A DNA stretch of 64,000 bases from Verrucomicrobiia bacterium (GTDB lineage: Bacteria > Verrucomicrobiota > Verrucomicrobiia > Verrucomicrobiales > Akkermansiaceae): NCBI GenBank assembly GCA_030430455.1, contig JAUIJB010000003.1, positions 34,116 to 98,115 of the forward strand, given 5' to 3'. The translations under genes were made by a program, and so were the position numbers. Within the stretch, counting starts at the first letter, position 1. Each line of letters starts with the position of its first letter. The notes below the pieces were generated by a model that had not been told where the DNA came from, did no database searches, and saw only the letters and a program-made list of their open reading frames with translations. Shown in pieces: positions 1-64,000 of the stretch.

Positions 1-1959
1 CGCGCTCAGGAAGGACTCGTCGAGGCTGACGAAGTCCGCCGCGTCGACGGCCACCGCCAGGTCCCAGGCGTTGTGGCTGCTGTCGCAGGACGCCAGGTCG
101 GCATTGGCCAGCTCCTCGAGGGTCGCGTCGATGCCGACGTTGTTGCGCAGGACGTGGTCGAAGCCCGGGACGTCGTCGTCGACCAGGGGGTCGGTGTCGT
201 AGTTCAGCAGGTTGAAGTTGCGCCGGTTGCGCAGCGCGGTGTTGGCGATGAAGTCGAGCCCGCCGGGGTGGTGGTTGGCGTAGAAGCCGTTCTGCTTGTT
301 GCCCACCGCCAGGCAGCCGCGCACCACGTGGCGCGGGATCGGGCTGGGTACGGAGCTCGGCGGCTTGCCATAGCCGCCCGCCTTGAAGCCGGTGCCGTCG
401 CCGCGGCTGACCAGGCTGCCATTCTCCTCGCTGTAGCCGTTGTAGGCCGCCCAGCAGTCCTCGATGAGCACGGCGTGGTCGACGTTGATCAGGTCGAAGC
501 CGTCGTCGCTGTTGAGCCAGGCGCGGCAGCCGCGGAAGACATTCCCCTCGTCGGCGCTGGCATGGCAGCCGAAGCCGTCGACATTGCCGCCCACCCCGCC
601 CTCCGAGGTGTAGTCCCAGTTGCGGTAGGCGTCGCAGTGGAGCACCAGGTTGTCGCGGCCGTTGCCGATCCACATCCCGATCGCCTGGTTGTCGCGCAGG
701 ACCAGCCGCTCGTAGAGGTTGTGGCTGCCCTCGTTGTCGAAGCAGATCGACTGGGTGTGGGTGGTGATGTTGACCTGCACCCCGGTCACGGTGAGGCCGC
801 GGAAATGGAGCCAGTCGGCGGTGACGTAGAAGGTGTAGATGCGGTAGCCCGCCGGGTTGACCGCGGTCATGTCGATCACCGGCTCCTCGCCGGGATAGGC
901 CCAGTAGCGGATCGGGTTGCCCGCGGTGCCGCTCTTGTTCATGAGGAAGACCCGCGCGAAGATGCCGGTGTATTCGTCGACCTGGCCGACGTCGATCGCA
1001 TGCGTGCCGCCGCGGAAGTAGACGGTGGTGCCGGGCGCGGCGGCCTGCTGGGCGCGGCCGATCGTCGCGAAGGGCTCGTCGATGCTCCCCGGGGCGGCGT
1101 CGTCGCCGTCGGGGGCGACGTAGAACACCGCGCCGCCGCCCGGATGGGCCAGGCCGTCGTTGGGGTCGGTCGCAGCCGTCTCCTCCGCCTCGTTGTCGAA
1201 GCCGTCGCCGTCGGGGTCCCCCGCGCCGTCCTCGAGCTCCAGCTCGGCGTCCGTTGCGATGCCGTCGTCGTCGCCGAAATGGCGGTCCTCCCAGCGGTCG
1301 TCGAGGCCGTCCTCGTCGCGGTCGCCTTCGCCATCGACGGTGCTGCCCGCGATCGACAGCCCGAGGTCGCGCGTCGTGTTGGGCGAGCCACCCGAGCTGC
1401 CGGCATTGCCGGTCTCGGTGTAGTAGTTGCCGGGCGCGAACAGGTCGGACCCGGTGTTGGAGTGGCGGATCGAGCCGATTCCCCCGCCCGCGGACTGGGT
1501 CAACTCGATGCCGTAGCCCGTGGTCCCGGCATTCCGCGCCGGCAGGAAGAAGACGTCGGCTCCGCTCAGGCTCAGGCGCAGGTTCGCGCCGCTGCTGGTG
1601 CCGCCGGTGGGCACCGTCAGGCTGTGGACGAGGGTGCCGGCCGACCAGGTCCCGGCGGTGACGTCGGCCAGCTGGTACACGCGGAGGACCAGGTCACCGG
1701 CGGTGCCATTGAGGGCGACCGACAGGACGAGCTCCTCGACATCGAGGGAATCGGCGAGCTGGAAGCTCTGGCGCAGCTCCCGCGCATCGGTGATGCCGCG
1801 CGCACCGGGGCTGTTGGCCTCGGGGTCGAGGGTGAAGAGCGCGCCACCGACATCGTAGCCGCCGTCGGCCGAGAGCACGATGCCACCGAGCGCCGCGGAC
1901 GGCGCCGCAAGCGCGAGCATCAGGGCCACCAGCCCCGGGAATCGGCGATTCAATTCCAT
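1..1959 (-). CDS. secreted PL9-type pectate lyase, 3' end beyond window
   Basis: The reading frame opens at ATG 1959 on the minus strand, after an AGGGTG ribosome-binding-like stretch, and runs 653 codons to the window edge without a stop, so the C-terminus is missing. The protein has a signal peptide, then a beta-sandwich-like region of about 200 residues. A calcium-binding, thrombospondin-type-3-like linker follows (DRDEDGLDDRWED, then DPDGDGFDNEAEE). The rest is a right-handed beta-helix beginning near VFYVAPDGDD. The short motifs DDGFDLI and GTGFKAGG resemble hallmarks of family 9 pectate lyases, which cleave homogalacturonan by calcium-dependent beta-elimination. The pectin genes downstream support this role. 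The antisense frame across the same span is a GC-driven shadow. Confidence 0.82.
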   Translation of the reverse strand, partial: MELNRRFPGLVALMLALAAPSAALGGIVLSADGGYDVGGALFTLDPEANSPGARGITDARELRQSFQLADSLDVEELVLSVALNGTAGDLVLRVYQLADVTAGTWSAGTLVHSLTVPTGGTSSGANLRLSLSGADVFFLPARNAGTTGYGIELTQSAGGGIGSIRHSNTGSDLFAPGNYYTETGNAGSSGGSPNTTRDLGLSIAGSTVDGEGDRDEDGLDDRWEDRHFGDDDGIATDAELELEDGAGDPDGDGFDNEAEETAATDPNDGLAHPGGGAVFYVAPDGDDAAPGSIDEPFATIGRAQQAAAPGTTVYFRGGTHAIDVGQVDEYTGIFARVFLMNKSGTAGNPIRYWAYPGEEPVIDMTAVNPAGYRIYTFYVTADWLHFRGLTVTGVQVNITTHTQSICFDNEGSHNLYERLVLRDNQAIGMWIGNGRDNLVLHCDAYRNWDYTSEGGVGGNVDGFGCHASADEGNVFRGCRAWLNSDDGFDLINVDHAVLIEDCWAAYNGYSEENGSLVSRGDGTGFKAGGYGKPPSSVPSPIPRHVVRGCLAVGNKQNGFYANHHPGGLDFIANTALRNRRNFNLLNYDTDPLVDDDVPGFDHVLRNNVGIDATLEELANADLASCDSSHNAWDLAVAVDAADFVSLDESFLSA

Positions 1960-2058
1960 GCTTCACCCTAATCGCTGTCAGCAGCCCGACCGATCCCCCG
2001 TTCGGGGCATGAGCCCGTATCCGTGAATCAACCCGACTCTCCTGGTCGCGTTCGAGGG

Positions 2059-2104
2059 CCGCAGCTGGATTCTGAAATCTGCGTCAATCTGCGTTCATCT
2101 GCGG
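2059..2104 (-). repeat. dispersed palindromic repeat, copy 1
   Basis: Read on the minus strand, this intergenic stretch has three successive decamer-like units (CGCAGATGAA, CGCAGATTGA, CGCAGATTTC). It is bounded by the inverted ends CCGCAG and CTGCGG. A related element lies at 56541-56608. Nothing else was seen in the gap 1960-2141. Confidence 0.7.
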
Positions 2105-2141
2105 TTTCCCCACTCCAGGGCCCGCTTCATCATGCCCCGCA

Positions 2142-3155
2142 TCAATCCTCCCCGGCCAGCCAGGCGACCTCGTCGCGGGGCGCCTTGAAGATGGTGCCGT
2201 GGCGCAGGTTGGGCGGCATGTCGAGGCGGTCGGTCTCGTCCTTCCACTCCTCGAGGTCCTCCGAGCTGATGCACGAGTAGTGCTTGCTGGTGAAGGCGTC
2301 GGCGTAGACCAGCCAGCGACCGTCGTGGCGCAGCAGGCTGGGTCCCTCGACCTGCTCGCCGGGGCGGATCGACGAGCCGGGCCCGAGGATGGGGTCGCCG
2401 AGGTCGGAAAACTCCAGCGGTTTCCCCTCGCTGGCGGGCGCGAAGGCGAGCCGCAGGTTCTTGCCGCCGTCCTCGCGGAAGAGTTCCTTCTTCGCCACCA
2501 TCACCCAGCGCTCGTTGGCGGGGTCGGGGTGGACGACCGGGTCGATCACGCTGTAGCCCGGGTCGTAGAACAGGCGGGCGGGCGAGAACTTCCCGCCGTC
2601 CTTCGTCCGGACGACGAAGCTGCGGTGGTCGAGGTCGTGGGCGATCGGGCTGTCGCCATCCTCGAGTTCGCGCGGGGTGGTCGACGAGAACAGGATGAAG
2701 AAGTCGCCCCGCACCGGGTCGCGGTGGATCTCCGGCGCCCACACGTTGAGCGGCTGGTCGTCCTCCGGCAGCTCGGCGGGAAAGGGCCGCACCTGGGTCG
2801 GCTCGGACCAGTCCGCGAGGTCGCCGGAGCTGGCGTAGCCGAACACCCGGCCCTCCCAGTTGCTGGTCCAGACCATGTGGAAGGTGCCGTCGTGGAACAG
2901 GATCGAGGGGTCGCGGGTCAGCGACTGGTCGGGCCACTTCGGCGGCGCGAAGACCGGCTTGTCGTCGTTGAGCGGCTCGAAGTGGAAGCCGTCGTCGCTG
3001 GCGGCGAGGAACACGCCGGTCTCCCCGTTGCCGCGGAAGTACGACAGGATGAAGACCTCGTCCTTGGCCGCATCGGCGCCATCGGCCGCGCCGGCAGCTC
3101 CGGCCACCATCGGCAGCAGGCCGGCTCCGAGCAGGGAAATCACGCCTGGCCTCAT
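2142..3155 (-). CDS. secreted GH43-like glycosidase
   Basis: A 337-residue protein with an alanine-rich signal peptide and a five-bladed propeller fold predicted from motifs. The three acidic residues expected in clan GH-F are visible: Asp in TRDPSILF (base), Asp in YSVIDPVV (pKa modulator) and Glu in VEGPSLL (acid). Family members release arabinose, xylose or galactose from pectin side chains; the substrate here is not determined. The ATG at 3155 overlaps the TGA of the GH2 gene upstream by one base, so the two are probably translationally coupled. A longer frame opens much further upstream, but it runs inside the GH2 gene and is rejected. This is the last gene of the GH105-GH28-GH2-GH43 operon. 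Confidence 0.8.
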   Translation of the reverse strand: MRPGVISLLGAGLLPMVAGAAGAADGADAAKDEVFILSYFRGNGETGVFLAASDDGFHFEPLNDDKPVFAPPKWPDQSLTRDPSILFHDGTFHMVWTSNWEGRVFGYASSGDLADWSEPTQVRPFPAELPEDDQPLNVWAPEIHRDPVRGDFFILFSSTTPRELEDGDSPIAHDLDHRSFVVRTKDGGKFSPARLFYDPGYSVIDPVVHPDPANERWVMVAKKELFREDGGKNLRLAFAPASEGKPLEFSDLGDPILGPGSSIRPGEQVEGPSLLRHDGRWLVYADAFTSKHYSCISSEDLEEWKDETDRLDMPPNLRHGTIFKAPRDEVAWLAGED

Positions 3156-5446
3156 CACTTCGCGTCGATTTCGACCTTGGCGGACTCCAGGCCCTCCGAG
3201 CTGGCCGTGACCACGATCGTGCCCTCGCCCGTCGCCCGGACGATCGCCAGGCAGCGGCCCTGGAAGGCCGAGCGCTTGTCGCCGACGAAGGACTCGTGGC
3301 TGGTGATCGAGCCGTTGTCGACCGCGACCAGCTCGCCCGGCCCCGCGACCTCGAAGCGGACCTCGTTGGACGAGCGCGGGCAGGTGTTGCCGGCGGCGTC
3401 CTGGACCCGCACCTCGATGTGGGCGACGCGTTCGAAGTCCTCGGTGAGGGAGCCGACGTCGCTGCCGACCGCCAGCTTGGCGGGCTCGCCCGCGGTGGCC
3501 ACCTCGTCGACGGCGACCTCCTCGCCGCCGCGGCGCGCGACGGCCTTCAGGGTGCCCTTCTCGAAGGGGACGTTCCAGTTCAGCTGGATGTCCTTCTTGA
3601 CCTTCTTGGTGCCGAGCGACTCGCCGTTGAGGAACAACTCGACCTCGTCGGCATTGCTGTAGATCTCGACCTTCTGCTCGTCGTCGTTCTCGGGGGTCCA
3701 GTCGGGGAAGAGCACCTGGCGGCGCTTCCACTCGACCACCTCGTAGCCCGGGTCCGGCGGGGTCGCCTCGGTCGGCGCCAGGCGGCGGAAGATTTTCACC
3801 ATCGGCTTCTCGCTCCACCAGCTCATGCGCTCCCAGCCGCGCGGCTGGACCCAGCCGGTGCGGTCGAGCAGGCCGGCATTGAAGCTGGTGACCGGCCAGC
3901 TGCGGGCCTCGCCGAGGTAGTCGATGCCGCACCACAGGAACTGGCCGGCGTGCTGCGGGTTGTCGCGGCAGTGGAACCAGGTGCTGCGCTCGTGGCCCTG
4001 CTCGGTGCCGACGATCTTGCGGCTCGGGTCGTCCTTCCACGCCTGCAGCAGCTCGAGGTCGCGGTAGTTGGTGCCGATCACGTCGAGCTTGTCGGCGAGC
4101 CCGTTGTCGTAGTCGTGGGTGACGTTCGGCCGGAACAGCGCCTGGGTGACCGGGCGGCTCGGGTCCTCCTCGTGGCAGACGCGGACCAGGTCGTCGAGGA
4201 TCCCCTTGGCGAGTTCCTCGTCATGGGTGTCGCGGATCTCGTTGCCGACGCTGTAGAGGACCACGCTCGGGTGATTGCGGTCGCGCCGCACCATCGCCCG
4301 CAGGTCGCGCTCCCACCAGTCCTTGAAGAACTTGTGATAGTCGTGCGGGTTCTTGCCCTTGGTCCAGCAGTCGAAGGACTCGTCCATGACCAGGAAGCCC
4401 ATCCGGTCGCAGAGGTCGAGGAAGCCGGGGTCGGGCGGGTTGTGGGCGCTGCGGATCGCGTTCACGCCGAGCTCGCGGAGCCGGGTGAAGCGGCGCTTCC
4501 ACACGTCCAGCGGGACCGCCGCGCCGACCGCGCCGCCGTCGTGGTGCAGGCACACGCCCTTGAGCTTGAGGTTCTCGCCGTTGAGCCAGAAGCCGGTGTC
4601 GGCGCGGAACTCCGCCTTGCGGATGCCGAAGGTGACCGGAACCGAGTCGACCACCTCGCCCTCGTCGTGGAGCTCGACCACCATCCGGTAGAGCTCGGGC
4701 GAGTCGACCCCCCAAAGCCTCGGCTCGGGGACCTTCACCGTGAAGTCGTCGCCGTCGCGCCAGACCTCGAACCGCTGCTTGCCATCCGGATCGAAGACCC
4801 GGACCCGCGACCTCAGGTCCTTCGCCGCGTCGCGGCGCTCGAGTTGAACCCGCACCACCGCCTCCTCGTCGTTGACCACCGGGGTGGTCACGAAGACGCC
4901 GTCGGGCACGATGCTGGCGGCGTCGGCCAGCACCAGGCGGACGTGGCGGTAGATGCCGGCGCCGGTGTACCAGCGCGAGGCCGGCTGCGCCGTGGTGTCG
5001 CTGCGGACCACCAGGACGTTCTCGCCCTCCTTCAGCTTGCCGGCGAGGTCGCAGCGGAAGGTCGAGTAGCCGTAGGGCCACTCGCCGACCTTCTCGCCGT
5101 TGAGCCAGACCGTGCTGTTGGCCATCACGCCGTCGAACTCGACCCAGGCCGGGCCGTCGTGCGCGGGGGCCTCGAAGGTCCTGCGGTACCAGGAGCTGCC
5201 GCTGGGCAGCCAGCCGCCGGCGCCGCCGGTCGGGGCGTCCTTCTTGAACTCGCCGGCGATGCTCCAGTCATGCGGGACGTCGACCGACTCCCAGGCGGAG
5301 TCGTCGAAGTCCGCGCCGCTGGCGCCGTCGGCGTCGCCCTGGTGGAACTTCCAGCCCGCGTCGAGCGGGCGGGTCTCGCGCCCGGAGGCGGCGAGCGCCA
5401 GGGCGAGGCTGAGGAACGGGATGAGTGCTTTCATGAGGGATTGCAT
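3155..5446 (-). CDS. secreted GH2 beta-galactosidase-like enzyme
   Basis: A 763-residue exported enzyme. A signal peptide (residues 1-22) is followed by the GH2 sugar-binding domain, the immunoglobulin-like domain and the TIM barrel. The barrel carries the acid/base Glu403 in the motif SVGNE and a likely nucleophile Glu482 in VGTEQGHE. Two further beta-sandwich domains from about residue 590 end the protein, as in many Bacteroidetes and verrucomicrobial GH2 enzymes of 750-850 residues. The family removes terminal beta-galactose or related sugars. The operon suggests trimming of galactan side chains of rhamnogalacturonan I. It lies 15 bases downstream of the GH28 gene. Confidence 0.88.
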   Translation of the reverse strand: MQSLMKALIPFLSLALALAASGRETRPLDAGWKFHQGDADGASGADFDDSAWESVDVPHDWSIAGEFKKDAPTGGAGGWLPSGSSWYRRTFEAPAHDGPAWVEFDGVMANSTVWLNGEKVGEWPYGYSTFRCDLAGKLKEGENVLVVRSDTTAQPASRWYTGAGIYRHVRLVLADAASIVPDGVFVTTPVVNDEEAVVRVQLERRDAAKDLRSRVRVFDPDGKQRFEVWRDGDDFTVKVPEPRLWGVDSPELYRMVVELHDEGEVVDSVPVTFGIRKAEFRADTGFWLNGENLKLKGVCLHHDGGAVGAAVPLDVWKRRFTRLRELGVNAIRSAHNPPDPGFLDLCDRMGFLVMDESFDCWTKGKNPHDYHKFFKDWWERDLRAMVRRDRNHPSVVLYSVGNEIRDTHDEELAKGILDDLVRVCHEEDPSRPVTQALFRPNVTHDYDNGLADKLDVIGTNYRDLELLQAWKDDPSRKIVGTEQGHERSTWFHCRDNPQHAGQFLWCGIDYLGEARSWPVTSFNAGLLDRTGWVQPRGWERMSWWSEKPMVKIFRRLAPTEATPPDPGYEVVEWKRRQVLFPDWTPENDDEQKVEIYSNADEVELFLNGESLGTKKVKKDIQLNWNVPFEKGTLKAVARRGGEEVAVDEVATAGEPAKLAVGSDVGSLTEDFERVAHIEVRVQDAAGNTCPRSSNEVRFEVAGPGELVAVDNGSITSHESFVGDKRSAFQGRCLAIVRATGEGTIVVTASSEGLESAKVEIDAK

Positions 5447-5461
5447 CGAAGGTTGCCGCGA

Positions 5462-6949
5462 TCAGTCGTCCTCCGAACCGACCCCGACGCCGAGCTGGAC
5501 CGCGTCGGCATCGGCCTTGTCGACCTCGTCGACGCTCTTCTGCCAGGCCTCGGCGGAGAGTTCGCCGGGCGCGGGCGGCTCGACGCCCTCGCAGTTGTCC
5601 AGCTTGACCGGCTTGCCGTCGACCGTGCGCAGCGTGACGTCCTCGAAGCTCCAGTCCGCGGCGTTGGCGATCTCGCCGGCGGTCTTCGCCTCGATCGTCA
5701 CGTTCTTCAGCTCGATCCCGCGGATCGGCTTCTCCGGGTAGGCATTGGCGTGGATCGCGCGGTCCGCCCCGGTGGCGACCACGTCCTCGATGACGATGTC
5801 ACGCACCAGCGGGATCCCCTTCTCCGGCGGCTCGACGTGGGTGGTCATCACCTTCCAGTGGCGCGGGATCTCGTCGGGATCGACGTCGTCCGGCAGCGTC
5901 GGATAGCTGTAGGCCGGATACCAGTTGAGCTCGAAGTGGATCGGGTTCTTCACCGCCATCATCTTGAGCCCCTTGATGCGGATGTTCTCGGCGCCGCCGC
6001 CGCGGACCCGCGCCGACTTGATGCGCACGCCGTTGCTGGTGCCCAGCGCGGTGAGGTTCTCCACCGTGACGTTGCGGATCACCCCGGAGGTCTCGCTGCC
6101 GAGCGTCAGCATGCCGTGACCCGAGCGGGTGATGCAGTTGCGGATGGTGATGTTCTCGCAGGGGCGGTTGACCCGCAGGCCGTCCGAGTCGCGGCCCGCC
6201 TTGAGGCAGATGTTGTCGTCGTTGCAGTCGATGTCGCAGTTCTGGACCAGCACGTCCTTGGACGAGTCGATGTCGACCCCGTCCGAGCTCGGGCCGAAGC
6301 CGCCGATGTTGGCGCGGATCTTCACGCCGTCGACGACGACCTTCTCGCTGTAGGTCACCGTCACGCTCCAGAACCCGGAGCGCAGCACGCTGACGTCGCG
6401 GATCTCGACGTCCTTCGAGTCATAGACCGCCAGCGCGCGCACGCGCTTGCAGTCGTAGTCGACCGCCCAGCGCAGGCCGCGCTCGCGGTAGCCCTTGAGC
6501 ATCCCGCTCTCGCCGTCCTCGCCCCAGAACTTGTGCCACCAGTAGCTGCCGTTGCCGTCGATCGCGCCCTTGCCGGTGATCTTGGCACCGGACTCCTCGT
6601 AGATGTTGACCAGGGCGGCCGGCCACTCCATCTCGATCCCGGCGACCCGCGTCGGCCGGTCCGGGAACAGGTCGTCGTCCTGGATCGCCTGGATCGTCAC
6701 GCCCTCGTCGAGGTGCAGCTCGACGCCCGACTTCACGAAGATCGCACCGCTCGGGTAGAGGCCCTCGTCGAACACGACCGTCCCGCCGCCGGCCTCGGCC
6801 GCGGCATCGATCGCCTTCTGGATCGCCTCGGTGTTGTTGCCCTTGTCGCCGGGCTTGGCGCCGTAGTCGTTGGCCTTGAACTCGGCGGCCGGAAGGGCCG
6901 GAAGGGCGCCGAGAAGGAGGGTGCTGGTCAGGATCGTGCGGATGGTCAT
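5462..6949 (-). CDS. secreted GH28 polygalacturonase
   Basis: A 495-residue protein with a signal peptide (MTIRTILTSTLLLGAL), then the GH28 beta-helix opening ANDYGAKPGD. The catalytic aspartates are adjacent (Asp244-Asp245, motif CNDDNICLKAGRD). The conserved SGHGMLTLGSE follows, and then a late RIKSARVRGG segment with the conserved Arg and Lys. It hydrolyses galacturonic acid linkages in homogalacturonan or rhamnogalacturonan. ATG 6949 overlaps the TGA of the GH105 gene (ATGA), indicating coupled translation. The longer frame from 7627 runs inside that gene and is not used. Confidence 0.9.
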   Translation of the reverse strand: MTIRTILTSTLLLGALPALPAAEFKANDYGAKPGDKGNNTEAIQKAIDAAAEAGGGTVVFDEGLYPSGAIFVKSGVELHLDEGVTIQAIQDDDLFPDRPTRVAGIEMEWPAALVNIYEESGAKITGKGAIDGNGSYWWHKFWGEDGESGMLKGYRERGLRWAVDYDCKRVRALAVYDSKDVEIRDVSVLRSGFWSVTVTYSEKVVVDGVKIRANIGGFGPSSDGVDIDSSKDVLVQNCDIDCNDDNICLKAGRDSDGLRVNRPCENITIRNCITRSGHGMLTLGSETSGVIRNVTVENLTALGTSNGVRIKSARVRGGGAENIRIKGLKMMAVKNPIHFELNWYPAYSYPTLPDDVDPDEIPRHWKVMTTHVEPPEKGIPLVRDIVIEDVVATGADRAIHANAYPEKPIRGIELKNVTIEAKTAGEIANAADWSFEDVTLRTVDGKPVKLDNCEGVEPPAPGELSAEAWQKSVDEVDKADADAVQLGVGVGSEDD

Positions 6950-8067
6950 GGTTCGTTTGCCTTGGATTTCTCGAGGAGGGCGGTGGCCGACCACAGGATC
7001 GGCGCCTGGCCGTGCAGGTCGCCGGTCGCCCGCGGGCGGTCGAGGTAGAACTGGGTGCTGTGCCCCTTGTCGGTGCCGATGCAGACCTCGCGGACGAGGG
7101 CCTCGTCGTTGATGTAGCCGGTCAGGGCGATCCACGCCTTGCGCGCCGCCGGGCCGTACTCCTTCGCGTCGAGCCAGCCGTTGCGGACGCCGGTCACGAA
7201 GGCGAAGGTGAACATGCCGGTGCACGAGGTCTCGGGCCAGGACTCCGGATTGTCGAGCAGCTGGCGCCACATGCCGTCGTCGTCCTGGGTCTCCTTCAGC
7301 GCCGCCATCATGGCGCGGTAGCCCTTGAGGATCCGCGCGTGATCCTTGTGATCCTGCGGAAGCTCGCTGAGCAGCTCGGCCATGCCGGCCGCCACCCAGC
7401 CGTTGCCGCGACCCCAGTAGTAGGCCGAGTCGTCGCCGTGGTGGAACAGGCCGTTGGGCTTCTGCAGCTTGTCGAGGTAGGCCACCATCGCCCGCGCCGC
7501 GCGGTCGAGGTAGACCGCGTCGCCCGTCGCGCGGAACGCCTGGGTCTGGGCGATCGGGATCATGTACATGTCGTCGATCCAGTAGCGCGCCTCGGCGGTC
7601 ACGCCGTCGTCGGTGGTCTCCTCCCACTGGCCGTCGGCGAGCTCCTTGCCGAGGGCGAGCGCGCGCTTGTCGCCATTGAGCATGGCGATCTCGAAGGGCA
7701 CGGCGCTGACCATGCGGTAGTCGACGTGGCGCATGTGGTTGATGTGCTCCTTGCGCTCATCGGTCAGGTAGGGCTCGAACTTGGCGATGAGCTTCTTCTC
7801 GAGCGCCTCGTCCCCGGCCACGTCGGCGAAGGTCAGGGCGCCGTACCAGACGCAGGCCTCCGGGTAGATCACCCCGAGGTGGGCCTTCTGCGGGTTCGTC
7901 TCGTGGCGGAACTTGCGGGTGAGGAACTCCTCGGACACCCCCTTACCGACCGCCTTGGGGTCGGCGCCGTCGGGCCAGTCCGAAAAATACGATTTCCCGG
8001 GGTCGTCCCCGGCCGCGAGGGCGGGAACCACGAGGGCCAGGGTGGCAAGCAGCGATGGAAGTTTCAT
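6946..8067 (-). CDS. GH105 unsaturated rhamnogalacturonyl/galacturonyl hydrolase
   Basis: A 373-residue protein with a signal peptide (MKLPSLLATLALVVPALA) and an alpha/alpha six-barrel. It has the family segments YWIDDMYMIPIAQ, the aromatic YYWGRGNGW and a late EVCIGTDKG. GH105 enzymes hydrate and release the 4,5-unsaturated uronic acid left by pectate or rhamnogalacturonan lyases, so this enzyme would act after the PL9 lyase. It is the first gene of the minus-strand operon. The ATG at 8067 is preferred over 8349 because only it gives a clean signal peptide. Confidence 0.88.
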   Translation of the reverse strand: MKLPSLLATLALVVPALAAGDDPGKSYFSDWPDGADPKAVGKGVSEEFLTRKFRHETNPQKAHLGVIYPEACVWYGALTFADVAGDEALEKKLIAKFEPYLTDERKEHINHMRHVDYRMVSAVPFEIAMLNGDKRALALGKELADGQWEETTDDGVTAEARYWIDDMYMIPIAQTQAFRATGDAVYLDRAARAMVAYLDKLQKPNGLFHHGDDSAYYWGRGNGWVAAGMAELLSELPQDHKDHARILKGYRAMMAALKETQDDDGMWRQLLDNPESWPETSCTGMFTFAFVTGVRNGWLDAKEYGPAARKAWIALTGYINDEALVREVCIGTDKGHSTQFYLDRPRATGDLHGQAPILWSATALLEKSKANEP

Positions 8068-8351
8068 GGGCGTCTGGATCGGGGCGGTGTCGGGGCGATG
8101 TCGGGGAGGCCGGGGCGGCACGGGTGCCGCCTCGGCGCAATTGGCCACAACACGTCCCAACCAAGCGAGGTCTTTCGTCGGCGCAATACCCCAATCGGTC
8201 AGCAGCAGCCGGGGGGAACCGGCGAAGTAACCCACTTGCGGGATGCCGCGATGGAAATCGCCCCCGTCCGGCGACGTAAGACGACCTCGGGGCTGGCGCC
8301 GCGGCCGCGATCCGCCATGGTTCCCACCTTTCCAATCGACCCGACCCAACC
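8068..8351. promoter_or_regulatory. divergent promoter region between GH105 operon and GH106
   Basis: This 284-base gap separates two divergently transcribed pectin genes, so promoters for both must lie here or nearby. I see no confident sigma-70 boxes, operator palindrome or terminator. Confidence 0.4.
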
Positions 8352-10904
8352 ATGCGCCTGCTCATCCTGGTCCTCGCCCTCGCGACGCAACTCTCCGCCG
8401 CCCCCGACACCTCCAAGCCGTGGACCCGCTGGTGGTGGCTCGGCAGCGGGGTCGACAAGGAGAACCTGACCCGCCAGCTCGAGTCCTTCGCCGCGGCCGG
8501 CATCGGCGGGGTCGAGATCTGCCCGATCTACGGCGCCAAGGGCTACGAGGAGCGCGACCTGCCCTTCCTCTCGCCGCAGTGGACCGACATGCTCGACCAC
8601 ACCTCGCGCGAGTGCGAACGGCTCGGGCTCGGGCTCGACCTGACCACCGGCACCGGCTGGCCCTTCGGCGGGCCCTGGGTGAGCGACGAGATGGCCTCGC
8701 ACCGGATGATCCCCTTCCGCAAGGACGTCGATGCCGGCCAGGTGACCGTCGAGCTGCCCAAGGGCCGGATCGAGTGCCTGGTCGCCTACCCCGAGTCGGG
8801 CGACCCGGTCGACCTCAGCGGCCAGGTCATCGACGGCAAGATCAGCTGGCAGGCCGACGGGCCCCACCGGATCCGCGGGATCCTCTCGCAGTCGCCGATC
8901 CAGAAGGTCAAGCGCGCGGCGCCCGGCGGCGCCGGCAACGTCCTCGACCCCTTCTCGCCGCTCTCGCTGACGAAGTACCTGCAGCGCTTCGACGCCCCCC
9001 TCAAGCGCCTCGGCGCGCCCCAGCCGCGGGCCCACTTCCACGACTCCTTCGAGTACTACGGCGCCAGCTGGACCCCGCGGCTGCTTGAGGTCTTCGAGGA
9101 GCGCCAGGGCTACGACCTGCGCGACCAGCTGCCCGCCTTCTTCGGCGAGGGCGACGAGGAGACCGTCGACCGCGTCGCCCACGACTACCGCGAGACCCTC
9201 GACTTCCTCCACCACGCCTACCTGTCGCGCTGGAACCGCTGGGCCCGCACCCACGGCTCGCTGACCCGCAACCAGGCCCACGGCTCGCCGGGCAACCTGC
9301 TCGACCACTACGCCGTCGCCGACATCCCGGAGACCGAGATCTTCCGCCACGTCGAGGACAACCAGATCCCGACCCTGCAGTTCGCCGCCTCCGCCGCCCA
9401 CCTCAGTGGCCACCCGCTGGTCTCGGCGGAGTCGTTCACCTGGCTCGGCGAGCACTTCCAGGTGAAGCCCGCCGCGCTGAAGGCGGCCGCCGACTTCCTC
9501 TGGCTGGGCGGCGTGAACCACATCTTCTTCCACGGCATCCCCTACACCCCGGAGGAGGCCGGCTGGCCGGGCTGGTTGTTCTACGCCTCGACCCACATGG
9601 GCGAGAACGGCGGCCTGTGGCGCGACCTTCCCGCCTTCAACGACTACATTCATCGGGTCCAGCAGGTCCTCCAGTCCGGCCGCCCCGACACCGCCGTGCT
9701 GCTCTACTTCCCGATCCACGACCTGTGGTCGGAGCACTCCGAAGACCTGCCGCTGTTCACCATCCACAACCAGACCGAGTGGCTCCACGGCACCCCCTTC
9801 CACCGCGCGGCGATGAGCTTGTGGGAGAATGGGATCCCCTGCGACCACCTGTCGGACCGCCTGCTCGAGAAGCTCGAGTTCAAGGACGGCCAGCTGCGCG
9901 TCGGCGAGTTGGCGTTCCGCTCGCTGGTGGTCCCCTCGCACCGCCACATGCCCGCGGCCAGCGCGGCGAAGCTCGAGGCGCTTGCCGCCGCCGGCGCGCC
10001 CGTCGCCTTCCTCGGCGACCCGCCGACGACCACCCCGGGGATGCCGGGCGAGGCGCTCGAGTTCCCCGACTCGATTCCCGTCGCAACGGACCTCCTCGCC
10101 CACCTCGCCACGCTCGACATCGAGCCCGAGCCGATGAGCGGGCATGGCGTCCGCTTCGTCCGCCGGGTCACCGACGACGGCCACGCCTGGTTCCTCGTCA
10201 ACCACGGCGACGAGCCGATCGATGCCTGGGTCGGGCTGACCACGCCCTTCGCGGCGGCCCTGTTCACCGACCCGGCCAACGACCGCTCCGGCCGCCCCGA
10301 GCTCCGCGACGGCAAGCTCCACCTGGTCCTCGGGCCGGGCGAGTCGCGCCTGCTCAGGACCCTGGCCGAGGGTGAGTTCGAGGCGGTGGAATGGGACGAC
10401 CGGCAGCCGGCCGGCGAGGCGATCGCCATCGGCGGCCCGTGGAAGGTCGAGTTCCTCGACGGCGGGCCGGAGGTCCCGTCACCCCAGCAGCTCGATGAAC
10501 TGGTGTCATGGACCGAGGCCGGCAAGGAGGCCGCCGCCTTCTCCGGCACCGCCCGCTACACCACCACCTTCGAGGCCGAACCCGGGCGCTACCTGCTCGA
10601 CCTCGGCGAGGTCGGCGAGACCTGCCGGGTGTCGCTCAACGGCGAGGAGCTCGGCCGCTCATTCTTCCCGCCGCACCGCTTCGAACTCGGGGACCGGCTC
10701 AAGGAAGGAAGCAACACCCTGGAGGTCGAGGTGACCAACCTCGCCGCCAACCACATCGCCGAGCTCGACCGCCGCGGCGTCGAGTGGAAGGCCTTCCATG
10801 AGATCAACTTCGTCAACATCGACTACAAGCCCTTCGACGCCTCGGGCTGGAAGCCCCTGCCGTCCGGCCTGCTCGGGCCCGTGCGGTTGGTGCCGATTGA
10901 CTGA
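8352..10904 (+). CDS. secreted GH106-like alpha-L-rhamnosidase
   Basis: An 850-residue protein with a short signal peptide. The mature start carries the family-typical WTRWWWLGSGVDKENL, followed by a TIM barrel. Glu360 lies in VSAESFTWLGEH and further acidic positions in VNHIFFHGIPY; I do not assign catalysts. The C-terminal third is beta-sandwich, with a galactose-binding-like domain (RYLLDLGEVGETCRVSLNG). GH106 enzymes release L-rhamnose from rhamnogalacturonan, including RG-II. The start is ATG 8352. It is monocistronic and divergent from the GH105 operon. Confidence 0.84.
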   Translation: MRLLILVLALATQLSAAPDTSKPWTRWWWLGSGVDKENLTRQLESFAAAGIGGVEICPIYGAKGYEERDLPFLSPQWTDMLDHTSRECERLGLGLDLTTGTGWPFGGPWVSDEMASHRMIPFRKDVDAGQVTVELPKGRIECLVAYPESGDPVDLSGQVIDGKISWQADGPHRIRGILSQSPIQKVKRAAPGGAGNVLDPFSPLSLTKYLQRFDAPLKRLGAPQPRAHFHDSFEYYGASWTPRLLEVFEERQGYDLRDQLPAFFGEGDEETVDRVAHDYRETLDFLHHAYLSRWNRWARTHGSLTRNQAHGSPGNLLDHYAVADIPETEIFRHVEDNQIPTLQFAASAAHLSGHPLVSAESFTWLGEHFQVKPAALKAAADFLWLGGVNHIFFHGIPYTPEEAGWPGWLFYASTHMGENGGLWRDLPAFNDYIHRVQQVLQSGRPDTAVLLYFPIHDLWSEHSEDLPLFTIHNQTEWLHGTPFHRAAMSLWENGIPCDHLSDRLLEKLEFKDGQLRVGELAFRSLVVPSHRHMPAASAAKLEALAAAGAPVAFLGDPPTTTPGMPGEALEFPDSIPVATDLLAHLATLDIEPEPMSGHGVRFVRRVTDDGHAWFLVNHGDEPIDAWVGLTTPFAAALFTDPANDRSGRPELRDGKLHLVLGPGESRLLRTLAEGEFEAVEWDDRQPAGEAIAIGGPWKVEFLDGGPEVPSPQQLDELVSWTEAGKEAAAFSGTARYTTTFEAEPGRYLLDLGEVGETCRVSLNGEELGRSFFPPHRFELGDRLKEGSNTLEVEVTNLAANHIAELDRRGVEWKAFHEINFVNIDYKPFDASGWKPLPSGLLGPVRLVPID

Positions 10905-11018
10905 AGCCTGAAGTTCCACGCTTCGCACGGCGGGGGCTCAGCCTTTCCAATGCGGGGACGCACCGCCTTCGAAATGCGGGGTTTGGAGCTTCTTGCAGCG
11001 GCGAGCGCTGCCTTCGTA

Positions 11019-11102
11019 GCCCCGCGAGGGGCTTCCGGATCCTCCCGCATTGCCTTCACCCGGGCTGGACCGCGGGCTACCTTCCTGCGCCCCGCGAGGG
11101 GC
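11019..11102. repeat. pair of GCCCCGCGAGGGGC hairpin repeats
   Basis: The 14-base sequence GCCCCGCGAGGGGC (five-base stem, GCGA loop) occurs at 11019-11032 and again at 11089-11102. Both copies are followed by CTT or GTT-like bases and CGGAT, and the second is 70 bases downstream. The rest of 10905-11201 shows no gene. Confidence 0.65.
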
Positions 11103-11201
11103 TTGCGGATTGCCCGGCCCCTCGACGCTCCGGACCGAGGGCGCGGACGGGTGCTTGAGCCGCACGGAGCACCTCCCCCACTTTCTACTTTTTACGCCTC
11201 G

Positions 11202-11690
11202 TCAGCAGAATTTGTGTGAGCAAGGCGGCTCCGGGAGTTCCCCAAGGTTATGATAGAGAACGAGTTTGAGGACCTCGAAGGAGCGGTGGCCAAAGCTTCG
11301 TGCAAGCGAGACCCGGGCCTTGTGGTTCATTCCCTCGACCATGGCGTTGGTGTATTGGCGCTTGGCGACGTGAAAGGGATCAAGGACGTTGAGGGCCTGC
11401 CCGCAACGCTCGCGCACGACCTTCAGGAAGGGTTTCCACATGTCCGAGCACACGACACGCAGGTCGCCGGCGAAACCGGAGTGCCATGTTTCCAACTCGT
11501 CGAGCCCGGCGCGGAGGGTGGCCTCGGAGCGGCTGCGCCCGATCCAGAGCAGGCGGCGCGAGCCGCGGTCGATCTGATAGACGAGCATGAGGAAGTTCAA
11601 CGAGGTCTTGCCTCGGCCGTGGTGAAGCTCGTCGATGCCGATTGCCGTGACGCCGGCAAGGTCTTGCACGCGGCGGAGCAGTGTTTTAAC
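11202..11690 (-). pseudogene. ISL3-family transposase remnant
   Basis: The translated fragment has the DDE-type motifs of ISL3 transposases: AIGIDELHHGRGK with the first Asp, VVCSDMWKPFLKVV with the second, and NVLDPFHVAKRQY. The conserved tail EGMNHKARVSLARSFGHRSF follows. Family members run about 400 residues. Here the N-terminal zinc-finger/HTH part is missing, and about 100 residues between the FHVAKR and EGMNHK motifs are deleted. The preserved end HKFC is followed by TGA. It is a non-functional relic beside a hairpin cluster. Confidence 0.8.
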
Positions 11691-11773
11691 GGTGAGTTGA
11701 ATGGCGGTTGGCGGGTTGGCTGGGCGTGTCGCAACCCCATCCAATTACCGCCGCCATTCGCAAGCCAAGCCAT

Positions 11774-11874
11774 CCGGAAACCCTTCCGGGTTTTGCCGCG
11801 CAAAACCCATAAGCGCTCCTCCGCACGGCCTGACTCGCGGGAGTCCGGTGCTCCCGCGCCCGCCGGTTGGCGGG
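11774..11874. repeat. cluster of four perfect hairpins
   Basis: Consecutive stem-loops with perfect arms: CCGGAA/TTCCGG at 11774-11789, GGGTTTTGC/GCAAAACCC at 11788-11808, CGCGGGAG/CTCCCGCG at 11836-11858, and CCCGCC/GGCGGG at 11859-11874. They fill the gap between the transposase relic and the beta-helix gene. No T-tract follows any of them, so they do not look like ordinary terminators. Confidence 0.6.
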
Positions 11875-11946
11875 GCGGGTTTGTCGGAATTGGGAGCTGG
11901 CGAAGGCGCTGCGGAGGTGCTTCGGTCGATGGACCCGCCACATGAC

Positions 11947-14844
11947 ATGAGATGCCCCACGATTTTCCTGCTCCCCTCCATCGCCTCCGCCGGCGTCATC
12001 CATGTCGACTCGACCGCCGGCCCCGGCGGCGACGGATCCTCACCGGGGCAGGCCTTCCAGCACCTCCAGGACGCGCTGGCCGTGGCCCAGGCCAAGGACG
12101 AGATCCGCGTCGCGGGCGGGGTCTACCTACCGAACCAATCGTCGGGCGGCAGCCCCGCCGACCCGACCGCCAGCTTCGTGATTCCGAACTTCGTCACGGT
12201 GATCGGCGGCTTCAAGCCAGGCGCGACCGACGGCGGGGCGGATCCGGACGATCACCCGACCATCCTCAGCGGTGACCTCGGCAAGGACGACACCGACCCG
12301 AACGGCAACTTCATCATCGCCTCCGCCGACGACCAGGTGGGGGCCAACAGCCATCACGTGGTGACCGTGTCCGGCAGCAGCGATGGCGTCGTCCTGCAGG
12401 GGCTGGTGATCACGGCGGGAAACGCGGACGGCGCGCCGTCCAACCACGGCGGCGGGCTGCTCGCGATCGACAGCCGCCTGACGCTCGACAACTGCCGGCT
12501 GCGCGGCAACCGGGGCGGCGGCCGCGGCGGGGCGCTCCACCTCGACAACTGCCGGCTCGAGGCGGTGAACTGCGACTTCGCCGGGAACCACTCGGTGGAG
12601 CGCGGCGGCGCGGTCGGCACGCTCAACGGCAGCGACGCCGAATTCACCAACTGCCTGGTTCGCGGCAACGAGTCGAAGCGCGGCGGGGCCCTCAACTTCA
12701 ACGACTCCGACGGAACCTTGCTGAACTGCACGCTTTCCGGCAACCACGCCACGATCAACGGCGGCGCCATCCAGGCGCACTCGAGCAGCGTGGCGGTGAC
12801 CGACTCGATCGTCTGGTGGAACCTGGCGGGCGATCCCGGGTCGCGCGGCGCCTCCGGTGCCTCCTTCAACGAGTTGAGCGGCGGCAGCGTGAGCGCCTCG
12901 GAAAGCTCGATCGTCGAGAACGCGGGAGGGGCCGACCCCGACTTCGTCAACGGCTTCGACCCGGCCAACGCCCCCGACACGGCCGGGAACCACCGCCCCT
13001 CGCGCGGCTCGCCGGCGATCAATGCCGGGACCTCCCCGGCCAACGGCAGTTCGACCGACTACGACGGCAACCCGCGGGTCGCCGGGCCCGCCATCGACCT
13101 CGGCGCCTTCGAGGCACTGCCCTTCGATCTCCACGTCGACGACACCGCCGGCGGCGCGGGCGACGGGAGCTCCTGGTCGAACGCCTTCACCACGCTTCAG
13201 CCGGCGCTTGCCGGAGCCCTGCCGGGTGACCGCATCCTCATCGCCGAGGGCGTCTACACGCCGGCGAGCGCCAACGACTCGTTCGAGATTCCGGCCGATG
13301 TCGAGATCCTCGGCGGCTATCCCGACGGTGGCGGAACCCGGGACCCGGACACGCACTTCTCCATCCTCAGCGGGGACGTCGGCAACGACGACAACAACCT
13401 CGACGGCAACTTCATCGCCGAGCAGACGACCCAGCTGGTCGGGACCAACGCCAGCACCGTGGTGACCACGGCTCCCGGGGTCAACCTGACGCCGCTCAAC
13501 ATCATCGACGGCCTGGTCATCACCGCCGGGCGCGCCGTCCCGGAGGTGCCCGCCTTCGCCGGCGACCCGAGCACCGAGGGCGGCGGCGTTCACTTCATCA
13601 GTGACCGCCCGGTCTTCCGCAACTGTCTCTTCTCCGGCAACCAGGCCTACGAGTCGGGCGGCGCGGTCCATGTCAGCAACGCCCCGGCCGGGCAACTCGA
13701 GGGGGACGGGCCGGTCTTCGAGGACTGCACGTTCACCGGAAACGAGGCCACCTTCTTCGGCGGCGCCCTGAGCGTCATCGGTGGCCGGACCGTCGTCCGC
13801 AACGGCGACTTCAACCTGAACGAGGGCCGCAACGGCGGCGCGCTGGCCCACCGTGCCCCCGGGGGCGAGCTCGTGCTCGATGCGTGCCGCATCCGGGGCA
13901 CCGAGAACCAAGGCGTGAACGGCGCCGTCCTCCTCGAGGCCAGCACCTCAAGCACCTTCGTCAACTGCCTGCTCAGCGGCAACCGCGGCCACGCGATCGA
14001 CCTCTTCGGGGTGCTCACGATGCGCGGCTGCACCATCGCCGGGAACGAGCGACGCCCGGTTTCCAAGAGCGGGGTATCGAGCTCGCTGAATGTCTGGAAC
14101 TCGATCTTCTGGAGCAACGACGAGGACTACTTCGCCCAGGGCGGCGGCAGCCTCGCCCAGTTCCACCACAGCCTGGTCGAGGGCTGGGACTCCGGTGCCG
14201 CGGGCTTCGCCAACAACGGCAACCTCGACGGCACCGACCTCGCCAACGACCCGGACTTCGTCAGCGGCATCGGTGGCGGGATCGCCCCGAGCCTGCTGGG
14301 GGACTTCCACCTGATGTTCGACTCCCCCGTCATGTCGGTCGGCGACAACGCCGAGACCGGATCGCCCACCGACCTCGACGGCAACCCGCGCATCTCCGGC
14401 CACAGCGTCGACCTCGGGGCCCTTGAATACGCGCTGCCCGACAGCGACGGCGACGGCCTGCCCGACAGCTTCGAGCTCGCCCACACCTCGCCCGCCTCGG
14501 CGACCTCGCTGTCCCCGGAATCCAACCTCGACGGCGACCCCTTCAGCGCGCTGCAGGAGTTCGCCTTCGACATCGATCCCAACGTCGCCGACGCCACCGG
14601 CGCCGCCTACGAGGTCATCTGGAACGATTCCCAGCGGCGGCTCGAGCTCTACTGGACGCCCAATCCGGATGCCTTCCACTACGTCCGGATCATCCCCGAG
14701 TTCTCGAACGACCTCGGCATCACGGACCCCTGGAGCGACACGGCCCTCAGGTTCGGCAGGACTCCCGGCGAACTCCGCGCCGACACCCAGACGATCACCC
14801 CGCGGCCCCTGCAGCAGTACCTCCGCCTCCGGTTGGTGGATTGA
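11947..14844 (+). CDS. secreted two-lobed right-handed beta-helix protein
   Basis: A 965-residue protein with a short signal-like N-terminus (MRCPTIFLLPSIASAG); ATG 11929 in the same frame is an alternative. It consists of two similar lobes of about 450 residues. Each opens with a parallel phrase (HVDSTAGPGGDGSS and HVDDTAGGAGDGSS), then GVY and ILSGD(L/V)G(K/N)DD segments, then beta-helix coils with repeated CxxxGN and GGA motifs typical of polymorphic-outer-membrane-type and pectin-lyase-fold repeats. A short DSDGDGLPDSFE calcium-binding segment precedes the C-terminal beta domain. No catalytic motif is recognisable. It may bind or cleave a surface polysaccharide; the function is unknown. 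Confidence 0.78.
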   Translation: MRCPTIFLLPSIASAGVIHVDSTAGPGGDGSSPGQAFQHLQDALAVAQAKDEIRVAGGVYLPNQSSGGSPADPTASFVIPNFVTVIGGFKPGATDGGADPDDHPTILSGDLGKDDTDPNGNFIIASADDQVGANSHHVVTVSGSSDGVVLQGLVITAGNADGAPSNHGGGLLAIDSRLTLDNCRLRGNRGGGRGGALHLDNCRLEAVNCDFAGNHSVERGGAVGTLNGSDAEFTNCLVRGNESKRGGALNFNDSDGTLLNCTLSGNHATINGGAIQAHSSSVAVTDSIVWWNLAGDPGSRGASGASFNELSGGSVSASESSIVENAGGADPDFVNGFDPANAPDTAGNHRPSRGSPAINAGTSPANGSSTDYDGNPRVAGPAIDLGAFEALPFDLHVDDTAGGAGDGSSWSNAFTTLQPALAGALPGDRILIAEGVYTPASANDSFEIPADVEILGGYPDGGGTRDPDTHFSILSGDVGNDDNNLDGNFIAEQTTQLVGTNASTVVTTAPGVNLTPLNIIDGLVITAGRAVPEVPAFAGDPSTEGGGVHFISDRPVFRNCLFSGNQAYESGGAVHVSNAPAGQLEGDGPVFEDCTFTGNEATFFGGALSVIGGRTVVRNGDFNLNEGRNGGALAHRAPGGELVLDACRIRGTENQGVNGAVLLEASTSSTFVNCLLSGNRGHAIDLFGVLTMRGCTIAGNERRPVSKSGVSSSLNVWNSIFWSNDEDYFAQGGGSLAQFHHSLVEGWDSGAAGFANNGNLDGTDLANDPDFVSGIGGGIAPSLLGDFHLMFDSPVMSVGDNAETGSPTDLDGNPRISGHSVDLGALEYALPDSDGDGLPDSFELAHTSPASATSLSPESNLDGDPFSALQEFAFDIDPNVADATGAAYEVIWNDSQRRLELYWTPNPDAFHYVRIIPEFSNDLGITDPWSDTALRFGRTPGELRADTQTITPRPLQQYLRLRLVD

Positions 14845-14884
14845 GATCCCCTCCGGTTCCGGCCGGGGTTTCGCGCTCCGGCAC

Positions 14885-15838
14885 TCAGATTCCCAGCAAG
14901 ATCCTCACGTGCCGCGTCGCACAACGCGCCAGCGAGGCGAGTTCGTAGCCGCCCTCGAGGACCGACACCAGCCGGCCTTCGGCGTGGCGCGCCGCCAGGT
15001 CGACCACCTTTCCGCTGACCCAGGCGAAGTCGTCGTCGCCCAGTCGGAGGTCGCTCATGGGATCGGCGACGTGGGCGTCGAAGCCGGCCGACACGAAGAC
15101 CATCCGCGGCCGAAAGGCGTCGAGCGCCGGCATCCAGCGGCACTCGACTCCCTCGCGGAATTCCGCGCCGCCCGCTTCCCGCGAGAGGTGGACATTCACC
15201 ACGCCACCCGCCACGCCGACCGCCGCCTCGCTCGAGGCCGCGGTCTGGGCCGCCGTCTGCGCCGCCGTGAACAGGTCGGCCTGGGACACCGAGCACAGCA
15301 GGACCCGCGGGTCGCCGTGGAAGATGTCCTCGGTGCCGTTGCTGGCGTGGGCATCGAAGTCGATGACCGCGACCCGCTCGAGCCCGTGGACCTCCAGCGC
15401 CTGCGCCACGCCGGCAGCCACGTTGTTGAAGAAACAGAAGCCCATCGCGGAGTCGCGGGTGGCGTGATGACCCGGCGGACGCACGCAGCAGAAGGCGTTG
15501 CCGGCCTCCCCGGTGACCACCATTTCCGTGGCGCGGATGACGGCACCGGCGGCACGCAGCGCAGCCGGAATGGTGGCTGCATCCATCAGCGTGTCGGCAT
15601 CGATGCGCTGCACCTTCGACGGCTTCCTGCCGAGGAACTCGTCGAGGTGCGCCGTGGAATGGATGCGCTCCAACTGGGCCCGGGTCGCCTCCGGTGCCTC
15701 GACGAGCTGAAGGAAATCGAAGACCCCCTCGGCGATCAGGGCGTCCTCGATGACCGCCAGCCGCTCCGGCCGCTCCGCGTGGTCCTGCCCGGCGAGGTGG
15801 CGGTCGCAGGCGGGATGGGTCAGGAAAGCGGTGTCCAT
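14885..15838 (-). CDS. HDAC/AcuC-family zinc deacetylase
   Basis: A 317-residue cytoplasmic protein, the usual length for bacterial class II HDAC-like deacetylases. Motifs in order: HPACDRHLAG, PPGHHAT (His124-His125), the zinc site DFDAHASNGTED (Asp162, His164) and SAGFDAHVADP (Asp254). The usual HHGNGT reads HASNGT, so the second His is Ala, but all three zinc ligands remain. Such enzymes remove acetyl groups from protein lysines, polyamines or small molecules. It is divergent from an acyl-CoA synthetase/acetyltransferase fusion, which suggests reversible acetylation of acetate metabolism, as in the Bacillus acu genes (inference). It is convergent with the beta-helix gene. Confidence 0.87.
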   Translation of the reverse strand: MDTAFLTHPACDRHLAGQDHAERPERLAVIEDALIAEGVFDFLQLVEAPEATRAQLERIHSTAHLDEFLGRKPSKVQRIDADTLMDAATIPAALRAAGAVIRATEMVVTGEAGNAFCCVRPPGHHATRDSAMGFCFFNNVAAGVAQALEVHGLERVAVIDFDAHASNGTEDIFHGDPRVLLCSVSQADLFTAAQTAAQTAASSEAAVGVAGGVVNVHLSREAGGAEFREGVECRWMPALDAFRPRMVFVSAGFDAHVADPMSDLRLGDDDFAWVSGKVVDLAARHAEGRLVSVLEGGYELASLARCATRHVRILLGI

Positions 15839-15907
15839 GGGCGGGGTGGGCGGGCCATCATGGGCGGGGTGGGCGGGCCATCATGGGCGGGGTGGGCGGG
15901 CCATCAT
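15839..15907. repeat. three perfect 23-bp tandem repeats at the deacetylase start
   Basis: Three identical 23-base units (15839-15861, 15862-15884, 15885-15907) directly abut the start codon of the deacetylase. Read on the minus strand, each begins ATGATGGCCC and ends CCCGCCC. The gene's own ATG lies exactly where a fourth unit would begin. Translation from any repeat ATG stops after a few codons, so the units could act as leader mini-ORFs. The repeats fall in the divergent promoter region 15839-16059. Confidence 0.85.
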
Positions 15908-16059
15908 GGCTCGCGCGTGGGGGCCCACCCGCACTCAAGGCCACCCGGGCCCCGGGTGCAAGACGACCGTGTCCCGTCACCCGGCCCATGAGTGGAAAGG
16001 CACCCCTTTCCGATCCACATGAGATTTACTGTGCGGCCCCGAAGCGATAGTCTCGGACC

Positions 16060-18756
16060 GTGGCTCAGCACTACCTTTCCCCGCTCTTCGAGCCCGCCGG
16101 CATCGCTGTCTTCGGTGCCAGCCCCCGCGCCGGATCGGTCGGTGGACGGGTTTTCGAGAACCTCATCAACGGCGGATTCAAGGGTCCCATCGTCCCGATC
16201 AACCCGAAGCGAAAGACCATCCGCCGGCGCAAGTGTCACCCGAGCCTCGCCGCAAGCAGGCAGCGCCCCGACCTCGCCGTCATCGCCACACCTGCCGACA
16301 CCGTGCCGTCGATCCTCGAGGAGTGCGGCCAGGCGGGCGTTCCCGCCGCCATCGTCATGTCGGCCGGCTTCAGCGAGACCGGCAGCGCCGGAAAACGCCT
16401 GCAGAAGAAGGCCCTCGCCGCCGCCAGACGCGGCGGGGTGCGCATCCTCGGACCGAACTGCCTCGGCCTGATGCGCCCCGAGTTCGCCCTCAATGCCACC
16501 TTCGGCAGGAACCAGGCGCGCCCGGGTGACCTCGCCCTCGTCTCGCAATCCGGCGCGCTGTGCACCGCCATCCTCGACTGGGCAGAATCCCAGGGGATCG
16601 GCTTCTCGACCGTCGTCTCGCTGGGCGACGCCGCCGACATCGACTTCGGCGAACTGCTCGACTTCCTCGCCCTCGACCGACTGACGCGCAGCATCCTGCT
16701 CTACGTCGAGGGCGTGCAGGACGCCCGCTCGCTGCTCAGCGGACTGCGGGTCGCGGCACGCCTCAAGCCGACCATCGTGATGAAGGCGGGCCGCTTCGAG
16801 GCCGGTTCCACCGCGGCGGTCTCACACACCGGCGCGCTGGTCGGCGCCGACGACGTCTTCGACGCCGCCCTCGCCCGCGCCGGCGTGGTGCGCGTGCCGA
16901 CCATCGAGGAGCTCTTCGCCGCCGCGCGCATGCTCTCGAGCGAGCAGCGCGTCGGCGGCCGGCGGCTCGCCATCGTCAGCAATGCCGGCGGCCCCGGGGT
17001 CATCGCCGCCGACAGCGCCAGCGAGCACCAGGTCGAGCTCGCCGAGTTGTCGCGGGAAACCATCGAACGCCTCGACCCGCAGCTCCCGGCGCACTGGTCG
17101 CGGCGCAATCCGGTCGACATCCTCGGCGACGCCGACACGCGGCGCTACGAGGCCGCCATCGACGCCTGCCTGGCGGACGACGCGGCCGACGCGGTCCTCG
17201 CCATCCTCACGCCCCAGGCGATGACCGAGCCGGTCGAGGCGGCGCGCGCCGTGGTCGAGGCGCGCAGCCGCTCGACCAAGCCGGTGGTCGCCTCGTGGAT
17301 GGGCGAGGCGGCGGTCGACGCGGCCCGCGAGCTGTTCGCCGAGCGCGGCGTCCCCGACTTCCCGACGCCCGAGAGCGCGGTCGCCGCCTTTTCCCACCTC
17401 GCCAACCACCACCGCAACCAGCAACTCCTGCTGCAGGTCCCCGGCCCGCTCACCAGCCGCACCGCACCGGACCTCGCCAGGGCGCGGCGGATCATCGACA
17501 AGGCCTGCGCCCAGGGACGCACCCAGCTCACGCTCAGCGAGTCCAAGGGCATCCTCGAGGCCTTCCATGTGCCGGTCAACCCGACCATCGAGGCGAAGTC
17601 CGCCCCCGCCGCGGTGGCCGCCGCCGAGAAGCTCGGCTACCCGATCGTCCTGAAGATCAGCTCCCCCGACCTGCCGCACAAGTCGGACGTCGGCGGGGTC
17701 GAGCTGAACCTGCGCGACGCCTACCAGGTCGAGGGCGCCTACCACGCCCTGCGCCGCCGCGTCCGCAAGCGCGCCCCCGATGCCACCATCCACGGCATCA
17801 CGGTGGAGCCGATGTACGAGGCCCGTGGCGGCCGCGAGCTGATGGTCGGCGTGCTCAACGACAAGGTCTTCGGTCCGGTCATCAGCTTCGGCGCCGGCGG
17901 GGTGGCCGTGGAAGTCTACCAGGACCGCGCCATCGCCCTGCCGCCGCTCAACGAAGTGCTGATCGACGACATGATCTCGAAGACCCGCGTGGCCCGGCTG
18001 ATCGGTTCCTTCCGCCATCTGCCGCCGGTCGACACCCACGCCCTGGTCGAGGTCCTGCTGCGGATCTCGGAGATGGTCTGCGAGCTTCCTCAGGTCACCG
18101 AGATGGACATCAACCCGCTGGTCGCCGACGAGAACGGCGTCATCGCGGTCGATGCCCGCTTCACGGTGCACCCCGTGCCCCGGACGCGGCGCAAGTACGC
18201 CCACATGGCGATCCACCCCTACCCGCAGGACCTCGTCCGCGAGCTCACGCTGCGCGGTGGCGAGCAGGTCGTCATCCGCCCGATCCGCCCGGAGGACGCG
18301 CGCATCGAGGAGACCTTCGTGAACGCGCTGTCACCCGAGTCGAAGTACTTCCGTTTCATGGAGGTTCTCAAGCGGCTCACCCCGCAGATGCTCGTGCGCT
18401 TCACCCAGATCGACTACGACCGCGAGATGGCCTTCATCGCCACCGTCGAGGACGATGCCGCGGACGGCGGGGATGCCGGCGAGGTCGAGGTCGGGGTGGC
18501 GCGCTACGGCATCGAGGCCGACGGCCGCTCCTGCGAGTTCGCCATCGTGGTCGCCGACGAGTGGCACGACCGCGGCCTCGGCTCACGGCTCATGAAGGCC
18601 CTGATGGCCGAGGCCAGGGCGCGCGGCCTGCGCGAGATGTACGGCGAGGTCCTCGCCGCGAATTCCTCGATGCTCGGCCTCGCCCGGCGTCTCGGCTTCA
18701 AGGTCCGCGTCCACGAGGACGACCCCGACCTCAGGGTGGTCAGCCGCAAGCTCTGA
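16060..18756 (+). CDS. ADP-forming acyl-CoA synthetase fused to GNAT acetyltransferase
   Basis: An 898-residue protein with a GTG start. Domains: CoA-binding Rossmann (residues 1-130, VFGASPRAGSVGG), succinyl-CoA-ligase-like domains (130-460) with the phosphorylatable His256 in VSHTGALVG, an ATP-grasp domain (about 490-720, IVLKISSPDLPHKSDVGGV), and a C-terminal GNAT domain (735-898) with the acetyl-CoA loop RGLGSRL at 838-844. The domain order is that of the Pat/PatZ protein acetyltransferases, whose ligase half is usually thought to be inactive. Retention of the catalytic His suggests this ligase could still make acetyl-CoA and ATP from acetyl phosphate chemistry, or the reverse. The neighbouring deacetylase is a natural antagonist. 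Confidence 0.88.
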   Translation: MAQHYLSPLFEPAGIAVFGASPRAGSVGGRVFENLINGGFKGPIVPINPKRKTIRRRKCHPSLAASRQRPDLAVIATPADTVPSILEECGQAGVPAAIVMSAGFSETGSAGKRLQKKALAAARRGGVRILGPNCLGLMRPEFALNATFGRNQARPGDLALVSQSGALCTAILDWAESQGIGFSTVVSLGDAADIDFGELLDFLALDRLTRSILLYVEGVQDARSLLSGLRVAARLKPTIVMKAGRFEAGSTAAVSHTGALVGADDVFDAALARAGVVRVPTIEELFAAARMLSSEQRVGGRRLAIVSNAGGPGVIAADSASEHQVELAELSRETIERLDPQLPAHWSRRNPVDILGDADTRRYEAAIDACLADDAADAVLAILTPQAMTEPVEAARAVVEARSRSTKPVVASWMGEAAVDAARELFAERGVPDFPTPESAVAAFSHLANHHRNQQLLLQVPGPLTSRTAPDLARARRIIDKACAQGRTQLTLSESKGILEAFHVPVNPTIEAKSAPAAVAAAEKLGYPIVLKISSPDLPHKSDVGGVELNLRDAYQVEGAYHALRRRVRKRAPDATIHGITVEPMYEARGGRELMVGVLNDKVFGPVISFGAGGVAVEVYQDRAIALPPLNEVLIDDMISKTRVARLIGSFRHLPPVDTHALVEVLLRISEMVCELPQVTEMDINPLVADENGVIAVDARFTVHPVPRTRRKYAHMAIHPYPQDLVRELTLRGGEQVVIRPIRPEDARIEETFVNALSPESKYFRFMEVLKRLTPQMLVRFTQIDYDREMAFIATVEDDAADGGDAGEVEVGVARYGIEADGRSCEFAIVVADEWHDRGLGSRLMKALMAEARARGLREMYGEVLAANSSMLGLARRLGFKVRVHEDDPDLRVVSRKL

Positions 18757-18761
18757 GCCTT

Positions 18762-19195
18762 CCCCAACCGCAGCCGGGCTTCCGGCTGCCCGGCTGGGGA
18801 TAGGCCTCCTGGTTGGCTTCGGTGTCCATGAGCTGGACGGAGCTGCCGTCGATGACCTTGAGCGTCAGGCCGTGCCAGAGGTTCTCCGGGATGATGGCGC
18901 GGCTCATGGCGGAGGTGATCTCGCTGTCGATCTGGCGCAGGAGGCGTTGGCTTCAAGAACCTGGGCGAGCCATGCCCAGAAAGACCGGAAGGTGTCCGAA
19001 GCTGCGCTGGCGTTTGGTGGGATCGATGCGGGTGAGGAACTCCGGAGCAAGCACGGTGCCGAAGAGAACGGCGTAGGCGCAGATCGAGCGCCCGATGAGG
19101 CTTCTGCGCGAAGCAGCAAGGGCGGCTTGCAGGCGGCGCTTGGAGGTGGCAAGAACGGTGGACGGAAAGCGGGTCAGGAGGGGTTGTTTCTTCAC
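18762..19195 (-). pseudogene. IS4-family transposase, degraded 5' fragment
   Basis: On the minus strand, from GTG 19195, the fragment reads LLTRFPSTVLATSKRRL, then LIGRSICAYAVLFG and TRIDPTKRQRSFGHLPVF. It shifts frame into WAWLAQVLEANAS, and shifts again into NLWHGLTLKVIDGSSVQLMDT followed by QEAYPQPGSRKPGCG. This is the N-terminal half of an IS4-like transposase, including the first catalytic Asp (VIDGSS). It has two frameshifts and an internal deletion, and its C-terminal half is absent. The break lies within a few bases of the synthetase stop codon at 18756. Confidence 0.78.
18771..18796. terminator. 9-bp hairpin downstream of the synthetase
   Basis: CAGCCGGGC and GCCCGGCTG form a perfect nine-base stem with an eight-base loop, 15 bases after the synthetase stop. 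There is no T-tract. It overlaps the broken end of the transposase relic, so a terminator role is tentative. Confidence 0.35.
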
Positions 19196-19396
19196 ACTTC
19201 TCAACCGTACCCGGGCCCGCTTTTCGTCTCTCACTTTCCATCGAAATCGGCCCCAACTACGTGCCATTCAGGGCTGTCCTCGCTCATCCCCAGCAGTCAA
19301 CTACGTCGGCATTTGGCTTTCACTCCCTTGCTTCCTGTGGCGGACTATCTCCGTAGCTAACAGCTTTCTTCCTCCCGAATACCGAACCAACCCCCC

Positions 19397-20038
19397 GAGC
19401 AAATCGCACGCGACAAGATCGACGCGCAACTCCGAGCCTCCGGCTGGGTCGTTCAGGATAAGACCGCCATTGATTTTAATGCCGGGGAAGGCCAAGCCAT
19501 CCGGGAATATCAGACCGACACCGGTCCCGCCGACTACGTCCTATTCCTCGGCCCCGGCAAGCCCGTCGGCGTCATCGAGGCCAAGAAGGAAACCCTCGGC
19601 CAGAACATCACCGTCACCGAGGACCAGACCGCCGACTACGCCGCTGCCGAACTCAAGTGGGTCCAAAGCACCGGCGAACCTCTCGCTCAAAAGCACCTCA
19701 ATGTCGGTGTTTACAGCGCCCTCACAATACCGGTGCCTCCACTCCCCGAGCAACAGGAGATCGTGCGATTGCCCGACAAGCAACTCGAGGTGATCGCGCA
19801 GAACGAGCGGGAGATCGACGCCGCGCTGAAACGCAGCGAATCCCTGAGCCAGTCCATCCTCAAGAAGGCCTTCACCGGCCACCTCGTCCCCCAGGACCCC
19901 ACCGACGAACCCACCTCCGTCCTGATGGAGCGCATTCGCAGGGAACGCGAAACCGCCGCCACAAGAAAACCGAATGAGAAGGGCGCTCAGCGAAAAAGGA
20001 GAAAGGCGTCATCCACCGGGACAGCAGATGACGCCTAG
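19397..20038 (+). pseudogene. in-frame HsdR (N-term) - HsdS (C-term) deletion fusion
   Basis: One open frame encodes about 100 residues of a type I restriction subunit HsdR. It starts PEQIARDKIDAQLRASGW and includes the nuclease core PADYVLFLGPG...VGVIEAKKE. It then passes without a stop into an HsdS specificity-subunit tail (IPVPPLPEQQEIVR, AALKRSESLSQSILKKAFTG, LVPQDPTDEP). hsdM, most of hsdR and the DNA-recognition domains are gone. The usual N-terminus (NTEPTP) can be read just upstream in another frame, separated by one extra C in a run of six at 19391-19396. No good start codon is seen. The simplest reading is a relic of a collapsed hsdR-M-S locus; expression is unlikely. Confidence 0.8.
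20004..20036. repeat. 10-bp inverted repeat at the end of the hsd relic
   Basis: AGGCGTCATC at 20004-20013 and GATGACGCCT at 20027-20036 are perfect inverted repeats with a 13-base loop. They end at the stop codon of the fused hsd frame. There is no T-tract. It may be a weak terminator or part of a recombination scar. Confidence 0.45.
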
Positions 20039-20048
20039 CTCTATTGCC

Positions 20049-20195
20049 TCAGGACTTGTCGAGCAGGTCGCTCAGCGAAGCCGCCCCTTCCCGCTTCAAG
20101 AGCGTTCCGAGGTGCATATCGCTGCGCGCGCCAAGATCGACACCATACTGCTTTTCGATGGTTCCAACGTGCGTGTCCGAACGTTTTCCCCTCAT
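20049..20195 (-). CDS. small 48-residue protein, function unknown
   Basis: From ATG 20195 the peptide reads MRGKRSDTHVGTIEKQYG, then DLGARSDMHLGTLLKREG and a leucine-rich end (SLSDLLDKS). Two imperfect copies of the pattern RSD-x-H-x-GT repeat inside it. This is unlikely by chance and resembles small proteins I have seen near mobile or defence genes, but I cannot name a family. The frame stays open to 20411, so the N-terminus is uncertain. It lies antisense between the hsd relic and the toxin-antitoxin pair. Confidence 0.45.
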   Translation of the reverse strand: MRGKRSDTHVGTIEKQYGVDLGARSDMHLGTLLKREGAASLSDLLDKS

Positions 20196-20470
20196 CCGGC
20201 CGTTGCCGTCATTTCGACTGCGGCAACCCGACATTTTCGGAGCATCATTGCTCCCGCATTTTCTGGCCATATGGCTGATTGTGTGTCCGGCTCCGTCCTT
20301 GACCTCCCTGACCCCCGAGGCCACAAGAACCCGTCTCCAATGACGAATCCCCGGAAGGCTCCCTTCGAAGCTGGAGCTGTATCGGGAAGAAGGGGCGGGT
20401 GTCGTGAGCATCCGTCCTTTCCTTTGGATGCCTTAAATATCCCAGATCCCCCGAATCGAACAAGCCAAAA

Positions 20471-20517
20471 GTTCCCAAAAATGGAAACTTTTTCCTTTTT
20501 GTGAACAGCTTGTGAAC
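20471..20517. promoter_or_regulatory. candidate HigA operator/promoter
   Basis: Upstream of the toxin gene lies an A/T-rich stretch with an imperfect palindrome GTTCCCAAAAATGGAAAC (20471-20488). It is followed by a direct repeat TTGTGAAC at 20499-20506 and 20510-20517, 11 bases apart (one helical turn). Toxin-antitoxin operons are usually repressed by the antitoxin binding such repeats; binding here is inferred. Nothing else was found in 20196-20534. Confidence 0.5.
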
Positions 20518-20534
20518 TTATCTTCGCTCATCAA

Positions 20535-20822
20535 GTGACCATCGCTGGGCGGACATTGATCGAGAAATTCGTGCGGAAGCACGCGAACGCCAGGGCCCCG
20601 CTGGCGGCTTGGCTCGACGATGCCGAACTTGCCGAGTGGAAGACTCCTCAGGACATCAAGGACCGCTACCGCTCGGCGGACTTCCTGCCGGGCAACCGGG
20701 TGATCTTCAATATCGGCGGCAACAACTTCCGGCTCGTCGTTCTCGTCATGTATCGCAACGGAAAGCTCCTCATCCAGAAGGTCGGCACCCACGCCGAGTA
20801 CTCGAAGTGGAAGCTGACCTGA
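20535..20822 (+). CDS. higB: HigB-type toxin (mRNA interferase)
   Basis: A 95-residue protein with a GTG start. It matches the HigB/RelE-like fold in pattern: AAWLDDAELAEWKTPQDIKD, then FLPGNRVIFNIGGNNFRLVV, then LIQKVGTHAEYSKWKL. These proteins cut mRNA on the ribosome and have the toxin-first order seen here. The antitoxin follows after 15 bases. The base composition of 19.2-22.0 kb is lower in GC than the surroundings, which fits acquisition by transfer. Confidence 0.9.
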   Translation: MTIAGRTLIEKFVRKHANARAPLAAWLDDAELAEWKTPQDIKDRYRSADFLPGNRVIFNIGGNNFRLVVLVMYRNGKLLIQKVGTHAEYSKWKLT

Positions 20823-20837
20823 ACCCCGAACACTCCC

Positions 20838-22031
20838 ATGAAACTGATCAAGACCTCCAAAGACCACGGCGCCGCCCTCAAGCGTCTGGAGGAACTCATG
20901 CTCGCCGATCCCTCTCCCGGATCGCCGGAGGATGACGAACTCGAACTCCTCGCCTTCCTCATCGAGGATTTCGAGAAGCGCACGGTCGATATCCCTGCCG
21001 CCACTCCGGCCGAAGCGATCCGTTTCCGCATGGAGCAGTCCGGCCTGAAGCAGCAGGACCTCGTTCCGTTCATCGGCTCCAAGGGGCGGGTGTCCGAGGT
21101 TCTCGCCGGAAAGCGGGACCTGACCTTGGCGATGGTCCGCAACCTCCACGAAGGCCTGGGCATTCCCCTGAAGTCGCTGGTTCGAAACGAACCGGTCGAA
21201 CTGCCTCCACGGATCGAAACCGAACGCTATCCGGTGAAGGAGATGTTCCTGCGCGGCTACTTCGCCGCTGCTTTCGGCGGCGACTGGGCGCGGGCAAAAG
21301 ACCGCGCGGAGGAAATGCTGCACGAATTCTTCGGAGGCCGGGAAGCCGGGCCGATGTGCGCCTTCAACCGACAGACCACGAGCAAGAAGTCGAAGGTTGA
21401 TGTCGACGCGGTTCACGCATGGCGTTGCCACGTTCTCGACCGTGCAGGTTCCCTGGCTCTTCCCGGCTACGATCCCTCGGTGCTGAACGACGACTTCATC
21501 CACCGACTCACCGGTGTGAGCCGCCTGGTGGACGGGCCGCTTCAGATCTGTGAGCTCCTGCATGGGGTGGGCATCGCTGTGGTGGCGGAGAAGCATCTCA
21601 CCGGAACCCACTTGGACGGAGCGGCGATGTGGCACCCGGAAGGCTTCCCCGTGATCGCATTGACACTTCGCCACAACCGGCTCGACAATTTTTGGTTCAC
21701 GCTCTTCCACGAGTTGGGCCACGTAGTGCTCCATCTCGGGCCTGAATCGGACGAGAGCTTCATCGATACCGATATCGACTCGGTTTCGGAAAAGGAGACC
21801 GAAAGGCAGGCGGATCGATTCGCCCTCGAATCCTTCATTCCCGAGGCGCAGTGGGACCGGCTCGGATCACTGAGGCTGGCGACCGAGATTCGCGCCGCCG
21901 CCCGGCAGCTCGGCATCCACGAATCCATCATCGCCGGGCGCCTGCGCCGGGAAGCGGGAGACTACCGCAAGCACCGGACGCTCATCGGACAAGGAAAAGT
22001 CAGGTCGCTCTTCTGGCCTGATGACGACTGA
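20838..22031 (+). CDS. higA: HigA antitoxin fused to an ImmA/IrrE metalloprotease
   Basis: A 397-residue protein against about 100-130 for an ordinary HigA. Residues 1-130 are the HigA antitoxin, with an XRE-type helix-turn-helix (GLKQQDLVPFIGSKGRVSEVLAGKR). Residues about 225-370 form an ImmA/IrrE (M78) domain with the zinc motif FHELGHVVLH (His291, Glu292, His295) and the downstream ERQADRFALES. HigA neutralises HigB and represses the operon. The protease domain suggests regulated destruction, possibly of the antitoxin itself or of another repressor (inference). Confidence 0.88.
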   Translation: MKLIKTSKDHGAALKRLEELMLADPSPGSPEDDELELLAFLIEDFEKRTVDIPAATPAEAIRFRMEQSGLKQQDLVPFIGSKGRVSEVLAGKRDLTLAMVRNLHEGLGIPLKSLVRNEPVELPPRIETERYPVKEMFLRGYFAAAFGGDWARAKDRAEEMLHEFFGGREAGPMCAFNRQTTSKKSKVDVDAVHAWRCHVLDRAGSLALPGYDPSVLNDDFIHRLTGVSRLVDGPLQICELLHGVGIAVVAEKHLTGTHLDGAAMWHPEGFPVIALTLRHNRLDNFWFTLFHELGHVVLHLGPESDESFIDTDIDSVSEKETERQADRFALESFIPEAQWDRLGSLRLATEIRAAARQLGIHESIIAGRLRREAGDYRKHRTLIGQGKVRSLFWPDDD

Positions 22032-22097
22032 AGAACCACCGAAACAACCGAAGAAGAGCCCTTTGGTGAGGTTCCGGAATCCAACTTCCAGAAACGA

Positions 22098-22646
22098 GTG
22101 GAGGAGCAGGAGCTCCCCGAATTTGCACCGGAACTCGTCGGCTTCCTGCTGGGCCTCGTCACGCTCGTCATTGCCTACCTGACCAGCATGCCCATCGTGC
22201 TCGCGGTCATCGCCCTCGTCCTCATCGCCGGCTTGGTGCTGCTGGCGAAGAACGCCCGCCGCAAGCGTCGGCGAATCCAGCAGGACCTCGCCGGCACCCT
22301 CGGTCATGCCCCCTCGGAGTCCGAACTCGGCGAGTTGGATTACATCCAGCTCCGCCAGCTCGCCGCCCGCGACGGTGCCATCTCAGCCGAGGATCAACGC
22401 TGCCTCGAGCGATGGACCCGCCGCAACGGCTGGAGCCCCGAGAAGGTCGCCGCGCTGACCCACCGCGCCGAGCGGGAACCGACCCATGGCAGCGGCAGGG
22501 AGAAGCTCGAGGCCCTGATCCGCTACTCGCTCGCCGACGGCCGCATCGACCGCAGCGAACTCAAGACCCTGCAAACCGCGGCCGGCTGGGCCGGCCTCGG
22601 CAGGAAGGACCTGGGGGACCTCATGAACCAGGTCCAATCGGCCTAG
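22098..22646 (+). CDS. membrane-anchored TerB-like protein
   Basis: A 182-residue protein from GTG 22098. Residues 12-55 form two close hydrophobic segments (VGFLLGLVTLVIAYLTS and VLAVIALVLIAGLVLLA) followed by a basic stop (RRKRRR). The cytoplasmic C-terminus (about 120-180) resembles TerB tellurite-resistance-type helical domains (IRYSLADGRIDRSELKTL). Coding-like sequence continues upstream in the same frame to 22032 (FGEVPESNFQKR) without a standard start, so the N-terminus may be longer. An ATG at 22021 opens a different frame. The function is unknown. It directly follows the higA fusion. Confidence 0.6.
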   Translation: MEEQELPEFAPELVGFLLGLVTLVIAYLTSMPIVLAVIALVLIAGLVLLAKNARRKRRRIQQDLAGTLGHAPSESELGELDYIQLRQLAARDGAISAEDQRCLERWTRRNGWSPEKVAALTHRAEREPTHGSGREKLEALIRYSLADGRIDRSELKTLQTAAGWAGLGRKDLGDLMNQVQSA

Positions 22647-22765
22647 GAACGGATCGCCCGGCCGGATCCCGGTCCCAGGTTGTGTGGACACTGGCGCATC
22701 CGGGTTGTGCCGTCCGATGCCGGCAATGATGATGGCGGCGCTCCGATCCCACCATCCCGCCATCC

Positions 22766-23227
22766 ATGCAGCTTCCCGCCTCCCTCGCCCACGTGCTCGC
22801 CGACGGTCTCGCGCCCTCGCTGGCGCGCTGGAGCGCGACCCGGGAGACGGCGATCCTCGTCGCGGGAACCCCGCTCGACCCGACCCTTCGGGACTTCGCC
22901 CGGGACCTCGGCATCAGCGACCCCGCGGGCCTCCGCCTGCAGATCACCCCCCGCATCCCGCTGCCCTGCCCCGACCCGCTGGTCACGCTCGCCGGACGGC
23001 TGGGCTTGCCCGTGTTTCGGCCCGCCGGCATGGCCCTCGGGCGCGGCATCGCCGTGGTCGATCCCGCCCCCGCCACCCTGCGGCACGAGCTGGTTCACGT
23101 CGCGCAGTACCAGCGCCTCGGCGGCCACCTGCCCTTCATGCGATGCTACATTTTCGAGTGCCTCCACCACGGCTACCTCGACGCGCCGCTGGAAATCGAG
23201 GCGCGCAATGTGTCGCGGACGGTCTGA
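22766..23227 (+). CDS. small zincin-like protein with HELVH motif
   Basis: A 153-residue protein without a signal peptide. Its only recognisable feature is the zinc-protease-like RHELVHVAQYQRLGG (His107, Glu108, His111). A conserved aromatic tail follows (RCYIFECLHHGYLDAP, then EIEARN) that could supply a third ligand through Glu. It resembles DUF4157/eCIS-core-like putative peptidases in pattern, but no contractile-injection genes are nearby. The function is unknown. Confidence 0.65.
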   Translation: MQLPASLAHVLADGLAPSLARWSATRETAILVAGTPLDPTLRDFARDLGISDPAGLRLQITPRIPLPCPDPLVTLAGRLGLPVFRPAGMALGRGIAVVDPAPATLRHELVHVAQYQRLGGHLPFMRCYIFECLHHGYLDAPLEIEARNVSRTV

Positions 23228-23266
23228 CGGGATCCGGAAACGGCCGCCTGCCCCGCTTCAACCTGC

Positions 23267-24130
23267 TTACCTGCGGGGAAGCACCACTCCCGGCGAACGA
23301 CCGGGTTGACGCCCACTCAGCGTGTCGCGGTTGTTGTCGAGATTCGTCCAGTCGACCCGGCGGGTCGGGTCGATGTGGTGGATGTACTTCTCGATGTTGG
23401 TGTAGCCGTCGCCGTTGAGGTCACCGGCGGCGTCCGAGGCGTCGTCGGGGTCCAGCCCGTGCCGGCGCTCCCAGTCGTCCGGCATGCCGTCCGCGTCGGC
23501 GTCCGGCCACGGGTCGACACGGTATTCCTCGTACTCCGAGAAGCCGCCGACCTGGTCGATGCTGCGCAGAAATCCCTGGGTCTCCGGCAGGGTGACCGAG
23601 CCGCTGCGGGTCATCCGGACGTAGCGCCGGTCATGGCCGTCGCGGGCGGGCAGCGTGGCGCCCACCTCGGCCAGCACGGTCTCGAAGGCCTTCGCGGCGG
23701 ACTCGATCGGCAGCGGCGCCATCGGAAAGGGCTCGTCCACGCGGATCTTCGGCAGGATCTCGGCCTCGTCGTAGGCCTCGCCCAGCTGCACCCCGCCGTC
23801 CCGGCTGTCGCGCGTCACTTCGGGGGCGCCCTCAACCACGTTGCCGGGGACAGACGCCTTGCCGAAGTCGCGCGGCCCGTCCTTGCCGCGCCGGGCCTCG
23901 GCACGGTGGCGAAGATACTGCTCGGCCGTCATGGTGGGGTTCAGCTGGGAGAAATAATGCCGCTCGGCGGCACTCAGGCGGGTGGCTTTCGACCCCTTGT
24001 CCGTGGCGGAGTCCGCCGGACCCGCTTCGCCGCCCATCGCCCGCGGAACGAGGACGGCAACGAAGAGCGCCGCGCTCATCGCGGCTGCAACACCCTTTCC
24101 CCGGCTCTCGTTGCTTCGATTGACCTTCAT
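23267..24130 (-). CDS. pectate-lyase tail without catalytic helix
   Basis: A 287-residue protein with a signal peptide from ATG 24130. From about residue 90 it matches the C-terminal region of secreted PL1-type pectate lyases: GNVVEGAPEVTRD, DEPFPMAPLPIESA, VLAEVGATLPARDGHD. A calcium-binding end follows (DADADGMPDDWERRHGL, DLNGDGYTNIEKYIH). The roughly 300-residue beta-helix that normally carries catalysis is absent, so lyase activity is unlikely. It could be a deletion derivative of a lyase gene or a binding protein. Confidence 0.65.
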   Translation of the reverse strand: MKVNRSNESRGKGVAAAMSAALFVAVLVPRAMGGEAGPADSATDKGSKATRLSAAERHYFSQLNPTMTAEQYLRHRAEARRGKDGPRDFGKASVPGNVVEGAPEVTRDSRDGGVQLGEAYDEAEILPKIRVDEPFPMAPLPIESAAKAFETVLAEVGATLPARDGHDRRYVRMTRSGSVTLPETQGFLRSIDQVGGFSEYEEYRVDPWPDADADGMPDDWERRHGLDPDDASDAAGDLNGDGYTNIEKYIHHIDPTRRVDWTNLDNNRDTLSGRQPGRSPGVVLPRR

Positions 24131-24239
24131 TTCATCCACCTGTCCGCGAGAATGGCCCGGGTCCCCGGACGACACGCCACTCCCGGGTGAACACCGGCAG
24201 GTTGAAACATCTTTCAGATCCGGATGCCATCCTTGTGAT

Positions 24240-24256
24240 GGCCCCGAATCGGGGCC
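24240..24256 (-). terminator. GGCCCCG/CGGGGCC hairpin after the Hint gene
   Basis: A perfect seven-base stem with an AAT loop lies about 40 bases beyond the stop of the Hint lipoprotein gene and before the next minus-strand gene. There is no U-tract, so this is a tentative transcription end. The gap 24131-24292 contains nothing else recognised. Confidence 0.4.
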
Positions 24257-24292
24257 GACCGGATGCCACGCATTTACCTGGCCGTGCCCCGC

Positions 24293-24811
24293 TCAGCGCG
24301 CCGCCGCCATCTCCTCGATCATGCTGTTCACCGGGATGCCGCCGATGCGGTAGCCCGCGTCGTCGGTGAGCAGGTCGAAGCTGCGGGAGATGCCGCGGAC
24401 GGCCTCGACCGAGAGGAGACGGTTGCCGGCGACCTCATCGCCGGCCGCAAGATCCTCCGCCGGGACACCATCGACGCGGTGGCGGCGGGAGAGCACCAGG
24501 GTGGCTCCGTTTTCAAAGCCAAGCCGGAGGTGCCCGGGGCGTGACGGCTCCTCGTGGTACTGGTGAACCTGGCGGACCACCACGACCTCGCCGCGATAGC
24601 CGGTGACGAGGTCCCCGGTGGACAAATCCTCCACCGCCACCGGGCCGGCCGGGGTGTCGATGAGACTGCCCTCCGCCAGGCAGCCGAACTGCAGCTTAAG
24701 CAGCCCCGCGCTCGCGGCGGTCCCCAGCAGGTTGCAGCTCGGACTGGTCAGGCAGAGGCCAAGGGTGGCGGCGAGGACGGCGATCCGGCGGAGCTGGGAG
24801 GAGAGAATCAT
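24293..24811 (-). CDS. lipoprotein with a free-standing Hint (intein-like) domain
   Basis: A 172-residue protein. The N-terminus is a lipoprotein signal (LGLCLTSPSC) with Cys as the likely lipid anchor. From residue about 45 a Hint domain fills the rest. Its start block is GCLAEGSLIDTPAGPVAVEDL with GDLV, block B is LVLSRRHRVDG, and the end block is FDLLTDDAGYRIGGIPVNS. The splicing-type Cys1 and the late Asn-Ser pair are kept, but the penultimate His is replaced (PVN for VHN). Only nine residues follow. Hint domains cleave or splice proteins. With so little flanking sequence this may be a regulatory or degenerate form. Confidence 0.72.
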   Translation of the reverse strand: MILSSQLRRIAVLAATLGLCLTSPSCNLLGTAASAGLLKLQFGCLAEGSLIDTPAGPVAVEDLSTGDLVTGYRGEVVVVRQVHQYHEEPSRPGHLRLGFENGATLVLSRRHRVDGVPAEDLAAGDEVAGNRLLSVEAVRGISRSFDLLTDDAGYRIGGIPVNSMIEEMAAAR

Positions 24812-25059
24812 GGCAAGTCTGGACCGCCCGATCCGGGAGCGGGACCGGCTGTGGCCAGCGGCTTTCCCACCGATCCGCCTCGATTGCAAACCCATTGGGG
24901 GTCATCCTTCCCGGAGATTCGGCCCCTTCGCAGCCGATTTGCCACCACTCAGGGCCAGTCCCGAGACGCCGGGGAGGTTATCGCCTGGGCGCACCAGCTC
25001 CAAGTCGGCGCTGACCTCCATCAGCGCCCGGGCCGCCGGTATCGCCGACGACCGGCGAT

Positions 25060-26565
25060 TTACGACTCCTCCGGCTCGCGCAGCGTCAGGGCGCCGGTCG
25101 GGCAGGCGGCGACAGCCTCCCCGGCGGCGACGCGCAGCGCATCGGACAGCCTGCCGTGGAAGGGCACGCCGAGATGGACGTCGAAGCCGCGGCCGATGAA
25201 GGTGAGCCCGAGGGTCTCCGCGTGGTCGCCGGCGACCCGGATGCAGTTGCCGCAGCGGATGCACTTGGCGGGCTCGAAGCGGACCAGCGGGTGCTCGATG
25301 TTGCGCGAGTAGCGCAGGCGCTCGCCGCTGCTGAAGCGGTTCGGGTTGACGCCGTGGTCGACCGCGAGCTGGCGCAGCCTGCAGGAATCCGCCTTGGCGC
25401 AGTGGCACAGCACGCAGCGCCTCGACTCGGCGATGGCGTGGTCGATATCGGCCGGCTCCCCGCGGGGGGCGCGTGACGACTCGAGCAGGAACTCGTCCAT
25501 CTCGCCCTCGAGCAGCCGGCCCATGAAGACCGAGAAGGGCTTCGGCGGACGCCGCACCGGCCGGCCACGGAGGTGCTGGTCGATGCAGCTGGCCACCGCC
25601 TTGCCATCGGCCACCGACTGCACCGGCTTGCCCTTCGGCCGCAGCACGCGACCGGCGGCGAACACGCCGGGTGCGCCGGCGAGCATCATGCTCTCCTTGC
25701 CGACCTCCGGCGGTACCCCGCCCGGCCCGGTCGCCACCAGCACGGCGTCGAAGCCGTCGAGCAACTCCGGGGGGGCGTCGACCGGCTCGCCGCAGCGGAA
25801 CTCGACGCCGGCGCTCCCGATCCGGTCGATCTCGGCATCGAGCACCTCGGCGGCGACGTCCGGGTGGTCGCGGCGGATGCTTCCGCCCGGCCGGTCGGCG
25901 GACTCGAAGACCACCGCGCGGTGACCCTGCCGGGCGAGGAACCAGGCCGCCGACAAGCCGGTGAAGCCGCTGCCGACGATGGCGACGCGACCGCCGCGGG
26001 CGGGGGCCGCCGGGGGCGTGCGGGGTGGTCCGGCGGCGCGCTCGGTGTCGATGGCGTGAAGCACCAGCCCGGCGATCGCGACCGGCTCGTCGCGGGTGCC
26101 GCGCCGGCAGCCCGACTCGCAAGGCCGGTGGCACACCCGGCACAGGACGCCGGGCAGGGCGAGGTCGCGGCGGATGACCCCGGCGGCCTCGCCGGTCCGT
26201 CCGTGGCGCAGGTGCTCGAGCACCGCGGGGATCGTCAACTGGGCCGGGCAGATCCGCTGGCAGGGCGACAGGCAGTCGCCGAGGTGGTCGCTGAACAACA
26301 ACTCAAGCGCCATCCGCCGCGCGGCCCGGACTTCTTCGCTCGCCGACTCGACCTCCATCCCGTCGACCACCCGCGAGGCGCAGGACGGGATGAACTGGCC
26401 GCTGTGCTTCAGCTTCACCGCGCAGACCATGCACGAGGCGCCGGCCTCGAAGCCCTCGAGGTGGCAGAGGGTCGGGATCTCGATCCCGGCCGCCCGCGCC
26501 GCCTGCAGGATGGTGGCCCCCTCCCCGGCGGGGACGGTGCGGCCGTCGATGGTGATGTGGTTCAT
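25060..26565 (-). CDS. NuoG/HydA-like ferredoxin fused to a shortened GltD-like flavoprotein
   Basis: A 501-residue cytoplasmic protein. Residues 1-80 are a plant-type 2Fe-2S domain (CHLEGFEAGASCMVCAV). Residues 90-170 are the cluster region seen in the GltD/NuoG family (CLSPCQRICP, CRVCHRPCESGCRRG). An FAD-binding Rossmann motif follows (VAIVGSGFTGLSAAWF). The FAD domain passes almost directly from VLVATGPGG to GVFAAGR, so the NAD(P)H-binding insert of GltD is missing. The C-terminus has a CIRCGNCIRV cluster motif and a NuoG-like end. It would pass electrons between iron-sulfur centres and FAD. It is the last gene of the redox cluster, 42 bases after the NuoEF fusion. Confidence 0.82.
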   Translation of the reverse strand: MNHITIDGRTVPAGEGATILQAARAAGIEIPTLCHLEGFEAGASCMVCAVKLKHSGQFIPSCASRVVDGMEVESASEEVRAARRMALELLFSDHLGDCLSPCQRICPAQLTIPAVLEHLRHGRTGEAAGVIRRDLALPGVLCRVCHRPCESGCRRGTRDEPVAIAGLVLHAIDTERAAGPPRTPPAAPARGGRVAIVGSGFTGLSAAWFLARQGHRAVVFESADRPGGSIRRDHPDVAAEVLDAEIDRIGSAGVEFRCGEPVDAPPELLDGFDAVLVATGPGGVPPEVGKESMMLAGAPGVFAAGRVLRPKGKPVQSVADGKAVASCIDQHLRGRPVRRPPKPFSVFMGRLLEGEMDEFLLESSRAPRGEPADIDHAIAESRRCVLCHCAKADSCRLRQLAVDHGVNPNRFSSGERLRYSRNIEHPLVRFEPAKCIRCGNCIRVAGDHAETLGLTFIGRGFDVHLGVPFHGRLSDALRVAAGEAVAACPTGALTLREPEES

Positions 26566-26607
26566 GGCGGGCGGAAGTCGGTCTTGCAGGTTCCGGGTGG
26601 CGTTCGT

Positions 26608-28983
26608 CTAGGGGCTGGCCACCTCGATCGCGTCCTCGGGGCACGCTTCCAGGCAGGCGTTGCAGCGGGTGCAGCGGGAGTCGTCGATGACGTGGCGACG
26701 GTAGGGAGTGGCGGGGATCGCGTCGGCCGGGCAGGCCTGGGCGCACAGCGTGCAGCCGACGCAGCCGGGGGTGACCGAGTAGCGGATGAGCTCGCGGCAT
26801 TTGCCGGCCGGGCAGCGGCCGTCGAGGTGGGCCTCGAACTCGCCTCGGAAGTGCGCGATGGCGGTGAGCACCGGGTTCGGCGCGGTCTTGCCGAGGCCGC
26901 AGAGCGAGGCCCGCTTCACCATCTCCGAGAGTTCCAGGAGTTCGTCGAGGTCCTTGCGCTTCGCCTTGCCCGCCACCAACCGGTCGAGGATGTCGAGCAT
27001 GCGGCGGGTGCCGATGCGGCAGAAGGTGCACTTGCCGCAGGACTCGCACTGGCAGAACTCGAGGAAATAGCGAGCCACCGAGACCATGCAGTCGTGGCGG
27101 TCGAGCACGATCAGCCCGCCCGAACCCATGATCGCGCCGACGCCGGCGAGTGACTCGTAGTCGACCGCCGTGTCGGCCAGCGCCGCCGGCACGCAGCCGC
27201 CGGAGGGCCCGCCGATCAGCACCGCCTTGAAGGGCGACCCGTCGGGCGTGCCGCCGCCGATGTCGTCGACGATCTCACGGATGCTCAGCCCCATCGGCAC
27301 CTCGATCAGCCCGCCGCGGGCGACCTTCCCCGCCAGCGCGAAGACCTTGGTCCCCTTGCTCTTCGCGGTGCCGATGACCGCGAAGGCACCCGCGCCGTGG
27401 CGCAGGATCCACGGCAGGTTGGCGTAGGTCTCGACGTTGTTGATCAGGGTGGGCCGACCGTGCAGGCCCCGCTCGGCGGGAAACGGCGGCTTGAGGCGCG
27501 GGATGCCGCGCCGGCCTTCCATCGACTCGAGCATCGCGGTCTCCTCGCCGCAGACAAAGGCCCCGGCCCCCTCGAAGAGCTCGAGCTCGAGGGACATCCC
27601 CGAGCCGAGGAGATCGCGCCCGAGGAAGCCCCGCTCGCGGCAGATGCGCAGGGCCTCGCGCAGCCGCTCGACCGCCGCCGGGTACTCGGCGCGGACGTAG
27701 AGGTAGCCGTGGTCGGCGCCGACCGCGTAGGCGGCGATCGCCATTCCCTCGATCACCCGGAACGGGAAGGACTCCATCAGCATGCGGTCCATGAAGGCAC
27801 CGGGGTCGCCCTCGTCGCCGTTGCAGATGACCTCGCGTCGCCCGGCCGCGGTGCCCGCGACCACGCGCCACTTGCGGCCGGTCGGGAACCCCGCCCCACC
27901 CCGGCCACGCAGGCCGCTGCGCTCGACCTCGTCGATGACCTCCCCGGGCGACAGGCCGTCGAGGCACTTGCGCAGGCCGGCGAAGCCGCCGTGGGCGAGG
28001 TAGTCGTCGAGGTCGAGCGGGTCGAGCCGGCCGTAGTGCTCGGTGGCGATGTGCGTCTGGCGACCGAAGAAGGCGGCCACCGGCGGCGGCGGTTCGAGCT
28101 CCTCCGTGGCCGCCTCCACCGTCGCCCCGGCGAGCTGCCCGAGGACTCGCGCCGCGCCGTGGCGGATCCGCGGCCACCACCCGGGCGGGCGGAAGTAGCG
28201 CAGCAAGGTCGGCTCGACCTGGCCGGCGGCGAGTCCGGAGAGCTGCACGGCGGGCATCCCCGGCCGGGCGATCTCGATCATCGGCGTGCGGTCGCACATG
28301 ACGACGCAGCCGACCCGCCTCACCGCCACCGGCAGCCGGCGCCGGCGGATGGTCTCGCGCAGCGCGTCGTGGGTTGCGCCGCAGCCGCGGGCGATGCAAC
28401 ACGAGTCGAGACACAGGCGGACCTCGCCGGCGGGGTGGGCCGGAACCCCGGGCGGCCGCGCCGGCTTGCGGGCCCGCTTGCGGATGCCCGCCTCCTCGCG
28501 ACGGAAGTCATCGATCAAGCGGGCGGCCCGCTCGCGGTTCAGCTGGCCGTGGGTCCGCTCGTCGAGCTGCACCACCGGGGCGAGCGTGCAACAGCCGACG
28601 CAGAAGACCTTTTCCAGCGTGAACTCGCGCGCCGCGTCGGTGTCCTCGCCCGGCGCCAGGCCGAGTTGACCGGCAAGCGCCTCGTGGACGACCTCGGCCC
28701 CACGGATGTGGCAGGCCGTGCCGTTGCACACGCGGATGTGGTGGCGGCCCATCGGCCGGTGACGGAACTGCGCGTAAAAGGTGGCGACCCCGGCCAGCGT
28801 CGCCGGCTCGATCCCGGTCAGCTGGCAGACCCGCTCGAGCGCGGGCTCGGGCAGGTAACGGTAGTGCTCCTGCAGTTGCTGCAGGATGGGCAGGGCCTGG
28901 TCGCCGTCGCCACCGAGCCGCGCGACCACCTCGTCGACATGGGTCAGATCGACCTCCGGGGCCGGCTGGAGTTCAGTCGCCAT
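26608..28983 (-). CDS. NuoE-NuoF (HydC-HydB-like) fusion, NADH-binding iron-sulfur flavoprotein
   Basis: A 791-residue protein. Residues 1-165 are NuoE-like with 2Fe-2S ligands (VCNGTACH and FCVGCC). Residues 190-280 are a second thioredoxin-like 2Fe-2S domain (CLDSCCIARGC, VGCVVMC). Residues about 310-720 are NuoF-like, with FMN/NADH motifs GLRGRGGAGFPTGRKW, CNGDEGDPGAFMDR and GAGAFVCGEETAML, and the 4Fe-4S motif CESCGKCTFCRIG. The end carries two 4Fe-4S motifs (CVGCTLCAQACP, CTRCNACLEACP). This equals HydC and HydB of bifurcating hydrogenases joined in one chain. It should be the NAD(H) entry or exit. It overlaps the PQQ gene by 11 bases. Confidence 0.86.
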   Translation of the reverse strand: MATELQPAPEVDLTHVDEVVARLGGDGDQALPILQQLQEHYRYLPEPALERVCQLTGIEPATLAGVATFYAQFRHRPMGRHHIRVCNGTACHIRGAEVVHEALAGQLGLAPGEDTDAAREFTLEKVFCVGCCTLAPVVQLDERTHGQLNRERAARLIDDFRREEAGIRKRARKPARPPGVPAHPAGEVRLCLDSCCIARGCGATHDALRETIRRRRLPVAVRRVGCVVMCDRTPMIEIARPGMPAVQLSGLAAGQVEPTLLRYFRPPGWWPRIRHGAARVLGQLAGATVEAATEELEPPPPVAAFFGRQTHIATEHYGRLDPLDLDDYLAHGGFAGLRKCLDGLSPGEVIDEVERSGLRGRGGAGFPTGRKWRVVAGTAAGRREVICNGDEGDPGAFMDRMLMESFPFRVIEGMAIAAYAVGADHGYLYVRAEYPAAVERLREALRICRERGFLGRDLLGSGMSLELELFEGAGAFVCGEETAMLESMEGRRGIPRLKPPFPAERGLHGRPTLINNVETYANLPWILRHGAGAFAVIGTAKSKGTKVFALAGKVARGGLIEVPMGLSIREIVDDIGGGTPDGSPFKAVLIGGPSGGCVPAALADTAVDYESLAGVGAIMGSGGLIVLDRHDCMVSVARYFLEFCQCESCGKCTFCRIGTRRMLDILDRLVAGKAKRKDLDELLELSEMVKRASLCGLGKTAPNPVLTAIAHFRGEFEAHLDGRCPAGKCRELIRYSVTPGCVGCTLCAQACPADAIPATPYRRHVIDDSRCTRCNACLEACPEDAIEVASP

Positions 28984-30754
28984 CGCTTCCCATCGCGTAG
29001 AGGTGTTCCCGTCCCCGCAGGTAGACCCGCCCCGGGCCGAAGGCCGGCGAGGCGCCGATCTCCTCGCCCAGCGGGTGCCTGGCCAGCTCGCGGAAGCCGT
29101 CGCCACCGGCCTCGCCGACAATCATCTCACCCTCCCTCGTGAGCAGCCACAGCCGGCCGTTGACCAGACTGGGCGAAGCCTGGAAGTCGTCCTCGAGGTC
29201 GTGTTCCCAAAGGGCCTTGCCGGTCGCGGCGTCATAGGCGAACAGCCGGCCGAAGACGAGGGTGTAGACCCGCTGGCCATCGCCAAGCAGGCTGCAGACA
29301 TCCGGGTAGTCATCCTCGTCGCGCCGCCACCGGACCCGGTGGTCGGCGACCCCGCCGCGGGCGGCGACGTCCACCGCGATGAGGCACGAGCCGTCGCTCG
29401 CGAACCAGGCGACGCCGTCGTGGTAGGCCGGCGAGGGCGCGACGTCGCCCGACATCGCCTCGAGCTTCCACAACTCGGCGCCGTCGGCCGGGTCGTAGGC
29501 GATGATCCAGGGGTCGGCGGCGGTGAGCACCTGGGGCTGTCCGGCGTGCTCGATCACCAGCGGGGTGACCCACGAGCTCGACACCGGACGATCGGTCGAC
29601 CAGCGCGTCTCGCCGCTGGCGACATCGAGCGCGAGGATCCGTGACTTGCCGTCACCGGCGCTGCCGCGGTCGTAGACGACGATCACCAGGTTGCGCCACA
29701 TCGCCAGCGAGGTGGCATGGCCGTAGGGGTTGTCGGGCGCGCCGAGGTGGCGGGCCCACAGCGGTTCACCGTCGATGCCGACCCCGGCGATCTCACCATT
29801 GGCGAACATCGCCACCACGTGGCGGCCGTCCGTCACCGCCGTCGGCGCGGCGAAGCCGGTCTCCTCCATCACCTGCGGTGGCTCGCCGCGGCTGCCCTGC
29901 GGGGTGCTCACCGGGGCCTCCCAAAGGATCGCGCCGCTGGCGGCATCGATGCCGTAGATCACCCGCTCGTCGGCGCTGGCACCGGTGAGGAAGATCCGCT
30001 CGCCCCACACCACCGGCGAGTTCTCGCCGGGCAGCGGGATGGCCGTCTTCCACAGCACGTTGTCGCCGCTGCCGCCGTCCCACGACGGCGGCAGGTCCGC
30101 GATCTCCGCCACGCCCGTTCCCTCCGGACCGCGGAAGCGCGGCCAGTTGGCCGCCCAGGCCGCCGGCTCCGGCCACCAGGCTTCGTCCGCCCGGCCCATT
30201 CCGGCCATCTGCGCCGACGGAGCCGGGTCGTCGCCGGCGGGCGTTACCGCCGCGGGCGGCCACCACTGGCGGGTCCGGCCGCCGACCATCGTGGCGGCCA
30301 TGCCGACGAGCAGCGCCAGGCTGCCCCCGACCGCGGCGCCGGCGCGACCGGCCGACCTGCGGCGGTCCATCGGCCCGGGCGCCGGCCCCGCAGGTCGATC
30401 GCCCCGCAGGTGACGGGCGAGGTGGAGCGCCGCGATGAACAACACCGCACCCCCGAGCAGGAGATAGCCACCCCGCCCGGCGAAGCCCTCGCGACGGAAG
30501 TACTCCAGGCGCAGTTGTTGGTCGAGCGCACGGATCTCCTCCTTCAGCGCCGCGTTCCCCGGGTCCTCCCGCAGGCGGGCCTTCAGCGGGGCGAGAACTT
30601 CGGCCTCGACCAGCCGGATCCGCTCGTCGCCGTGCTCGATCCGCGCGCCGTTGAACCACAACAGGCCGGCCAGCACCGCGCAGAACACGCCGGCGACGAC
30701 CGCGACCCGCCGGGTGGCCACCAGCAGGGTCCTGCGCCGTGAACCCTCAGGCAC
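28973..30754 (-). CDS. membrane-anchored PQQ-type beta-propeller protein
   Basis: A 593-residue protein from GTG 30754, which sits five bases after a GGAGG ribosome-binding site. Three N-terminal hydrophobic segments (near residues 10-30, 85-105 and 120-140), with a coiled-coil-like acidic region between the first two, precede a propeller of about 400 residues. The propeller has repeated blades such as GIDAASGAILWEAPV, ALDVASGETRWS and AYDAATGKALWE. Similar folds hold PQQ in quinoprotein dehydrogenases, but other members are non-enzymatic scaffolds. No dehydrogenase metal site was identified. It overlaps the upstream NapH-like gene by eight bases, so it is probably the periplasmic partner of that membrane protein. 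Confidence 0.75.
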   Translation of the reverse strand: MPEGSRRRTLLVATRRVAVVAGVFCAVLAGLLWFNGARIEHGDERIRLVEAEVLAPLKARLREDPGNAALKEEIRALDQQLRLEYFRREGFAGRGGYLLLGGAVLFIAALHLARHLRGDRPAGPAPGPMDRRRSAGRAGAAVGGSLALLVGMAATMVGGRTRQWWPPAAVTPAGDDPAPSAQMAGMGRADEAWWPEPAAWAANWPRFRGPEGTGVAEIADLPPSWDGGSGDNVLWKTAIPLPGENSPVVWGERIFLTGASADERVIYGIDAASGAILWEAPVSTPQGSRGEPPQVMEETGFAAPTAVTDGRHVVAMFANGEIAGVGIDGEPLWARHLGAPDNPYGHATSLAMWRNLVIVVYDRGSAGDGKSRILALDVASGETRWSTDRPVSSSWVTPLVIEHAGQPQVLTAADPWIIAYDPADGAELWKLEAMSGDVAPSPAYHDGVAWFASDGSCLIAVDVAARGGVADHRVRWRRDEDDYPDVCSLLGDGQRVYTLVFGRLFAYDAATGKALWEHDLEDDFQASPSLVNGRLWLLTREGEMIVGEAGGDGFRELARHPLGEEIGASPAFGPGRVYLRGREHLYAMGSDGD

Positions 30755-32045
30755 GGGCACCTCCTTCCTCGCCGAGGTCGACGACTTCGCCGCGCCGGAC
30801 GCGCTCGTAGGGGCAGGCCGAAAAACAGCGGGCGCAGGACACGCAGTCGGCCGGGTCGGTCTCGTAGTCGGCGGTCGCCCGCGGGAAGCGGACACGCACG
30901 AGGTGCCCCGCGACCACCACCCCGAACAGGGCACCGAGCAGCCGGCCGAGGAGCAACGAGCGCTCCTCGAGGTCGGCGACCGCCGTTGCCAGCGCGTTGC
31001 GGTCCGCCCCGGCGTGGCGCCAGGCGACGATCTCGTCCGGCGCCGGATCCGGCAGGGTGCCGGCCCCGGCCATGGCCACCTGCTCGGCGAGCTTGCCGGT
31101 CGGATGCCAGGCCACGCTCGCCAGGCCGACCTTGCCCCCCAGCCAGCCGAAGACCAGCACCGCGAGCGGGACCAGCGCGACCCGCAGCAACAGGCGCGCA
31201 CGGGCGTCCGGGTCGCGCGGGGGAAAGCCGCCCGTCGGCGGCTGAATCGCCCCGTGCGGGCAGGCATCCTCGCACAGGCGGTAGCGCGAGCAGTGGTCGG
31301 GCGTGACCGACGGCCGGAAGCACGACACCCGCGACAGCAGCCCGAGCAGGGCTCCGTACGGGCAGAGCCAGCGGCAGTAGGGCCGGCCGACGAACATCGA
31401 CAGCAGCAGCAGGGCACCGCCGAGCAGCAGCATGCCGCGCGGTCCCCCCATGCGGAAGATGCCGACGAAGGGGTCGTATTTGCAGATGATGAACAGCCCC
31501 CCGGTGGCCGCCAGCAGGATCGCGAGGGCCAGGTAGAGCCACGGCAGCAGGCGCAGCGACTGGTCGAGCCAGTGCGGCACCTTGAGCGGGCGCAGCAGGA
31601 CCAGCTCCTGGATCGCGCCGTGCGGGCAGACCCCGGCGCAGAACCCGCGGCCCCACACCAGGGCGACGAGCAGCGGCAGGCTGAAGAAGGCGATGACCGC
31701 CAGCGGGACCGCATGGCCCGGGTCCGCCAAGCCGAGGGCGACGTTCTGCACCGAGCCGATCGCGCACACGCAGCCGCGGCGCCAGAACCCGAAGTAGGCG
31801 AGCGCCGCGAGCGACAGGATCACCAGGCCCTTGCGCGAGCGCAATCGCAGCGAGATCCACGAGGCCAGCCCGAGGCCGAGCGCCAAGGCGGCGACGTCGA
31901 CCCACGCCTGCGTGCGCGCCCGCGACTCCGGCACCACGGTCTGCGGAATCTCGTGGCCGCCGCTGAAGTCCGGCGGCGGGAAGCGCTCGATGCCGAGCAG
32001 CGGCAGCGCCGAGGCGAGCAGGGCCAGCAGGATCAGCGCCCTCAT
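30747..32045 (-). CDS. NapH/NosR-like membrane protein with 4Fe-4S clusters
   Basis: A 432-residue polytopic protein with about seven membrane helices. The NapH-family cysteine sets are present: WGRGFCAGVCPHGAI and VGRPYCRWLCPYGAL. Ferredoxin-type motifs follow (CSRYRLCEDACPHGA, and at the C-terminus CVSCARCFSACP). Members move electrons between the quinone pool and periplasmic or cytoplasmic partners in nitrate, nitrous oxide and other respirations. Here it would link the soluble module to the exported ferredoxin. ATG 32045 overlaps the upstream TGA as ATGA. Confidence 0.85.
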   Translation of the reverse strand: MRALILLALLASALPLLGIERFPPPDFSGGHEIPQTVVPESRARTQAWVDVAALALGLGLASWISLRLRSRKGLVILSLAALAYFGFWRRGCVCAIGSVQNVALGLADPGHAVPLAVIAFFSLPLLVALVWGRGFCAGVCPHGAIQELVLLRPLKVPHWLDQSLRLLPWLYLALAILLAATGGLFIICKYDPFVGIFRMGGPRGMLLLGGALLLLSMFVGRPYCRWLCPYGALLGLLSRVSCFRPSVTPDHCSRYRLCEDACPHGAIQPPTGGFPPRDPDARARLLLRVALVPLAVLVFGWLGGKVGLASVAWHPTGKLAEQVAMAGAGTLPDPAPDEIVAWRHAGADRNALATAVADLEERSLLLGRLLGALFGVVVAGHLVRVRFPRATADYETDPADCVSCARCFSACPYERVRRGEVVDLGEEGGARA

Positions 32046-32605
32046 GTTTCCTCCTCTCCACGCAGTCGGTAGGGGGTGGCCCGCGGAACCAGCCGGAACG
32101 CCCCCGCCGGGCAGGCGCCGGCGATGGCGCAGCGGTTGCAGTCGACGCAGCGGTCGTGGTTGACCTGCAGGTAGAGCGAGCCGTTGCCGAACATGTTGCA
32201 GCCCTTCACGCACTTGCCGCAGCCGACGCAGAGGTCGGGCAGGATCCGGTATTCATAATAGGGGTGCTCGATGTAGGTCCGCTCGATCGCAGCGGTCGGG
32301 CAGAGCTGGTTCTCGGCACCCTCGTCGAGCGCGACCGGGTCGGGCTCGAAGTAGCCGGTGCACAGTTCGCAATAGCCGCACATGCCGTGCGAGTGGACCG
32401 TCTTGACCGCCGACACCTCGAGCACGCACTCGGTGGCGCAAAGCCCGCACTGGATGCAGGCGTCCGGGTCGATCTGCCAGACCTCGTCGTCGCGCCGCTC
32501 GCGGGTCGCCAGCGCGCCGGTCGCGCCGCCGATCCCGAGCAGGCCGAGCCCGCGCAGCCCGCCGGAGAGCATCTCGCGGCGGCTCATCGATCCGCCCTCA
32601 GCCAT
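32042..32605 (-). CDS. Tat-exported multi-cluster ferredoxin
   Basis: A 187-residue protein with a twin-arginine signal (SMSRREMLSGGLRGLG) and several 4Fe-4S motifs: CIQCGLCATECV, CGYCELCTGYF with a later Cys, CVGCGKCVKGC and CVDCNRCAIAGACP. This is the NapG/HmcB type of periplasmic ferredoxin that partners NapH-like proteins. It overlaps the NHL gene by eight bases. The start at 32605 could instead be MSRRE at 32587. Confidence 0.85.
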   Translation of the reverse strand: MAEGGSMSRREMLSGGLRGLGLLGIGGATGALATRERRDDEVWQIDPDACIQCGLCATECVLEVSAVKTVHSHGMCGYCELCTGYFEPDPVALDEGAENQLCPTAAIERTYIEHPYYEYRILPDLCVGCGKCVKGCNMFGNGSLYLQVNHDRCVDCNRCAIAGACPAGAFRLVPRATPYRLRGEEET

Positions 32606-33659
32606 CGGACTCCTCCTTCCTCCGCATGACCCGCAGCGTGCCGCCGAGCGAGTCGAGCACGAACACCCGCCCCGCCGCGTCGGCCTCGACGTAGATCCCC
32701 GCGCTCGCTGCCTTCGGCCTGCCGGCTTGGGCGGCCTTGAGGTAGTCGGGAAAGTCCCCGGGGCCGGCGACGATTCCGGTGAAGTCCCCGCGGTCGTCGT
32801 AGGTCTTCACCCGCGGCAGGCCCTTCTCGCCGGTGACGTAGCCGCCGTCCGGAAGCAGGGCGAAGCTGACCGGGTTGCAGCAGCCGCAGAAGCCGTCGAC
32901 CGCGTAGGACGGCCGGCCCCACGAAAGCTCCAGGGTGCCGTCCTGCGTCCACGCCCCGATCCGGTGCTTGCCCGGGTTGGCGATCCGCAGCAGGCCGTCC
33001 GCGGCCAGCCGGACGCAGAAGTACGGGCTCGGCACGACGAAGCCCTCGACGCCCCGGTCGGGGTCGCGCTCGCCGATCACCCCGAGCGTCCGGCCGTCGT
33101 GGTCGAGCACCCGCACGACCCGGCCGCCGGCGTCGGCGAGGTAGACCCGGCCTTCCGCGACCGCCAGCGAGACCGGCAGCACGCCGTCGAGTTCCCACAC
33201 GGCGGCCAGGCCGCCGTCCGGGCCGATCCTCTCGACGCCATCCGGGCGCCCGGCGAGCAGGCCGCCGTCGGCAAGCCCCGCCACGGCGTGGACGGGACCG
33301 TCGATCGCGACGAAGCCGAGCTCGCCGCCGCCGGCATCGAAGCGCCGCACCCCGCCGTCGCCACAGACCAGCAGGTCCCCGCCGGGCGCAAGGGCGAGGT
33401 TGCGGGGACGCTCGAAGCCGGCGTCGAAGCGGGTCACCTCATGCCACTGGACCAGCTCCGGGTCGGAGGCTTGGAAACGGGAAACATCGTAGCTGAACTC
33501 GGGACCCAGCGGCGGCTTGCGGGCCGCGGGCGGGTCACCCGCCGTCTTCCGCGCGGCGATCCCGCCGAGCGCACCGAGCCCGCCGAGCCCGCCACCCCAC
33601 AGGGCGGCGCGCAGCACCTTGCGCCGATGCTGGTCGGCGCCTGACTTTTCATCAGCCAT
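32598..33659 (-). CDS. exported NHL-repeat propeller protein
   Basis: A 353-residue protein with a Tat-like signal (HRRKVLRAALWGG) and a six-bladed NHL propeller: RPRNLALAPGGDLLVCGDG, GRVYLADAGGRVVRVLD, GRVFVLDSLGG. The Cys-rich loop GFCGCCNPVSFALL and TGEKGLPRVKTYDD look conserved enough to be functional, perhaps as a cluster or cofactor contact, but this is inference. The longer frame upstream is rejected because it would overlap the preceding gene deeply. It overlaps its upstream neighbour by eight bases. Confidence 0.78.
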   Translation of the reverse strand: MADEKSGADQHRRKVLRAALWGGGLGGLGALGGIAARKTAGDPPAARKPPLGPEFSYDVSRFQASDPELVQWHEVTRFDAGFERPRNLALAPGGDLLVCGDGGVRRFDAGGGELGFVAIDGPVHAVAGLADGGLLAGRPDGVERIGPDGGLAAVWELDGVLPVSLAVAEGRVYLADAGGRVVRVLDHDGRTLGVIGERDPDRGVEGFVVPSPYFCVRLAADGLLRIANPGKHRIGAWTQDGTLELSWGRPSYAVDGFCGCCNPVSFALLPDGGYVTGEKGLPRVKTYDDRGDFTGIVAGPGDFPDYLKAAQAGRPKAASAGIYVEADAAGRVFVLDSLGGTLRVMRRKEESDG

Positions 33660-33882
33660 CTTCACCGGGATACGTTCGGGTTTCCTCCCCGCCCTTGGCG
33701 GATCTTGCCTTGGGCAGCGCACATGCTTCCAGAAGCGGGCAGCCGCCGCACGGGCCGCTGGCCCGGCATTCGGCGCCGCGCGGCCGGAGGCCCAGCCACG
33801 TGGCGAGGCCTCCGACGCCTCCCAGCCCGGCCCAGCGCAGGCAGCGGCGCATCATTTCGCGACGGGAGATTTCCGCTTTCAT
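33652..33882 (-). CDS. 76-residue Tat-exported four-cysteine protein
   Basis: A twin-arginine signal (ISRREMMRRCLRWAGLGG) is followed by about 40 mature residues with the pattern C-x5-C-x2-C-x5-C (ECRASGPCGGCPLLEAC). The spacing could bind an iron-sulfur cluster or zinc. It is sandwiched by overlaps of eight and four bases in the redox operon. No family was recognised. Confidence 0.72.
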   Translation of the reverse strand: MKAEISRREMMRRCLRWAGLGGVGGLATWLGLRPRGAECRASGPCGGCPLLEACALPKARSAKGGEETRTYPGEDG

Positions 33883-35360
33883 GGTCCCTCGGGGTTGGAG
33901 TTCCGCTCACTGCCGACTGCGTGGCCCGCCGCGGTCTCGTTCCTCGCCGCCAGGTCGAGGCAGCGCATCTTGGTGAGATCGCGCACGAGCAGGCGACCGC
34001 CGGCGATGGCCATCGGCCCCCACGAGTCGTGGCCGTCGAGCACCCGGGCACGGGCCAACAGCTCGAACCCGGCGGGCGAGGCGGCGACCATGCTCAGCTC
34101 GCCGTGGTCGTCCATGACCAGCAGCTTGTCGTCGGCGACCAGGAAGGGCCCGAGCCCGAAGCGGTTCGCGGGCCCGCTGGTCCAGCGCGGCGTGCCGTCC
34201 GCGGCGAGGCAGACGAGCTCGCCGTCCGGGCGCACGCCGAAGAGGTGGTCGCGGTGGAGGATCGGGGTCTGCTGGGTCGCGCCGAAGGTGGCGTCATCGA
34301 GCCGATACTCCGGCTCGACCGCCCAGTCCGCCAAGTCCGCCCCGTCGCGGCGCACCCGCAGCATCAGGCTGCCGGCCCGGTAGCCACCGGAGAGGAACAG
34401 GCGACCGCCGGGCAGCGGCACCGGCGTCGGCACCGTGGCGATGCTGATCCGCCATTCCCCGGTCGTCCACAGCAGGCGACCGTCATCGGCCGCCACGCCG
34501 GCGACACCACGATGACCGCAGTAGATGTAGCTGCGCGTCCCGCCGACCTCCGCCACCGCGACCGAGGAGTGGGTCATCTTCCACCCCGGGGTGTTCGGGC
34601 AGCTCCACGCCACCTCTCCGGTGGCGAGGTCGAGGGCACACAGCAGCGGCCCGTCGGGCGGCGTCCCGGCCGGCGCGAGGATCACGCGGTCGCCGTCGAT
34701 GAGCGGGCACTGGCCGGCGTACCAGGGCGGGATGTCGGTGCCGAACTCGCGGACCAGGTCGACGCTCCAGCACAGCCCGCCGCTGGCCATGTCGACGCAG
34801 CTGACGTGGCCCATCGGCCCGAGCGCCACGACCCGGCCGCCCGCCACGGCCGGCACGGTGCGCGACATCCCGTGGTTGCGCTTCACCTCGACCGGGTACG
34901 ACAGGCGCCAGATTTCCCGGCCGTCGGCGAGCGACAGGCAACGCAGCGCGTCGGCCCCGGCCTCGCGGTCGTAGTCCATCAGGAAGACTCGACCGGCGTG
35001 GATCGCCGGGCCGGCGTAGCCCTCGCCGACCTCGACCGACCACAGCAGCGGCGGGCCGTCCGCCGGCCACTCCCCGAGCAAGGCCGTGGGCTCGGGCGAG
35101 ACCCCGTCGCCCGCCGGTCCGCGAAAGCCGGGCCACGATCCCGGCAAGGGGACCGCCACGCCGGGACCGGTCGTGGTCGTGGCCGACTCGAGCGGCGAGG
35201 GTCCGGCGTCGGCCCCGGCCAGCCGGGTGCCGGCGGCGGGAACCCGCCGCGGCACTTCGGCCGGTCCGGCCCGGAGCGCGACGACCAACGCGGCCGCCGC
35301 CGCCAGCGCGAGGGCGAGCGGCGCGAGCACGGTCGGCCAACGGTGCATGGCGGCCATCAC
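33879..35360 (-). CDS. exported PQQ-type beta-propeller protein
   Basis: A 493-residue protein with an N-terminal hydrophobic anchor or signal (TVLAPLALALAAAAALVV), then a propeller. It begins WPGFRGPAGDGVSPEP, a phrase shared with the other cluster propeller (WPRFRGPEGTGV), and has blades such as CVDMASGGLCWSVDL and ALDLATGEVAWSCP. It is the first gene of the redox operon. The start could be GTG 35360, ATG 35357 or ATG 35348. Cofactor binding is not established. Confidence 0.75.
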   Translation of the reverse strand: MMAAMHRWPTVLAPLALALAAAAALVVALRAGPAEVPRRVPAAGTRLAGADAGPSPLESATTTTGPGVAVPLPGSWPGFRGPAGDGVSPEPTALLGEWPADGPPLLWSVEVGEGYAGPAIHAGRVFLMDYDREAGADALRCLSLADGREIWRLSYPVEVKRNHGMSRTVPAVAGGRVVALGPMGHVSCVDMASGGLCWSVDLVREFGTDIPPWYAGQCPLIDGDRVILAPAGTPPDGPLLCALDLATGEVAWSCPNTPGWKMTHSSVAVAEVGGTRSYIYCGHRGVAGVAADDGRLLWTTGEWRISIATVPTPVPLPGGRLFLSGGYRAGSLMLRVRRDGADLADWAVEPEYRLDDATFGATQQTPILHRDHLFGVRPDGELVCLAADGTPRWTSGPANRFGLGPFLVADDKLLVMDDHGELSMVAASPAGFELLARARVLDGHDSWGPMAIAGGRLLVRDLTKMRCLDLAARNETAAGHAVGSERNSNPEGP

Positions 35361-35670
35361 CCGGCACCATCCGGCCGCCGTGAGCCACTCACAAGCAGCG
35401 ACTCACGATCCGAAAGGAGATGCGCGGGGATTGCCGGGATTTGCGCGGCGAACGCCGTGGTTGGAGGCGCCGTCGAGCCGGACCTTCGCCGCGGGCAGGT
35501 GCTTCCGGGCGAACGCCCGGCGCCGCGCGGATCCCGCTGCCACTGATGCCGCCGTCGGGGCCTTGCGGGAGGCTGCCGTGGAATCTAGGGTGGATCCCGC
35601 GCAGGGTGCTCCAAGCCGCCCCGCCCTCCCTCCCCTCTGCCCGCCCATCCTCAATCCCGTTGCCCTTCCC
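35361..35670. promoter_or_regulatory. divergent promoter region, redox cluster versus pectin module
   Basis: This 310-base gap separates the eight-gene minus-strand cluster from the GH105-PL22 pair. Both promoters should lie here. I see no clear operator or sigma boxes. Confidence 0.35.
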
Positions 35671-37089
35671 GTGAAATCCGTCCTGCCCTTCGTCGCCCCG
35701 TCTTTCGTCGGCCCGTCCTTCGCCGCCCTGCTCGCCCTCTGTCCGTCGTCGCCCCTCGGCGCCCAGCAGGCAACCGACGCCAACACGCCGCTGCACCTGC
35801 TGCAGCCGGAGTACGAAACCCCCTACGGCGTTCCCGAGCGCGACGCCATCATCGCGGTGCTCGACCGCGTCCACGACTACCTCGACCAGACGACCCCGGC
35901 GCAGCTGGTCGACGCCGCGAGCGGCGAGCCGGTCGAGGATTTCCCGGCGATCCCGGAGATGGAGAGGATCGCCTTCAAGCAGGGCGACTTCCGCATCATG
36001 AGCTACGAATGGGGCGTGACCTACGCCGGCATGCTGCTCGCCACGGAGGCCACCGGCGACCCGCAATACGCCGGCTACGCCTTCGAGCGCCTCGGCTTCC
36101 TGGCCACGATCCGGCCCCACGTGCTCGAGCTCGAGAAGCGCCGCCCGGAGGCGCGCCACCCGCTGGGCTCGATGCTTCACCCGGATTCGCTCGACGACGC
36201 CGGCGCGATGTGCGCGGCGATGATCAAGGCGCGCCGCGCCGGGCTCGAGGCCGAGCTCGGGCCGGTCATCGACACCTACATCCGGCACATCCACGAGAAG
36301 CAGTTCCGGCTCGAGGACGGCACCCTCGCGCGCAACCGCCCGCAGCCGCGCTCGCTTTGGCTCGACGACCTGTTCATGAGCGTGCCCGCGCTCGCCTGGA
36401 TGGGCGCCGACACCGGCGAGGCGCGCTATTTCGACGACGCCGTCCGGCAGGTCACGCAGTTCTCCGAGCGCATGTTCGACCGCGACGAGGGCCTCTTCAT
36501 CCACGCCTGGATCGACGGCATGGACCCGCACCCGGAGTTCCACTGGGCCCGCGCCAACGGCTGGGCGCTGATGGCGATCATCGAGCTTCTCGAGGTGCTC
36601 CCGGAGGACCACGAGGGCCGCGGCGAGGTGCTCGGCATCCTCCGCAACCACCTCCGCGGGCTCGCCGCCGTGCAGTCCTCCACCGGCCTGTGGCACCAGC
36701 TGCTCGACCGCGACGACTCCTACCTCGAGACCTCGGCCACGGCCATCTACACCTACGCCATCGCCCGCGCCATCAACCGCGGCTACGTCGACGCGAAGGC
36801 CTACGGCCCGATGGCCTGCCTGGCCTGGAACGGGCTCGCCACGAAGGTGAACGGCAAGGGCCAGGTCGAGGGAACCTGCGTCGGCACCGGCATGGGCTTC
36901 GACCCGGCCTTCTACTACCACCGCCCGGTCAGCGCGTTCGCCGCGCACGGCTACGGGCCGGTCCTGCTGGCGGGCGCCGAGATGATCCGCCTGCTCGACC
37001 GCACCCACCCGCGGATGAACGACAGCGCGATCCAGTTCTATGATGTCGAGATCCAGACGGATGAGCCGATCTTCCGCGTCGGTGAGTAG
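35671..37089 (+). CDS. secreted GH105 unsaturated uronyl hydrolase
   Basis: A 472-residue protein from GTG 35671 with a hydrophobic signal peptide. The six-barrel motifs are PRSLWLDDLFMSVPALAWMG, the aromatic HWARANGWALMAI and GTCVGTGMGFDPAFYY. It releases unsaturated galacturonate from lyase products. It is about 100 residues longer than the GH105 at 6946, with an extended N-terminus. Its 3' end overlaps the PL22 gene by 50 bases, so the two are translated together. Confidence 0.85.
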   Translation: MKSVLPFVAPSFVGPSFAALLALCPSSPLGAQQATDANTPLHLLQPEYETPYGVPERDAIIAVLDRVHDYLDQTTPAQLVDAASGEPVEDFPAIPEMERIAFKQGDFRIMSYEWGVTYAGMLLATEATGDPQYAGYAFERLGFLATIRPHVLELEKRRPEARHPLGSMLHPDSLDDAGAMCAAMIKARRAGLEAELGPVIDTYIRHIHEKQFRLEDGTLARNRPQPRSLWLDDLFMSVPALAWMGADTGEARYFDDAVRQVTQFSERMFDRDEGLFIHAWIDGMDPHPEFHWARANGWALMAIIELLEVLPEDHEGRGEVLGILRNHLRGLAAVQSSTGLWHQLLDRDDSYLETSATAIYTYAIARAINRGYVDAKAYGPMACLAWNGLATKVNGKGQVEGTCVGTGMGFDPAFYYHRPVSAFAAHGYGPVLLAGAEMIRLLDRTHPRMNDSAIQFYDVEIQTDEPIFRVGE

Positions 37090-38428
37090 GCCGGCGGCCA
37101 CCCGCCGCGGACCGCTTGCCGCCCTGCTCCTGCTGGGCGGCCTGCTGCTGGCACCCCCCGCCCGGGGCGCCCTCGGCACCCGCTTTCCCTCCGAGCGGCG
37201 CGTGGTGCCGGACCCGGTCACCGGGGCCGAGCTCGTCTTCCTCACCAGCCGGCCCGACGGCGACCGCAAGATTTACCCGACCCACAACCAGTGGACCTCC
37301 GACGGCAAGTGGGTGGTGTTCCACTCCGGCAAGATCCGCGGCGAGGGCATGGCGGTCCACGAGGAGACCGGCGAGATGGTTCAGGTGACCGAGGGCGCCG
37401 GCCGCAGCACCCTCTGCGTGGCGCGGAAATCGATGAAACTCTACTACCTCAGGGCGGCCGGAGAACGTCGCCGGGGCGGTCCGCGGGAGTTGGTCGAGGT
37501 CGACCTGGGGCGCCTGCTGGCCGGGGAGCCCGGGGCGGACGATGCCCCGGCGGCCTCCTGCGAGCGGGTCTGCGGGACGATCCCGGCCGCGATCGGCGCC
37601 GGCGGCGACATGGCGCTGGACGGCGGCGAGGAGTGGGTCTGGTTCCGGGTCGGCCGCGACGAGGCCGCCCGCCACCTGCCCGAGGGCAGCGAGGTGAAGG
37701 ACGACTTCGGGCCCCGCGGGATGGGCGCCGGACCCGGCGGAATCGCCGGCATGAACGTGGCGAGCGGCGAACTCCGCCACGTGGTGTCGGTCCCGTTCCA
37801 GGTCGGCCACATCCAGTCGAACCCGTGGGTCCCCTCGCAGATCGTCTTCTGCTGGGAAACCGGCGGGAAGTCACCGCAGCGCACTTGGACCGTCCAGGCC
37901 GACGGCAGCGGCCTGCGTCCGCTCTATCCGGAGGCCGACTACGAGTGGGTCACCCACGAGGCGGTGATCACCCCGAAGGAGGCCGCCTTCGCCATCATGG
38001 GCCACCGCCAGCCCGGCGCCGACGGACCCGGCCAGGACCCGGCATGGGGCCCGGCCGGAACCCGCGAGAAGCCGACCGGGCTCGGTGTCGTCGAGATCGC
38101 CAGCGGCACGATGACCCTCGCCGGGCAGATCCCGTACGGCAGCGGCTTCTGGCACGTCACCGGATCGCCCGACGGGCGCTTCCTGGCCGGCGACAACTTC
38201 GCCCGCGAGATCCACATGATCCACCGCCGGACGCACGAGATGCGACGGGTCTCCGCCGGCCACAAGCGCAGCGCCGACGACCACCCGCACCCGAGCTTCA
38301 AGCCGGACGGCACCAAGGTGGTGATCCAGTCGGCGATGCTCTCGGAGGACGACAGCGCCATGAACCTCTGCCTGGTCCCGGTGCCGCAAGACTGGCTGGA
38401 ACGCCCGCCTGCGGCAGTTTCCGACTGA
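37040..38428 (+). CDS. ogl: PL22 oligogalacturonate lyase
   Basis: A 462-residue protein with an N-terminal arginine-rich, hydrophobic signal-like segment and a seven-bladed propeller. Family phrases are IYPTHNQWTSDGKWVVFHS, HIQSNPWVPSQIVFCWE, YEWVTHEAVI and DDHPHPSFKPDG, with the histidines expected to bind manganese. It splits short oligogalacturonides from pectate lyase action. Known PL22 enzymes are mostly cytoplasmic, so the apparent export signal is of note. Its start lies inside the GH105 gene. Confidence 0.86.
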   Translation: MMSRSRRMSRSSASVSRPAATRRGPLAALLLLGGLLLAPPARGALGTRFPSERRVVPDPVTGAELVFLTSRPDGDRKIYPTHNQWTSDGKWVVFHSGKIRGEGMAVHEETGEMVQVTEGAGRSTLCVARKSMKLYYLRAAGERRRGGPRELVEVDLGRLLAGEPGADDAPAASCERVCGTIPAAIGAGGDMALDGGEEWVWFRVGRDEAARHLPEGSEVKDDFGPRGMGAGPGGIAGMNVASGELRHVVSVPFQVGHIQSNPWVPSQIVFCWETGGKSPQRTWTVQADGSGLRPLYPEADYEWVTHEAVITPKEAAFAIMGHRQPGADGPGQDPAWGPAGTREKPTGLGVVEIASGTMTLAGQIPYGSGFWHVTGSPDGRFLAGDNFAREIHMIHRRTHEMRRVSAGHKRSADDHPHPSFKPDGTKVVIQSAMLSEDDSAMNLCLVPVPQDWLERPPAAVSD

Positions 38429-38442
38429 ACCTTCGACCCAAC

Positions 38443-38463
38443 ACCGCCCGTTTCCCGGGCGGT
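38443..38463. terminator. hairpin between convergent genes
   Basis: ACCGCCCG and CGGGCGGT form a perfect eight-base stem with a TTTCC loop, between the converging PL22 and kinase-like genes. It could end transcription on both strands. There is no T-tract. Confidence 0.5.
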
Positions 38464-38480
38464 ATCCGATTGGCCGCCGC

Positions 38481-39680
38481 TCAGCCGCGGCGGATCTTCG
38501 AGCCGGTGAACCGCACGGTGATCCGGTAGACCCGCTTCGTGCGGGTCTCGATCGCCCCGCTGCGGAGGTCGATGCGCTGCGGGATCTCCTGGCGGTGGAT
38601 GTCCACGGTGGTGCGGAAACCCCGCTCGGAAAAGACGTCGATCAGGATCGCCAGCGCGAGCGGATCCTCGAACAGCGGCGACTCGGTGTTGATGACGGCC
38701 CGGCCGGCGACGGCATACCTGCCGACGATCGGCATCATCTTCGACATGATGAACTCCACCACGGAGGCGAGCAGCTCCGGGCACTCGACCTGGTAGCCGT
38801 CGAGGCGCCGGACCAGCTCCTGGCGCGCACCCTTGACGAGTTCCTCGGCCAGGGGAATGCGGCGCAGCGAGTCGTAGGTCCTCGGATCGAGCTCGAGCGA
38901 GCTCTGGTATTCCAGCTCGCGGACGATGTTCCGCTGCACCACCTCGATCGGCGCCTGGGCGTTGATGAAGTGGTAGTGGAAGATCTTCCTCAGCGACACC
39001 AGCGCGTCGTAGGTCTTCTCCTTGAAGGTGCGGTAGCGGTTCCTCGCCAGCTCGGGATCGAAGTCGGTCGGCCGCTCGTCCCACAGCTCGCCGACCCCCG
39101 ACTGCCGGACCTCCGCGTTGTGCTCGAGGGTCTCCTCGCCGCGCTTGAGCTGGCGGGCGATGCTCTCGGCCTCGTCGACGAACAGCACCATGATGTGGAA
39201 GGTCGGCTGGCGGAACAGGTGCGCCTGCGCGGTCGCCGAGAACTCGCGGCGGAGCTGGATCATCTGGTCGTAGAACAGCTTGAGGCACTCGACCTGGACC
39301 TTGGTCCGAGGAAAGCCGTCGAGCACCGCGCTGTCGCGGTAAGCCGGCTTGAGCAGCTCGTTGAGCAGGAGCCGGAAGACCTCCTCGTCCCCCACCATGC
39401 CGCCGGACGCCTTGATCCGCTCGGCCTCCGGCGAGTTGAGCAGGCCGCTGATGACGATCGGCTCCGCGGTGATGTCGCGCAGGCTGCGGATGAAGTCGGT
39501 GTTGGTGCCCTTGCCGGAGCCCGGCGCCCCGCCCAGCAGGATCAGCTCCTTCGGGAAGCGCAGCTGGTCGTGTCCCAGCGAGTTCTCCAACTCCCTCCAG
39601 ACCCGGCTGAAGATCAACTGGGCGTCCTTGATCTCGAGGTCGGCGGGCGACGGCGCGTTTGACTGGGGCGAGCTGCTCAT
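38481..39680 (-). CDS. adenylate-kinase-like protein with a long C-terminal extension
   Basis: A 399-residue protein, about twice the length of a normal adenylate kinase. Residues about 37-230 contain the P-loop GGAPGSGKGT, the NMP-binding ISGLLNSPEAERIKA and the DGFPRTKVQVE motif. The remaining 170 residues (from KIFHYHFINAQAP) carry no known motif. It probably phosphorylates a nucleoside monophosphate or is a regulatory derivative. ATG 39680 is preferred over 39881, whose extra residues are low-complexity. Convergent with PL22. Confidence 0.75.
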   Translation of the reverse strand: MSSSPQSNAPSPADLEIKDAQLIFSRVWRELENSLGHDQLRFPKELILLGGAPGSGKGTNTDFIRSLRDITAEPIVISGLLNSPEAERIKASGGMVGDEEVFRLLLNELLKPAYRDSAVLDGFPRTKVQVECLKLFYDQMIQLRREFSATAQAHLFRQPTFHIMVLFVDEAESIARQLKRGEETLEHNAEVRQSGVGELWDERPTDFDPELARNRYRTFKEKTYDALVSLRKIFHYHFINAQAPIEVVQRNIVRELEYQSSLELDPRTYDSLRRIPLAEELVKGARQELVRRLDGYQVECPELLASVVEFIMSKMMPIVGRYAVAGRAVINTESPLFEDPLALAILIDVFSERGFRTTVDIHRQEIPQRIDLRSGAIETRTKRVYRITVRFTGSKIRRG

Positions 39681-39765
39681 TCCAGGAGCAGCCCATACCA
39701 TCCGGCCGGGGTCGTCGAGCCCGTCCACCTGCCGGGGAAGCACGCGGGTGCCGCCGGCACGACCG

Positions 39766-40758
39766 CTACTCCCCCGCCCTTCCGGTCGCCCGGTCCCGGC
39801 CCGGGGCGGAGTCCCCCGCCCGCACAAACTCGAGAATCGCCTCGGTGAGCCGCTCCGCGTCGGCATCGCGGGGCAGCACATGGGCCGAGTTCCCGCAGCG
39901 CAGCAGTTCCTTGCGCGGCACGCGGACGGCTTGGTCGAACCAGTCCTCCGCGGCCTTCTCGTCGGCCACCTGGTCGCGCGGGCTCACCGCCATGAACACG
40001 GGAACTTCAAGGTCGCCGGCCTGGCTGCGGTTGGCGTCGAGAAGTTCGAAGAGGGCGTGGTGGAGGTTGCCCGGGATGAAGCGCTCCGCGTCCGGGTAGT
40101 CGTCCGGCAGCGGTTCGACGATGTCCGGGTCATAGGTGGTTTCGGTGAGCTCGATGTGGCGATGAAACAAGCCGAACCAGTGCCGCGGGGCCAGCAGCGG
40201 GCTGCGCTCGTCCCCGACCTCCACCAGCGGGGCCAGCAAAACCAGGCCCTCCGGGTCGACCTCGCCGTCGAGCGTCGCCCGGATCGAAACCGCGGCCCCG
40301 AGCGAATGGCCGACGATCCACAGGCGGTCCGCGTCGCGCCGCATGGCGGCCGCCTCGCGCGCCACGGTCGCGGTCCAGTCGTCGAGCCCGCGCTGGCGGC
40401 GACGCTCGAGCCGCTCGCCGAATCCCGGCAGGCGGATGGCACGGCACCGGTAGCCCTGCCGGGCCAACTCCCGGGCCATCGGCCGCCACAGTTCCGGCGT
40501 GTCGGCGAAGCCATGCACGAACAGCAGGGCCGTCCGTCCGCCGCCGAGGCTGTAGGGCTGGAATCCCTCCCGCACGCCATCCTCGTCGAACACCTGACGC
40601 CCCTCCCAGGCCACGGCCCGCTTCTTCACGACGCCATCGTAAATGGCGCAGCCGCCGAAGAAGATCACGGCAAAAAGGGCCGCCGTGACCGGCAGGACCC
40701 GGCGCAGGTGCCGGCGAGGCTTGGGTTCCTTGACAGTCGTGATGGTCGAGTCAGGCAT
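39766..40758 (-). CDS. lipoprotein alpha/beta hydrolase
   Basis: A 330-residue protein. A membrane segment ends in FFGGCAIYD, a likely lipobox. The fold carries the oxyanion phrase LLFVHGFADTPELWRP, the nucleophile elbow VGHSLGAA, an Asp in SPRDQVADE and the His in GNSAHVLPRD. It is a carboxylesterase or lysophospholipase-like hydrolase with unknown substrate. The frame is open far upstream through a proline-rich repeat, but ATG 40758 gives the signal sequence. Confidence 0.82.
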   Translation of the reverse strand: MPDSTITTVKEPKPRRHLRRVLPVTAALFAVIFFGGCAIYDGVVKKRAVAWEGRQVFDEDGVREGFQPYSLGGGRTALLFVHGFADTPELWRPMARELARQGYRCRAIRLPGFGERLERRRQRGLDDWTATVAREAAAMRRDADRLWIVGHSLGAAVSIRATLDGEVDPEGLVLLAPLVEVGDERSPLLAPRHWFGLFHRHIELTETTYDPDIVEPLPDDYPDAERFIPGNLHHALFELLDANRSQAGDLEVPVFMAVSPRDQVADEKAAEDWFDQAVRVPRKELLRCGNSAHVLPRDADAERLTEAILEFVRAGDSAPGRDRATGRAGE

Positions 40759-40941
40759 GCGGTCGAAATACGTGAGGCCGATGCAGGACGCGGGGACGCA
40801 GCTCCTGCTCGCGTCGCGAGCCTCCAACAGGATGGTTCGCCTGTCCACCGGGCTTGTCGGCCCTCTGAATGTACTTGGCCACGGCGCGGTCGTCCATAGG
40901 ATGGACAATGTACCTTCCGGAAACCCGCCAAGGGCCCTCCT

Positions 40942-41015
40942 CCCCGCCCATCCCTCCTCCCTCCCCGCCCATCCCTCCTCCCTCCCCGCCCATCCCTCCT
41001 CCCTCCCGCCCATCC
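40942..41015. repeat. 21-bp pyrimidine-rich tandem repeat
   Basis: Three identical 21-base units at 40942-40962, 40963-40983 and 40984-41004, plus a partial fourth, built from CCCCGCCCATCC and CTCCTCCCT. They lie just upstream of the beta-helix/secretin gene and downstream of the divergent hydrolase start. One strand is almost pure C/T, so unusual DNA structure or slipped-strand variation is plausible. Confidence 0.85.
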
Positions 41016-41036
41016 ACGCTCCAACCTCCCCGCCCG

Positions 41037-42839
41037 ATGAAATTCCTCCTCTCTCTGGCCGGCCTCTTGGCCCTCTCCACTCACCTCCATGCCGCCGCGT
41101 TGCCGACCTACTATGTCGATCCCGACGGCGACGACAACTCACCCGACGGAACCGATCCCTCAAGCCCCTTCGCGACCATCGCAAAGGCCCTCGATGCCGC
41201 CACCTCGGGCAGCCGGATCCACGCCGCCGAGGGCACCTACACGCTCAGCAACCTCCTGATCGACAAGAGCATCGCCATCCAGGGTGCCGGGCCCGACCTG
41301 ACGATCTTCCAGGGCGCCGAGACCCCGGGCACGGCGACCCATCGGCTCTCGACCTTCAATACGGGCCACCAGATTTACATCGACGGCCTCACCCTCAAGA
41401 ACGGGGTCGGCCAACCGGGCAGCTTCGGCGACGACGGCAAGGCGGGGGGATGCCTCAACCTGGGATCCCATGTCTATCTCAACAACGTGAAGATCTGCGG
41501 CAACCGCAGCGCCTCCGGGTCGTTCGGGGGCGGTGGCATCTTCAACGCCGGCGGGGCCCTCACCATCACCAACAGCACCATCATGCAGAACGAGGCACCG
41601 GGCGGAGGCAACGGCGGCGGCCTGGCCCTGATCGGTGGCTCGGCGACGATCCTCAACACCGACATCGAATACAACTTCGCCGGCGACCAGACGGAGACGC
41701 GCCCGGCCGGCATCGGCGGCGGCGTCTACGTCGGCCCCGACTGCGACCCGGCAACCTTCAAGTTCTGCACCCTCGAGGGGAACCGCGCCGGCAACGGCAA
41801 CCCGGGCTTCGGCGGCAGTGGCGGCGGAATCTCGAACCAGGGCAACCTCTTCGTGAAGAGCTCCCTCTTCCTGCACAACTGCGCCGGCAACGGCGGCGCC
41901 GCGCTCGACGGCGCCAACGGCGGATTCGGCGGCGGCCTCATCAACTACGACACGGCCACGATCAAGAACACCACCTTCACCCACAACCACGCCGGCCACG
42001 CCGGGCTGAACTCCGGCTTCGGCGGCAGCGGCGGCGCCCTCGACTCGACCCTCGGAACCCTGTCGCTGAAGTTCTGCACCATCACCGGAAACTCCGCCGG
42101 CATGGGCGCGTCGTTCGACGGCTACGGCTCCGGCATCCACGCCAACACCGGCACCCCGGTCATCACGGTCAAGAACTCCATCCTCTACGGCAACACGGTG
42201 CTCCCGAACGGCGGCGGCACCGACGCCGCGGGCAACGGCATCACCTCGGCCGGCCACAACGTGTTCGGCGACACCAGCCCGTTCGCGATCGCCAATCCGG
42301 GCCTGGGCGACCTGGGCGACAACCCGCTGCTCGGCACCCTCGCCGACAATGGCGGCCCCACCCTTTCGCTCCGGCCGCTGAAAACCAGCGTGGCCATCGA
42401 CAACGTCGCACTGACCATCGGCGGCTTGGTTACCGACCAACTCGGCAACCGACGCGGCACCACAACCGCGACCGGCGCCGTCGACCCGGCCGCCACCATC
42501 CTGGACCCGGACGACATCGGCGTCCAGATCGAGGTGACACCCTACGTCGACGACAATGGCAGCTACATCCGGCTGAATCTCAACAACAGCTCGTCGGAGA
42601 TGCAGTACCAGGTCTTCCAGGGCGACACGGTGAGCCAGCTCAGCATTCCCGAGGTCCAGCCCGGCGGGCGGATGCCGGTCACCTCCCCCACCCGCGGCAC
42701 CAACGGGCCCATGCTGTTCCAGCTTCCCTTCCTATCCCCGTTTCTCCACGCCGATGGCAGGCGCAAGGAAAAGAGCTTCTTGGTCATCATCGTCACCCCC
42801 TACATCCTGGACTCCCCCCTCGAGGCTGCCGCCCGCTGA
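41037..42839 (+). CDS. secreted beta-helix protein with secretin-like C-terminus
   Basis: A 600-residue protein with a signal peptide (MKFLLSLAGLLALSTHLHA). Residues 25-480 form a Gly/Asn-rich right-handed beta-helix with repeated GGGI, CTLEGN and CTITGNSAG coils and the end phrase LLGTLADNGGPT. Residues about 493-600 change character: IGVQIEVTPYVDDNGSYIRL, then LPFLSPFLHADGRRKEKSF and VIIVTPYILD. These resemble the core and end of type II/IV secretins. A passenger joined to an outer-membrane secretin tail would be unusual. The helix part is clear; the tail assignment is an inference. Confidence 0.75.
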   Translation: MKFLLSLAGLLALSTHLHAAALPTYYVDPDGDDNSPDGTDPSSPFATIAKALDAATSGSRIHAAEGTYTLSNLLIDKSIAIQGAGPDLTIFQGAETPGTATHRLSTFNTGHQIYIDGLTLKNGVGQPGSFGDDGKAGGCLNLGSHVYLNNVKICGNRSASGSFGGGGIFNAGGALTITNSTIMQNEAPGGGNGGGLALIGGSATILNTDIEYNFAGDQTETRPAGIGGGVYVGPDCDPATFKFCTLEGNRAGNGNPGFGGSGGGISNQGNLFVKSSLFLHNCAGNGGAALDGANGGFGGGLINYDTATIKNTTFTHNHAGHAGLNSGFGGSGGALDSTLGTLSLKFCTITGNSAGMGASFDGYGSGIHANTGTPVITVKNSILYGNTVLPNGGGTDAAGNGITSAGHNVFGDTSPFAIANPGLGDLGDNPLLGTLADNGGPTLSLRPLKTSVAIDNVALTIGGLVTDQLGNRRGTTTATGAVDPAATILDPDDIGVQIEVTPYVDDNGSYIRLNLNNSSSEMQYQVFQGDTVSQLSIPEVQPGGRMPVTSPTRGTNGPMLFQLPFLSPFLHADGRRKEKSFLVIIVTPYILDSPLEAAAR

Positions 42840-42937
42840 CGCGGATCCGCCTGCCCGGCCGGCAGTGAATCCGGCCAACCCGGCAATTCGGGCCATCATG
42901 CTTCGCCATCCCGCCGTTCTGGCTGTATGGAGGACGC

Positions 42938-44341
42938 ATGCCCCCGCCACCGCCCGAATCCACCGCCGATCCCGTCGAAGAGCTGCGCGATGAGCGACCC
43001 TGGGAAAGCCTCGCCGAGATGCTCGAGGCGGGCGACGCCGCCGGCGCCGCCAGGGAGCTCGCCGACCTGAGCGTCGAGGCCCAGCGCCTCGCGATGGCGC
43101 ACCTTTCCGCGGACTCCCAGGCCACCCTGGTCGAGTCCCTGCAACCCGAGGATGCCGCCGAGGTCCTCGAGGTCCTGCCGGAGGCGCAGGCGGTCGACAT
43201 CCTCGAGGACCTTCCCTCCGAGACGGCCGCCGACATCCTCGAGGTCCTGCGCGGCTCGACCGGCTCCGACTTCCTGCGGGAAATGGACGCCGAGGACTCC
43301 GCCGCGATCCTCGCCGAGCTTGACGACCCCGAGGAAGCCGAGGAGCTGAGGACCCGGTCCGGATACGAGTGGGACACCGCCGGCGGCCTGATGCGCTCGC
43401 GCCTCGCCTCGTTCCCCGAGACCGCGACCGTCGGCGACGTCCTCGCCGACCTCGGCGAGAATGCCGAGACCTACGCCGACATGGACGTCCAGTACGTTTA
43501 CGTCACCGGCACCGAGGGCGTGCTCCGCGGGGTGCTCCGGCTGCGCGACCTCGTGATGGCACCGCGCCCGTCGCCGGTGTCGCGGGTGATGATCGCCGAC
43601 CCGGTCCGGGTGAAGGTCTCGGACGACTTCGAGAGCCTGCGCCAGCTGTTCGACGAGAAGAACTACATCGGCCTGCCGGTGGTCGAGGAGGACGGCGTGC
43701 TGGTCGGCGTGATCACCCGCCAGGCCGTGCGCGAGGCGACTTCCGAGCACCAGACCGAGGACTTCCTGCACACCCAGGGGATCCTCGGCGGCGAGGAGCT
43801 CCGCTCGATGCCGATGGCGGCGCGCTGCGGCCGGCGGCTCGCCTGGCTCGGTCCGAACATCATCCTCAACCTGGTCGCCGCCAGCGTGATTGCGATGTAC
43901 GAGGACACCCTCGAGGCGGTCATCGCGCTCGCGGTGTTCCTCCCCATCGTCTCGGACATGAGCGGCTGCTCCGGCAACCAGGCGGTGGCGGTCTCGATCC
44001 GCGAGCTGACCCTCGGCCTGATCCGACCGACCGAGTACCTCCGCATCGTGTGGAAGGAGGGCATCCTCGGCGTCGTCAACGGCGCCGTGCTCGGCCTGCT
44101 GCTCGGCACCATCGCCGGGCTGTGGAAGGACAATGTCTACCTCGGCCTCGTGGTCGGCGGGGCGCTGTGCCTGAACACGATCCTCTCGGTGCTCCTCGGC
44201 GGCATGGTTCCGCTCTTTCTCAAGCGCCTCAAGGTCGACCCCGCCCTCGCCTCCGGGCCGATCCTCACGACCTGCACCGACATGTGCGGCTTCTTCCTCG
44301 TGCTCAACCTCGCCTCCTCGGTGCTGTCCAAGCTGACCTGA
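42938..44341 (+). CDS. mgtE: MgtE magnesium transporter
   Basis: A 467-residue protein with the MgtE order. An N-terminal superhelical domain (repeats VESLQPEDAAEVLEVLP, ILEDLPSETAADILE) comes first, then the CBS pair (YVYVTGTEGVLRGVLRL, YIGLPVVEEDGVLVGVI), then five C-terminal membrane helices. The pore segment is ILTTCTDMCGFFL, with the conserved Asp. The N and CBS domains close the channel when magnesium is high. Length and order are standard. Start ATG 42938. Confidence 0.93.
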   Translation: MPPPPPESTADPVEELRDERPWESLAEMLEAGDAAGAARELADLSVEAQRLAMAHLSADSQATLVESLQPEDAAEVLEVLPEAQAVDILEDLPSETAADILEVLRGSTGSDFLREMDAEDSAAILAELDDPEEAEELRTRSGYEWDTAGGLMRSRLASFPETATVGDVLADLGENAETYADMDVQYVYVTGTEGVLRGVLRLRDLVMAPRPSPVSRVMIADPVRVKVSDDFESLRQLFDEKNYIGLPVVEEDGVLVGVITRQAVREATSEHQTEDFLHTQGILGGEELRSMPMAARCGRRLAWLGPNIILNLVAASVIAMYEDTLEAVIALAVFLPIVSDMSGCSGNQAVAVSIRELTLGLIRPTEYLRIVWKEGILGVVNGAVLGLLLGTIAGLWKDNVYLGLVVGGALCLNTILSVLLGGMVPLFLKRLKVDPALASGPILTTCTDMCGFFLVLNLASSVLSKLT

Positions 44342-44446
44342 CCCGGCCCGTCATCTCGCTCCCGGTTTGAAAGCATCGCATGGCGGGATGCGTTAAGCCC
44401 CTGTGCGGGACCGCCCGGCCGAGGGTTTCCCGCAATCCCCGTCCCG

Positions 44447-46285
44447 ATGATAAACCCACTCACCATTCCGCCGCTGCTCCTCCTGGCCATCGCGTCGACC
44501 GCCCTCGCCGCGGAGCCCCCGACCCTGACGGATGTCAGCAGCGAGCACGACCGGCTGATCCGGACCTCGCGCCATGGCGGCATCCCGCCGCTGGTGGGGG
44601 TGCACCACATGGAGGTCTACCACGCCACGCACGTGATCTCGGCCGACACCCTCGGCAAGGGCTACACCTACAACCACCACGTCGACATGGCGATCTGGAA
44701 GGGCCGCTTCTACGTCGCCTGGACCAATGGCGAGCGCGACGAGGACATCGCCCCGGCACGCGAGGTCTTCGTGACCTCGCCGGACGGGATGCACTGGTCG
44801 GAACCCGCGGAGCTGTTCCCCGAGGGGACCTCGATCTCGATGCGGATGTACTTCTTCCTCGCCCCCAACGGCCGGATGCTGGCCACCGCCGGGATGAGGG
44901 TCCGCAACGACCGCACCCTGGAGAAGGACAAGGGCGGCCTGCTGGTGCGGGAGGTCCATGCCGACCACAGTCTCGGGCCGGTGTTCACCCTGATTCCGGA
45001 CCCCAAGGGCGCAGAGGCCCTGATGCCCCGGCCGGACTACACCACCTCGGACGACGAGGGCTTTCTGGAGGCCTGCGGGCAGCTGCTGGCCAACCATGTC
45101 TACCTCGAGCAGCAGGACCTGGGCGTGCTGCTCGGCGAGGACCGGAGGATGGCCGCCTACGACGAGATGGTGACCCAGGAGGACCGCGAGGACTTCGGCC
45201 GGTCGCCCTGCTTCTATTTTCGCAAGGACGGCGCCCTGGTCGGCATCGGCAAGCTCGGCTACGCGATGATCTCGAGGGACGGCGGCAGGACCTTCTCGGC
45301 GCTGCCGCGGGCCACGTCCCTGCAGACCGGCGATGCCAAGACCTGGGTCCAGCGGACCTCCGACGGCAGGTATGCCATGGTGCACATTCCCAAGCCGACG
45401 GGAAAAATGCGCTTCCCCATGGTGGTCCTCTCGAGCGACGACGGCATGGTCTTCGACGACATGCGCCTGTTCAGCGGGGACTTTTCCTTCCAGCGCTACG
45501 CCGGGGCGATGCGCGCGCCGGGCCTGCAGTACACCCGCGGGGTCTCCATCTTCTCCAACGACGGCTCGCTGGACCACATCCGCGACATGTTCGTGGCCAA
45601 CAGCGCCAACAAGGAGGATGTCTTCGTCTCGCGAATCCCGGTCCCGCTCAAGCCGGATGTCGTCGATCCGGTGAACGACGACTTCTCGAACGCACGCGAC
45701 GACGGGACCTACGTCCCCGACTGGAACCTCCACAGCCTGCTGTGGGCCCCGGTGCGGGTGGTCGACCGGGAGGACGCCCCGGGCAGGGCGCTGCAGCTGA
45801 CGGATGCCTCACCCCACGACTTCGCCAAGGCCGCACGGGTGTTCCCCGTCAGCCGCAAGGCCAGGGTCCGCTTCACGCTCGAGGCCCGCGAGCCGGGCGA
45901 CCTCGAGATCGAGCTCCGCCCCGGCTTCGGCCTGGCCCGCCCGGTGAAGCTGGTGATGTCGCCGGACGGCAGGCTGGTGGCCTTCGACGGGGACGCGCCG
46001 GTCGAGCTCGGGACCTTCGGGGATCCCCGACCGATCGAGATCGAGATCACGGCCGACTGCAGTGCGGGAAGCTACCGGGTCGAGGTCAACGGCGAGCTGC
46101 ATGAAGGGCTGTCGTTCACCGGTGAGGGCGCCGCGGATGTCGAGTCGCTCTGCCGGCTGGAATTCCGCACCGGCTCCCTGCGCCCCGCCCCGGCGCGCAA
46201 TCGCGGCACGGACACGACCGGAGACAAGCCCCTCGAGAACCCGGCGGTCTTCCACATTTCCGGGGTGCAGGCCGGCGGACTCTGA
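44447..46285 (+). CDS. secreted sialidase-fold (BNR-repeat) protein
   Basis: A 612-residue protein with a signal peptide, then a six-bladed propeller with Asp-box-like turns (SPDGMHWSEP, SRDGGRTFSAL, SSDDGMVFDD). The C-terminal 180 residues are a beta-sandwich (VRFTLEAREPGDLEIEL). Proteins of this build include exo-sialidases and other exo-glycosidases. The Arg triad of true sialidases was not identified, so the sugar is unknown. The pectin context suggests a plant or algal polysaccharide. Confidence 0.68.
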   Translation: MINPLTIPPLLLLAIASTALAAEPPTLTDVSSEHDRLIRTSRHGGIPPLVGVHHMEVYHATHVISADTLGKGYTYNHHVDMAIWKGRFYVAWTNGERDEDIAPAREVFVTSPDGMHWSEPAELFPEGTSISMRMYFFLAPNGRMLATAGMRVRNDRTLEKDKGGLLVREVHADHSLGPVFTLIPDPKGAEALMPRPDYTTSDDEGFLEACGQLLANHVYLEQQDLGVLLGEDRRMAAYDEMVTQEDREDFGRSPCFYFRKDGALVGIGKLGYAMISRDGGRTFSALPRATSLQTGDAKTWVQRTSDGRYAMVHIPKPTGKMRFPMVVLSSDDGMVFDDMRLFSGDFSFQRYAGAMRAPGLQYTRGVSIFSNDGSLDHIRDMFVANSANKEDVFVSRIPVPLKPDVVDPVNDDFSNARDDGTYVPDWNLHSLLWAPVRVVDREDAPGRALQLTDASPHDFAKAARVFPVSRKARVRFTLEAREPGDLEIELRPGFGLARPVKLVMSPDGRLVAFDGDAPVELGTFGDPRPIEIEITADCSAGSYRVEVNGELHEGLSFTGEGAADVESLCRLEFRTGSLRPAPARNRGTDTTGDKPLENPAVFHISGVQAGGL

Positions 46286-46328
46286 TCCGTCCCCGGGGCG
46301 GAATCGTCGATTCGTGGGAGCGGGTCGA

Positions 46329-47309
46329 TCATCCCTCCGGCCCGGTCGAGGGCGCCGCGGGCGACCCGGGGCCCGGCGCGGACGGCGACGGCTGCACCCC
46401 GGGCGTGAACGGCTGGTCGAGGTAGGCCTCGATCCATGCCTTCATCGCCTCGTGGGGTCGTTCGGCCGGGGCGAACCCGATCACGCAGACGGCATCCGTC
46501 CCGCTCATGCCGCGGATCTCGTAGCCATCTTCCTTGCCGGCGCGACCGAAGCTGAAGAGGTCCATGTTGTGCATGCCGTTGGGGCGGATCTGCCGGTGGT
46601 TCTCGTTGGGAGCATCGTCCTCGGGGGACTTGGCGAGGAACATCACGTTCCTCACCTTCGGGTCGCCGAGGTAGAACCACTCGGGCGAGATGTCGCGGAA
46701 TTCCCCGCTCGGGGTCCGCTTGCGGCCATCGGCCAGGACGAAGTAGTCCTCCTCCTCCGAGCTGCCGCCGATGACCGTCTCGAGGAGGAAGCAGTAGTCC
46801 CCCTCGGACTCGAGCACCTTGATCGCCACCCGGTCGGCGAGGAACCAGTACTGGAAGGTGAAGGTCCCGTTCGTCGACTCGAGCACGACCACGTCGCCCT
46901 CCGTCACGCCGCCGACTACCGTTGTGACGGATCCGCTGTCGCGGCCGGCGTGACCGAAGTTGCCGACGCTGTTGGGAAAGCCACGGAACTCCCCGTTGGG
47001 CCCCGGCGGCAGGTAGGAGGCGATCCAGTCCCTGCCCTCGTTGTCGATGAAGCTCTTGAAGCCGGAGACGCCATCATCCTTCTCGAAGTAGACCGTCCCC
47101 ATCGCCATCTCGATCCGGTAGCAACCCACGCCGCGCCACTCCACCTCGCTGAGCCGGACCGCCGGCTCGGAGGTCGGATTTCCCTCCGCGGAATCGGGAG
47201 AGGCCGTGGCCGAATCCCCGGCATCGGCCGCGGGCGATGCCGCCCACGACAGCGCGAGGGCGGTGATGGCGGGAAGCAGGGACTTGGGAAGAGACCCGGG
47301 AAGAGACAT
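46329..47309 (-). CDS. secreted protein of unknown function
   Basis: A 326-residue protein with a signal peptide (MSLPGSLPKSLLPAITALAL), a proline/serine-rich C-terminal tail and a central domain with GVGCYRIEMAMGTVYFEKDDG and PPGPNGEFRGFPNSVGNFG. I recognise no family. The central part looks like a beta-sandwich of the kind found beside polysaccharide-degrading enzymes. Convergent with the sialidase-fold gene. Confidence 0.65.
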   Translation of the reverse strand: MSLPGSLPKSLLPAITALALSWAASPAADAGDSATASPDSAEGNPTSEPAVRLSEVEWRGVGCYRIEMAMGTVYFEKDDGVSGFKSFIDNEGRDWIASYLPPGPNGEFRGFPNSVGNFGHAGRDSGSVTTVVGGVTEGDVVVLESTNGTFTFQYWFLADRVAIKVLESEGDYCFLLETVIGGSSEEEDYFVLADGRKRTPSGEFRDISPEWFYLGDPKVRNVMFLAKSPEDDAPNENHRQIRPNGMHNMDLFSFGRAGKEDGYEIRGMSGTDAVCVIGFAPAERPHEAMKAWIEAYLDQPFTPGVQPSPSAPGPGSPAAPSTGPEG

Positions 47310-47522
47310 GGCGGATTGGGCACTTGCGAACGCGGCGTGACGCGGGAACGCCGACCGCGAACAAGGGCCACGTTCTCGGGCACGACGTGGACGAAGGGAA
47401 GCTCATTCGCGTCGGCAACGCCGGCAGGAGCCTGAGCTGCGGCGACCCATCCGGGTCCGTGCGGTGACCCGATCCGGCTCGGGTGCTGGACGAACCCCTC
47501 CCGGGCGCCGAGGGTCGCCCCG

Positions 47523-47936
47523 ATGAGCGACTTCGAACTCCACCCCCGCCTCGCCCGGGGCAGCTTCCCGCTCGGGCGGGAGTCGGCCTGCCGGATCCTG
47601 CTCAAGGACAATGCGCTCTTCCCCTGGATCCTGATCGTCCCCGAGGTCCCGGACGGCATCGAGGACCTCCACCAACTCGACGAAGCGAGATACCGCCAGG
47701 TGACCGCCCTGATCCGCAAGGCCAGTGAGTTCGTCAGCCGGCAATTCAAGCCCGAGAAACTCAACGTCGCCTGCATCGGCAACCAGGTCCGCCAGATGCA
47801 CATCCACGTCGTCGGGCGCCGCACGGAGGATCCGGCGTGGCCCGGCACGGTGTGGGCCTGCGACGAAAAGCAGCCCTATCCGGGCGAACTCGTCCAAACC
47901 ATCCAGGCGGCCTGGGAGGGATTCCGCGACCGCTAG
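47523..47936 (+). CDS. HIT-family nucleotide hydrolase-like protein
   Basis: A 137-residue protein with the histidine-triad segment VRQMHIHVVGRR. The first His of the HxHxH motif is Gln, which occurs in one bacterial HIT branch. Other conserved phrases are FPWILIVPEV and DPAWPGTVW. HIT proteins hydrolyse nucleoside phosphoramidates or dinucleoside polyphosphates. It is divergent from the unknown secreted protein. Confidence 0.82.
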   Translation: MSDFELHPRLARGSFPLGRESACRILLKDNALFPWILIVPEVPDGIEDLHQLDEARYRQVTALIRKASEFVSRQFKPEKLNVACIGNQVRQMHIHVVGRRTEDPAWPGTVWACDEKQPYPGELVQTIQAAWEGFRDR

Positions 47937-48169
47937 CGGGGCGAGGCGCCCTTGGGGGCCTGGGCGCCGTCGCCGGCTCCCTCGCGGGGGCAACGACGGC
48001 GGCGCCCGCCCGGTGACCGGCTTGCCGGTCATTCTCCGACACCAAGAGTTCCTCCTTGAAAGACCCGGTGAGATTTAGCAAGAAAGGCGCGGAGCGATGG
48101 TTTTCTCGAGCCAGCAGAATGCTCGAAATCAAGAGAAGCTCGCACCGTCTCCAATCCAAGATCCTCCCC

Positions 48170-48985
48170 ATGAATCCGACCGATCTCCTGAAAATGAGCG
48201 GCTTGGCCATCGCCGGGCTCGCGCTCTGTTTCCAGCCGGCGAACGCGGCCTACACGCTCGTCGATGATTTCGAAAGCTACACCACCGGGGCCTTCAACGG
48301 CGGCTCGACGGCGTTCACGGCCAACGGCGGGCCTTGGGAGTACAATGAAAATGGCGGCGGCACCGGCTTGGTCGGAATTTCCGATGATGCGGGGAACCAG
48401 TATGTCGACTTTGGCTGGGCTTTCGGATTCCGCGGCGTCCAGCGCACCTCGCCGACCATCGCCGATGGCGATTCCGCCACCTACTACTGGCAGGTCCGCT
48501 CGGCGGGTGGAGGCAACACCGACTACTCCTCGGGCTTGTCCTACCTCGGCTTCGACAACGCCTTCGGCTTCGGTGACTTCGAGATTCAGATCGCCCTGCT
48601 CGGCAACTCCGGTGGCCTCACCCTGGCGGCGCGGGATGGTGACGCCCTTGGCCCGGACACCGTCACCGGACTCACCGTCGACACCTGGTACGACATCTGG
48701 GTTGTCGTGGACAACGCCACCGACACCTACGACGCCTACTGGGGAACCTCCGGCGATCCGGAGGTCCTCGGCACCAAGTTCGCCGACGACTACACCTTCC
48801 GCAACAGCGCGGGCGGAGCCCAGTCGGCCGACCTGGTCACCTTCGCGACCCTGTCCAACAACCAGGATCCCGACCGCAGCGCGCACGCGGACAACATCTA
48901 TTTCAACACCGAAGCGGTGCCCGAACCCTCGGTGGCGCTCCTCGGTGGCCTCGGCTTGCTGGCGCTCGTGCGTCGCCGCCGTTGA
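48170..48985 (+). CDS. PEP-CTERM exported protein
   Basis: A 271-residue protein from ATG 48170 with a signal peptide (MSGLAIAGLALCFQPANA), a lectin-like beta-sandwich (VDDFESYTTGAFNGG, WYDIWVVVDNATDTYDAY) and the C-terminal sorting signal VPEPSVALLGGLGLLAL followed by RRRR. PEP-CTERM proteins are processed by an exosortase and placed on the surface or in the matrix. The frame is open upstream to 48056, but that adds a poor N-terminus. A strong terminator follows. Confidence 0.85.
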   Translation: MNPTDLLKMSGLAIAGLALCFQPANAAYTLVDDFESYTTGAFNGGSTAFTANGGPWEYNENGGGTGLVGISDDAGNQYVDFGWAFGFRGVQRTSPTIADGDSATYYWQVRSAGGGNTDYSSGLSYLGFDNAFGFGDFEIQIALLGNSGGLTLAARDGDALGPDTVTGLTVDTWYDIWVVVDNATDTYDAYWGTSGDPEVLGTKFADDYTFRNSAGGAQSADLVTFATLSNNQDPDRSAHADNIYFNTEAVPEPSVALLGGLGLLALVRRRR

Positions 48986-49023
48986 TCCTCCGCGGACCGT
49001 CCGTCCGTGATCCAAGCTTCAAG

Positions 49024-49057
49024 ACCGCCGTGGTGCCCGCACCACGGCGGTTTTTTT
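49024..49057 (+). terminator. strong rho-independent terminator
   Basis: A perfect 13-base stem (ACCGCCGTGGTGC with GCACCACGGCGGT), a two-base loop and seven T residues follow the PEP-CTERM gene by 38 bases. It is the clearest terminator in the window. Confidence 0.92.
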
Positions 49058-49208
49058 ATCGCGGCCGGGGTGTGACGGCGATCCCAGCCGTCGCGGAGCC
49101 AAAGGTGCGGTCAAGGCCCAGGGGCGCGCCCCGGCCCACCCGCCGAGGTCTCGCCCTCCCGGCACCCCGCATCCGCCCGGCCGTCACCGTGTCAGGCGTG
49201 GACTTGAT

Positions 49209-50660
49209 TCAGCCTTCTTCCAGCGGCTCGACGGGCTCGACCGGCTCGACGACGTAGGTCATGCCCTCCTCGAGGACCCGCACGCTGGCGCCTTCCTCGA
49301 TCAGGCCGTGGCGGGAGATCGCGTCGTGCTTCCGCCCCTCGACCATCACCGTCCCCGAGGGCCGGAGGGCGGTCAGAGCGGTGCCGGTGACGCCGACCAC
49401 GCTGCCTTCACGAGCCGCTTCCGGCGGCACGCCGGGGGCGAGGTTCTCCTCGGCGATCAGCCCGCGGAACAGCGGGATCCTCGGCAGGTAGCGGCCGAAG
49501 AAGTAGAAGATGACCAGCGCGCCGAGCAACCCGAGGCCGAGCATCAGGCCGGGCTTGAGCAGCAGGTCGTCGAGCGCGGCGAAAAACCCGTCGGTCTCCA
49601 GCGCGCGGTCGAAGTCGATCCGGTCGGCCATCGCGAACCACAGCGAGCCGAGCACCATCAGCCCGCCGATCGTGCCGGCGATCAGGCCGGGGACGACGAA
49701 GATCTCCAGCAGGATCAGCACCACGCCGAGCAGGAAGACCGCCATCAATTCGTAGCCGGCCAGGTTCCCGGCGAGGTTGTTGCCGAAGAAGAACAACGCG
49801 AAGGCACCCAGCGCGACGGCGCCGAAGACGCCGAAGCCGGGGGCCTTGAGCTCGAGCCACGCGGCGCCGATGCCGACCGCGATGAGCAACGGCGAAAACG
49901 CGGCGATCCACCACGCGATCCGCTCGAAGCCGGTCGGCTCCGGACGGATCGTCGGAGCGTCGCCGAAGCCCTCCAGCCGAAGCACCTCGTCGATGCTGTC
50001 GGCGATGCCCTTGGCGAGCAGCGGCTCGCCGTCGACCAGCTCGGTCGCCTCGCTGGCGGTGAGGTTGAGCAGTCCGCCGGCGGGCACGGTCACCGATCCG
50101 AAGGTCCGGTCCTCGTCCTCGTCGACGATCATCATCGCCCGCAGCACGTCGATCCGGTGGCCCTTCTTCCCGGCGATCGAGCGCATGGTCGCCTCGAAGG
50201 AACTCTCGAGCTTGGCCCGCATCACCGGGCCGATCTGCTGGCCGGTGCTGTTGACCAGCCCGGCGGAGCCGATGGTGGTGCCGGAGGCCATGTAGATCTC
50301 GTCGGCGGCGAAGGCGATCAGGGCGCCGGCGCTGATCGCCTCGCGCTTGACCCACGCCAGCAGCGGGATCTCCAGCCTGGCCAGCTCGTCCATGATGATC
50401 GCACGGGTGTCGAAGGCGAGCCCGCCCGGGGTGTCGATCTCGAGCAGCACCGCGCGGGCCTCCTCGGCCTCGGCGCGGTCGAGGATCCGCTGCCAGAAGC
50501 GGAACGACTGGCGGTTGACGAGGTCGTCCTGCCCGACCTGGAGGATCACCACCTTGCCGGCGAGGCTCTCCTCTCCGGAGCGGCCGAGCAGCTTGCGTTC
50601 GGGAGTCTCCCCGCCGAACGCGAGGAGGGTGCTCATCAGAAGCAGGAACAGGAATCGCAT
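49209..50660 (-). CDS. NfeD-type membrane-bound ClpP-class serine protease
   Basis: A 483-residue protein with a signal peptide, then a ClpP-like domain (residues 30-240: LLEIDTPGGLAFDTR and catalytic Ser110 in REAISAGALIAFAADE). Four to five membrane helices (280-400) follow, and a C-terminal OB-fold NfeD domain (VVGVTGTALTALRPSGTV, ending near VVEPVEP). Long NfeD proteins work with flotillin/stomatin partners in membrane quality control. It lies downstream of floA in the same operon. Confidence 0.87.
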   Translation of the reverse strand: MRFLFLLLMSTLLAFGGETPERKLLGRSGEESLAGKVVILQVGQDDLVNRQSFRFWQRILDRAEAEEARAVLLEIDTPGGLAFDTRAIIMDELARLEIPLLAWVKREAISAGALIAFAADEIYMASGTTIGSAGLVNSTGQQIGPVMRAKLESSFEATMRSIAGKKGHRIDVLRAMMIVDEDEDRTFGSVTVPAGGLLNLTASEATELVDGEPLLAKGIADSIDEVLRLEGFGDAPTIRPEPTGFERIAWWIAAFSPLLIAVGIGAAWLELKAPGFGVFGAVALGAFALFFFGNNLAGNLAGYELMAVFLLGVVLILLEIFVVPGLIAGTIGGLMVLGSLWFAMADRIDFDRALETDGFFAALDDLLLKPGLMLGLGLLGALVIFYFFGRYLPRIPLFRGLIAEENLAPGVPPEAAREGSVVGVTGTALTALRPSGTVMVEGRKHDAISRHGLIEEGASVRVLEEGMTYVVEPVEPVEPLEEG

Positions 50661-50665
50661 CTCGA

Positions 50666-51181
50666 TCAGGAAATCTCGGAAAACTCGTCGTGGCCGGAGC
50701 GGAGTGCAAGCGGCGGCCCGAGCACCTCGCGGATCACGACCGCCTCGCGCGCCGCCATCGGGCTGCGCAGCAGGGCTTCGACGCGGCGTCGATGCGGCGA
50801 GCGCCGGCTCCGGCGACCCAGGCTTCCGGCGCGGTGCTCGAACTCGCGGGCCAACTCGGCCTGGCGCGCCGAGACCTCGGGCGCCTCGCGGGAAAGGATC
50901 CGCGCGGCCTGGTCGAAGCCTGGCGGCGCCTTCTCGCGCGGAGGCATCGGCGGCGGCATCGGCGGCGACACAGGAGCCCGGCGCTCGAGCTTCGGCGGGC
51001 CCTCGGTCTGGCGGCGCCAGATCACCTCGCGCATCGGATCCTCCTCGACCGGCGGCGCGGCCTCTTCCTCCTTCTTGTCGAAGAAGCGGCTCTTGATCCA
51101 GCTGGCCAGGGACAGCAGCAGGAGGATCAGGACGCCGATGGCGTCGGCGGGCAGGTCGTCGATGTTGAAGGCGAGGATCAC
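50666..51181 (-). CDS. single-pass membrane protein between floA and nfeD
   Basis: A 171-residue protein from GTG 51181, overlapping the floA stop codon (GTGA). One membrane helix ([15 protein letters not shown]) is followed by an acidic then proline-rich stretch ([15 protein letters not shown]) and a basic region. No domain was recognised. Its fixed place in the operon suggests a helper or anchor for the FloA/NfeD pair. Confidence 0.72.
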
Positions 51182-52278
51182 GAGTGTTCTCCGTCGGGGT
51201 TCTGGTCCTCGTCGCCGGCGATCGACGAGCGCATCTCGGTGTCGGCGAGGACATTGCGGTAGCGGGCGAAGTCCATCACGCCGAGGTTGCCGGAGCGGAA
51301 GGCGTCGGCGATCGCCTGCGGCACCTGGGCCTCGGCCTCGACGACCTTGGCACGCATCTCCTGGGTCCGCGCGGTCATCTCCTGCTCGGCGGCGACCGCT
51401 GCGGCGCGGCGCATCTCGGCCTTGGCCTGGGCGACGCGCTTGTCGGCCTCGGCCTGCTCGGTCTGCAGCCGGGCGCCGATGTTGTCGGCGACGTCGACGT
51501 CGGCGATGTCGATCGACAGGATCTCGAAGGCGGTCGAGGCGTCGACCCCCTTCTCGAGCACCAGCTTGGAGATCGAGTCGGGGTTCTCGAGCACGTGCTT
51601 GTAGGTCTCGGCCGAGCCGACCGAGGTGACGATGCCCTCGCCGACCCGGGCGATCACGGTCTCCTCGGTGGCGCCGCCGATGAACGAGTCGAGGTTGGTG
51701 CGGACCGTGACGCGGGCGCGGACGTTCACGGCGATGCCGTCCTTGGCGACCGCGGTGATCTTGTTCGGCCCCCCGGACTCGGGATTCGGGCACTCGATGA
51801 CCTTGGGGTTGATCGAGGTGCGCACCGCCTCGAGAACGGTCTTGGCGGTGCCCTTGACCGCGAGGTCGATCGCGCAGGCGCGGTCGAAGGGCAGGGTGAT
51901 CTTCGCCTTGTCGGCGGCGATCAAGGCGAGGACGGTGTTCTCGACGTCGCCGCCGGCGAGGTAGTGCGCCTCGAGTTGCTCGGCGGTCAGCGGCAGGCCG
52001 GCCTTCACCGCGGTGATCCGGGCGTCGACGATGCGGCCGAAGGGGACCTTGCGAAGCAGCATCCCGATCAGGTTGCCCCACGAAACCGGGGCGTTCGAAA
52101 GTCGGGCGCGCAGCCAGGTCTTGAAGAACATCGACAGGACCAGGAACGCGATCCCGAGGATCACGATCACGATCCCGAGGATCACGAAGGAGAGGGGACC
52201 GTCCGCGGCGAGGATGGGAGTGGGTTGCATGGCAAGCAGCATAGCCAGCACCGGCGGGCCCGCCAGTGGGGAAATCAT
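51178..52278 (-). CDS. floA: flotillin-like protein FloA
   Basis: A 366-residue protein of the YqfA/FloA type. N-terminal membrane segments ([21 protein letters not shown]) are followed by an SPFH-like domain ([44 protein letters not shown]) and an Ala/Glu-rich coiled coil ([20 protein letters not shown]). FloA forms membrane microdomains with NfeD proteins. The start may be 52278, 52242 or 52230; no ribosome-binding site decides it. Confidence 0.9.
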
Positions 52279-52601
52279 CGGTTTCGTCTGCGTCGAAACC
52301 GGAAGCCGGCGGGAGGATCCCCCGTCCCGTCCCCCGCGTCCCGCCGGCGCCGGGCGTCCTCCGCCTGCGAGGGGTATCGGTCAACCAACTTCGCGCCGGC
52401 CGCGGCGTGGCGGCGGGCGATGGCCCCGCCAGTGCCGCCGGAGGTTCCGGTCACCCGGGCGACCGCCCCCCGAGGGCTTCATCGCTCGGGCCCCTGCGAG
52501 AAGAGCGCCCCCGGCGATCGTCAGGCGCCCCCGGGGGTCCCGCTCCAACAATCGGACGCTTTTGTTTGCCGCATCATGAGATCGTGTCACCATCAGGCAT
52601 C
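52279..52601. other. divergent gap between floA and the PAS gene
   Basis: This 323-base gap holds promoters for both directions by position. A CGGTTTCG/CGAAACCG hairpin lies at 52279-52301 next to the floA start. Nothing else was recognised. Confidence 0.35.
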
Positions 52602-53075
52602 ATGGACTTCACTCTCGATTGGTCAATCGTGCTGGAAAACCTGCGGGTGGGCGTGCTGGTCACCGACGTCGAGCTCGAGGGCCCCAGGGGACCGCGAATC
52701 CTCTACGCCAACCAGGCGTGGATCGAGATGACCGGCTACCACCGCGACGCGGTGATGGGCAAGACGCCCCGCCTCCTCCAGGGAAAGCACAGCGACCGCA
52801 GCGTCCTCTCCCGATTGCGGCGCGACCTCGAGGAAGGTCGGGTCTTCCAAGGCCAGACCTGGAACTACCGGAAGTCGGGTGAACCCTTCATGATGAACTG
52901 GTACTGCTACGCCATCTTCCGCGGTGCCGAGCGTCCCGCCTACTACGTTGCCGAACAGCGCGATGTCACCGAAGTGGAGAAGCTGCGGATGAAGGAGCGG
53001 CTGGCGGTCAATCCCGACGACAGCGTCGCGAGCCATTTCTTCCAGGTCCTCGCCGAGTTCCACGGCGGAAAGTAG
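52602..53075 (+). CDS. single PAS-domain protein
   Basis: A 157-residue protein made of one PAS domain (residues 5-125): ILYANQAWIEMTGYHRDAVMGKTPRLLQGKHSD by segments, then a DVTEVEKLRMKE exit helix. The LLQG phrase is LOV-like, but the photoactive Cys of LOV domains is absent. It probably senses a small ligand or redox state, or works by protein contact. The gene next to it encodes a photolyase-like flavoprotein. Confidence 0.8.
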   Translation: MDFTLDWSIVLENLRVGVLVTDVELEGPRGPRILYANQAWIEMTGYHRDAVMGKTPRLLQGKHSDRSVLSRLRRDLEEGRVFQGQTWNYRKSGEPFMMNWYCYAIFRGAERPAYYVAEQRDVTEVEKLRMKERLAVNPDDSVASHFFQVLAEFHGGK

Positions 53076-53160
53076 GGCTTCGATCCGACCTCGGAAGCTG
53101 CCCCCCGCATCCGAAGATTCCACCCGAAACCGGCCACGGCCGCTCCGGCCTGGCACCCTG

Positions 53161-54411
53161 ATGCCACTCTTTTCTTCTCCAGCCACCCCGGCCACCGACC
53201 TCCCGCCGACCCGCGCGGGGGCCTTGAAGCAGCTGGCAGCCTTCGTCCCCCGCGCCGGCCGCTACCGCGACGAGCGCAACCACGTCCGTGCCGGCCATGA
53301 CAACGTCTCGCGCCTGTCGCCCGCGATCCGCCACCGGCTGCTCACCGAGGAGGAGGTCGCCGCGGCCCCGCTCGAGCGCCATGCGGCGGCCAGCGTCGAG
53401 AAGTTCACCCAGGAGGTCTACTGGCGGCGCTACTGGAAGTCCTGGCTCTCCCTCCGCCCCCAGGTGTGGGGGGAATACCTCGCCGAGCTCGACCGGCTGC
53501 GCCGCGACCCCGCCCACGAGGCGTCCCGCCGGCGGGCGGGCGAGTGCGAGCGCGGCGCCGGCGGGCTGGCCGTGATGGACCACTTCGCGCGGGAACTCGT
53601 CGCCACCGGCTACCTCCACAACCACGCCCGAATGTGGTTCGCCGGGTGGTGGATCCACGTCGAGAGGCTGCCGTGGCAACTCGGCGCCGACTTCTTTTTC
53701 CGCCACCTCCTCGACGGCGATCCCGCCAGCAACACCCTGTCCTGGCGCTGGGTGGCGGGCCTGCAAACACCGGGGAAAACCTACCTGCCCCGTCGAAGCA
53801 ACATCGAACGCTACCTCGACCCCGGGATCCTCGACGCGCAGCGGCACGGCCTGGAACGCCTCGCGCAGCCCGAGGCCCACCTGCCCGAGCTGCCGCCGAA
53901 GCCGGAGATCACGCGGCGCGAGTTGCCGGCAGTCCCGCCCCGGGCGGAAGCCACCACCGGCATCTGGATCCACGAGGAGGACCTCTCGCCCGAAACCAGC
54001 CCGCTCGCCGGCGGCGCGGCCGCCGCCGCCATCGTGACCGGCCACCGCGCGGGCTGGAGTCGCCATGCCTTTCCTCCCCGCAAGGTGGCATGGATCGAGA
54101 ACGCCCTCGGCGACGCCGCCGCGCGCGCGACGCAGCACTTCGGGCTGCCCGTGCCGGTGGTCACCGCCGACGACCTGGCCGGGCGGCTGGTGGCCTGGGC
54201 CCGCGAACAAGGCCTGCAACAGCTCGTCACCCTGCGCCCCGAAGTCGGCCCGCTGAACGACGAGCTCGCCACCATCGAGGCGGCGCTCGGCGAGGCGGGG
54301 GTGCGGCTGGCGCTGGTCGACCGCCAGCCCGACCTCGAGACCCGCGCCCTCGCCACGGCCGGCTTCTTCAACTTCTGGAAGAAGCTCCAGCCACGCCTGC
54401 CGCTGGCCTGA
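53161..54411 (+). CDS. photolyase/cryptochrome-like protein with swapped domain order
   Basis: A 416-residue protein. Residues 1-225 match the C-terminal FAD-binding half of photolyases (FTQEVYWRRYWKSW, LVATGYLHNHARMWFAGWW, NTLSWRWVAGLQ). Residues 260-416 form an alpha/beta domain (TGIWIHEEDLSPETS, LQQLVTLRPEVGPLND) that resembles the photolyase N-terminal antenna domain placed last. FAD and UV damage repair or light sensing are expected from the fold. Only the FAD half is firmly assigned. Confidence 0.72.
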   Translation: MPLFSSPATPATDLPPTRAGALKQLAAFVPRAGRYRDERNHVRAGHDNVSRLSPAIRHRLLTEEEVAAAPLERHAAASVEKFTQEVYWRRYWKSWLSLRPQVWGEYLAELDRLRRDPAHEASRRRAGECERGAGGLAVMDHFARELVATGYLHNHARMWFAGWWIHVERLPWQLGADFFFRHLLDGDPASNTLSWRWVAGLQTPGKTYLPRRSNIERYLDPGILDAQRHGLERLAQPEAHLPELPPKPEITRRELPAVPPRAEATTGIWIHEEDLSPETSPLAGGAAAAAIVTGHRAGWSRHAFPPRKVAWIENALGDAAARATQHFGLPVPVVTADDLAGRLVAWAREQGLQQLVTLRPEVGPLNDELATIEAALGEAGVRLALVDRQPDLETRALATAGFFNFWKKLQPRLPLA

Positions 54412-54670
54412 CAGCGGCTGTACCCGCCAAGTCGAAGCTCATCGGCTCATGTTGACGCCCGCCGCGACCGAGCAAACGCAGCACCTCGAACTCGGGGGAA
54501 TCCTCCGGCATCTCGACCGCCCGTGCCGGGTTCCGTGGTCGGTGATCTTCCGGCGACCCCGCGTCGGCGTGGCGGGTTCGTCGGGGATCGCCCCTTGCCA
54601 TGAGCTTTCCGCCCCGGCTAGAACATCGCGGTCCCACGCAGGTCCTGTCCCACCCATCTCCCCCTCCCGC

Positions 54671-56476
54671 ATGACTCCCCCTTCTCCGTCGGCCGATTCG
54701 GTCGCAGTCTCCCCACGCAACGCCACCACGCCCCTCGGCGGCGGCATGGCAGCCGGAATCGGACTCGCCATCGTGGCGGCAAGCTTCCTGGTCGGGCCGA
54801 CGGTCCATGCGGATGTGTTGGAGCTGGTCGTCGCCACCGGTGAATCCTCACCCGATGGCAACGGGGTCTTTCAGAACGGGTCGCTCGGGGCGAGCGGTTA
54901 CGATGTCGAGATGCTGCAGGAAGACGGCACGGTGGTCTTCACCGCGGGCCTGGTCGCCACCGCCGCCCCGCCGGCCGACACCCTGGGTCTGTTCCGGTTC
55001 TCCGACGACCAGCGCGACGTGCTGTGCCGCAGCGGGGACAGCTTCGCCTTCAAGGGCCTGGATTTCGTCATCCCGAACTCTCCCCCCACCCTCGACCGCG
55101 CCTTTGTCGATGTGTTCGTCGATGCCGGGGGCAACGGAATCGCCGAGACCCTGCTCCAGACGGAGGACGGCACGATCGGCAGTTCCAACGCAGGGCTGGT
55201 CCTCGGGACCACCAAGTTCGTCGCGGGGATTCCCGGCGAATCTGTCGGGCCGGCCGATGCGGTCGAGTTGATCGGCTTCCCCGGCGCCTACGACGCCGCA
55301 GCGGACGGCCGCTATCATCACCTCGGCCGCTACGTCGATCCGGACGGGCCGATCCAGGGGAGCCTCGATGTCTTTTCGGGCGAATTCTCGGACCCGACCC
55401 GGAGCGAGGTCGTTCGCCTGGGCCTCGAGGGGGAACTCGATGACCTGGTCGCGAGCACCCCTTTGTCGACGATCGGCTTCGCGGCGAACTCAGCGGGGAA
55501 TGTCGCCGTGATGAGCACCCGCGGTCTGCTGCTCCGAAAGGACGGCAGGACCCGGATCTACGGGGCGGCAGGCGACGTCACGCCGGACGGGCTCGGCACC
55601 TTCGTCCGCATTGCGGAGCCGGGGCTGGCGGTGCTGAACGAGGCGGGCGAGTCGCTCTTCTACGCGGTCTTCGACGGACTCGCGGGCCGCCTGAACGCGC
55701 TCTTCAAGGTCGACCGGCAGGGTGAGCTCACGGAAGTCGTCCGGCTGGGCGAGATGCTGGAACCCGGGGGGCCGTTCGTCACGGTCGTCTCCGAGTGGGC
55801 GATGAACGACCACGGCGAGGTCTTCGTGCTGGTGCGGCGCGGTTCCGGCAGCGGCATCCTGCGCATCGATCCCGACGGCACCCGGGTCGAGTTGGTCGGC
55901 ACGGGTGACCCGATCCCGGGCGACACCCGGACCTTCGCGAGCCTCGAACAGATCCGCACCAACAACGCCGGCCAGGTCACCTTCATCGCGGCGTCCTCCG
56001 GCACCGGATTCTCGACCGGCCTCTACCGCTACCAGCCGATCGCACAACGCGTCTTCGGAATCCTCGACGACCAGGGGAGCTCTGTGGACGGAAGCCCGGT
56101 GGTCGAACTGCTTCCGACCGGCTCGATCGAGGGCTACGCGCTGAACCACGCCGGCCAGTGCGCGGTCGCCGTGGTACTCGAGGACGGGCGCCAGGCGGTG
56201 CTGCGGTCCACTCCCGAGCCACTCGCCGAGCTGCTCGACCTCCAGGTGGTCGACGAGGTCGGGTTCGTGGGCTCGGAGGTCGTGCTCGATGTCGCGACGA
56301 GCCCCGGCTTCGAGTACCAGCTGTTCCGCAACCGCAGCCTCCGCTTCGGCGGGTTCCGCGCCGTCGGCGAAGCGATGCCCGGGACGGGAGCGGCGCTGCG
56401 CTTCAGCGACCCGGATGCCCTCGCGCAGGGCGACCGGGGATTCTACCTCGTCCGGCGGCGGCTCATTGAACCCTAG
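54671..56476 (+). CDS. secreted beta-propeller-like repeat protein
   Basis: A 601-residue protein. A signal anchor (AAGIGLAIVAASFLVG) follows about 35 N-terminal residues. The body has repeating units of the type GDG-F and N-x-x-G-x-V/E-F (MNDHGEVFVLV, TNNAGQVTFIA, LNHAGQCAVAV), probably a propeller of choice-of-anchor type. The C-terminal 70 residues are a beta domain ending FYLVRRR. Function unknown. The in-frame start at 54449 is rejected because it adds low-complexity sequence. Confidence 0.68.
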   Translation: MTPPSPSADSVAVSPRNATTPLGGGMAAGIGLAIVAASFLVGPTVHADVLELVVATGESSPDGNGVFQNGSLGASGYDVEMLQEDGTVVFTAGLVATAAPPADTLGLFRFSDDQRDVLCRSGDSFAFKGLDFVIPNSPPTLDRAFVDVFVDAGGNGIAETLLQTEDGTIGSSNAGLVLGTTKFVAGIPGESVGPADAVELIGFPGAYDAAADGRYHHLGRYVDPDGPIQGSLDVFSGEFSDPTRSEVVRLGLEGELDDLVASTPLSTIGFAANSAGNVAVMSTRGLLLRKDGRTRIYGAAGDVTPDGLGTFVRIAEPGLAVLNEAGESLFYAVFDGLAGRLNALFKVDRQGELTEVVRLGEMLEPGGPFVTVVSEWAMNDHGEVFVLVRRGSGSGILRIDPDGTRVELVGTGDPIPGDTRTFASLEQIRTNNAGQVTFIAASSGTGFSTGLYRYQPIAQRVFGILDDQGSSVDGSPVVELLPTGSIEGYALNHAGQCAVAVVLEDGRQAVLRSTPEPLAELLDLQVVDEVGFVGSEVVLDVATSPGFEYQLFRNRSLRFGGFRAVGEAMPGTGAALRFSDPDALAQGDRGFYLVRRRLIEP

Positions 56477-56540
56477 CCGCGCGCCCGCCTCATGCGAGTG
56501 CTGAGAATCGATCCGCCCCTGTGAGGTTCCACGGAAGGGA

Positions 56541-56608
56541 GGCCGCGGATTGCGCAGATTGAGGCAGATTTCAAGATCCATCCGCGCTCATCTGCGCAAT
56601 CTGCGGCC
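56541..56608. repeat. dispersed palindromic repeat, copy 2
   Basis: An element related to that at 2059-2104. The left arm is GGCCGCGGATTGCGCAGAT and the right arm is a near-perfect inverse (ATCTGCGCAATCTGCGGCC). Between them is GAGGCAGATTTCAAGATCCA. It has the length and form of a mobile REP-like unit. Confidence 0.72.
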
Positions 56609-56651
56609 ATCTCACCGACCAGGAGAGTCCGGTTGCTTCACTGACACGGTA

Positions 56652-58238
56652 TCAGGCACCCACCAGGTGGTCCTCGTGCTGGTCGGGGCGGTCCATCCGG
56701 TTCAGCCGGATGTCCGAGACGACCAGCTCGGCGGTGTCGATGTAGACCCCGACGTAGCCCTTCGAGTAGCGCCGGTCCGCGAGGGACAGCGCGACCTTCC
56801 CGCCGATCGACAGCTCGATGTATGAGCCGAAGGTCAGCAGCGAGATCTCGGCCTCCCCGGGGGTCTCGTTGTGCCAGAAGGCGCTCTGCAGCGTGTTGAA
56901 GTTCATCATGTGCTCCGCGTCCCGCTCCGGATCGGTCCCCCAGGCCCTCAGCTGGGCCACCCCCTTGAGGAGGTCGAGCGAGAGGTAGTAGCCGTCGTGG
57001 CTCTGCGGATCGACCCGGAACAGCAGGCCGCACTTGCCCAGTCCCTGCAGCTTGAGGCGGCAGCCGAGGCGGAAGTTCTCGAGCTCCTCCTCGAAAACGA
57101 AGGCCTGGAACCCGAAGTCGCTCGAGATCGCCCAGCGGTGCGGGTCGGCGCGGCAGTGGTCGCCGGACACGTGGGGCTTGAGCGAGCGCACGCAGCGGGT
57201 GTCGATCTCATCGCCCTGGTATTCCAGCAGCTGCTCGAAGGTCTCGAGGTAGAGCAGCCCCGACGGGTCGCGCTTCAGCCGCTTCGGCGGCGGCATCATG
57301 TTGTCGGCGGTGCGGTCCTGCCGGTTCATCGCGAAGAAGCACCACAACAGCCAGCCACCCTCGTCGCGGCACACGCGACCGGCGTAGTTGCCCTGCGGCA
57401 TCAGCACGTTGTCATGGTAGCTGCGCCAGCCGGAAAGCATCTCGGTGCTGTGCCAGTAGCGGATCTTGGCGTCCTCGCGCATGCTGCCGATCAGGTAGTA
57501 ATGGCCGTCGATCCGGATCAGATTCGGGACCTCGACGTCGTCGTAGAGCTCGGGATGGCACAGCGCCGGCCGGGCCTCGAAGTGATGCGCGTCGGTCTCC
57601 TCCATCAGCGCCACGCAGCCGCGCCGGACCACCGGCCCTTCCTTGACCCGGGCCGCCGCCAGCAGCCAGCCCCGCCCGTCCTCCTCGACCCAGAACGGAT
57701 CGCGGAAGCTGATCCAGTGTCGCCCCTCGTCGAGGCCCGCCTCGTAGTGGTCCGGGTCCGGGGAAAGCGGAAAGCAGCTCGACGGGTCGACCAGCGCCGT
57801 GATCTCGTTGGCCTCGGTCCGTGCGCCGCGGCGCCGGGCCTCGAGGATCGGGGCGGGGTCGGCCGGCCCGCGGCCGTCCTCCCAGTGGACCGGCACCTTG
57901 CGCCACGAGTAGAGGTCGTCGCTGACCGCCAGCCCGATGCGCTGGATGTTGCCGCGGTCACGGCGGGTCAGTCCGGTGTAGAACATCCGCCAGCGCCCCG
58001 GCTGGTGCGGGTCGGGCGAAACGTGCGCGGTCCACAGCATCAGGTCGTCCCAGCTCCCCGGGTCGCCGATGAAGAGCGCGTTCCTCACCCGCCGCCAGTT
58101 GACCCCGTTGGTGCTCACCGCATGGGCGATGAAGTCGTGGTTGGGCAGAACCAGGTGGAACAGGTGGTAGAGCCCGTCGTGGTAGAGGATGTCCACATCG
58201 CCGATCGCCTTCCGGCTGCCATCCGTCTCGCTGAACAT
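56652..58238 (-). CDS. GH32-like glycosidase
   Basis: A 528-residue protein without an obvious signal peptide. The five-bladed propeller shows [18 protein letters not shown] (first acidic residue), the RDP motif in [13 protein letters not shown] and Glu in [13 protein letters not shown] (acid). From residue 380 the C-terminus is a beta-sandwich ([20 protein letters not shown]). The RDP triad points to GH32/GH68-type fructan or related hydrolases. The substrate is unknown. Confidence 0.75.
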
Positions 58239-58467
58239 GAGGCCCCACCGTATTCACCGGACCCGCCCGGCCGCAAGGTCCGCCTCGCGGCCAACCCATG
58301 ACCACTTCGCGCCTGGCAATCCTCGAGGAGGCCTCCGCGAGCTGCTCGTCCCTCGTGGACTTTCCCACAACCCGCACAGCACCAGGACGCCCGACGCCGC
58401 CAGCACATCCGCGTGGCGACGAGGGCTCCGTGACGAATCGCCAGGCGCGGGGGTCCGGTTCGCCGGC

Positions 58468-59715
58468 TCAATCCCCGCCGCCGGGCGCGCCCGGGAGCTT
58501 CGCGGGCGCGAGGCTCTCCAGCGGGCCACCCGCCAGTCGCTCCGCCTCCTTGACCAGGCGGGCGTAGGTCAGGTCGCCGTCGCCGACGATCACCCGCGCG
58601 AGGTCGTCGAGGTCCCTGCGCCCGGATGTCTTCTTCTTCAACTCGCGGTCGACGGCGGCGAGGACGACGACCGCCCGGGCCGTGACGGCGCCCGACGAGC
58701 GCTTGACGAAGAGGTTGTCGACCTTGGTGCCCCGCTTGCGCAGGTCCTCCATCGCGATCTCGTGGCGCTTCGCGGTGATCGTCCCGGTCCGCCTCATGAT
58801 CTCGAGCGAGTAGTACTCGGCGAAGCCCTCGACGATCCAGTCGTTGCCCGGCTCGCCGCGGATGCTCATGGCGCAATGGGTGAGCTCGTGGAGGATCGGA
58901 CTGGTGGCGTCCTCGCCGATCAGCGGCCGGTCGGAGTGCAGGAAAAGCGAAAAGGGCCCCGAAAGTCCCCCGCGCCACATCGGGTCACCGGCACCGACGA
59001 TGAGCATCCGCGAATCGAAGTCCGGAAACACGCGCTTCAGTTCCGGCACGGTCCAGTTGAGGAAGGCCAGGACATCCATCCGCCGGAAGCCCTCGCCGAC
59101 CGGTGCCGCGACGGCGAAGGGAATGCCGGCGATGCGCTCGCGGCGGACACCGATTTTGCCGATCGCCATCCAGCCGGTCGGCCGGTCGAACTGCCGCTCG
59201 GTCCGGATCGCATACCCGCCGTCGCGCGAGCGGCGGAAGCGGGTCACCTCCGACCAGCCCTCGGGCAGGTCGAAGTGCAGCTCGGCATCCGCCTGGGCGT
59301 TGTCCGGCATCTCGGTCTTCGCCGCCGGGATCAGGTCGTCGCCGCGGAAGACCGCCCAGTCTTCGCCGACCCAGGAATCGTGGCCCGAGGCGTTGCGCTT
59401 GTGGACCAGGTTGACCTTCCACTCCAGCCGCCCGCCCTCCGCGGGCGGGTACCAGGTGACGAAGGGATCGCCGGGCTCGATGCGGCCGTCACCGGCGAAG
59501 CCCGTCTGCCGCGCCGGATCGACCCGGAAGCGGAAGGACTCGATCAGCGAGTCCTCCATCGCCAGGGTCATCGCCACCTCGGCAATCGGGGAGTCCTCCT
59601 TGACGCGGACGTCGTAGCGCAGGTCGAAGACGATGTCCTCGGCCGCCGCGAGGGTGATGGCAGGAAGCAGGAGGAGGAGGGGTCGGACGGGCGCCGGAAT
59701 CGTCATCCCCATCAT
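58468..59715 (-). CDS. secreted zinc metallopeptidase-like protein
   Basis: A 415-residue protein with a signal peptide. A beta-domain precedes a gluzincin core: HELTH at 276-280 and Glu296 in WIVEGFAEYYS give HExxH-x15-E, slightly shorter than the x18 of M1/M61 enzymes. The layout resembles M61-like glycyl aminopeptidases or peptidase-MA proteins. The substrate is unknown. Confidence 0.75.
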   Translation of the reverse strand: MMGMTIPAPVRPLLLLLPAITLAAAEDIVFDLRYDVRVKEDSPIAEVAMTLAMEDSLIESFRFRVDPARQTGFAGDGRIEPGDPFVTWYPPAEGGRLEWKVNLVHKRNASGHDSWVGEDWAVFRGDDLIPAAKTEMPDNAQADAELHFDLPEGWSEVTRFRRSRDGGYAIRTERQFDRPTGWMAIGKIGVRRERIAGIPFAVAAPVGEGFRRMDVLAFLNWTVPELKRVFPDFDSRMLIVGAGDPMWRGGLSGPFSLFLHSDRPLIGEDATSPILHELTHCAMSIRGEPGNDWIVEGFAEYYSLEIMRRTGTITAKRHEIAMEDLRKRGTKVDNLFVKRSSGAVTARAVVVLAAVDRELKKKTSGRRDLDDLARVIVGDGDLTYARLVKEAERLAGGPLESLAPAKLPGAPGGGD

Positions 59716-59775
59716 GATGGAGGAGAAGGTGGCGGCGTCAAATCCTCCCTGCCGGGGTTCCCGCCGGGACTATCG

Positions 59776-62433
59776 TCACTCGCCAAGCGCAAAGAACCCA
59801 CGGGCCCCGGCTGCCGGCAGCGTGAGGCGAAAGCGGCCGCCCTCGAGCGCCGGCTCGGGGAGCAGCTCCGGCCAGGGCGAAGGATCGAGCCCGGTGCTGC
59901 CGCGCAGGCGCCACCAGCCATACCGGGCCGGCCACTCCAGGGTGACCTCGCCCGGACCGCTCGCCTCGATCGCGAGCATCGCGGACTTCGGGAACGATTC
60001 CATCCGGCTCGCCGCCAGCAGGATGGCGCAGAGGCCGTGGGTCGAGTCGGTCAGGCGCGCCTTGTTGACGTAGCCGGCGTAGCTGGTCTGGATGCCCATC
60101 CCCTGGCAGGCGTTGGTGATCCTTGGATGCTCCGGGTCGGTCTGGTCGACCATCGTCAGCAGGCCCGCCCAGCCCGCCTCGGCCACCGCCCGGTAGTGGC
60201 TGTCGATGTGGCCGGCATCCACCGCGACCCGCAGCGCGTAGACGATCATCCCGCTGCCGGTGGACTCGAGCCAGTTGTCGGCCAGGTGCCCCTTGTCGAG
60301 CACCTGGTACCACAGCCCGGTGGCGGGATCCTGGTGGGCCTCGATCCCCGCCGCGAGGTCGCGGAGGATCTCGATGAGGCGCGGGCGGTCGGCGTGGTCC
60401 GCCGGGAGGAAGCGCAGGATGTCGACCAGCGCCATCGCATACCAGCCGGTGCCGCGCGACCACACCTCGGAGGACAGGCCCGTCGTGGCGTCGGCCCAGG
60501 CGGCCTCGGCGGAGGCATCCCAGCCGTGCTTGAGCAGCCCGCTCGCGGGATCCTGGGCGTGGTCGGCCAGCAGGATGGCCTGCTCCGCGGCGGTGTCGAA
60601 GCACCAGTCGGCGTCCCCGATGAAGCGGCCGTAACCGGCGAGGAAGGGCATGCCCATGTAGGTCCCGTCGACCCACATCTGGTCGGGGTAGTGGGTCTTG
60701 TGCCAGAAGCCGCCGTCGGGATCCCCTAGGGTGCGCGGGTAGCTGTCGTAGCGCGCCCGGGTCTGCTCGGCGGCGACCCGGTAGCGGTCGTCGCCGGTGG
60801 CCGCGTGCACCTTGAACAGGAGGATGCCCGGCTGCAGTCGGTCCATGCTGTGGAGCTCGTAGACCTTGTCCGGCAGGCTGCCGTCCGGCTCGAGGAAGTT
60901 GTCGATGTAGCGGCGGATGTAGTCGAGGTAGCGCGGGTCCCGGGTCATCGAGTAAACCTCGCCGATGCCGTGCAGGATGATGCCGTTGTTGTACTCCCAG
61001 CCCTTGTTCTCCATGTTGAGGTCCGGGTGCTGCTCGATGATCGAGTCGGCGAAGCGCTCGGCCAGGGTCTTCCCCGCCGGCTGGGGGGCGACCGGAAACG
61101 AGTCCCCGTCCGCCGGATCGGTCCGCGAGACCCGCACCTCATCGCCGTCGCCGTGGCCGTCGCCGTCGGTGTCGGGATCGTTCGGGTCGCTCCACGCCGG
61201 CGTCACCCCGGCGCCGGGGTAGGCACCCAGGCCGAAGTCCTCGTCGCCGTCGGACAGCCCGTCACCGTCGCTGTCGGCGACGGTCGGGTCGGTGCCGGTC
61301 CGGCCGGCGCCGGCCCAGCTGCCGCTGTTGTCCTCGACCCCGTCGGGCAGGCCATCGTCGTCGCTGTCGGGATCATCGGCACGGGTCGGCGGGCTCAGCG
61401 GGTTCGGCCCGAGGGAGGGATCGTACTCCTGGATGTTGGTCAGGCCGTCGCCGTCGTTGTCCGCGTCGGCGTCATCGACCGCCGGGTCCAGCGCGAAGGG
61501 CGCGGTCTGGTTCGCCAGTTCGTAGTGGTCCGGCATGCCGTCGCCGTCGCTGTCGGGCGCCTCCGCGAGAAGGGTGTCGAGCCGGTCCTGCAGGGCCTCC
61601 GGGGCAAGCGCCCGGTTGGTCAGCGCGATGCTGTCGATCGCCCCCTGGAAGTATTCCTGCGCGCCGTTGAGGAAGCAGCCGACGCCGACCCGGGTGGGTC
61701 CGTCCCACGGCCCCTCGAAGGTGGTGGCGTCGCTGTAGAGGACCGAGAGGAGGGTCTCCGAGTCGCTGAGATTGGCGCCGTGAAGCGTCGCCGTGGTGAG
61801 ATCGCCGCCGGCGTCGCGGCTCGCCACCAGGGCGAGGTAATACCAGTCGCCGCCGTCGTAGGGTGCCGTGACGTAGTCGGCGAAGCTGTCGCCGAGCGTG
61901 GTGCCGATCACGTCGGCGTTGCCCCCGCCCTGGCGGAGCAGGTAGGCCCGCCCGGCCGCGTCGCCGCTGCCGCGCGCGGCGAGGAGGTAGCCGCCGTTGG
62001 TGGTTCCGCTCACCGCCTGGTAGGGATCGAGCCGGACAACGGCCTCGAGGGTCACCTCGCTGCCGAGCGGAATGTCGCTGGCGATCGAGCACAGGCCCGC
62101 GCCGGCCTGCCGGTCCGACAGGTCGAACGCCGGCTGGTAGGCGGTCGTCCCCCCCACGCCGGCCTGGTAGCCGGCGACGAAGCCGATGTCGTCGACGCTC
62201 CCCCCGGATCCGCCGGCGACGCGCTGGAGGTCGTAGCCGCCCGGGCCGTCGTCGGCCAGCCGGGTCGTGTCGTCCGCCCCCTCGAAGGCATACTGGAACA
62301 ACAGGTCGGCATCCAGCAGGCGCAGGGCCTCGAGATCGGCGACGGTCGCGCCGGCCCGCGTCCCGCCGAGCAGGACCACGGAAAGGATTCCGGCGGCAAG
62401 GGGCAGGCGCCCCTTCGACAGGCTGGCAGGCAT
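59776..62433 (-). CDS. secreted LamG - TSP3 - GH105 multidomain enzyme
   Basis: An 885-residue protein. The signal peptide is followed by a LamG-like jelly roll (residues 40-290, FQYAFEGADDTTRL). A chain of calcium-binding thrombospondin-type repeats follows (about 295-440; DSDGDGMPDHYE, DADNDGDGLTNIQEYD, DTDGDGHGDGDE), then a GH105 six-barrel (450-815; QMWVDGTYMGMPFLAGYG, VWSRGTGWYAMALVDIL, ACQGMGIQTSYAGY) and a final beta domain. It should release unsaturated uronic acid from large polysaccharides, with the lectin part tethering it. It is the third GH105 in the window and the only one with these extra domains. Confidence 0.86.
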   Translation of the reverse strand: MPASLSKGRLPLAAGILSVVLLGGTRAGATVADLEALRLLDADLLFQYAFEGADDTTRLADDGPGGYDLQRVAGGSGGSVDDIGFVAGYQAGVGGTTAYQPAFDLSDRQAGAGLCSIASDIPLGSEVTLEAVVRLDPYQAVSGTTNGGYLLAARGSGDAAGRAYLLRQGGGNADVIGTTLGDSFADYVTAPYDGGDWYYLALVASRDAGGDLTTATLHGANLSDSETLLSVLYSDATTFEGPWDGPTRVGVGCFLNGAQEYFQGAIDSIALTNRALAPEALQDRLDTLLAEAPDSDGDGMPDHYELANQTAPFALDPAVDDADADNDGDGLTNIQEYDPSLGPNPLSPPTRADDPDSDDDGLPDGVEDNSGSWAGAGRTGTDPTVADSDGDGLSDGDEDFGLGAYPGAGVTPAWSDPNDPDTDGDGHGDGDEVRVSRTDPADGDSFPVAPQPAGKTLAERFADSIIEQHPDLNMENKGWEYNNGIILHGIGEVYSMTRDPRYLDYIRRYIDNFLEPDGSLPDKVYELHSMDRLQPGILLFKVHAATGDDRYRVAAEQTRARYDSYPRTLGDPDGGFWHKTHYPDQMWVDGTYMGMPFLAGYGRFIGDADWCFDTAAEQAILLADHAQDPASGLLKHGWDASAEAAWADATTGLSSEVWSRGTGWYAMALVDILRFLPADHADRPRLIEILRDLAAGIEAHQDPATGLWYQVLDKGHLADNWLESTGSGMIVYALRVAVDAGHIDSHYRAVAEAGWAGLLTMVDQTDPEHPRITNACQGMGIQTSYAGYVNKARLTDSTHGLCAILLAASRMESFPKSAMLAIEASGPGEVTLEWPARYGWWRLRGSTGLDPSPWPELLPEPALEGGRFRLTLPAAGARGFFALGE

Positions 62434-62577
62434 CGGCTTGGTGATGGTTCGCGGGCGGAATCGCCCGTTGATGAGCCAGCACCCCTTATCCGCCCAGAAC
62501 TACTACAATGATGCGACAAGCTGCGCACTGATTGCTTTCGGGGTCCTTTTCCGCCGCGGCGAAGGGAGCCGACCGGC

Positions 62578-63507
62578 TCACTCTCCTTCTCCCCTCGTGC
62601 TCGAAACGAGCTGGAGGGTCGCGGTGGGCAGGTCCCAGGCGAAGCGGGCCACAAGCGGGAAGTAGCGGTTGCCCTCATCGACCTGGCAGGACAGCTCCAT
62701 CTCGTAGCGCCCGTTGTTCCACCCCACGCCGTCGACGAAGAAGCCGGCGGGCATGATGATCTTGCGGTCGGCTGGATCCAGCAGCTTCGTGAAGTCGTCG
62801 ATCGAGATCTTCGCCAGGCCCCGGGGGTGGCGCCAGATCCAGACGGTCGACGCCTTGCGGTGCAGCAGCATCCCCATCGCCACCGCTTCCCGGCGCGGGT
62901 GCCAGTCGACGCAGCTGTCCAGGTCCTCGTTGCCCAAGGCGCAGAGCAGCCAGGCCCTCGACTCGGGCGACCACCCGAGCAGCTCCTCGCTGCCGTCGCG
63001 GGTGTCGATCAGGCAGGGCAGGCCGCGGCGCTCGTAAACCACCCAGCGCCGGTTGCTGCTGCGCGGGAGCATCGGCCCGCCGTAGTCGCGCTTGAGCAGG
63101 CCGATCGAGCGCTTCGCCATCCTCGCCTCACCCGCCAACTCGCTGGCGGCGTTCTTCCCGAGTGCCTGGACGAAGGCCGCGACGCGATCCTCCGGGATCT
63201 GCCACCAGCGGCTGCCGATCGAGCGCGCGGCGAGGCGGCGGATCGAGTTGCCCTCGTCCTCCAGCAGCGGCAACAGGGCCTCCGGGATCCGCGGGTCGAG
63301 GGAAGTCATGAGCGCCCGCAGGCCCGCGATGCGCCGCTGCATGTCCGGGCTGTCCAACTCGGCCAATTCGGCATCGATGCCCGGCGTCTCCTCCGCCGCG
63401 GCCGGCGTCGCGTCGTCCTCTCCAGCGGGGCGGGCCCCCGAAGCGCAGGCCAACACCACCAGGGCGGCCAGGCGCGCCGACGTCACGACCGATCTCACGA
63501 ACCTCAT
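62578..63507 (-). CDS. secreted HEAT-repeat-containing protein of unknown function
   Basis: A 309-residue protein with a signal peptide. Residues 45-140 carry HEAT-like helices (RRIAGLRALMTSLDPRIPEALLPL, SIRRLAARSIGSRW). The second half (SRAWLLCALGNEDLDSC, IWRHPRGLAKISIDDF) is a beta-rich domain that I do not recognise. It is divergent from citrate synthase by 200 bases. Confidence 0.65.
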   Translation of the reverse strand: MRFVRSVVTSARLAALVVLACASGARPAGEDDATPAAAEETPGIDAELAELDSPDMQRRIAGLRALMTSLDPRIPEALLPLLEDEGNSIRRLAARSIGSRWWQIPEDRVAAFVQALGKNAASELAGEARMAKRSIGLLKRDYGGPMLPRSSNRRWVVYERRGLPCLIDTRDGSEELLGWSPESRAWLLCALGNEDLDSCVDWHPRREAVAMGMLLHRKASTVWIWRHPRGLAKISIDDFTKLLDPADRKIIMPAGFFVDGVGWNNGRYEMELSCQVDEGNRYFPLVARFAWDLPTATLQLVSSTRGEGE

Positions 63508-63707
63508 CCGCGGGATGATGCCAGAAGAAGTCGGACTTTGAAACTCCCGGGAGCCGGTCTCCCCGGACCGGACCCGTCACCCGCCGGGCGACCGAGTTCG
63601 CAAGCCGCATCGGGCGCGCCCGCCGCACCGGACCCGCTTGGCACAGACGTTGCTCCCGTGGTTTTCTCGTCCCGGCCCCTGCCGGTCCGCCCGAACCCAG
63701 CAAATCC

Positions 63708-64000
63708 ATGAATTCCCCAGAAACTGCCGAGCTCGTCGTGGAAGGAGAGTCGGTGAAGCTTCCGCTCATCGTCGGAACCGAGAACGAACGCGCCGTGGAC
63801 ATCACCCGGCTGCGCTCGGAGACCGGGATGATCACCTACGACGAGGGCTACCGGAACACGGGGTCGGTGAAGTCCGCGATCACCTTCATCAACGGCGAGG
63901 AGGGTATCCTGCGCTACCGCGGGATCCCGATCGAGCAGCTCGCCGAGAAGTCCACCTTCATCGAGACCGCGCTGCTGCTGATCTACGGCGAGCTTCCGAC
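63708..64000 (+). CDS. gltA: citrate synthase, N-terminal part (cut by window)
   Basis: From ATG 63708 the frame reads [19 protein letters not shown], then [28 protein letters not shown] and [10 protein letters not shown]. This is the typical N-terminus of hexameric-type bacterial citrate synthase (acetyl-CoA plus oxaloacetate to citrate). The remaining 330 or so residues lie beyond the window. Confidence 0.93.

What the first reader, a model, noticed from the sequence alone, without database searches (positions are those of the whole stretch)
25060..35360. Eight-gene redox cluster joining a hydrogenase-like NADH module, a NapH-like membrane protein and exported propellers
Eight minus-strand genes overlap or nearly touch (overlaps of 11, 8, 4, 8, 8 and 4 bases; one gap of 42). 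They encode HydB/HydC-like and HydA-front-like proteins, a NapH-type 4Fe-4S membrane protein, a Tat ferredoxin, a Tat Cys-rich peptide, an NHL propeller and two PQQ-type propellers. No hydrogenase H-cluster or terminal reductase is present. The parts suggest electron flow between NAD(H) and periplasmic partners through the membrane. I know of no named system with this composition.
Basis: partly seen in the sequence, partly recalled or inferred. Interest (0 to 1): 0.9.

Follow-up and report, generated by a model that had tools for sequence, protein, structure and literature searches.

The report
NADH-driven transmembrane iron-sulfur relay cluster
A set of eight genes, kept together in nearly the same order in bacteria of several phyla, encodes relatives of NADH-oxidising electron-bifurcating enzymes beside a membrane iron-sulfur protein, a ferredoxin-like protein and propeller proteins, and it is predicted to push electrons out through the cell membrane, likely to finish a lipid-like product that the cell would export.

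Summary
In detail: eight minus-strand genes at 25060-35357 with the stated overlaps. The set is conserved: of 44 relatives with at least 8.9 kb upstream of g1, 35 hold g5-g4-g2-g1 in order, 29 of those also g8. The hydrogenase-like part is better read as a Bfu-family (electron-bifurcating) module: in 59 g2 proteins the B2 His and three Cys and the B3/B4 Cys are invariant; a fifth B2 ligand is Val in the window. g1 is a Stn-type BfuA whose NADP(H) domain is missing. g4/g5 resemble NapH/NapG by motif. No hydrogenase, reductase or FMN-binding domain was found among the eight. Among 194 genomes of the phylum, g4 (29 genomes) co-occurs with an FtsX permease (24), a GT4 glycosyltransferase (20), a terpene cyclase (27) and a DUF116-polyprenyl synthase (26). 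The window's genome has permease and glycosyltransferase on another contig; no cyclase was found. Best reading: NADH and reduced ferredoxin feed a NapGH-like relay to the periplasm, likely for an exported lipid. Direction and substrate are inferred.

The parts
33879..35357 (-). g8: PQQ_2/BamB-like beta-propeller, 492 aa, N-terminal hydrophobic stretch (by eye), with its own conserved residues (H162, R166, W212, Y213, Q216, C217, H263)
   Evidence: these residues in 30 or 31 of 31 sequences
33652..33882 (-). g7: 76-aa peptide with RR start, four Cys (39, 45, 48, 54) and LPxA; possible small Fe-S protein, N-terminally anchored (inferred)
   Evidence: Cys in 25 of 25 sequences; motif found near g6/g5 in 29 of 35 loci
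32598..33659 (-). g6: NHL propeller with N-terminal helix 8-39 and invariant G259-C260-C261-N-P
   Evidence: 32 sequences; AlphaFold model pLDDT 88.5, Foldseek best hit TRIM2 NHL domain E 2.1e-14
32042..32605 (-). g5: ferredoxin with RR start and 16 Cys in four 4Fe-4S patterns, NapG-like
   Evidence: Cys in 39 or 40 of 40 sequences
30747..32045 (-). g4: NapH-like membrane protein: two CX3CP motifs (136/140, 224/228), CxC (92/94), C188, two 4Fe-4S motifs (252-262, 401-411)
   Evidence: model pLDDT 84.5, no solved fold at E <= 0.001
28973..30754 (-). g3: three hydrophobic segments by eye, then PQQ_2/BamB-like propeller, likely periplasmic
   Evidence: topology read from sequence, not computed
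26608..28983 (-). g2: fused BfuC-BfuB: NuoE [2Fe-2S], Trx-like domain, FMN/NADH-binding NuoF, two C-terminal 4Fe-4S
25060..26565 (-). g1: BfuA: 2Fe-2S, DPD_II-type 4Fe-4S, FAD domain lacking the inserted NADP(H) domain, C-terminal 4Fe-4S

Best explanation
The cluster encodes a Bfu-type NADH/ferredoxin module (g2 with g1) together with a NapH/NapG-like membrane pair (g4 with g5), which is predicted to merge electrons from NADH and reduced ferredoxin and pass them across the cytoplasmic membrane, likely to periplasmic partners among the Cys4 peptide and the propellers (g7, g6, g3, g8). Shown: the gene set, its conservation, the Bfu ligand set (one of five B2 ligands is Val in the window), the absence of an NADP(H) domain in g1 and of any recognised hydrogenase or reductase among the eight, and co-occurrence with an ABC/FtsX permease, a GT4 glycosyltransferase and often a terpene-cyclase module. 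Inferred: (1) NADH and reduced ferredoxin are both donors (confurcation); (2) BfuA hands electrons to the 4Fe-4S domains of g4; (3) g4 passes them to g5 on the outside; (4) g7 and the CC-bearing NHL propeller take them on; (5) the final use is a reductive step on a glycosylated, likely isoprenoid-derived, envelope product moved by the ABC transporter. Step 5 is the weakest.
For: Bfu signature: in 59 g2 proteins the residues matching B2 ligands C438, H525, C531, C536 and all eight B3/B4 Cys are invariant; position 476 is C in 55, V in 3 (window included), S in 1. At the aligned positions the window genome's own HoxF-like and NuoF-like paralogues lack them, as PMC9304861 says of non-bifurcating homologues. 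g1 aligns to the Stn-type A subunit 9bov_A on both sides of a gap of about 175 residues that in Stn holds the second Rossmann fold; the 21 aligned relatives lack it too. In six genomes of two other families g2 itself ends in a minimal BfuA (2Fe-2S, His-Cys3, one 4Fe-4S, by eye) without DPD_II or FAD (Pfam run on one of them), so the FAD is dispensable and BfuA looks like a plain relay. g4/g5 keep NapH and NapG Cys motifs; [quoted passage not shown] Synteny: 35 of 44. Co-occurrence over 194 genomes: g4 with permease 24 of 29 (p 4e-21), with cyclase 27 of 29 (p 1.5e-26), with DUF116-polyprenyl synthase 26 of 29, with GT 20 of 29.
Against: No terminal acceptor or product is known. The cluster is patchy: three of 18 genomes of the window's genus, own included, have g1 at 76% identity or more, and 29 of 194 of the phylum have g4. 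The terpene module was not found in the window's own genome (91% complete) and was found in 23 of 46 genomes reached through loci, so it is not a universal partner; five genomes have the permease without g4. Fisher p-values ignore shared ancestry. The window clade has Val at one B2 ligand position. g4 scores far below the curated NapH cut-off. Characterised NapH proteins draw on quinol, so a direct cytosolic donor is not established. Complex formation, direction and export of g7/g6/g3/g8 are untested. In Akkermansiaceae g1 lies apart from g2-g8, in 7 of 9 loci with the GT, which could mean that g1 has another role.
Confidence: 0.5

Rival explanations
1. Reverse flow: a periplasmic oxidation (perhaps by the PQQ-like propellers) feeds electrons inward through g5-g4 to g1-g2, which bifurcates them to NAD+ and ferredoxin.
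For: Bfu mechanisms must be reversible (PMC9304861); propellers of the PQQ_2 class are present; [quoted passage not shown]
Against: Propellers score far below curated PQQ-dehydrogenase cut-offs (31 bits against 480). The donor would have to be near -400 mV, unlikely for a periplasmic sugar or alcohol oxidation (inference).
Confidence: 0.15
2. The NapGH-like pair serves maturation of the exported propellers or another periplasmic redox protein, as MauM/MauN may do for methylamine dehydrogenase (recalled), and the ABC transporter exports a cofactor or peptide.
For: NapG/NapH-like pair, small Cys peptide and propellers in one operon, ABC transporter nearby or in the same genome; the FAD enzyme in the window genome's second locus matches QhpG below cut-off (149 of 240 bits; it matches halogenase CmlS better); radical SAM proteins in several loci.
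Against: g7 has no conserved Trp and its Cys pattern looks like an Fe-S site (inference); the radical SAM gene lies with the terpene genes, not with g7.
Confidence: 0.2
3. g2-g1 is a soluble Bfu enzyme with an unknown small-molecule third substrate; its link to the membrane genes is only co-regulation.
For: Type 1 Bfu enzymes have catalytic BfuA domains (PMC9304861); g1 keeps a FAD domain; g1 is apart from the other genes in Akkermansiaceae.
Against: The FAD domain has no second nucleotide site and is absent from the minimal BfuA versions, which sit in the same run of genes as g4/g5.
Confidence: 0.12

Closest known systems
Bfu family, Nfn-Bfu / Stn transhydrogenase (StnABC)
   Same: BfuB/BfuC cofactor set; BfuA with 2Fe-2S, DPD_II and GltD-type FAD; best PDB matches 9bov, 8oh5 (its C chain has 1172 aa, the length PMC10482914 gives for StnC; the PDB names differ) and 9n5u
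   Different: NADP(H)-binding domain and the FdhF-like tail of StnC missing; BfuC and BfuB fused; tied to membrane and exported genes
HydABC electron-bifurcating [FeFe]-hydrogenase
   Same: g2 resembles HydB (7q4v, 7p5h)
   Different: no H-cluster domain
Nuo-Bfu and Mbh-Bfu, predicted membrane-bound Bfu complexes (PMC9304861)
   Same: Bfu core joined to membrane proteins
   Different: those use complex I or Mbh ion-pumping subunits; here the membrane partner is a NapH/NapG-like pair and no such subunit is among the eight
NapGH, NosR, MauMN and flavinylated NapH-like systems (PMC8238504)
   Same: CX3CP membrane module with two 4Fe-4S, partner ferredoxin with four 4Fe-4S
   Different: no FMN-binding domain found, no NapA/NosZ among the eight, cytosolic NAD(H) module in the same operon

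Membership tests
Bfu family (PMC9304861) | BfuB: FMN/NADH domain, NADH_4Fe-4S, C-terminal two 4Fe-4S; BfuC 2Fe-2S Trx | tested here: met
   (SLBB at 24.9 bits, under its cut-off of 27)
Bfu family (PMC9304861) | B2 cluster ligands incl. His525, absent in non-bifurcating homologues | tested here: met
   H and C438, C531, C536 in 59 of 59; 476 is C 55, V 3 (window included), S 1; own NuoF/HoxF-like proteins lack them. Four of five ligands met in the window
Bfu family (PMC9304861) | BfuA with 2Fe-2S and 4Fe-4S domains encoded with BfuBC | tested here: met
   g1
Bfu family (PMC9304861) | bifurcating NAD+/ferredoxin activity | not testable with these tools
   needs protein
Nfn-Bfu / Stn | NADP(H)-binding Rossmann domain in BfuA | tested here: not met
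   about 175 residues of 9bov_A have no counterpart between g1 281 and 297; same in the 21 aligned
[FeFe]-hydrogenase HydABC | H-cluster domain | tested here: not met
   no such family listed for the eight proteins
NapGH | two CX3CP motifs and two C-terminal 4Fe-4S in NapH; four 4Fe-4S in NapG | tested here: met
   in 33 sequences the motif Cys are invariant except C255, and P141 of the first motif, at 90% or more
NapGH | curated NapH model score | tested here: not met
   55 and 52 bits against cut-offs 213 and 234
NapGH | partner periplasmic nitrate reductase | tested here: inconclusive
   none among the eight nor, by eye on the first 120 residues, among the 25 largest recurrent neighbour families; the rest of the genome was not searched
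PQQ-dependent dehydrogenases | curated PQQ-dehydrogenase score | tested here: not met
   g3 31 bits against 480; g8 not listed for that model

The most novel reading that the evidence does not exclude
An undescribed envelope system of roughly fifteen genes: a terpene cyclase, DUF116-polyprenyl synthase and radical SAM enzyme make a cyclised isoprenoid, a GT4 enzyme glycosylates it, a giant FtsX permease exports it, and a Bfu-NapGH chain drives its reduction outside the membrane with electrons merged from NADH and ferredoxin: electron confurcation used to power lipid chemistry in the periplasm, or to reduce a new lipid electron carrier.
Probability: 0.25. Interest if true: 0.92.

Novelty: new variant of a known kind. 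Interest (0 to 1): 0.74.

Why it matters
PMC9304861 left 17 Bfu clades without a function; here is a widespread membrane-linked Bfu type with a defined partner set (whether it falls in one of those clades was not tested). If true, energy-coupled cytosolic electrons would go directly to periplasmic chemistry by an Fe-S relay. It also gives a genetic handle on an unknown, probably isoprenoid, envelope product and a role for some of the many unexplained propeller proteins of Planctomycetota and Verrucomicrobiota (recalled). Each step can be tested.

Tried and rejected
Rejected: plain HydA front (g1 is FAD/DPD_II-type); PQQ dehydrogenase (scores far below cut-offs); flavinylated NapH system (no FMN-binding family listed); the idea that g1 stands alone in Akkermansiaceae genomes (g2 at 65-72% identity in 8 of 9 of them; operons read). 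Led nowhere: Foldseek for g4 (no hit at E <= 0.001) and g6 (generic NHL); papers on DUF116 with polyprenyl synthases (DUF116 in none of the 15 listed of 61); sequence search of g4 in the PDB (two hits to light-harvesting proteins, taken as spurious). g1 as phylum marker was dropped because many of its 44 hits at 1e-50 cover only about residues 4-281 of longer proteins; g4 was used instead.
Full report
OBSERVATION. Eight minus-strand genes lie at 25060-35357 with overlaps of 4, 8, 8, 4, 8 and 11 bases and one gap of 42. I name them in transcription order g8, g7, g6, g5, g4, g3, g2, g1. The window lies in a 4.2 Mb, 150-contig draft, 91% complete; its closest relatives at g1 are records titled Verrucomicrobiia, Verrucomicrobiaceae bacterium E54 and a protein of Haloferula sp. 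A504, so I infer Verrucomicrobiota.

CONSERVATION. An alignment of 21 g1 proteins was scanned over genome contigs: 516 stretches encode a relative, the best 80 were kept. The record titles span Verrucomicrobiota, Planctomycetota, Armatimonadota, Poribacteria, Aminicenantes and a few others; many are metagenome bins whose names may be wrong. Of the 80, 44 have at least 8.9 kb upstream of g1. Of these 44, 35 hold g5-g4-g2-g1 in this order, and 29 of the 35 also g8 above my threshold; in three of the other six (L049, L069, L085) a weaker g8 match is cut by the end of the locus. In most of them g6 precedes g7; the window's order (g7 before g6) is shared by L016, L021, L028 and L066. The nine others: four Akkermansiaceae with g1 alone (L017, L020, L022, L024), L042 (g4-g3-g2-g1 with other genes between), L046, L055 and L094 (g2-g1) and L064 (g1 with a shortened g2 under the threshold). 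The g7 motif was found in 29 of 35 loci that hold g5 and g6. In nine Akkermansiaceae genomes g2 is present at 65-72% identity in eight, one of them a fragment; the ninth has 47% at best. Of nine stretches fetched there, six show g8 to g2 as an operon (g7 not flagged in three), one is cut after g3-g2, one (L115) is a second copy with g1 included, and one holds another Bfu-like enzyme. The g1 of these genomes lies beside the glycosyltransferase in 7 of 9 loci. Within the window's genus three of 18 genomes, the own one included, carry g1 at 76% identity or more, so the cluster is patchy.

THE NAD(H) MODULE. g2 fuses BfuC and BfuB: NuoE, a Trx-like domain, NuoF and two 4Fe-4S. Its best solved relatives are the B subunits of 9n5u, 9bov and 8oh5, then HydB. 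8oh5 is named formate dehydrogenase/HoxF in the PDB, but its C chain has 1172 residues, the length PMC10482914 gives for StnC, so I take it and 9bov (1178 residues) as Stn-type; 9n5u is named NfnA/NfnB. PMC9304861 (abstract, section 4 part 1 of 2, section 5 part 1 of 3, section 6 part 1 of 2 and passages seen) defines the Bfu family by a BfuBC core whose B2 cluster has ligands C438, C476 or Thr, H525, C531, C536. In 59 g2 proteins (the window's and 58 from loci, over 700 aa) all but 476 are invariant; 476 is C in 55, V in 3 including the window, S in 1. One C1 ligand position is C in 55 and T in 4, with an invariant C next to it; the B5 positions vary. At the aligned positions the genome's own NuoF-like and HoxF-like paralogues lack these residues. 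In a midpoint-rooted tree of the NuoF part, the 59 fall in one clade (support 0.956) together with 17 further g2 proteins fetched later; three other Bfu-like proteins of such genomes (one fetched twice) and four NuoF/HoxF-like ones fall outside, and one fragment was too short to enter. g1 aligns with 9bov_A except for about 175 residues between its positions 281 and 297, where Stn carries the second, NADP(H)-binding Rossmann fold (StnC as described in PMC10482914, passages), and except for the FdhF-like tail. The 21 aligned proteins share the gap. In G120, G153, G167, G214 (one genus), G127 and G232 g2 runs to 974-1040 aa and ends in a minimal BfuA with 2Fe-2S, His-Cys3 and one 4Fe-4S (by eye; Pfam on the G214 protein), without DPD_II or FAD; no separate g1 was seen in the stretches fetched. 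Their position 476 is T. So the FAD is dispensable, and this BfuA has no catalytic domain of its own.

THE MEMBRANE AND OUTSIDE PARTS. In 33 aligned g4 sequences the Cys of two CX3CP motifs, of two 4Fe-4S motifs and three more (92, 94, 188) are invariant, except C255, which is at 90% or more. The g4 model (pLDDT 84.5) matches no solved fold at E <= 0.001. g5 has 16 conserved Cys in four 4Fe-4S patterns and an RR start; g7 has an RR start, four Cys (25 of 25) and LPxA. g6 is an NHL propeller with an invariant G-C-C-N-P in 32 sequences; in the G120/G127 type it is only about 210 aa. g3 and g8 are PQQ_2/BamB-like; PQQ binding has no support. Topology and export of g3, g4, g5, g6, g7 and g8 are my reading of the sequences; no signal-peptide predictor was run.

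WIDER SET. Recurrent neighbours in the 80 loci are a ~400-aa propeller (g9, 13 loci), a GT4 glycosyltransferase (12), an ABC ATPase (10) and a ~1100-aa FtsX/MacB-type permease (5 loci, and its C-terminal end at the edge of 8); flanks of 10 kb cut many loci. The window genome carries permease, ATPase and GT at G000:C130, beside an AMP-ligase, a thioesterase and a Trp-halogenase-like FAD enzyme. Over a draw of 194 genomes of the phylum (same handles in each call): g4 29, permease 29, GT 25, squalene-hopene-cyclase-like protein 31, DUF116-polyprenyl synthase 30. g4 with permease 24 (p 4e-21), with GT 20, with cyclase 27 (p 1.5e-26; in G183 only a 140-residue piece), with polyprenyl synthase 26. 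Partners often lie on other contigs, so this is not only linkage. The five g4 genomes without a permease hit are one genus; four of them were fetched: a diverged permease matches weakly in L150 (57 bits), its start is seen by eye in L143 and L148, and L144 ends too early. Against this: permease occurs without g4 in five genomes, all five with GT; GT was not found in nine g4 genomes; cyclase was not found in the own genome and G104; and it was found in 23 of 46 genomes reached through loci. In G127, G120 and G167 one run reads Fd-like, radical SAM slot, DUF116-polyprenyl synthase, prenyltransferase toroid, cyclase, g8, g6, g5, g4, g3, g2, g9, ATPase, permease (the radical SAM identity was tested only on L039 and L144).

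MECHANISM. The NAD(H) module has the bifurcating core but no third-substrate domain, and its operon partners are a NapH/NapG-like pair. The simplest reading is that g4 is the third partner: NADH and reduced ferredoxin are merged at FMN, electrons leave by BfuA to the 4Fe-4S domains of g4, cross to g5, and reach g7/g6 outside. Co-occurrence with a permease, a glycosyltransferase and terpene genes suggests that the use is a reductive step on an exported, likely isoprenoid-derived product. The last step is a guess from association; the own genome shows no terpene genes of this type.

KNOWN SYSTEMS. In the parts seen, PMC9304861 describes Nuo-Bfu and Mbh-Bfu membrane types, not this one; PMC11406978 (passages) and PMC8238504 (passages) describe other BfuABC subtypes and flavinylated NapH-like systems. 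Nine paper searches listed no title or abstract that describes this set; two searches found no paper, searches listed 15 of 477, 15 of 61 and 10 of 15. Subscription journals and preprints are mostly not held.

Noticed in passing
24293-24895: Short minus-strand protein just downstream of g1 that looks like a lipoprotein with a Hint (hedgehog/intein) domain by eye; not tested.
   Followed up: no
26974-26976 (g2 residue V670): The window and two of 58 relatives have Val at a B2-cluster ligand position that is Cys in 55 of 59; may change the potential of that cluster.
   Followed up: partly
G000:C117 (L002): The same genome encodes HoxF/HoxU-like proteins, so it may also hold a bidirectional hydrogenase or formate dehydrogenase.
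   Followed up: partly
L123 2075-12875: Permease, ATPase, AMP-ligase, DMT-like, thioesterase, GT, Trp-halogenase-like FAD enzyme and propeller in one run in the window's genome; resembles a pigment or aryl-lipid locus. A similar run without g4 is in G204.
   Followed up: partly
L039 15339-16877 against L144 4319-5515: Two different radical SAM types fill the same slot: a B12-binding type (TIGR04013-like) and a SPASM/NirJ-HpnH-like type.
   Followed up: partly
L039:2777-3808 (g6 relative): Its only named match is ScyF, a scytonemin-pathway NHL protein, below cut-off (29 of 350 bits).
   Followed up: no
35086-37089 (+): Plus-strand protein upstream of g8 resembles an unsaturated glycosidase (GH105-like, recalled); divergent to the cluster.
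   Followed up: no
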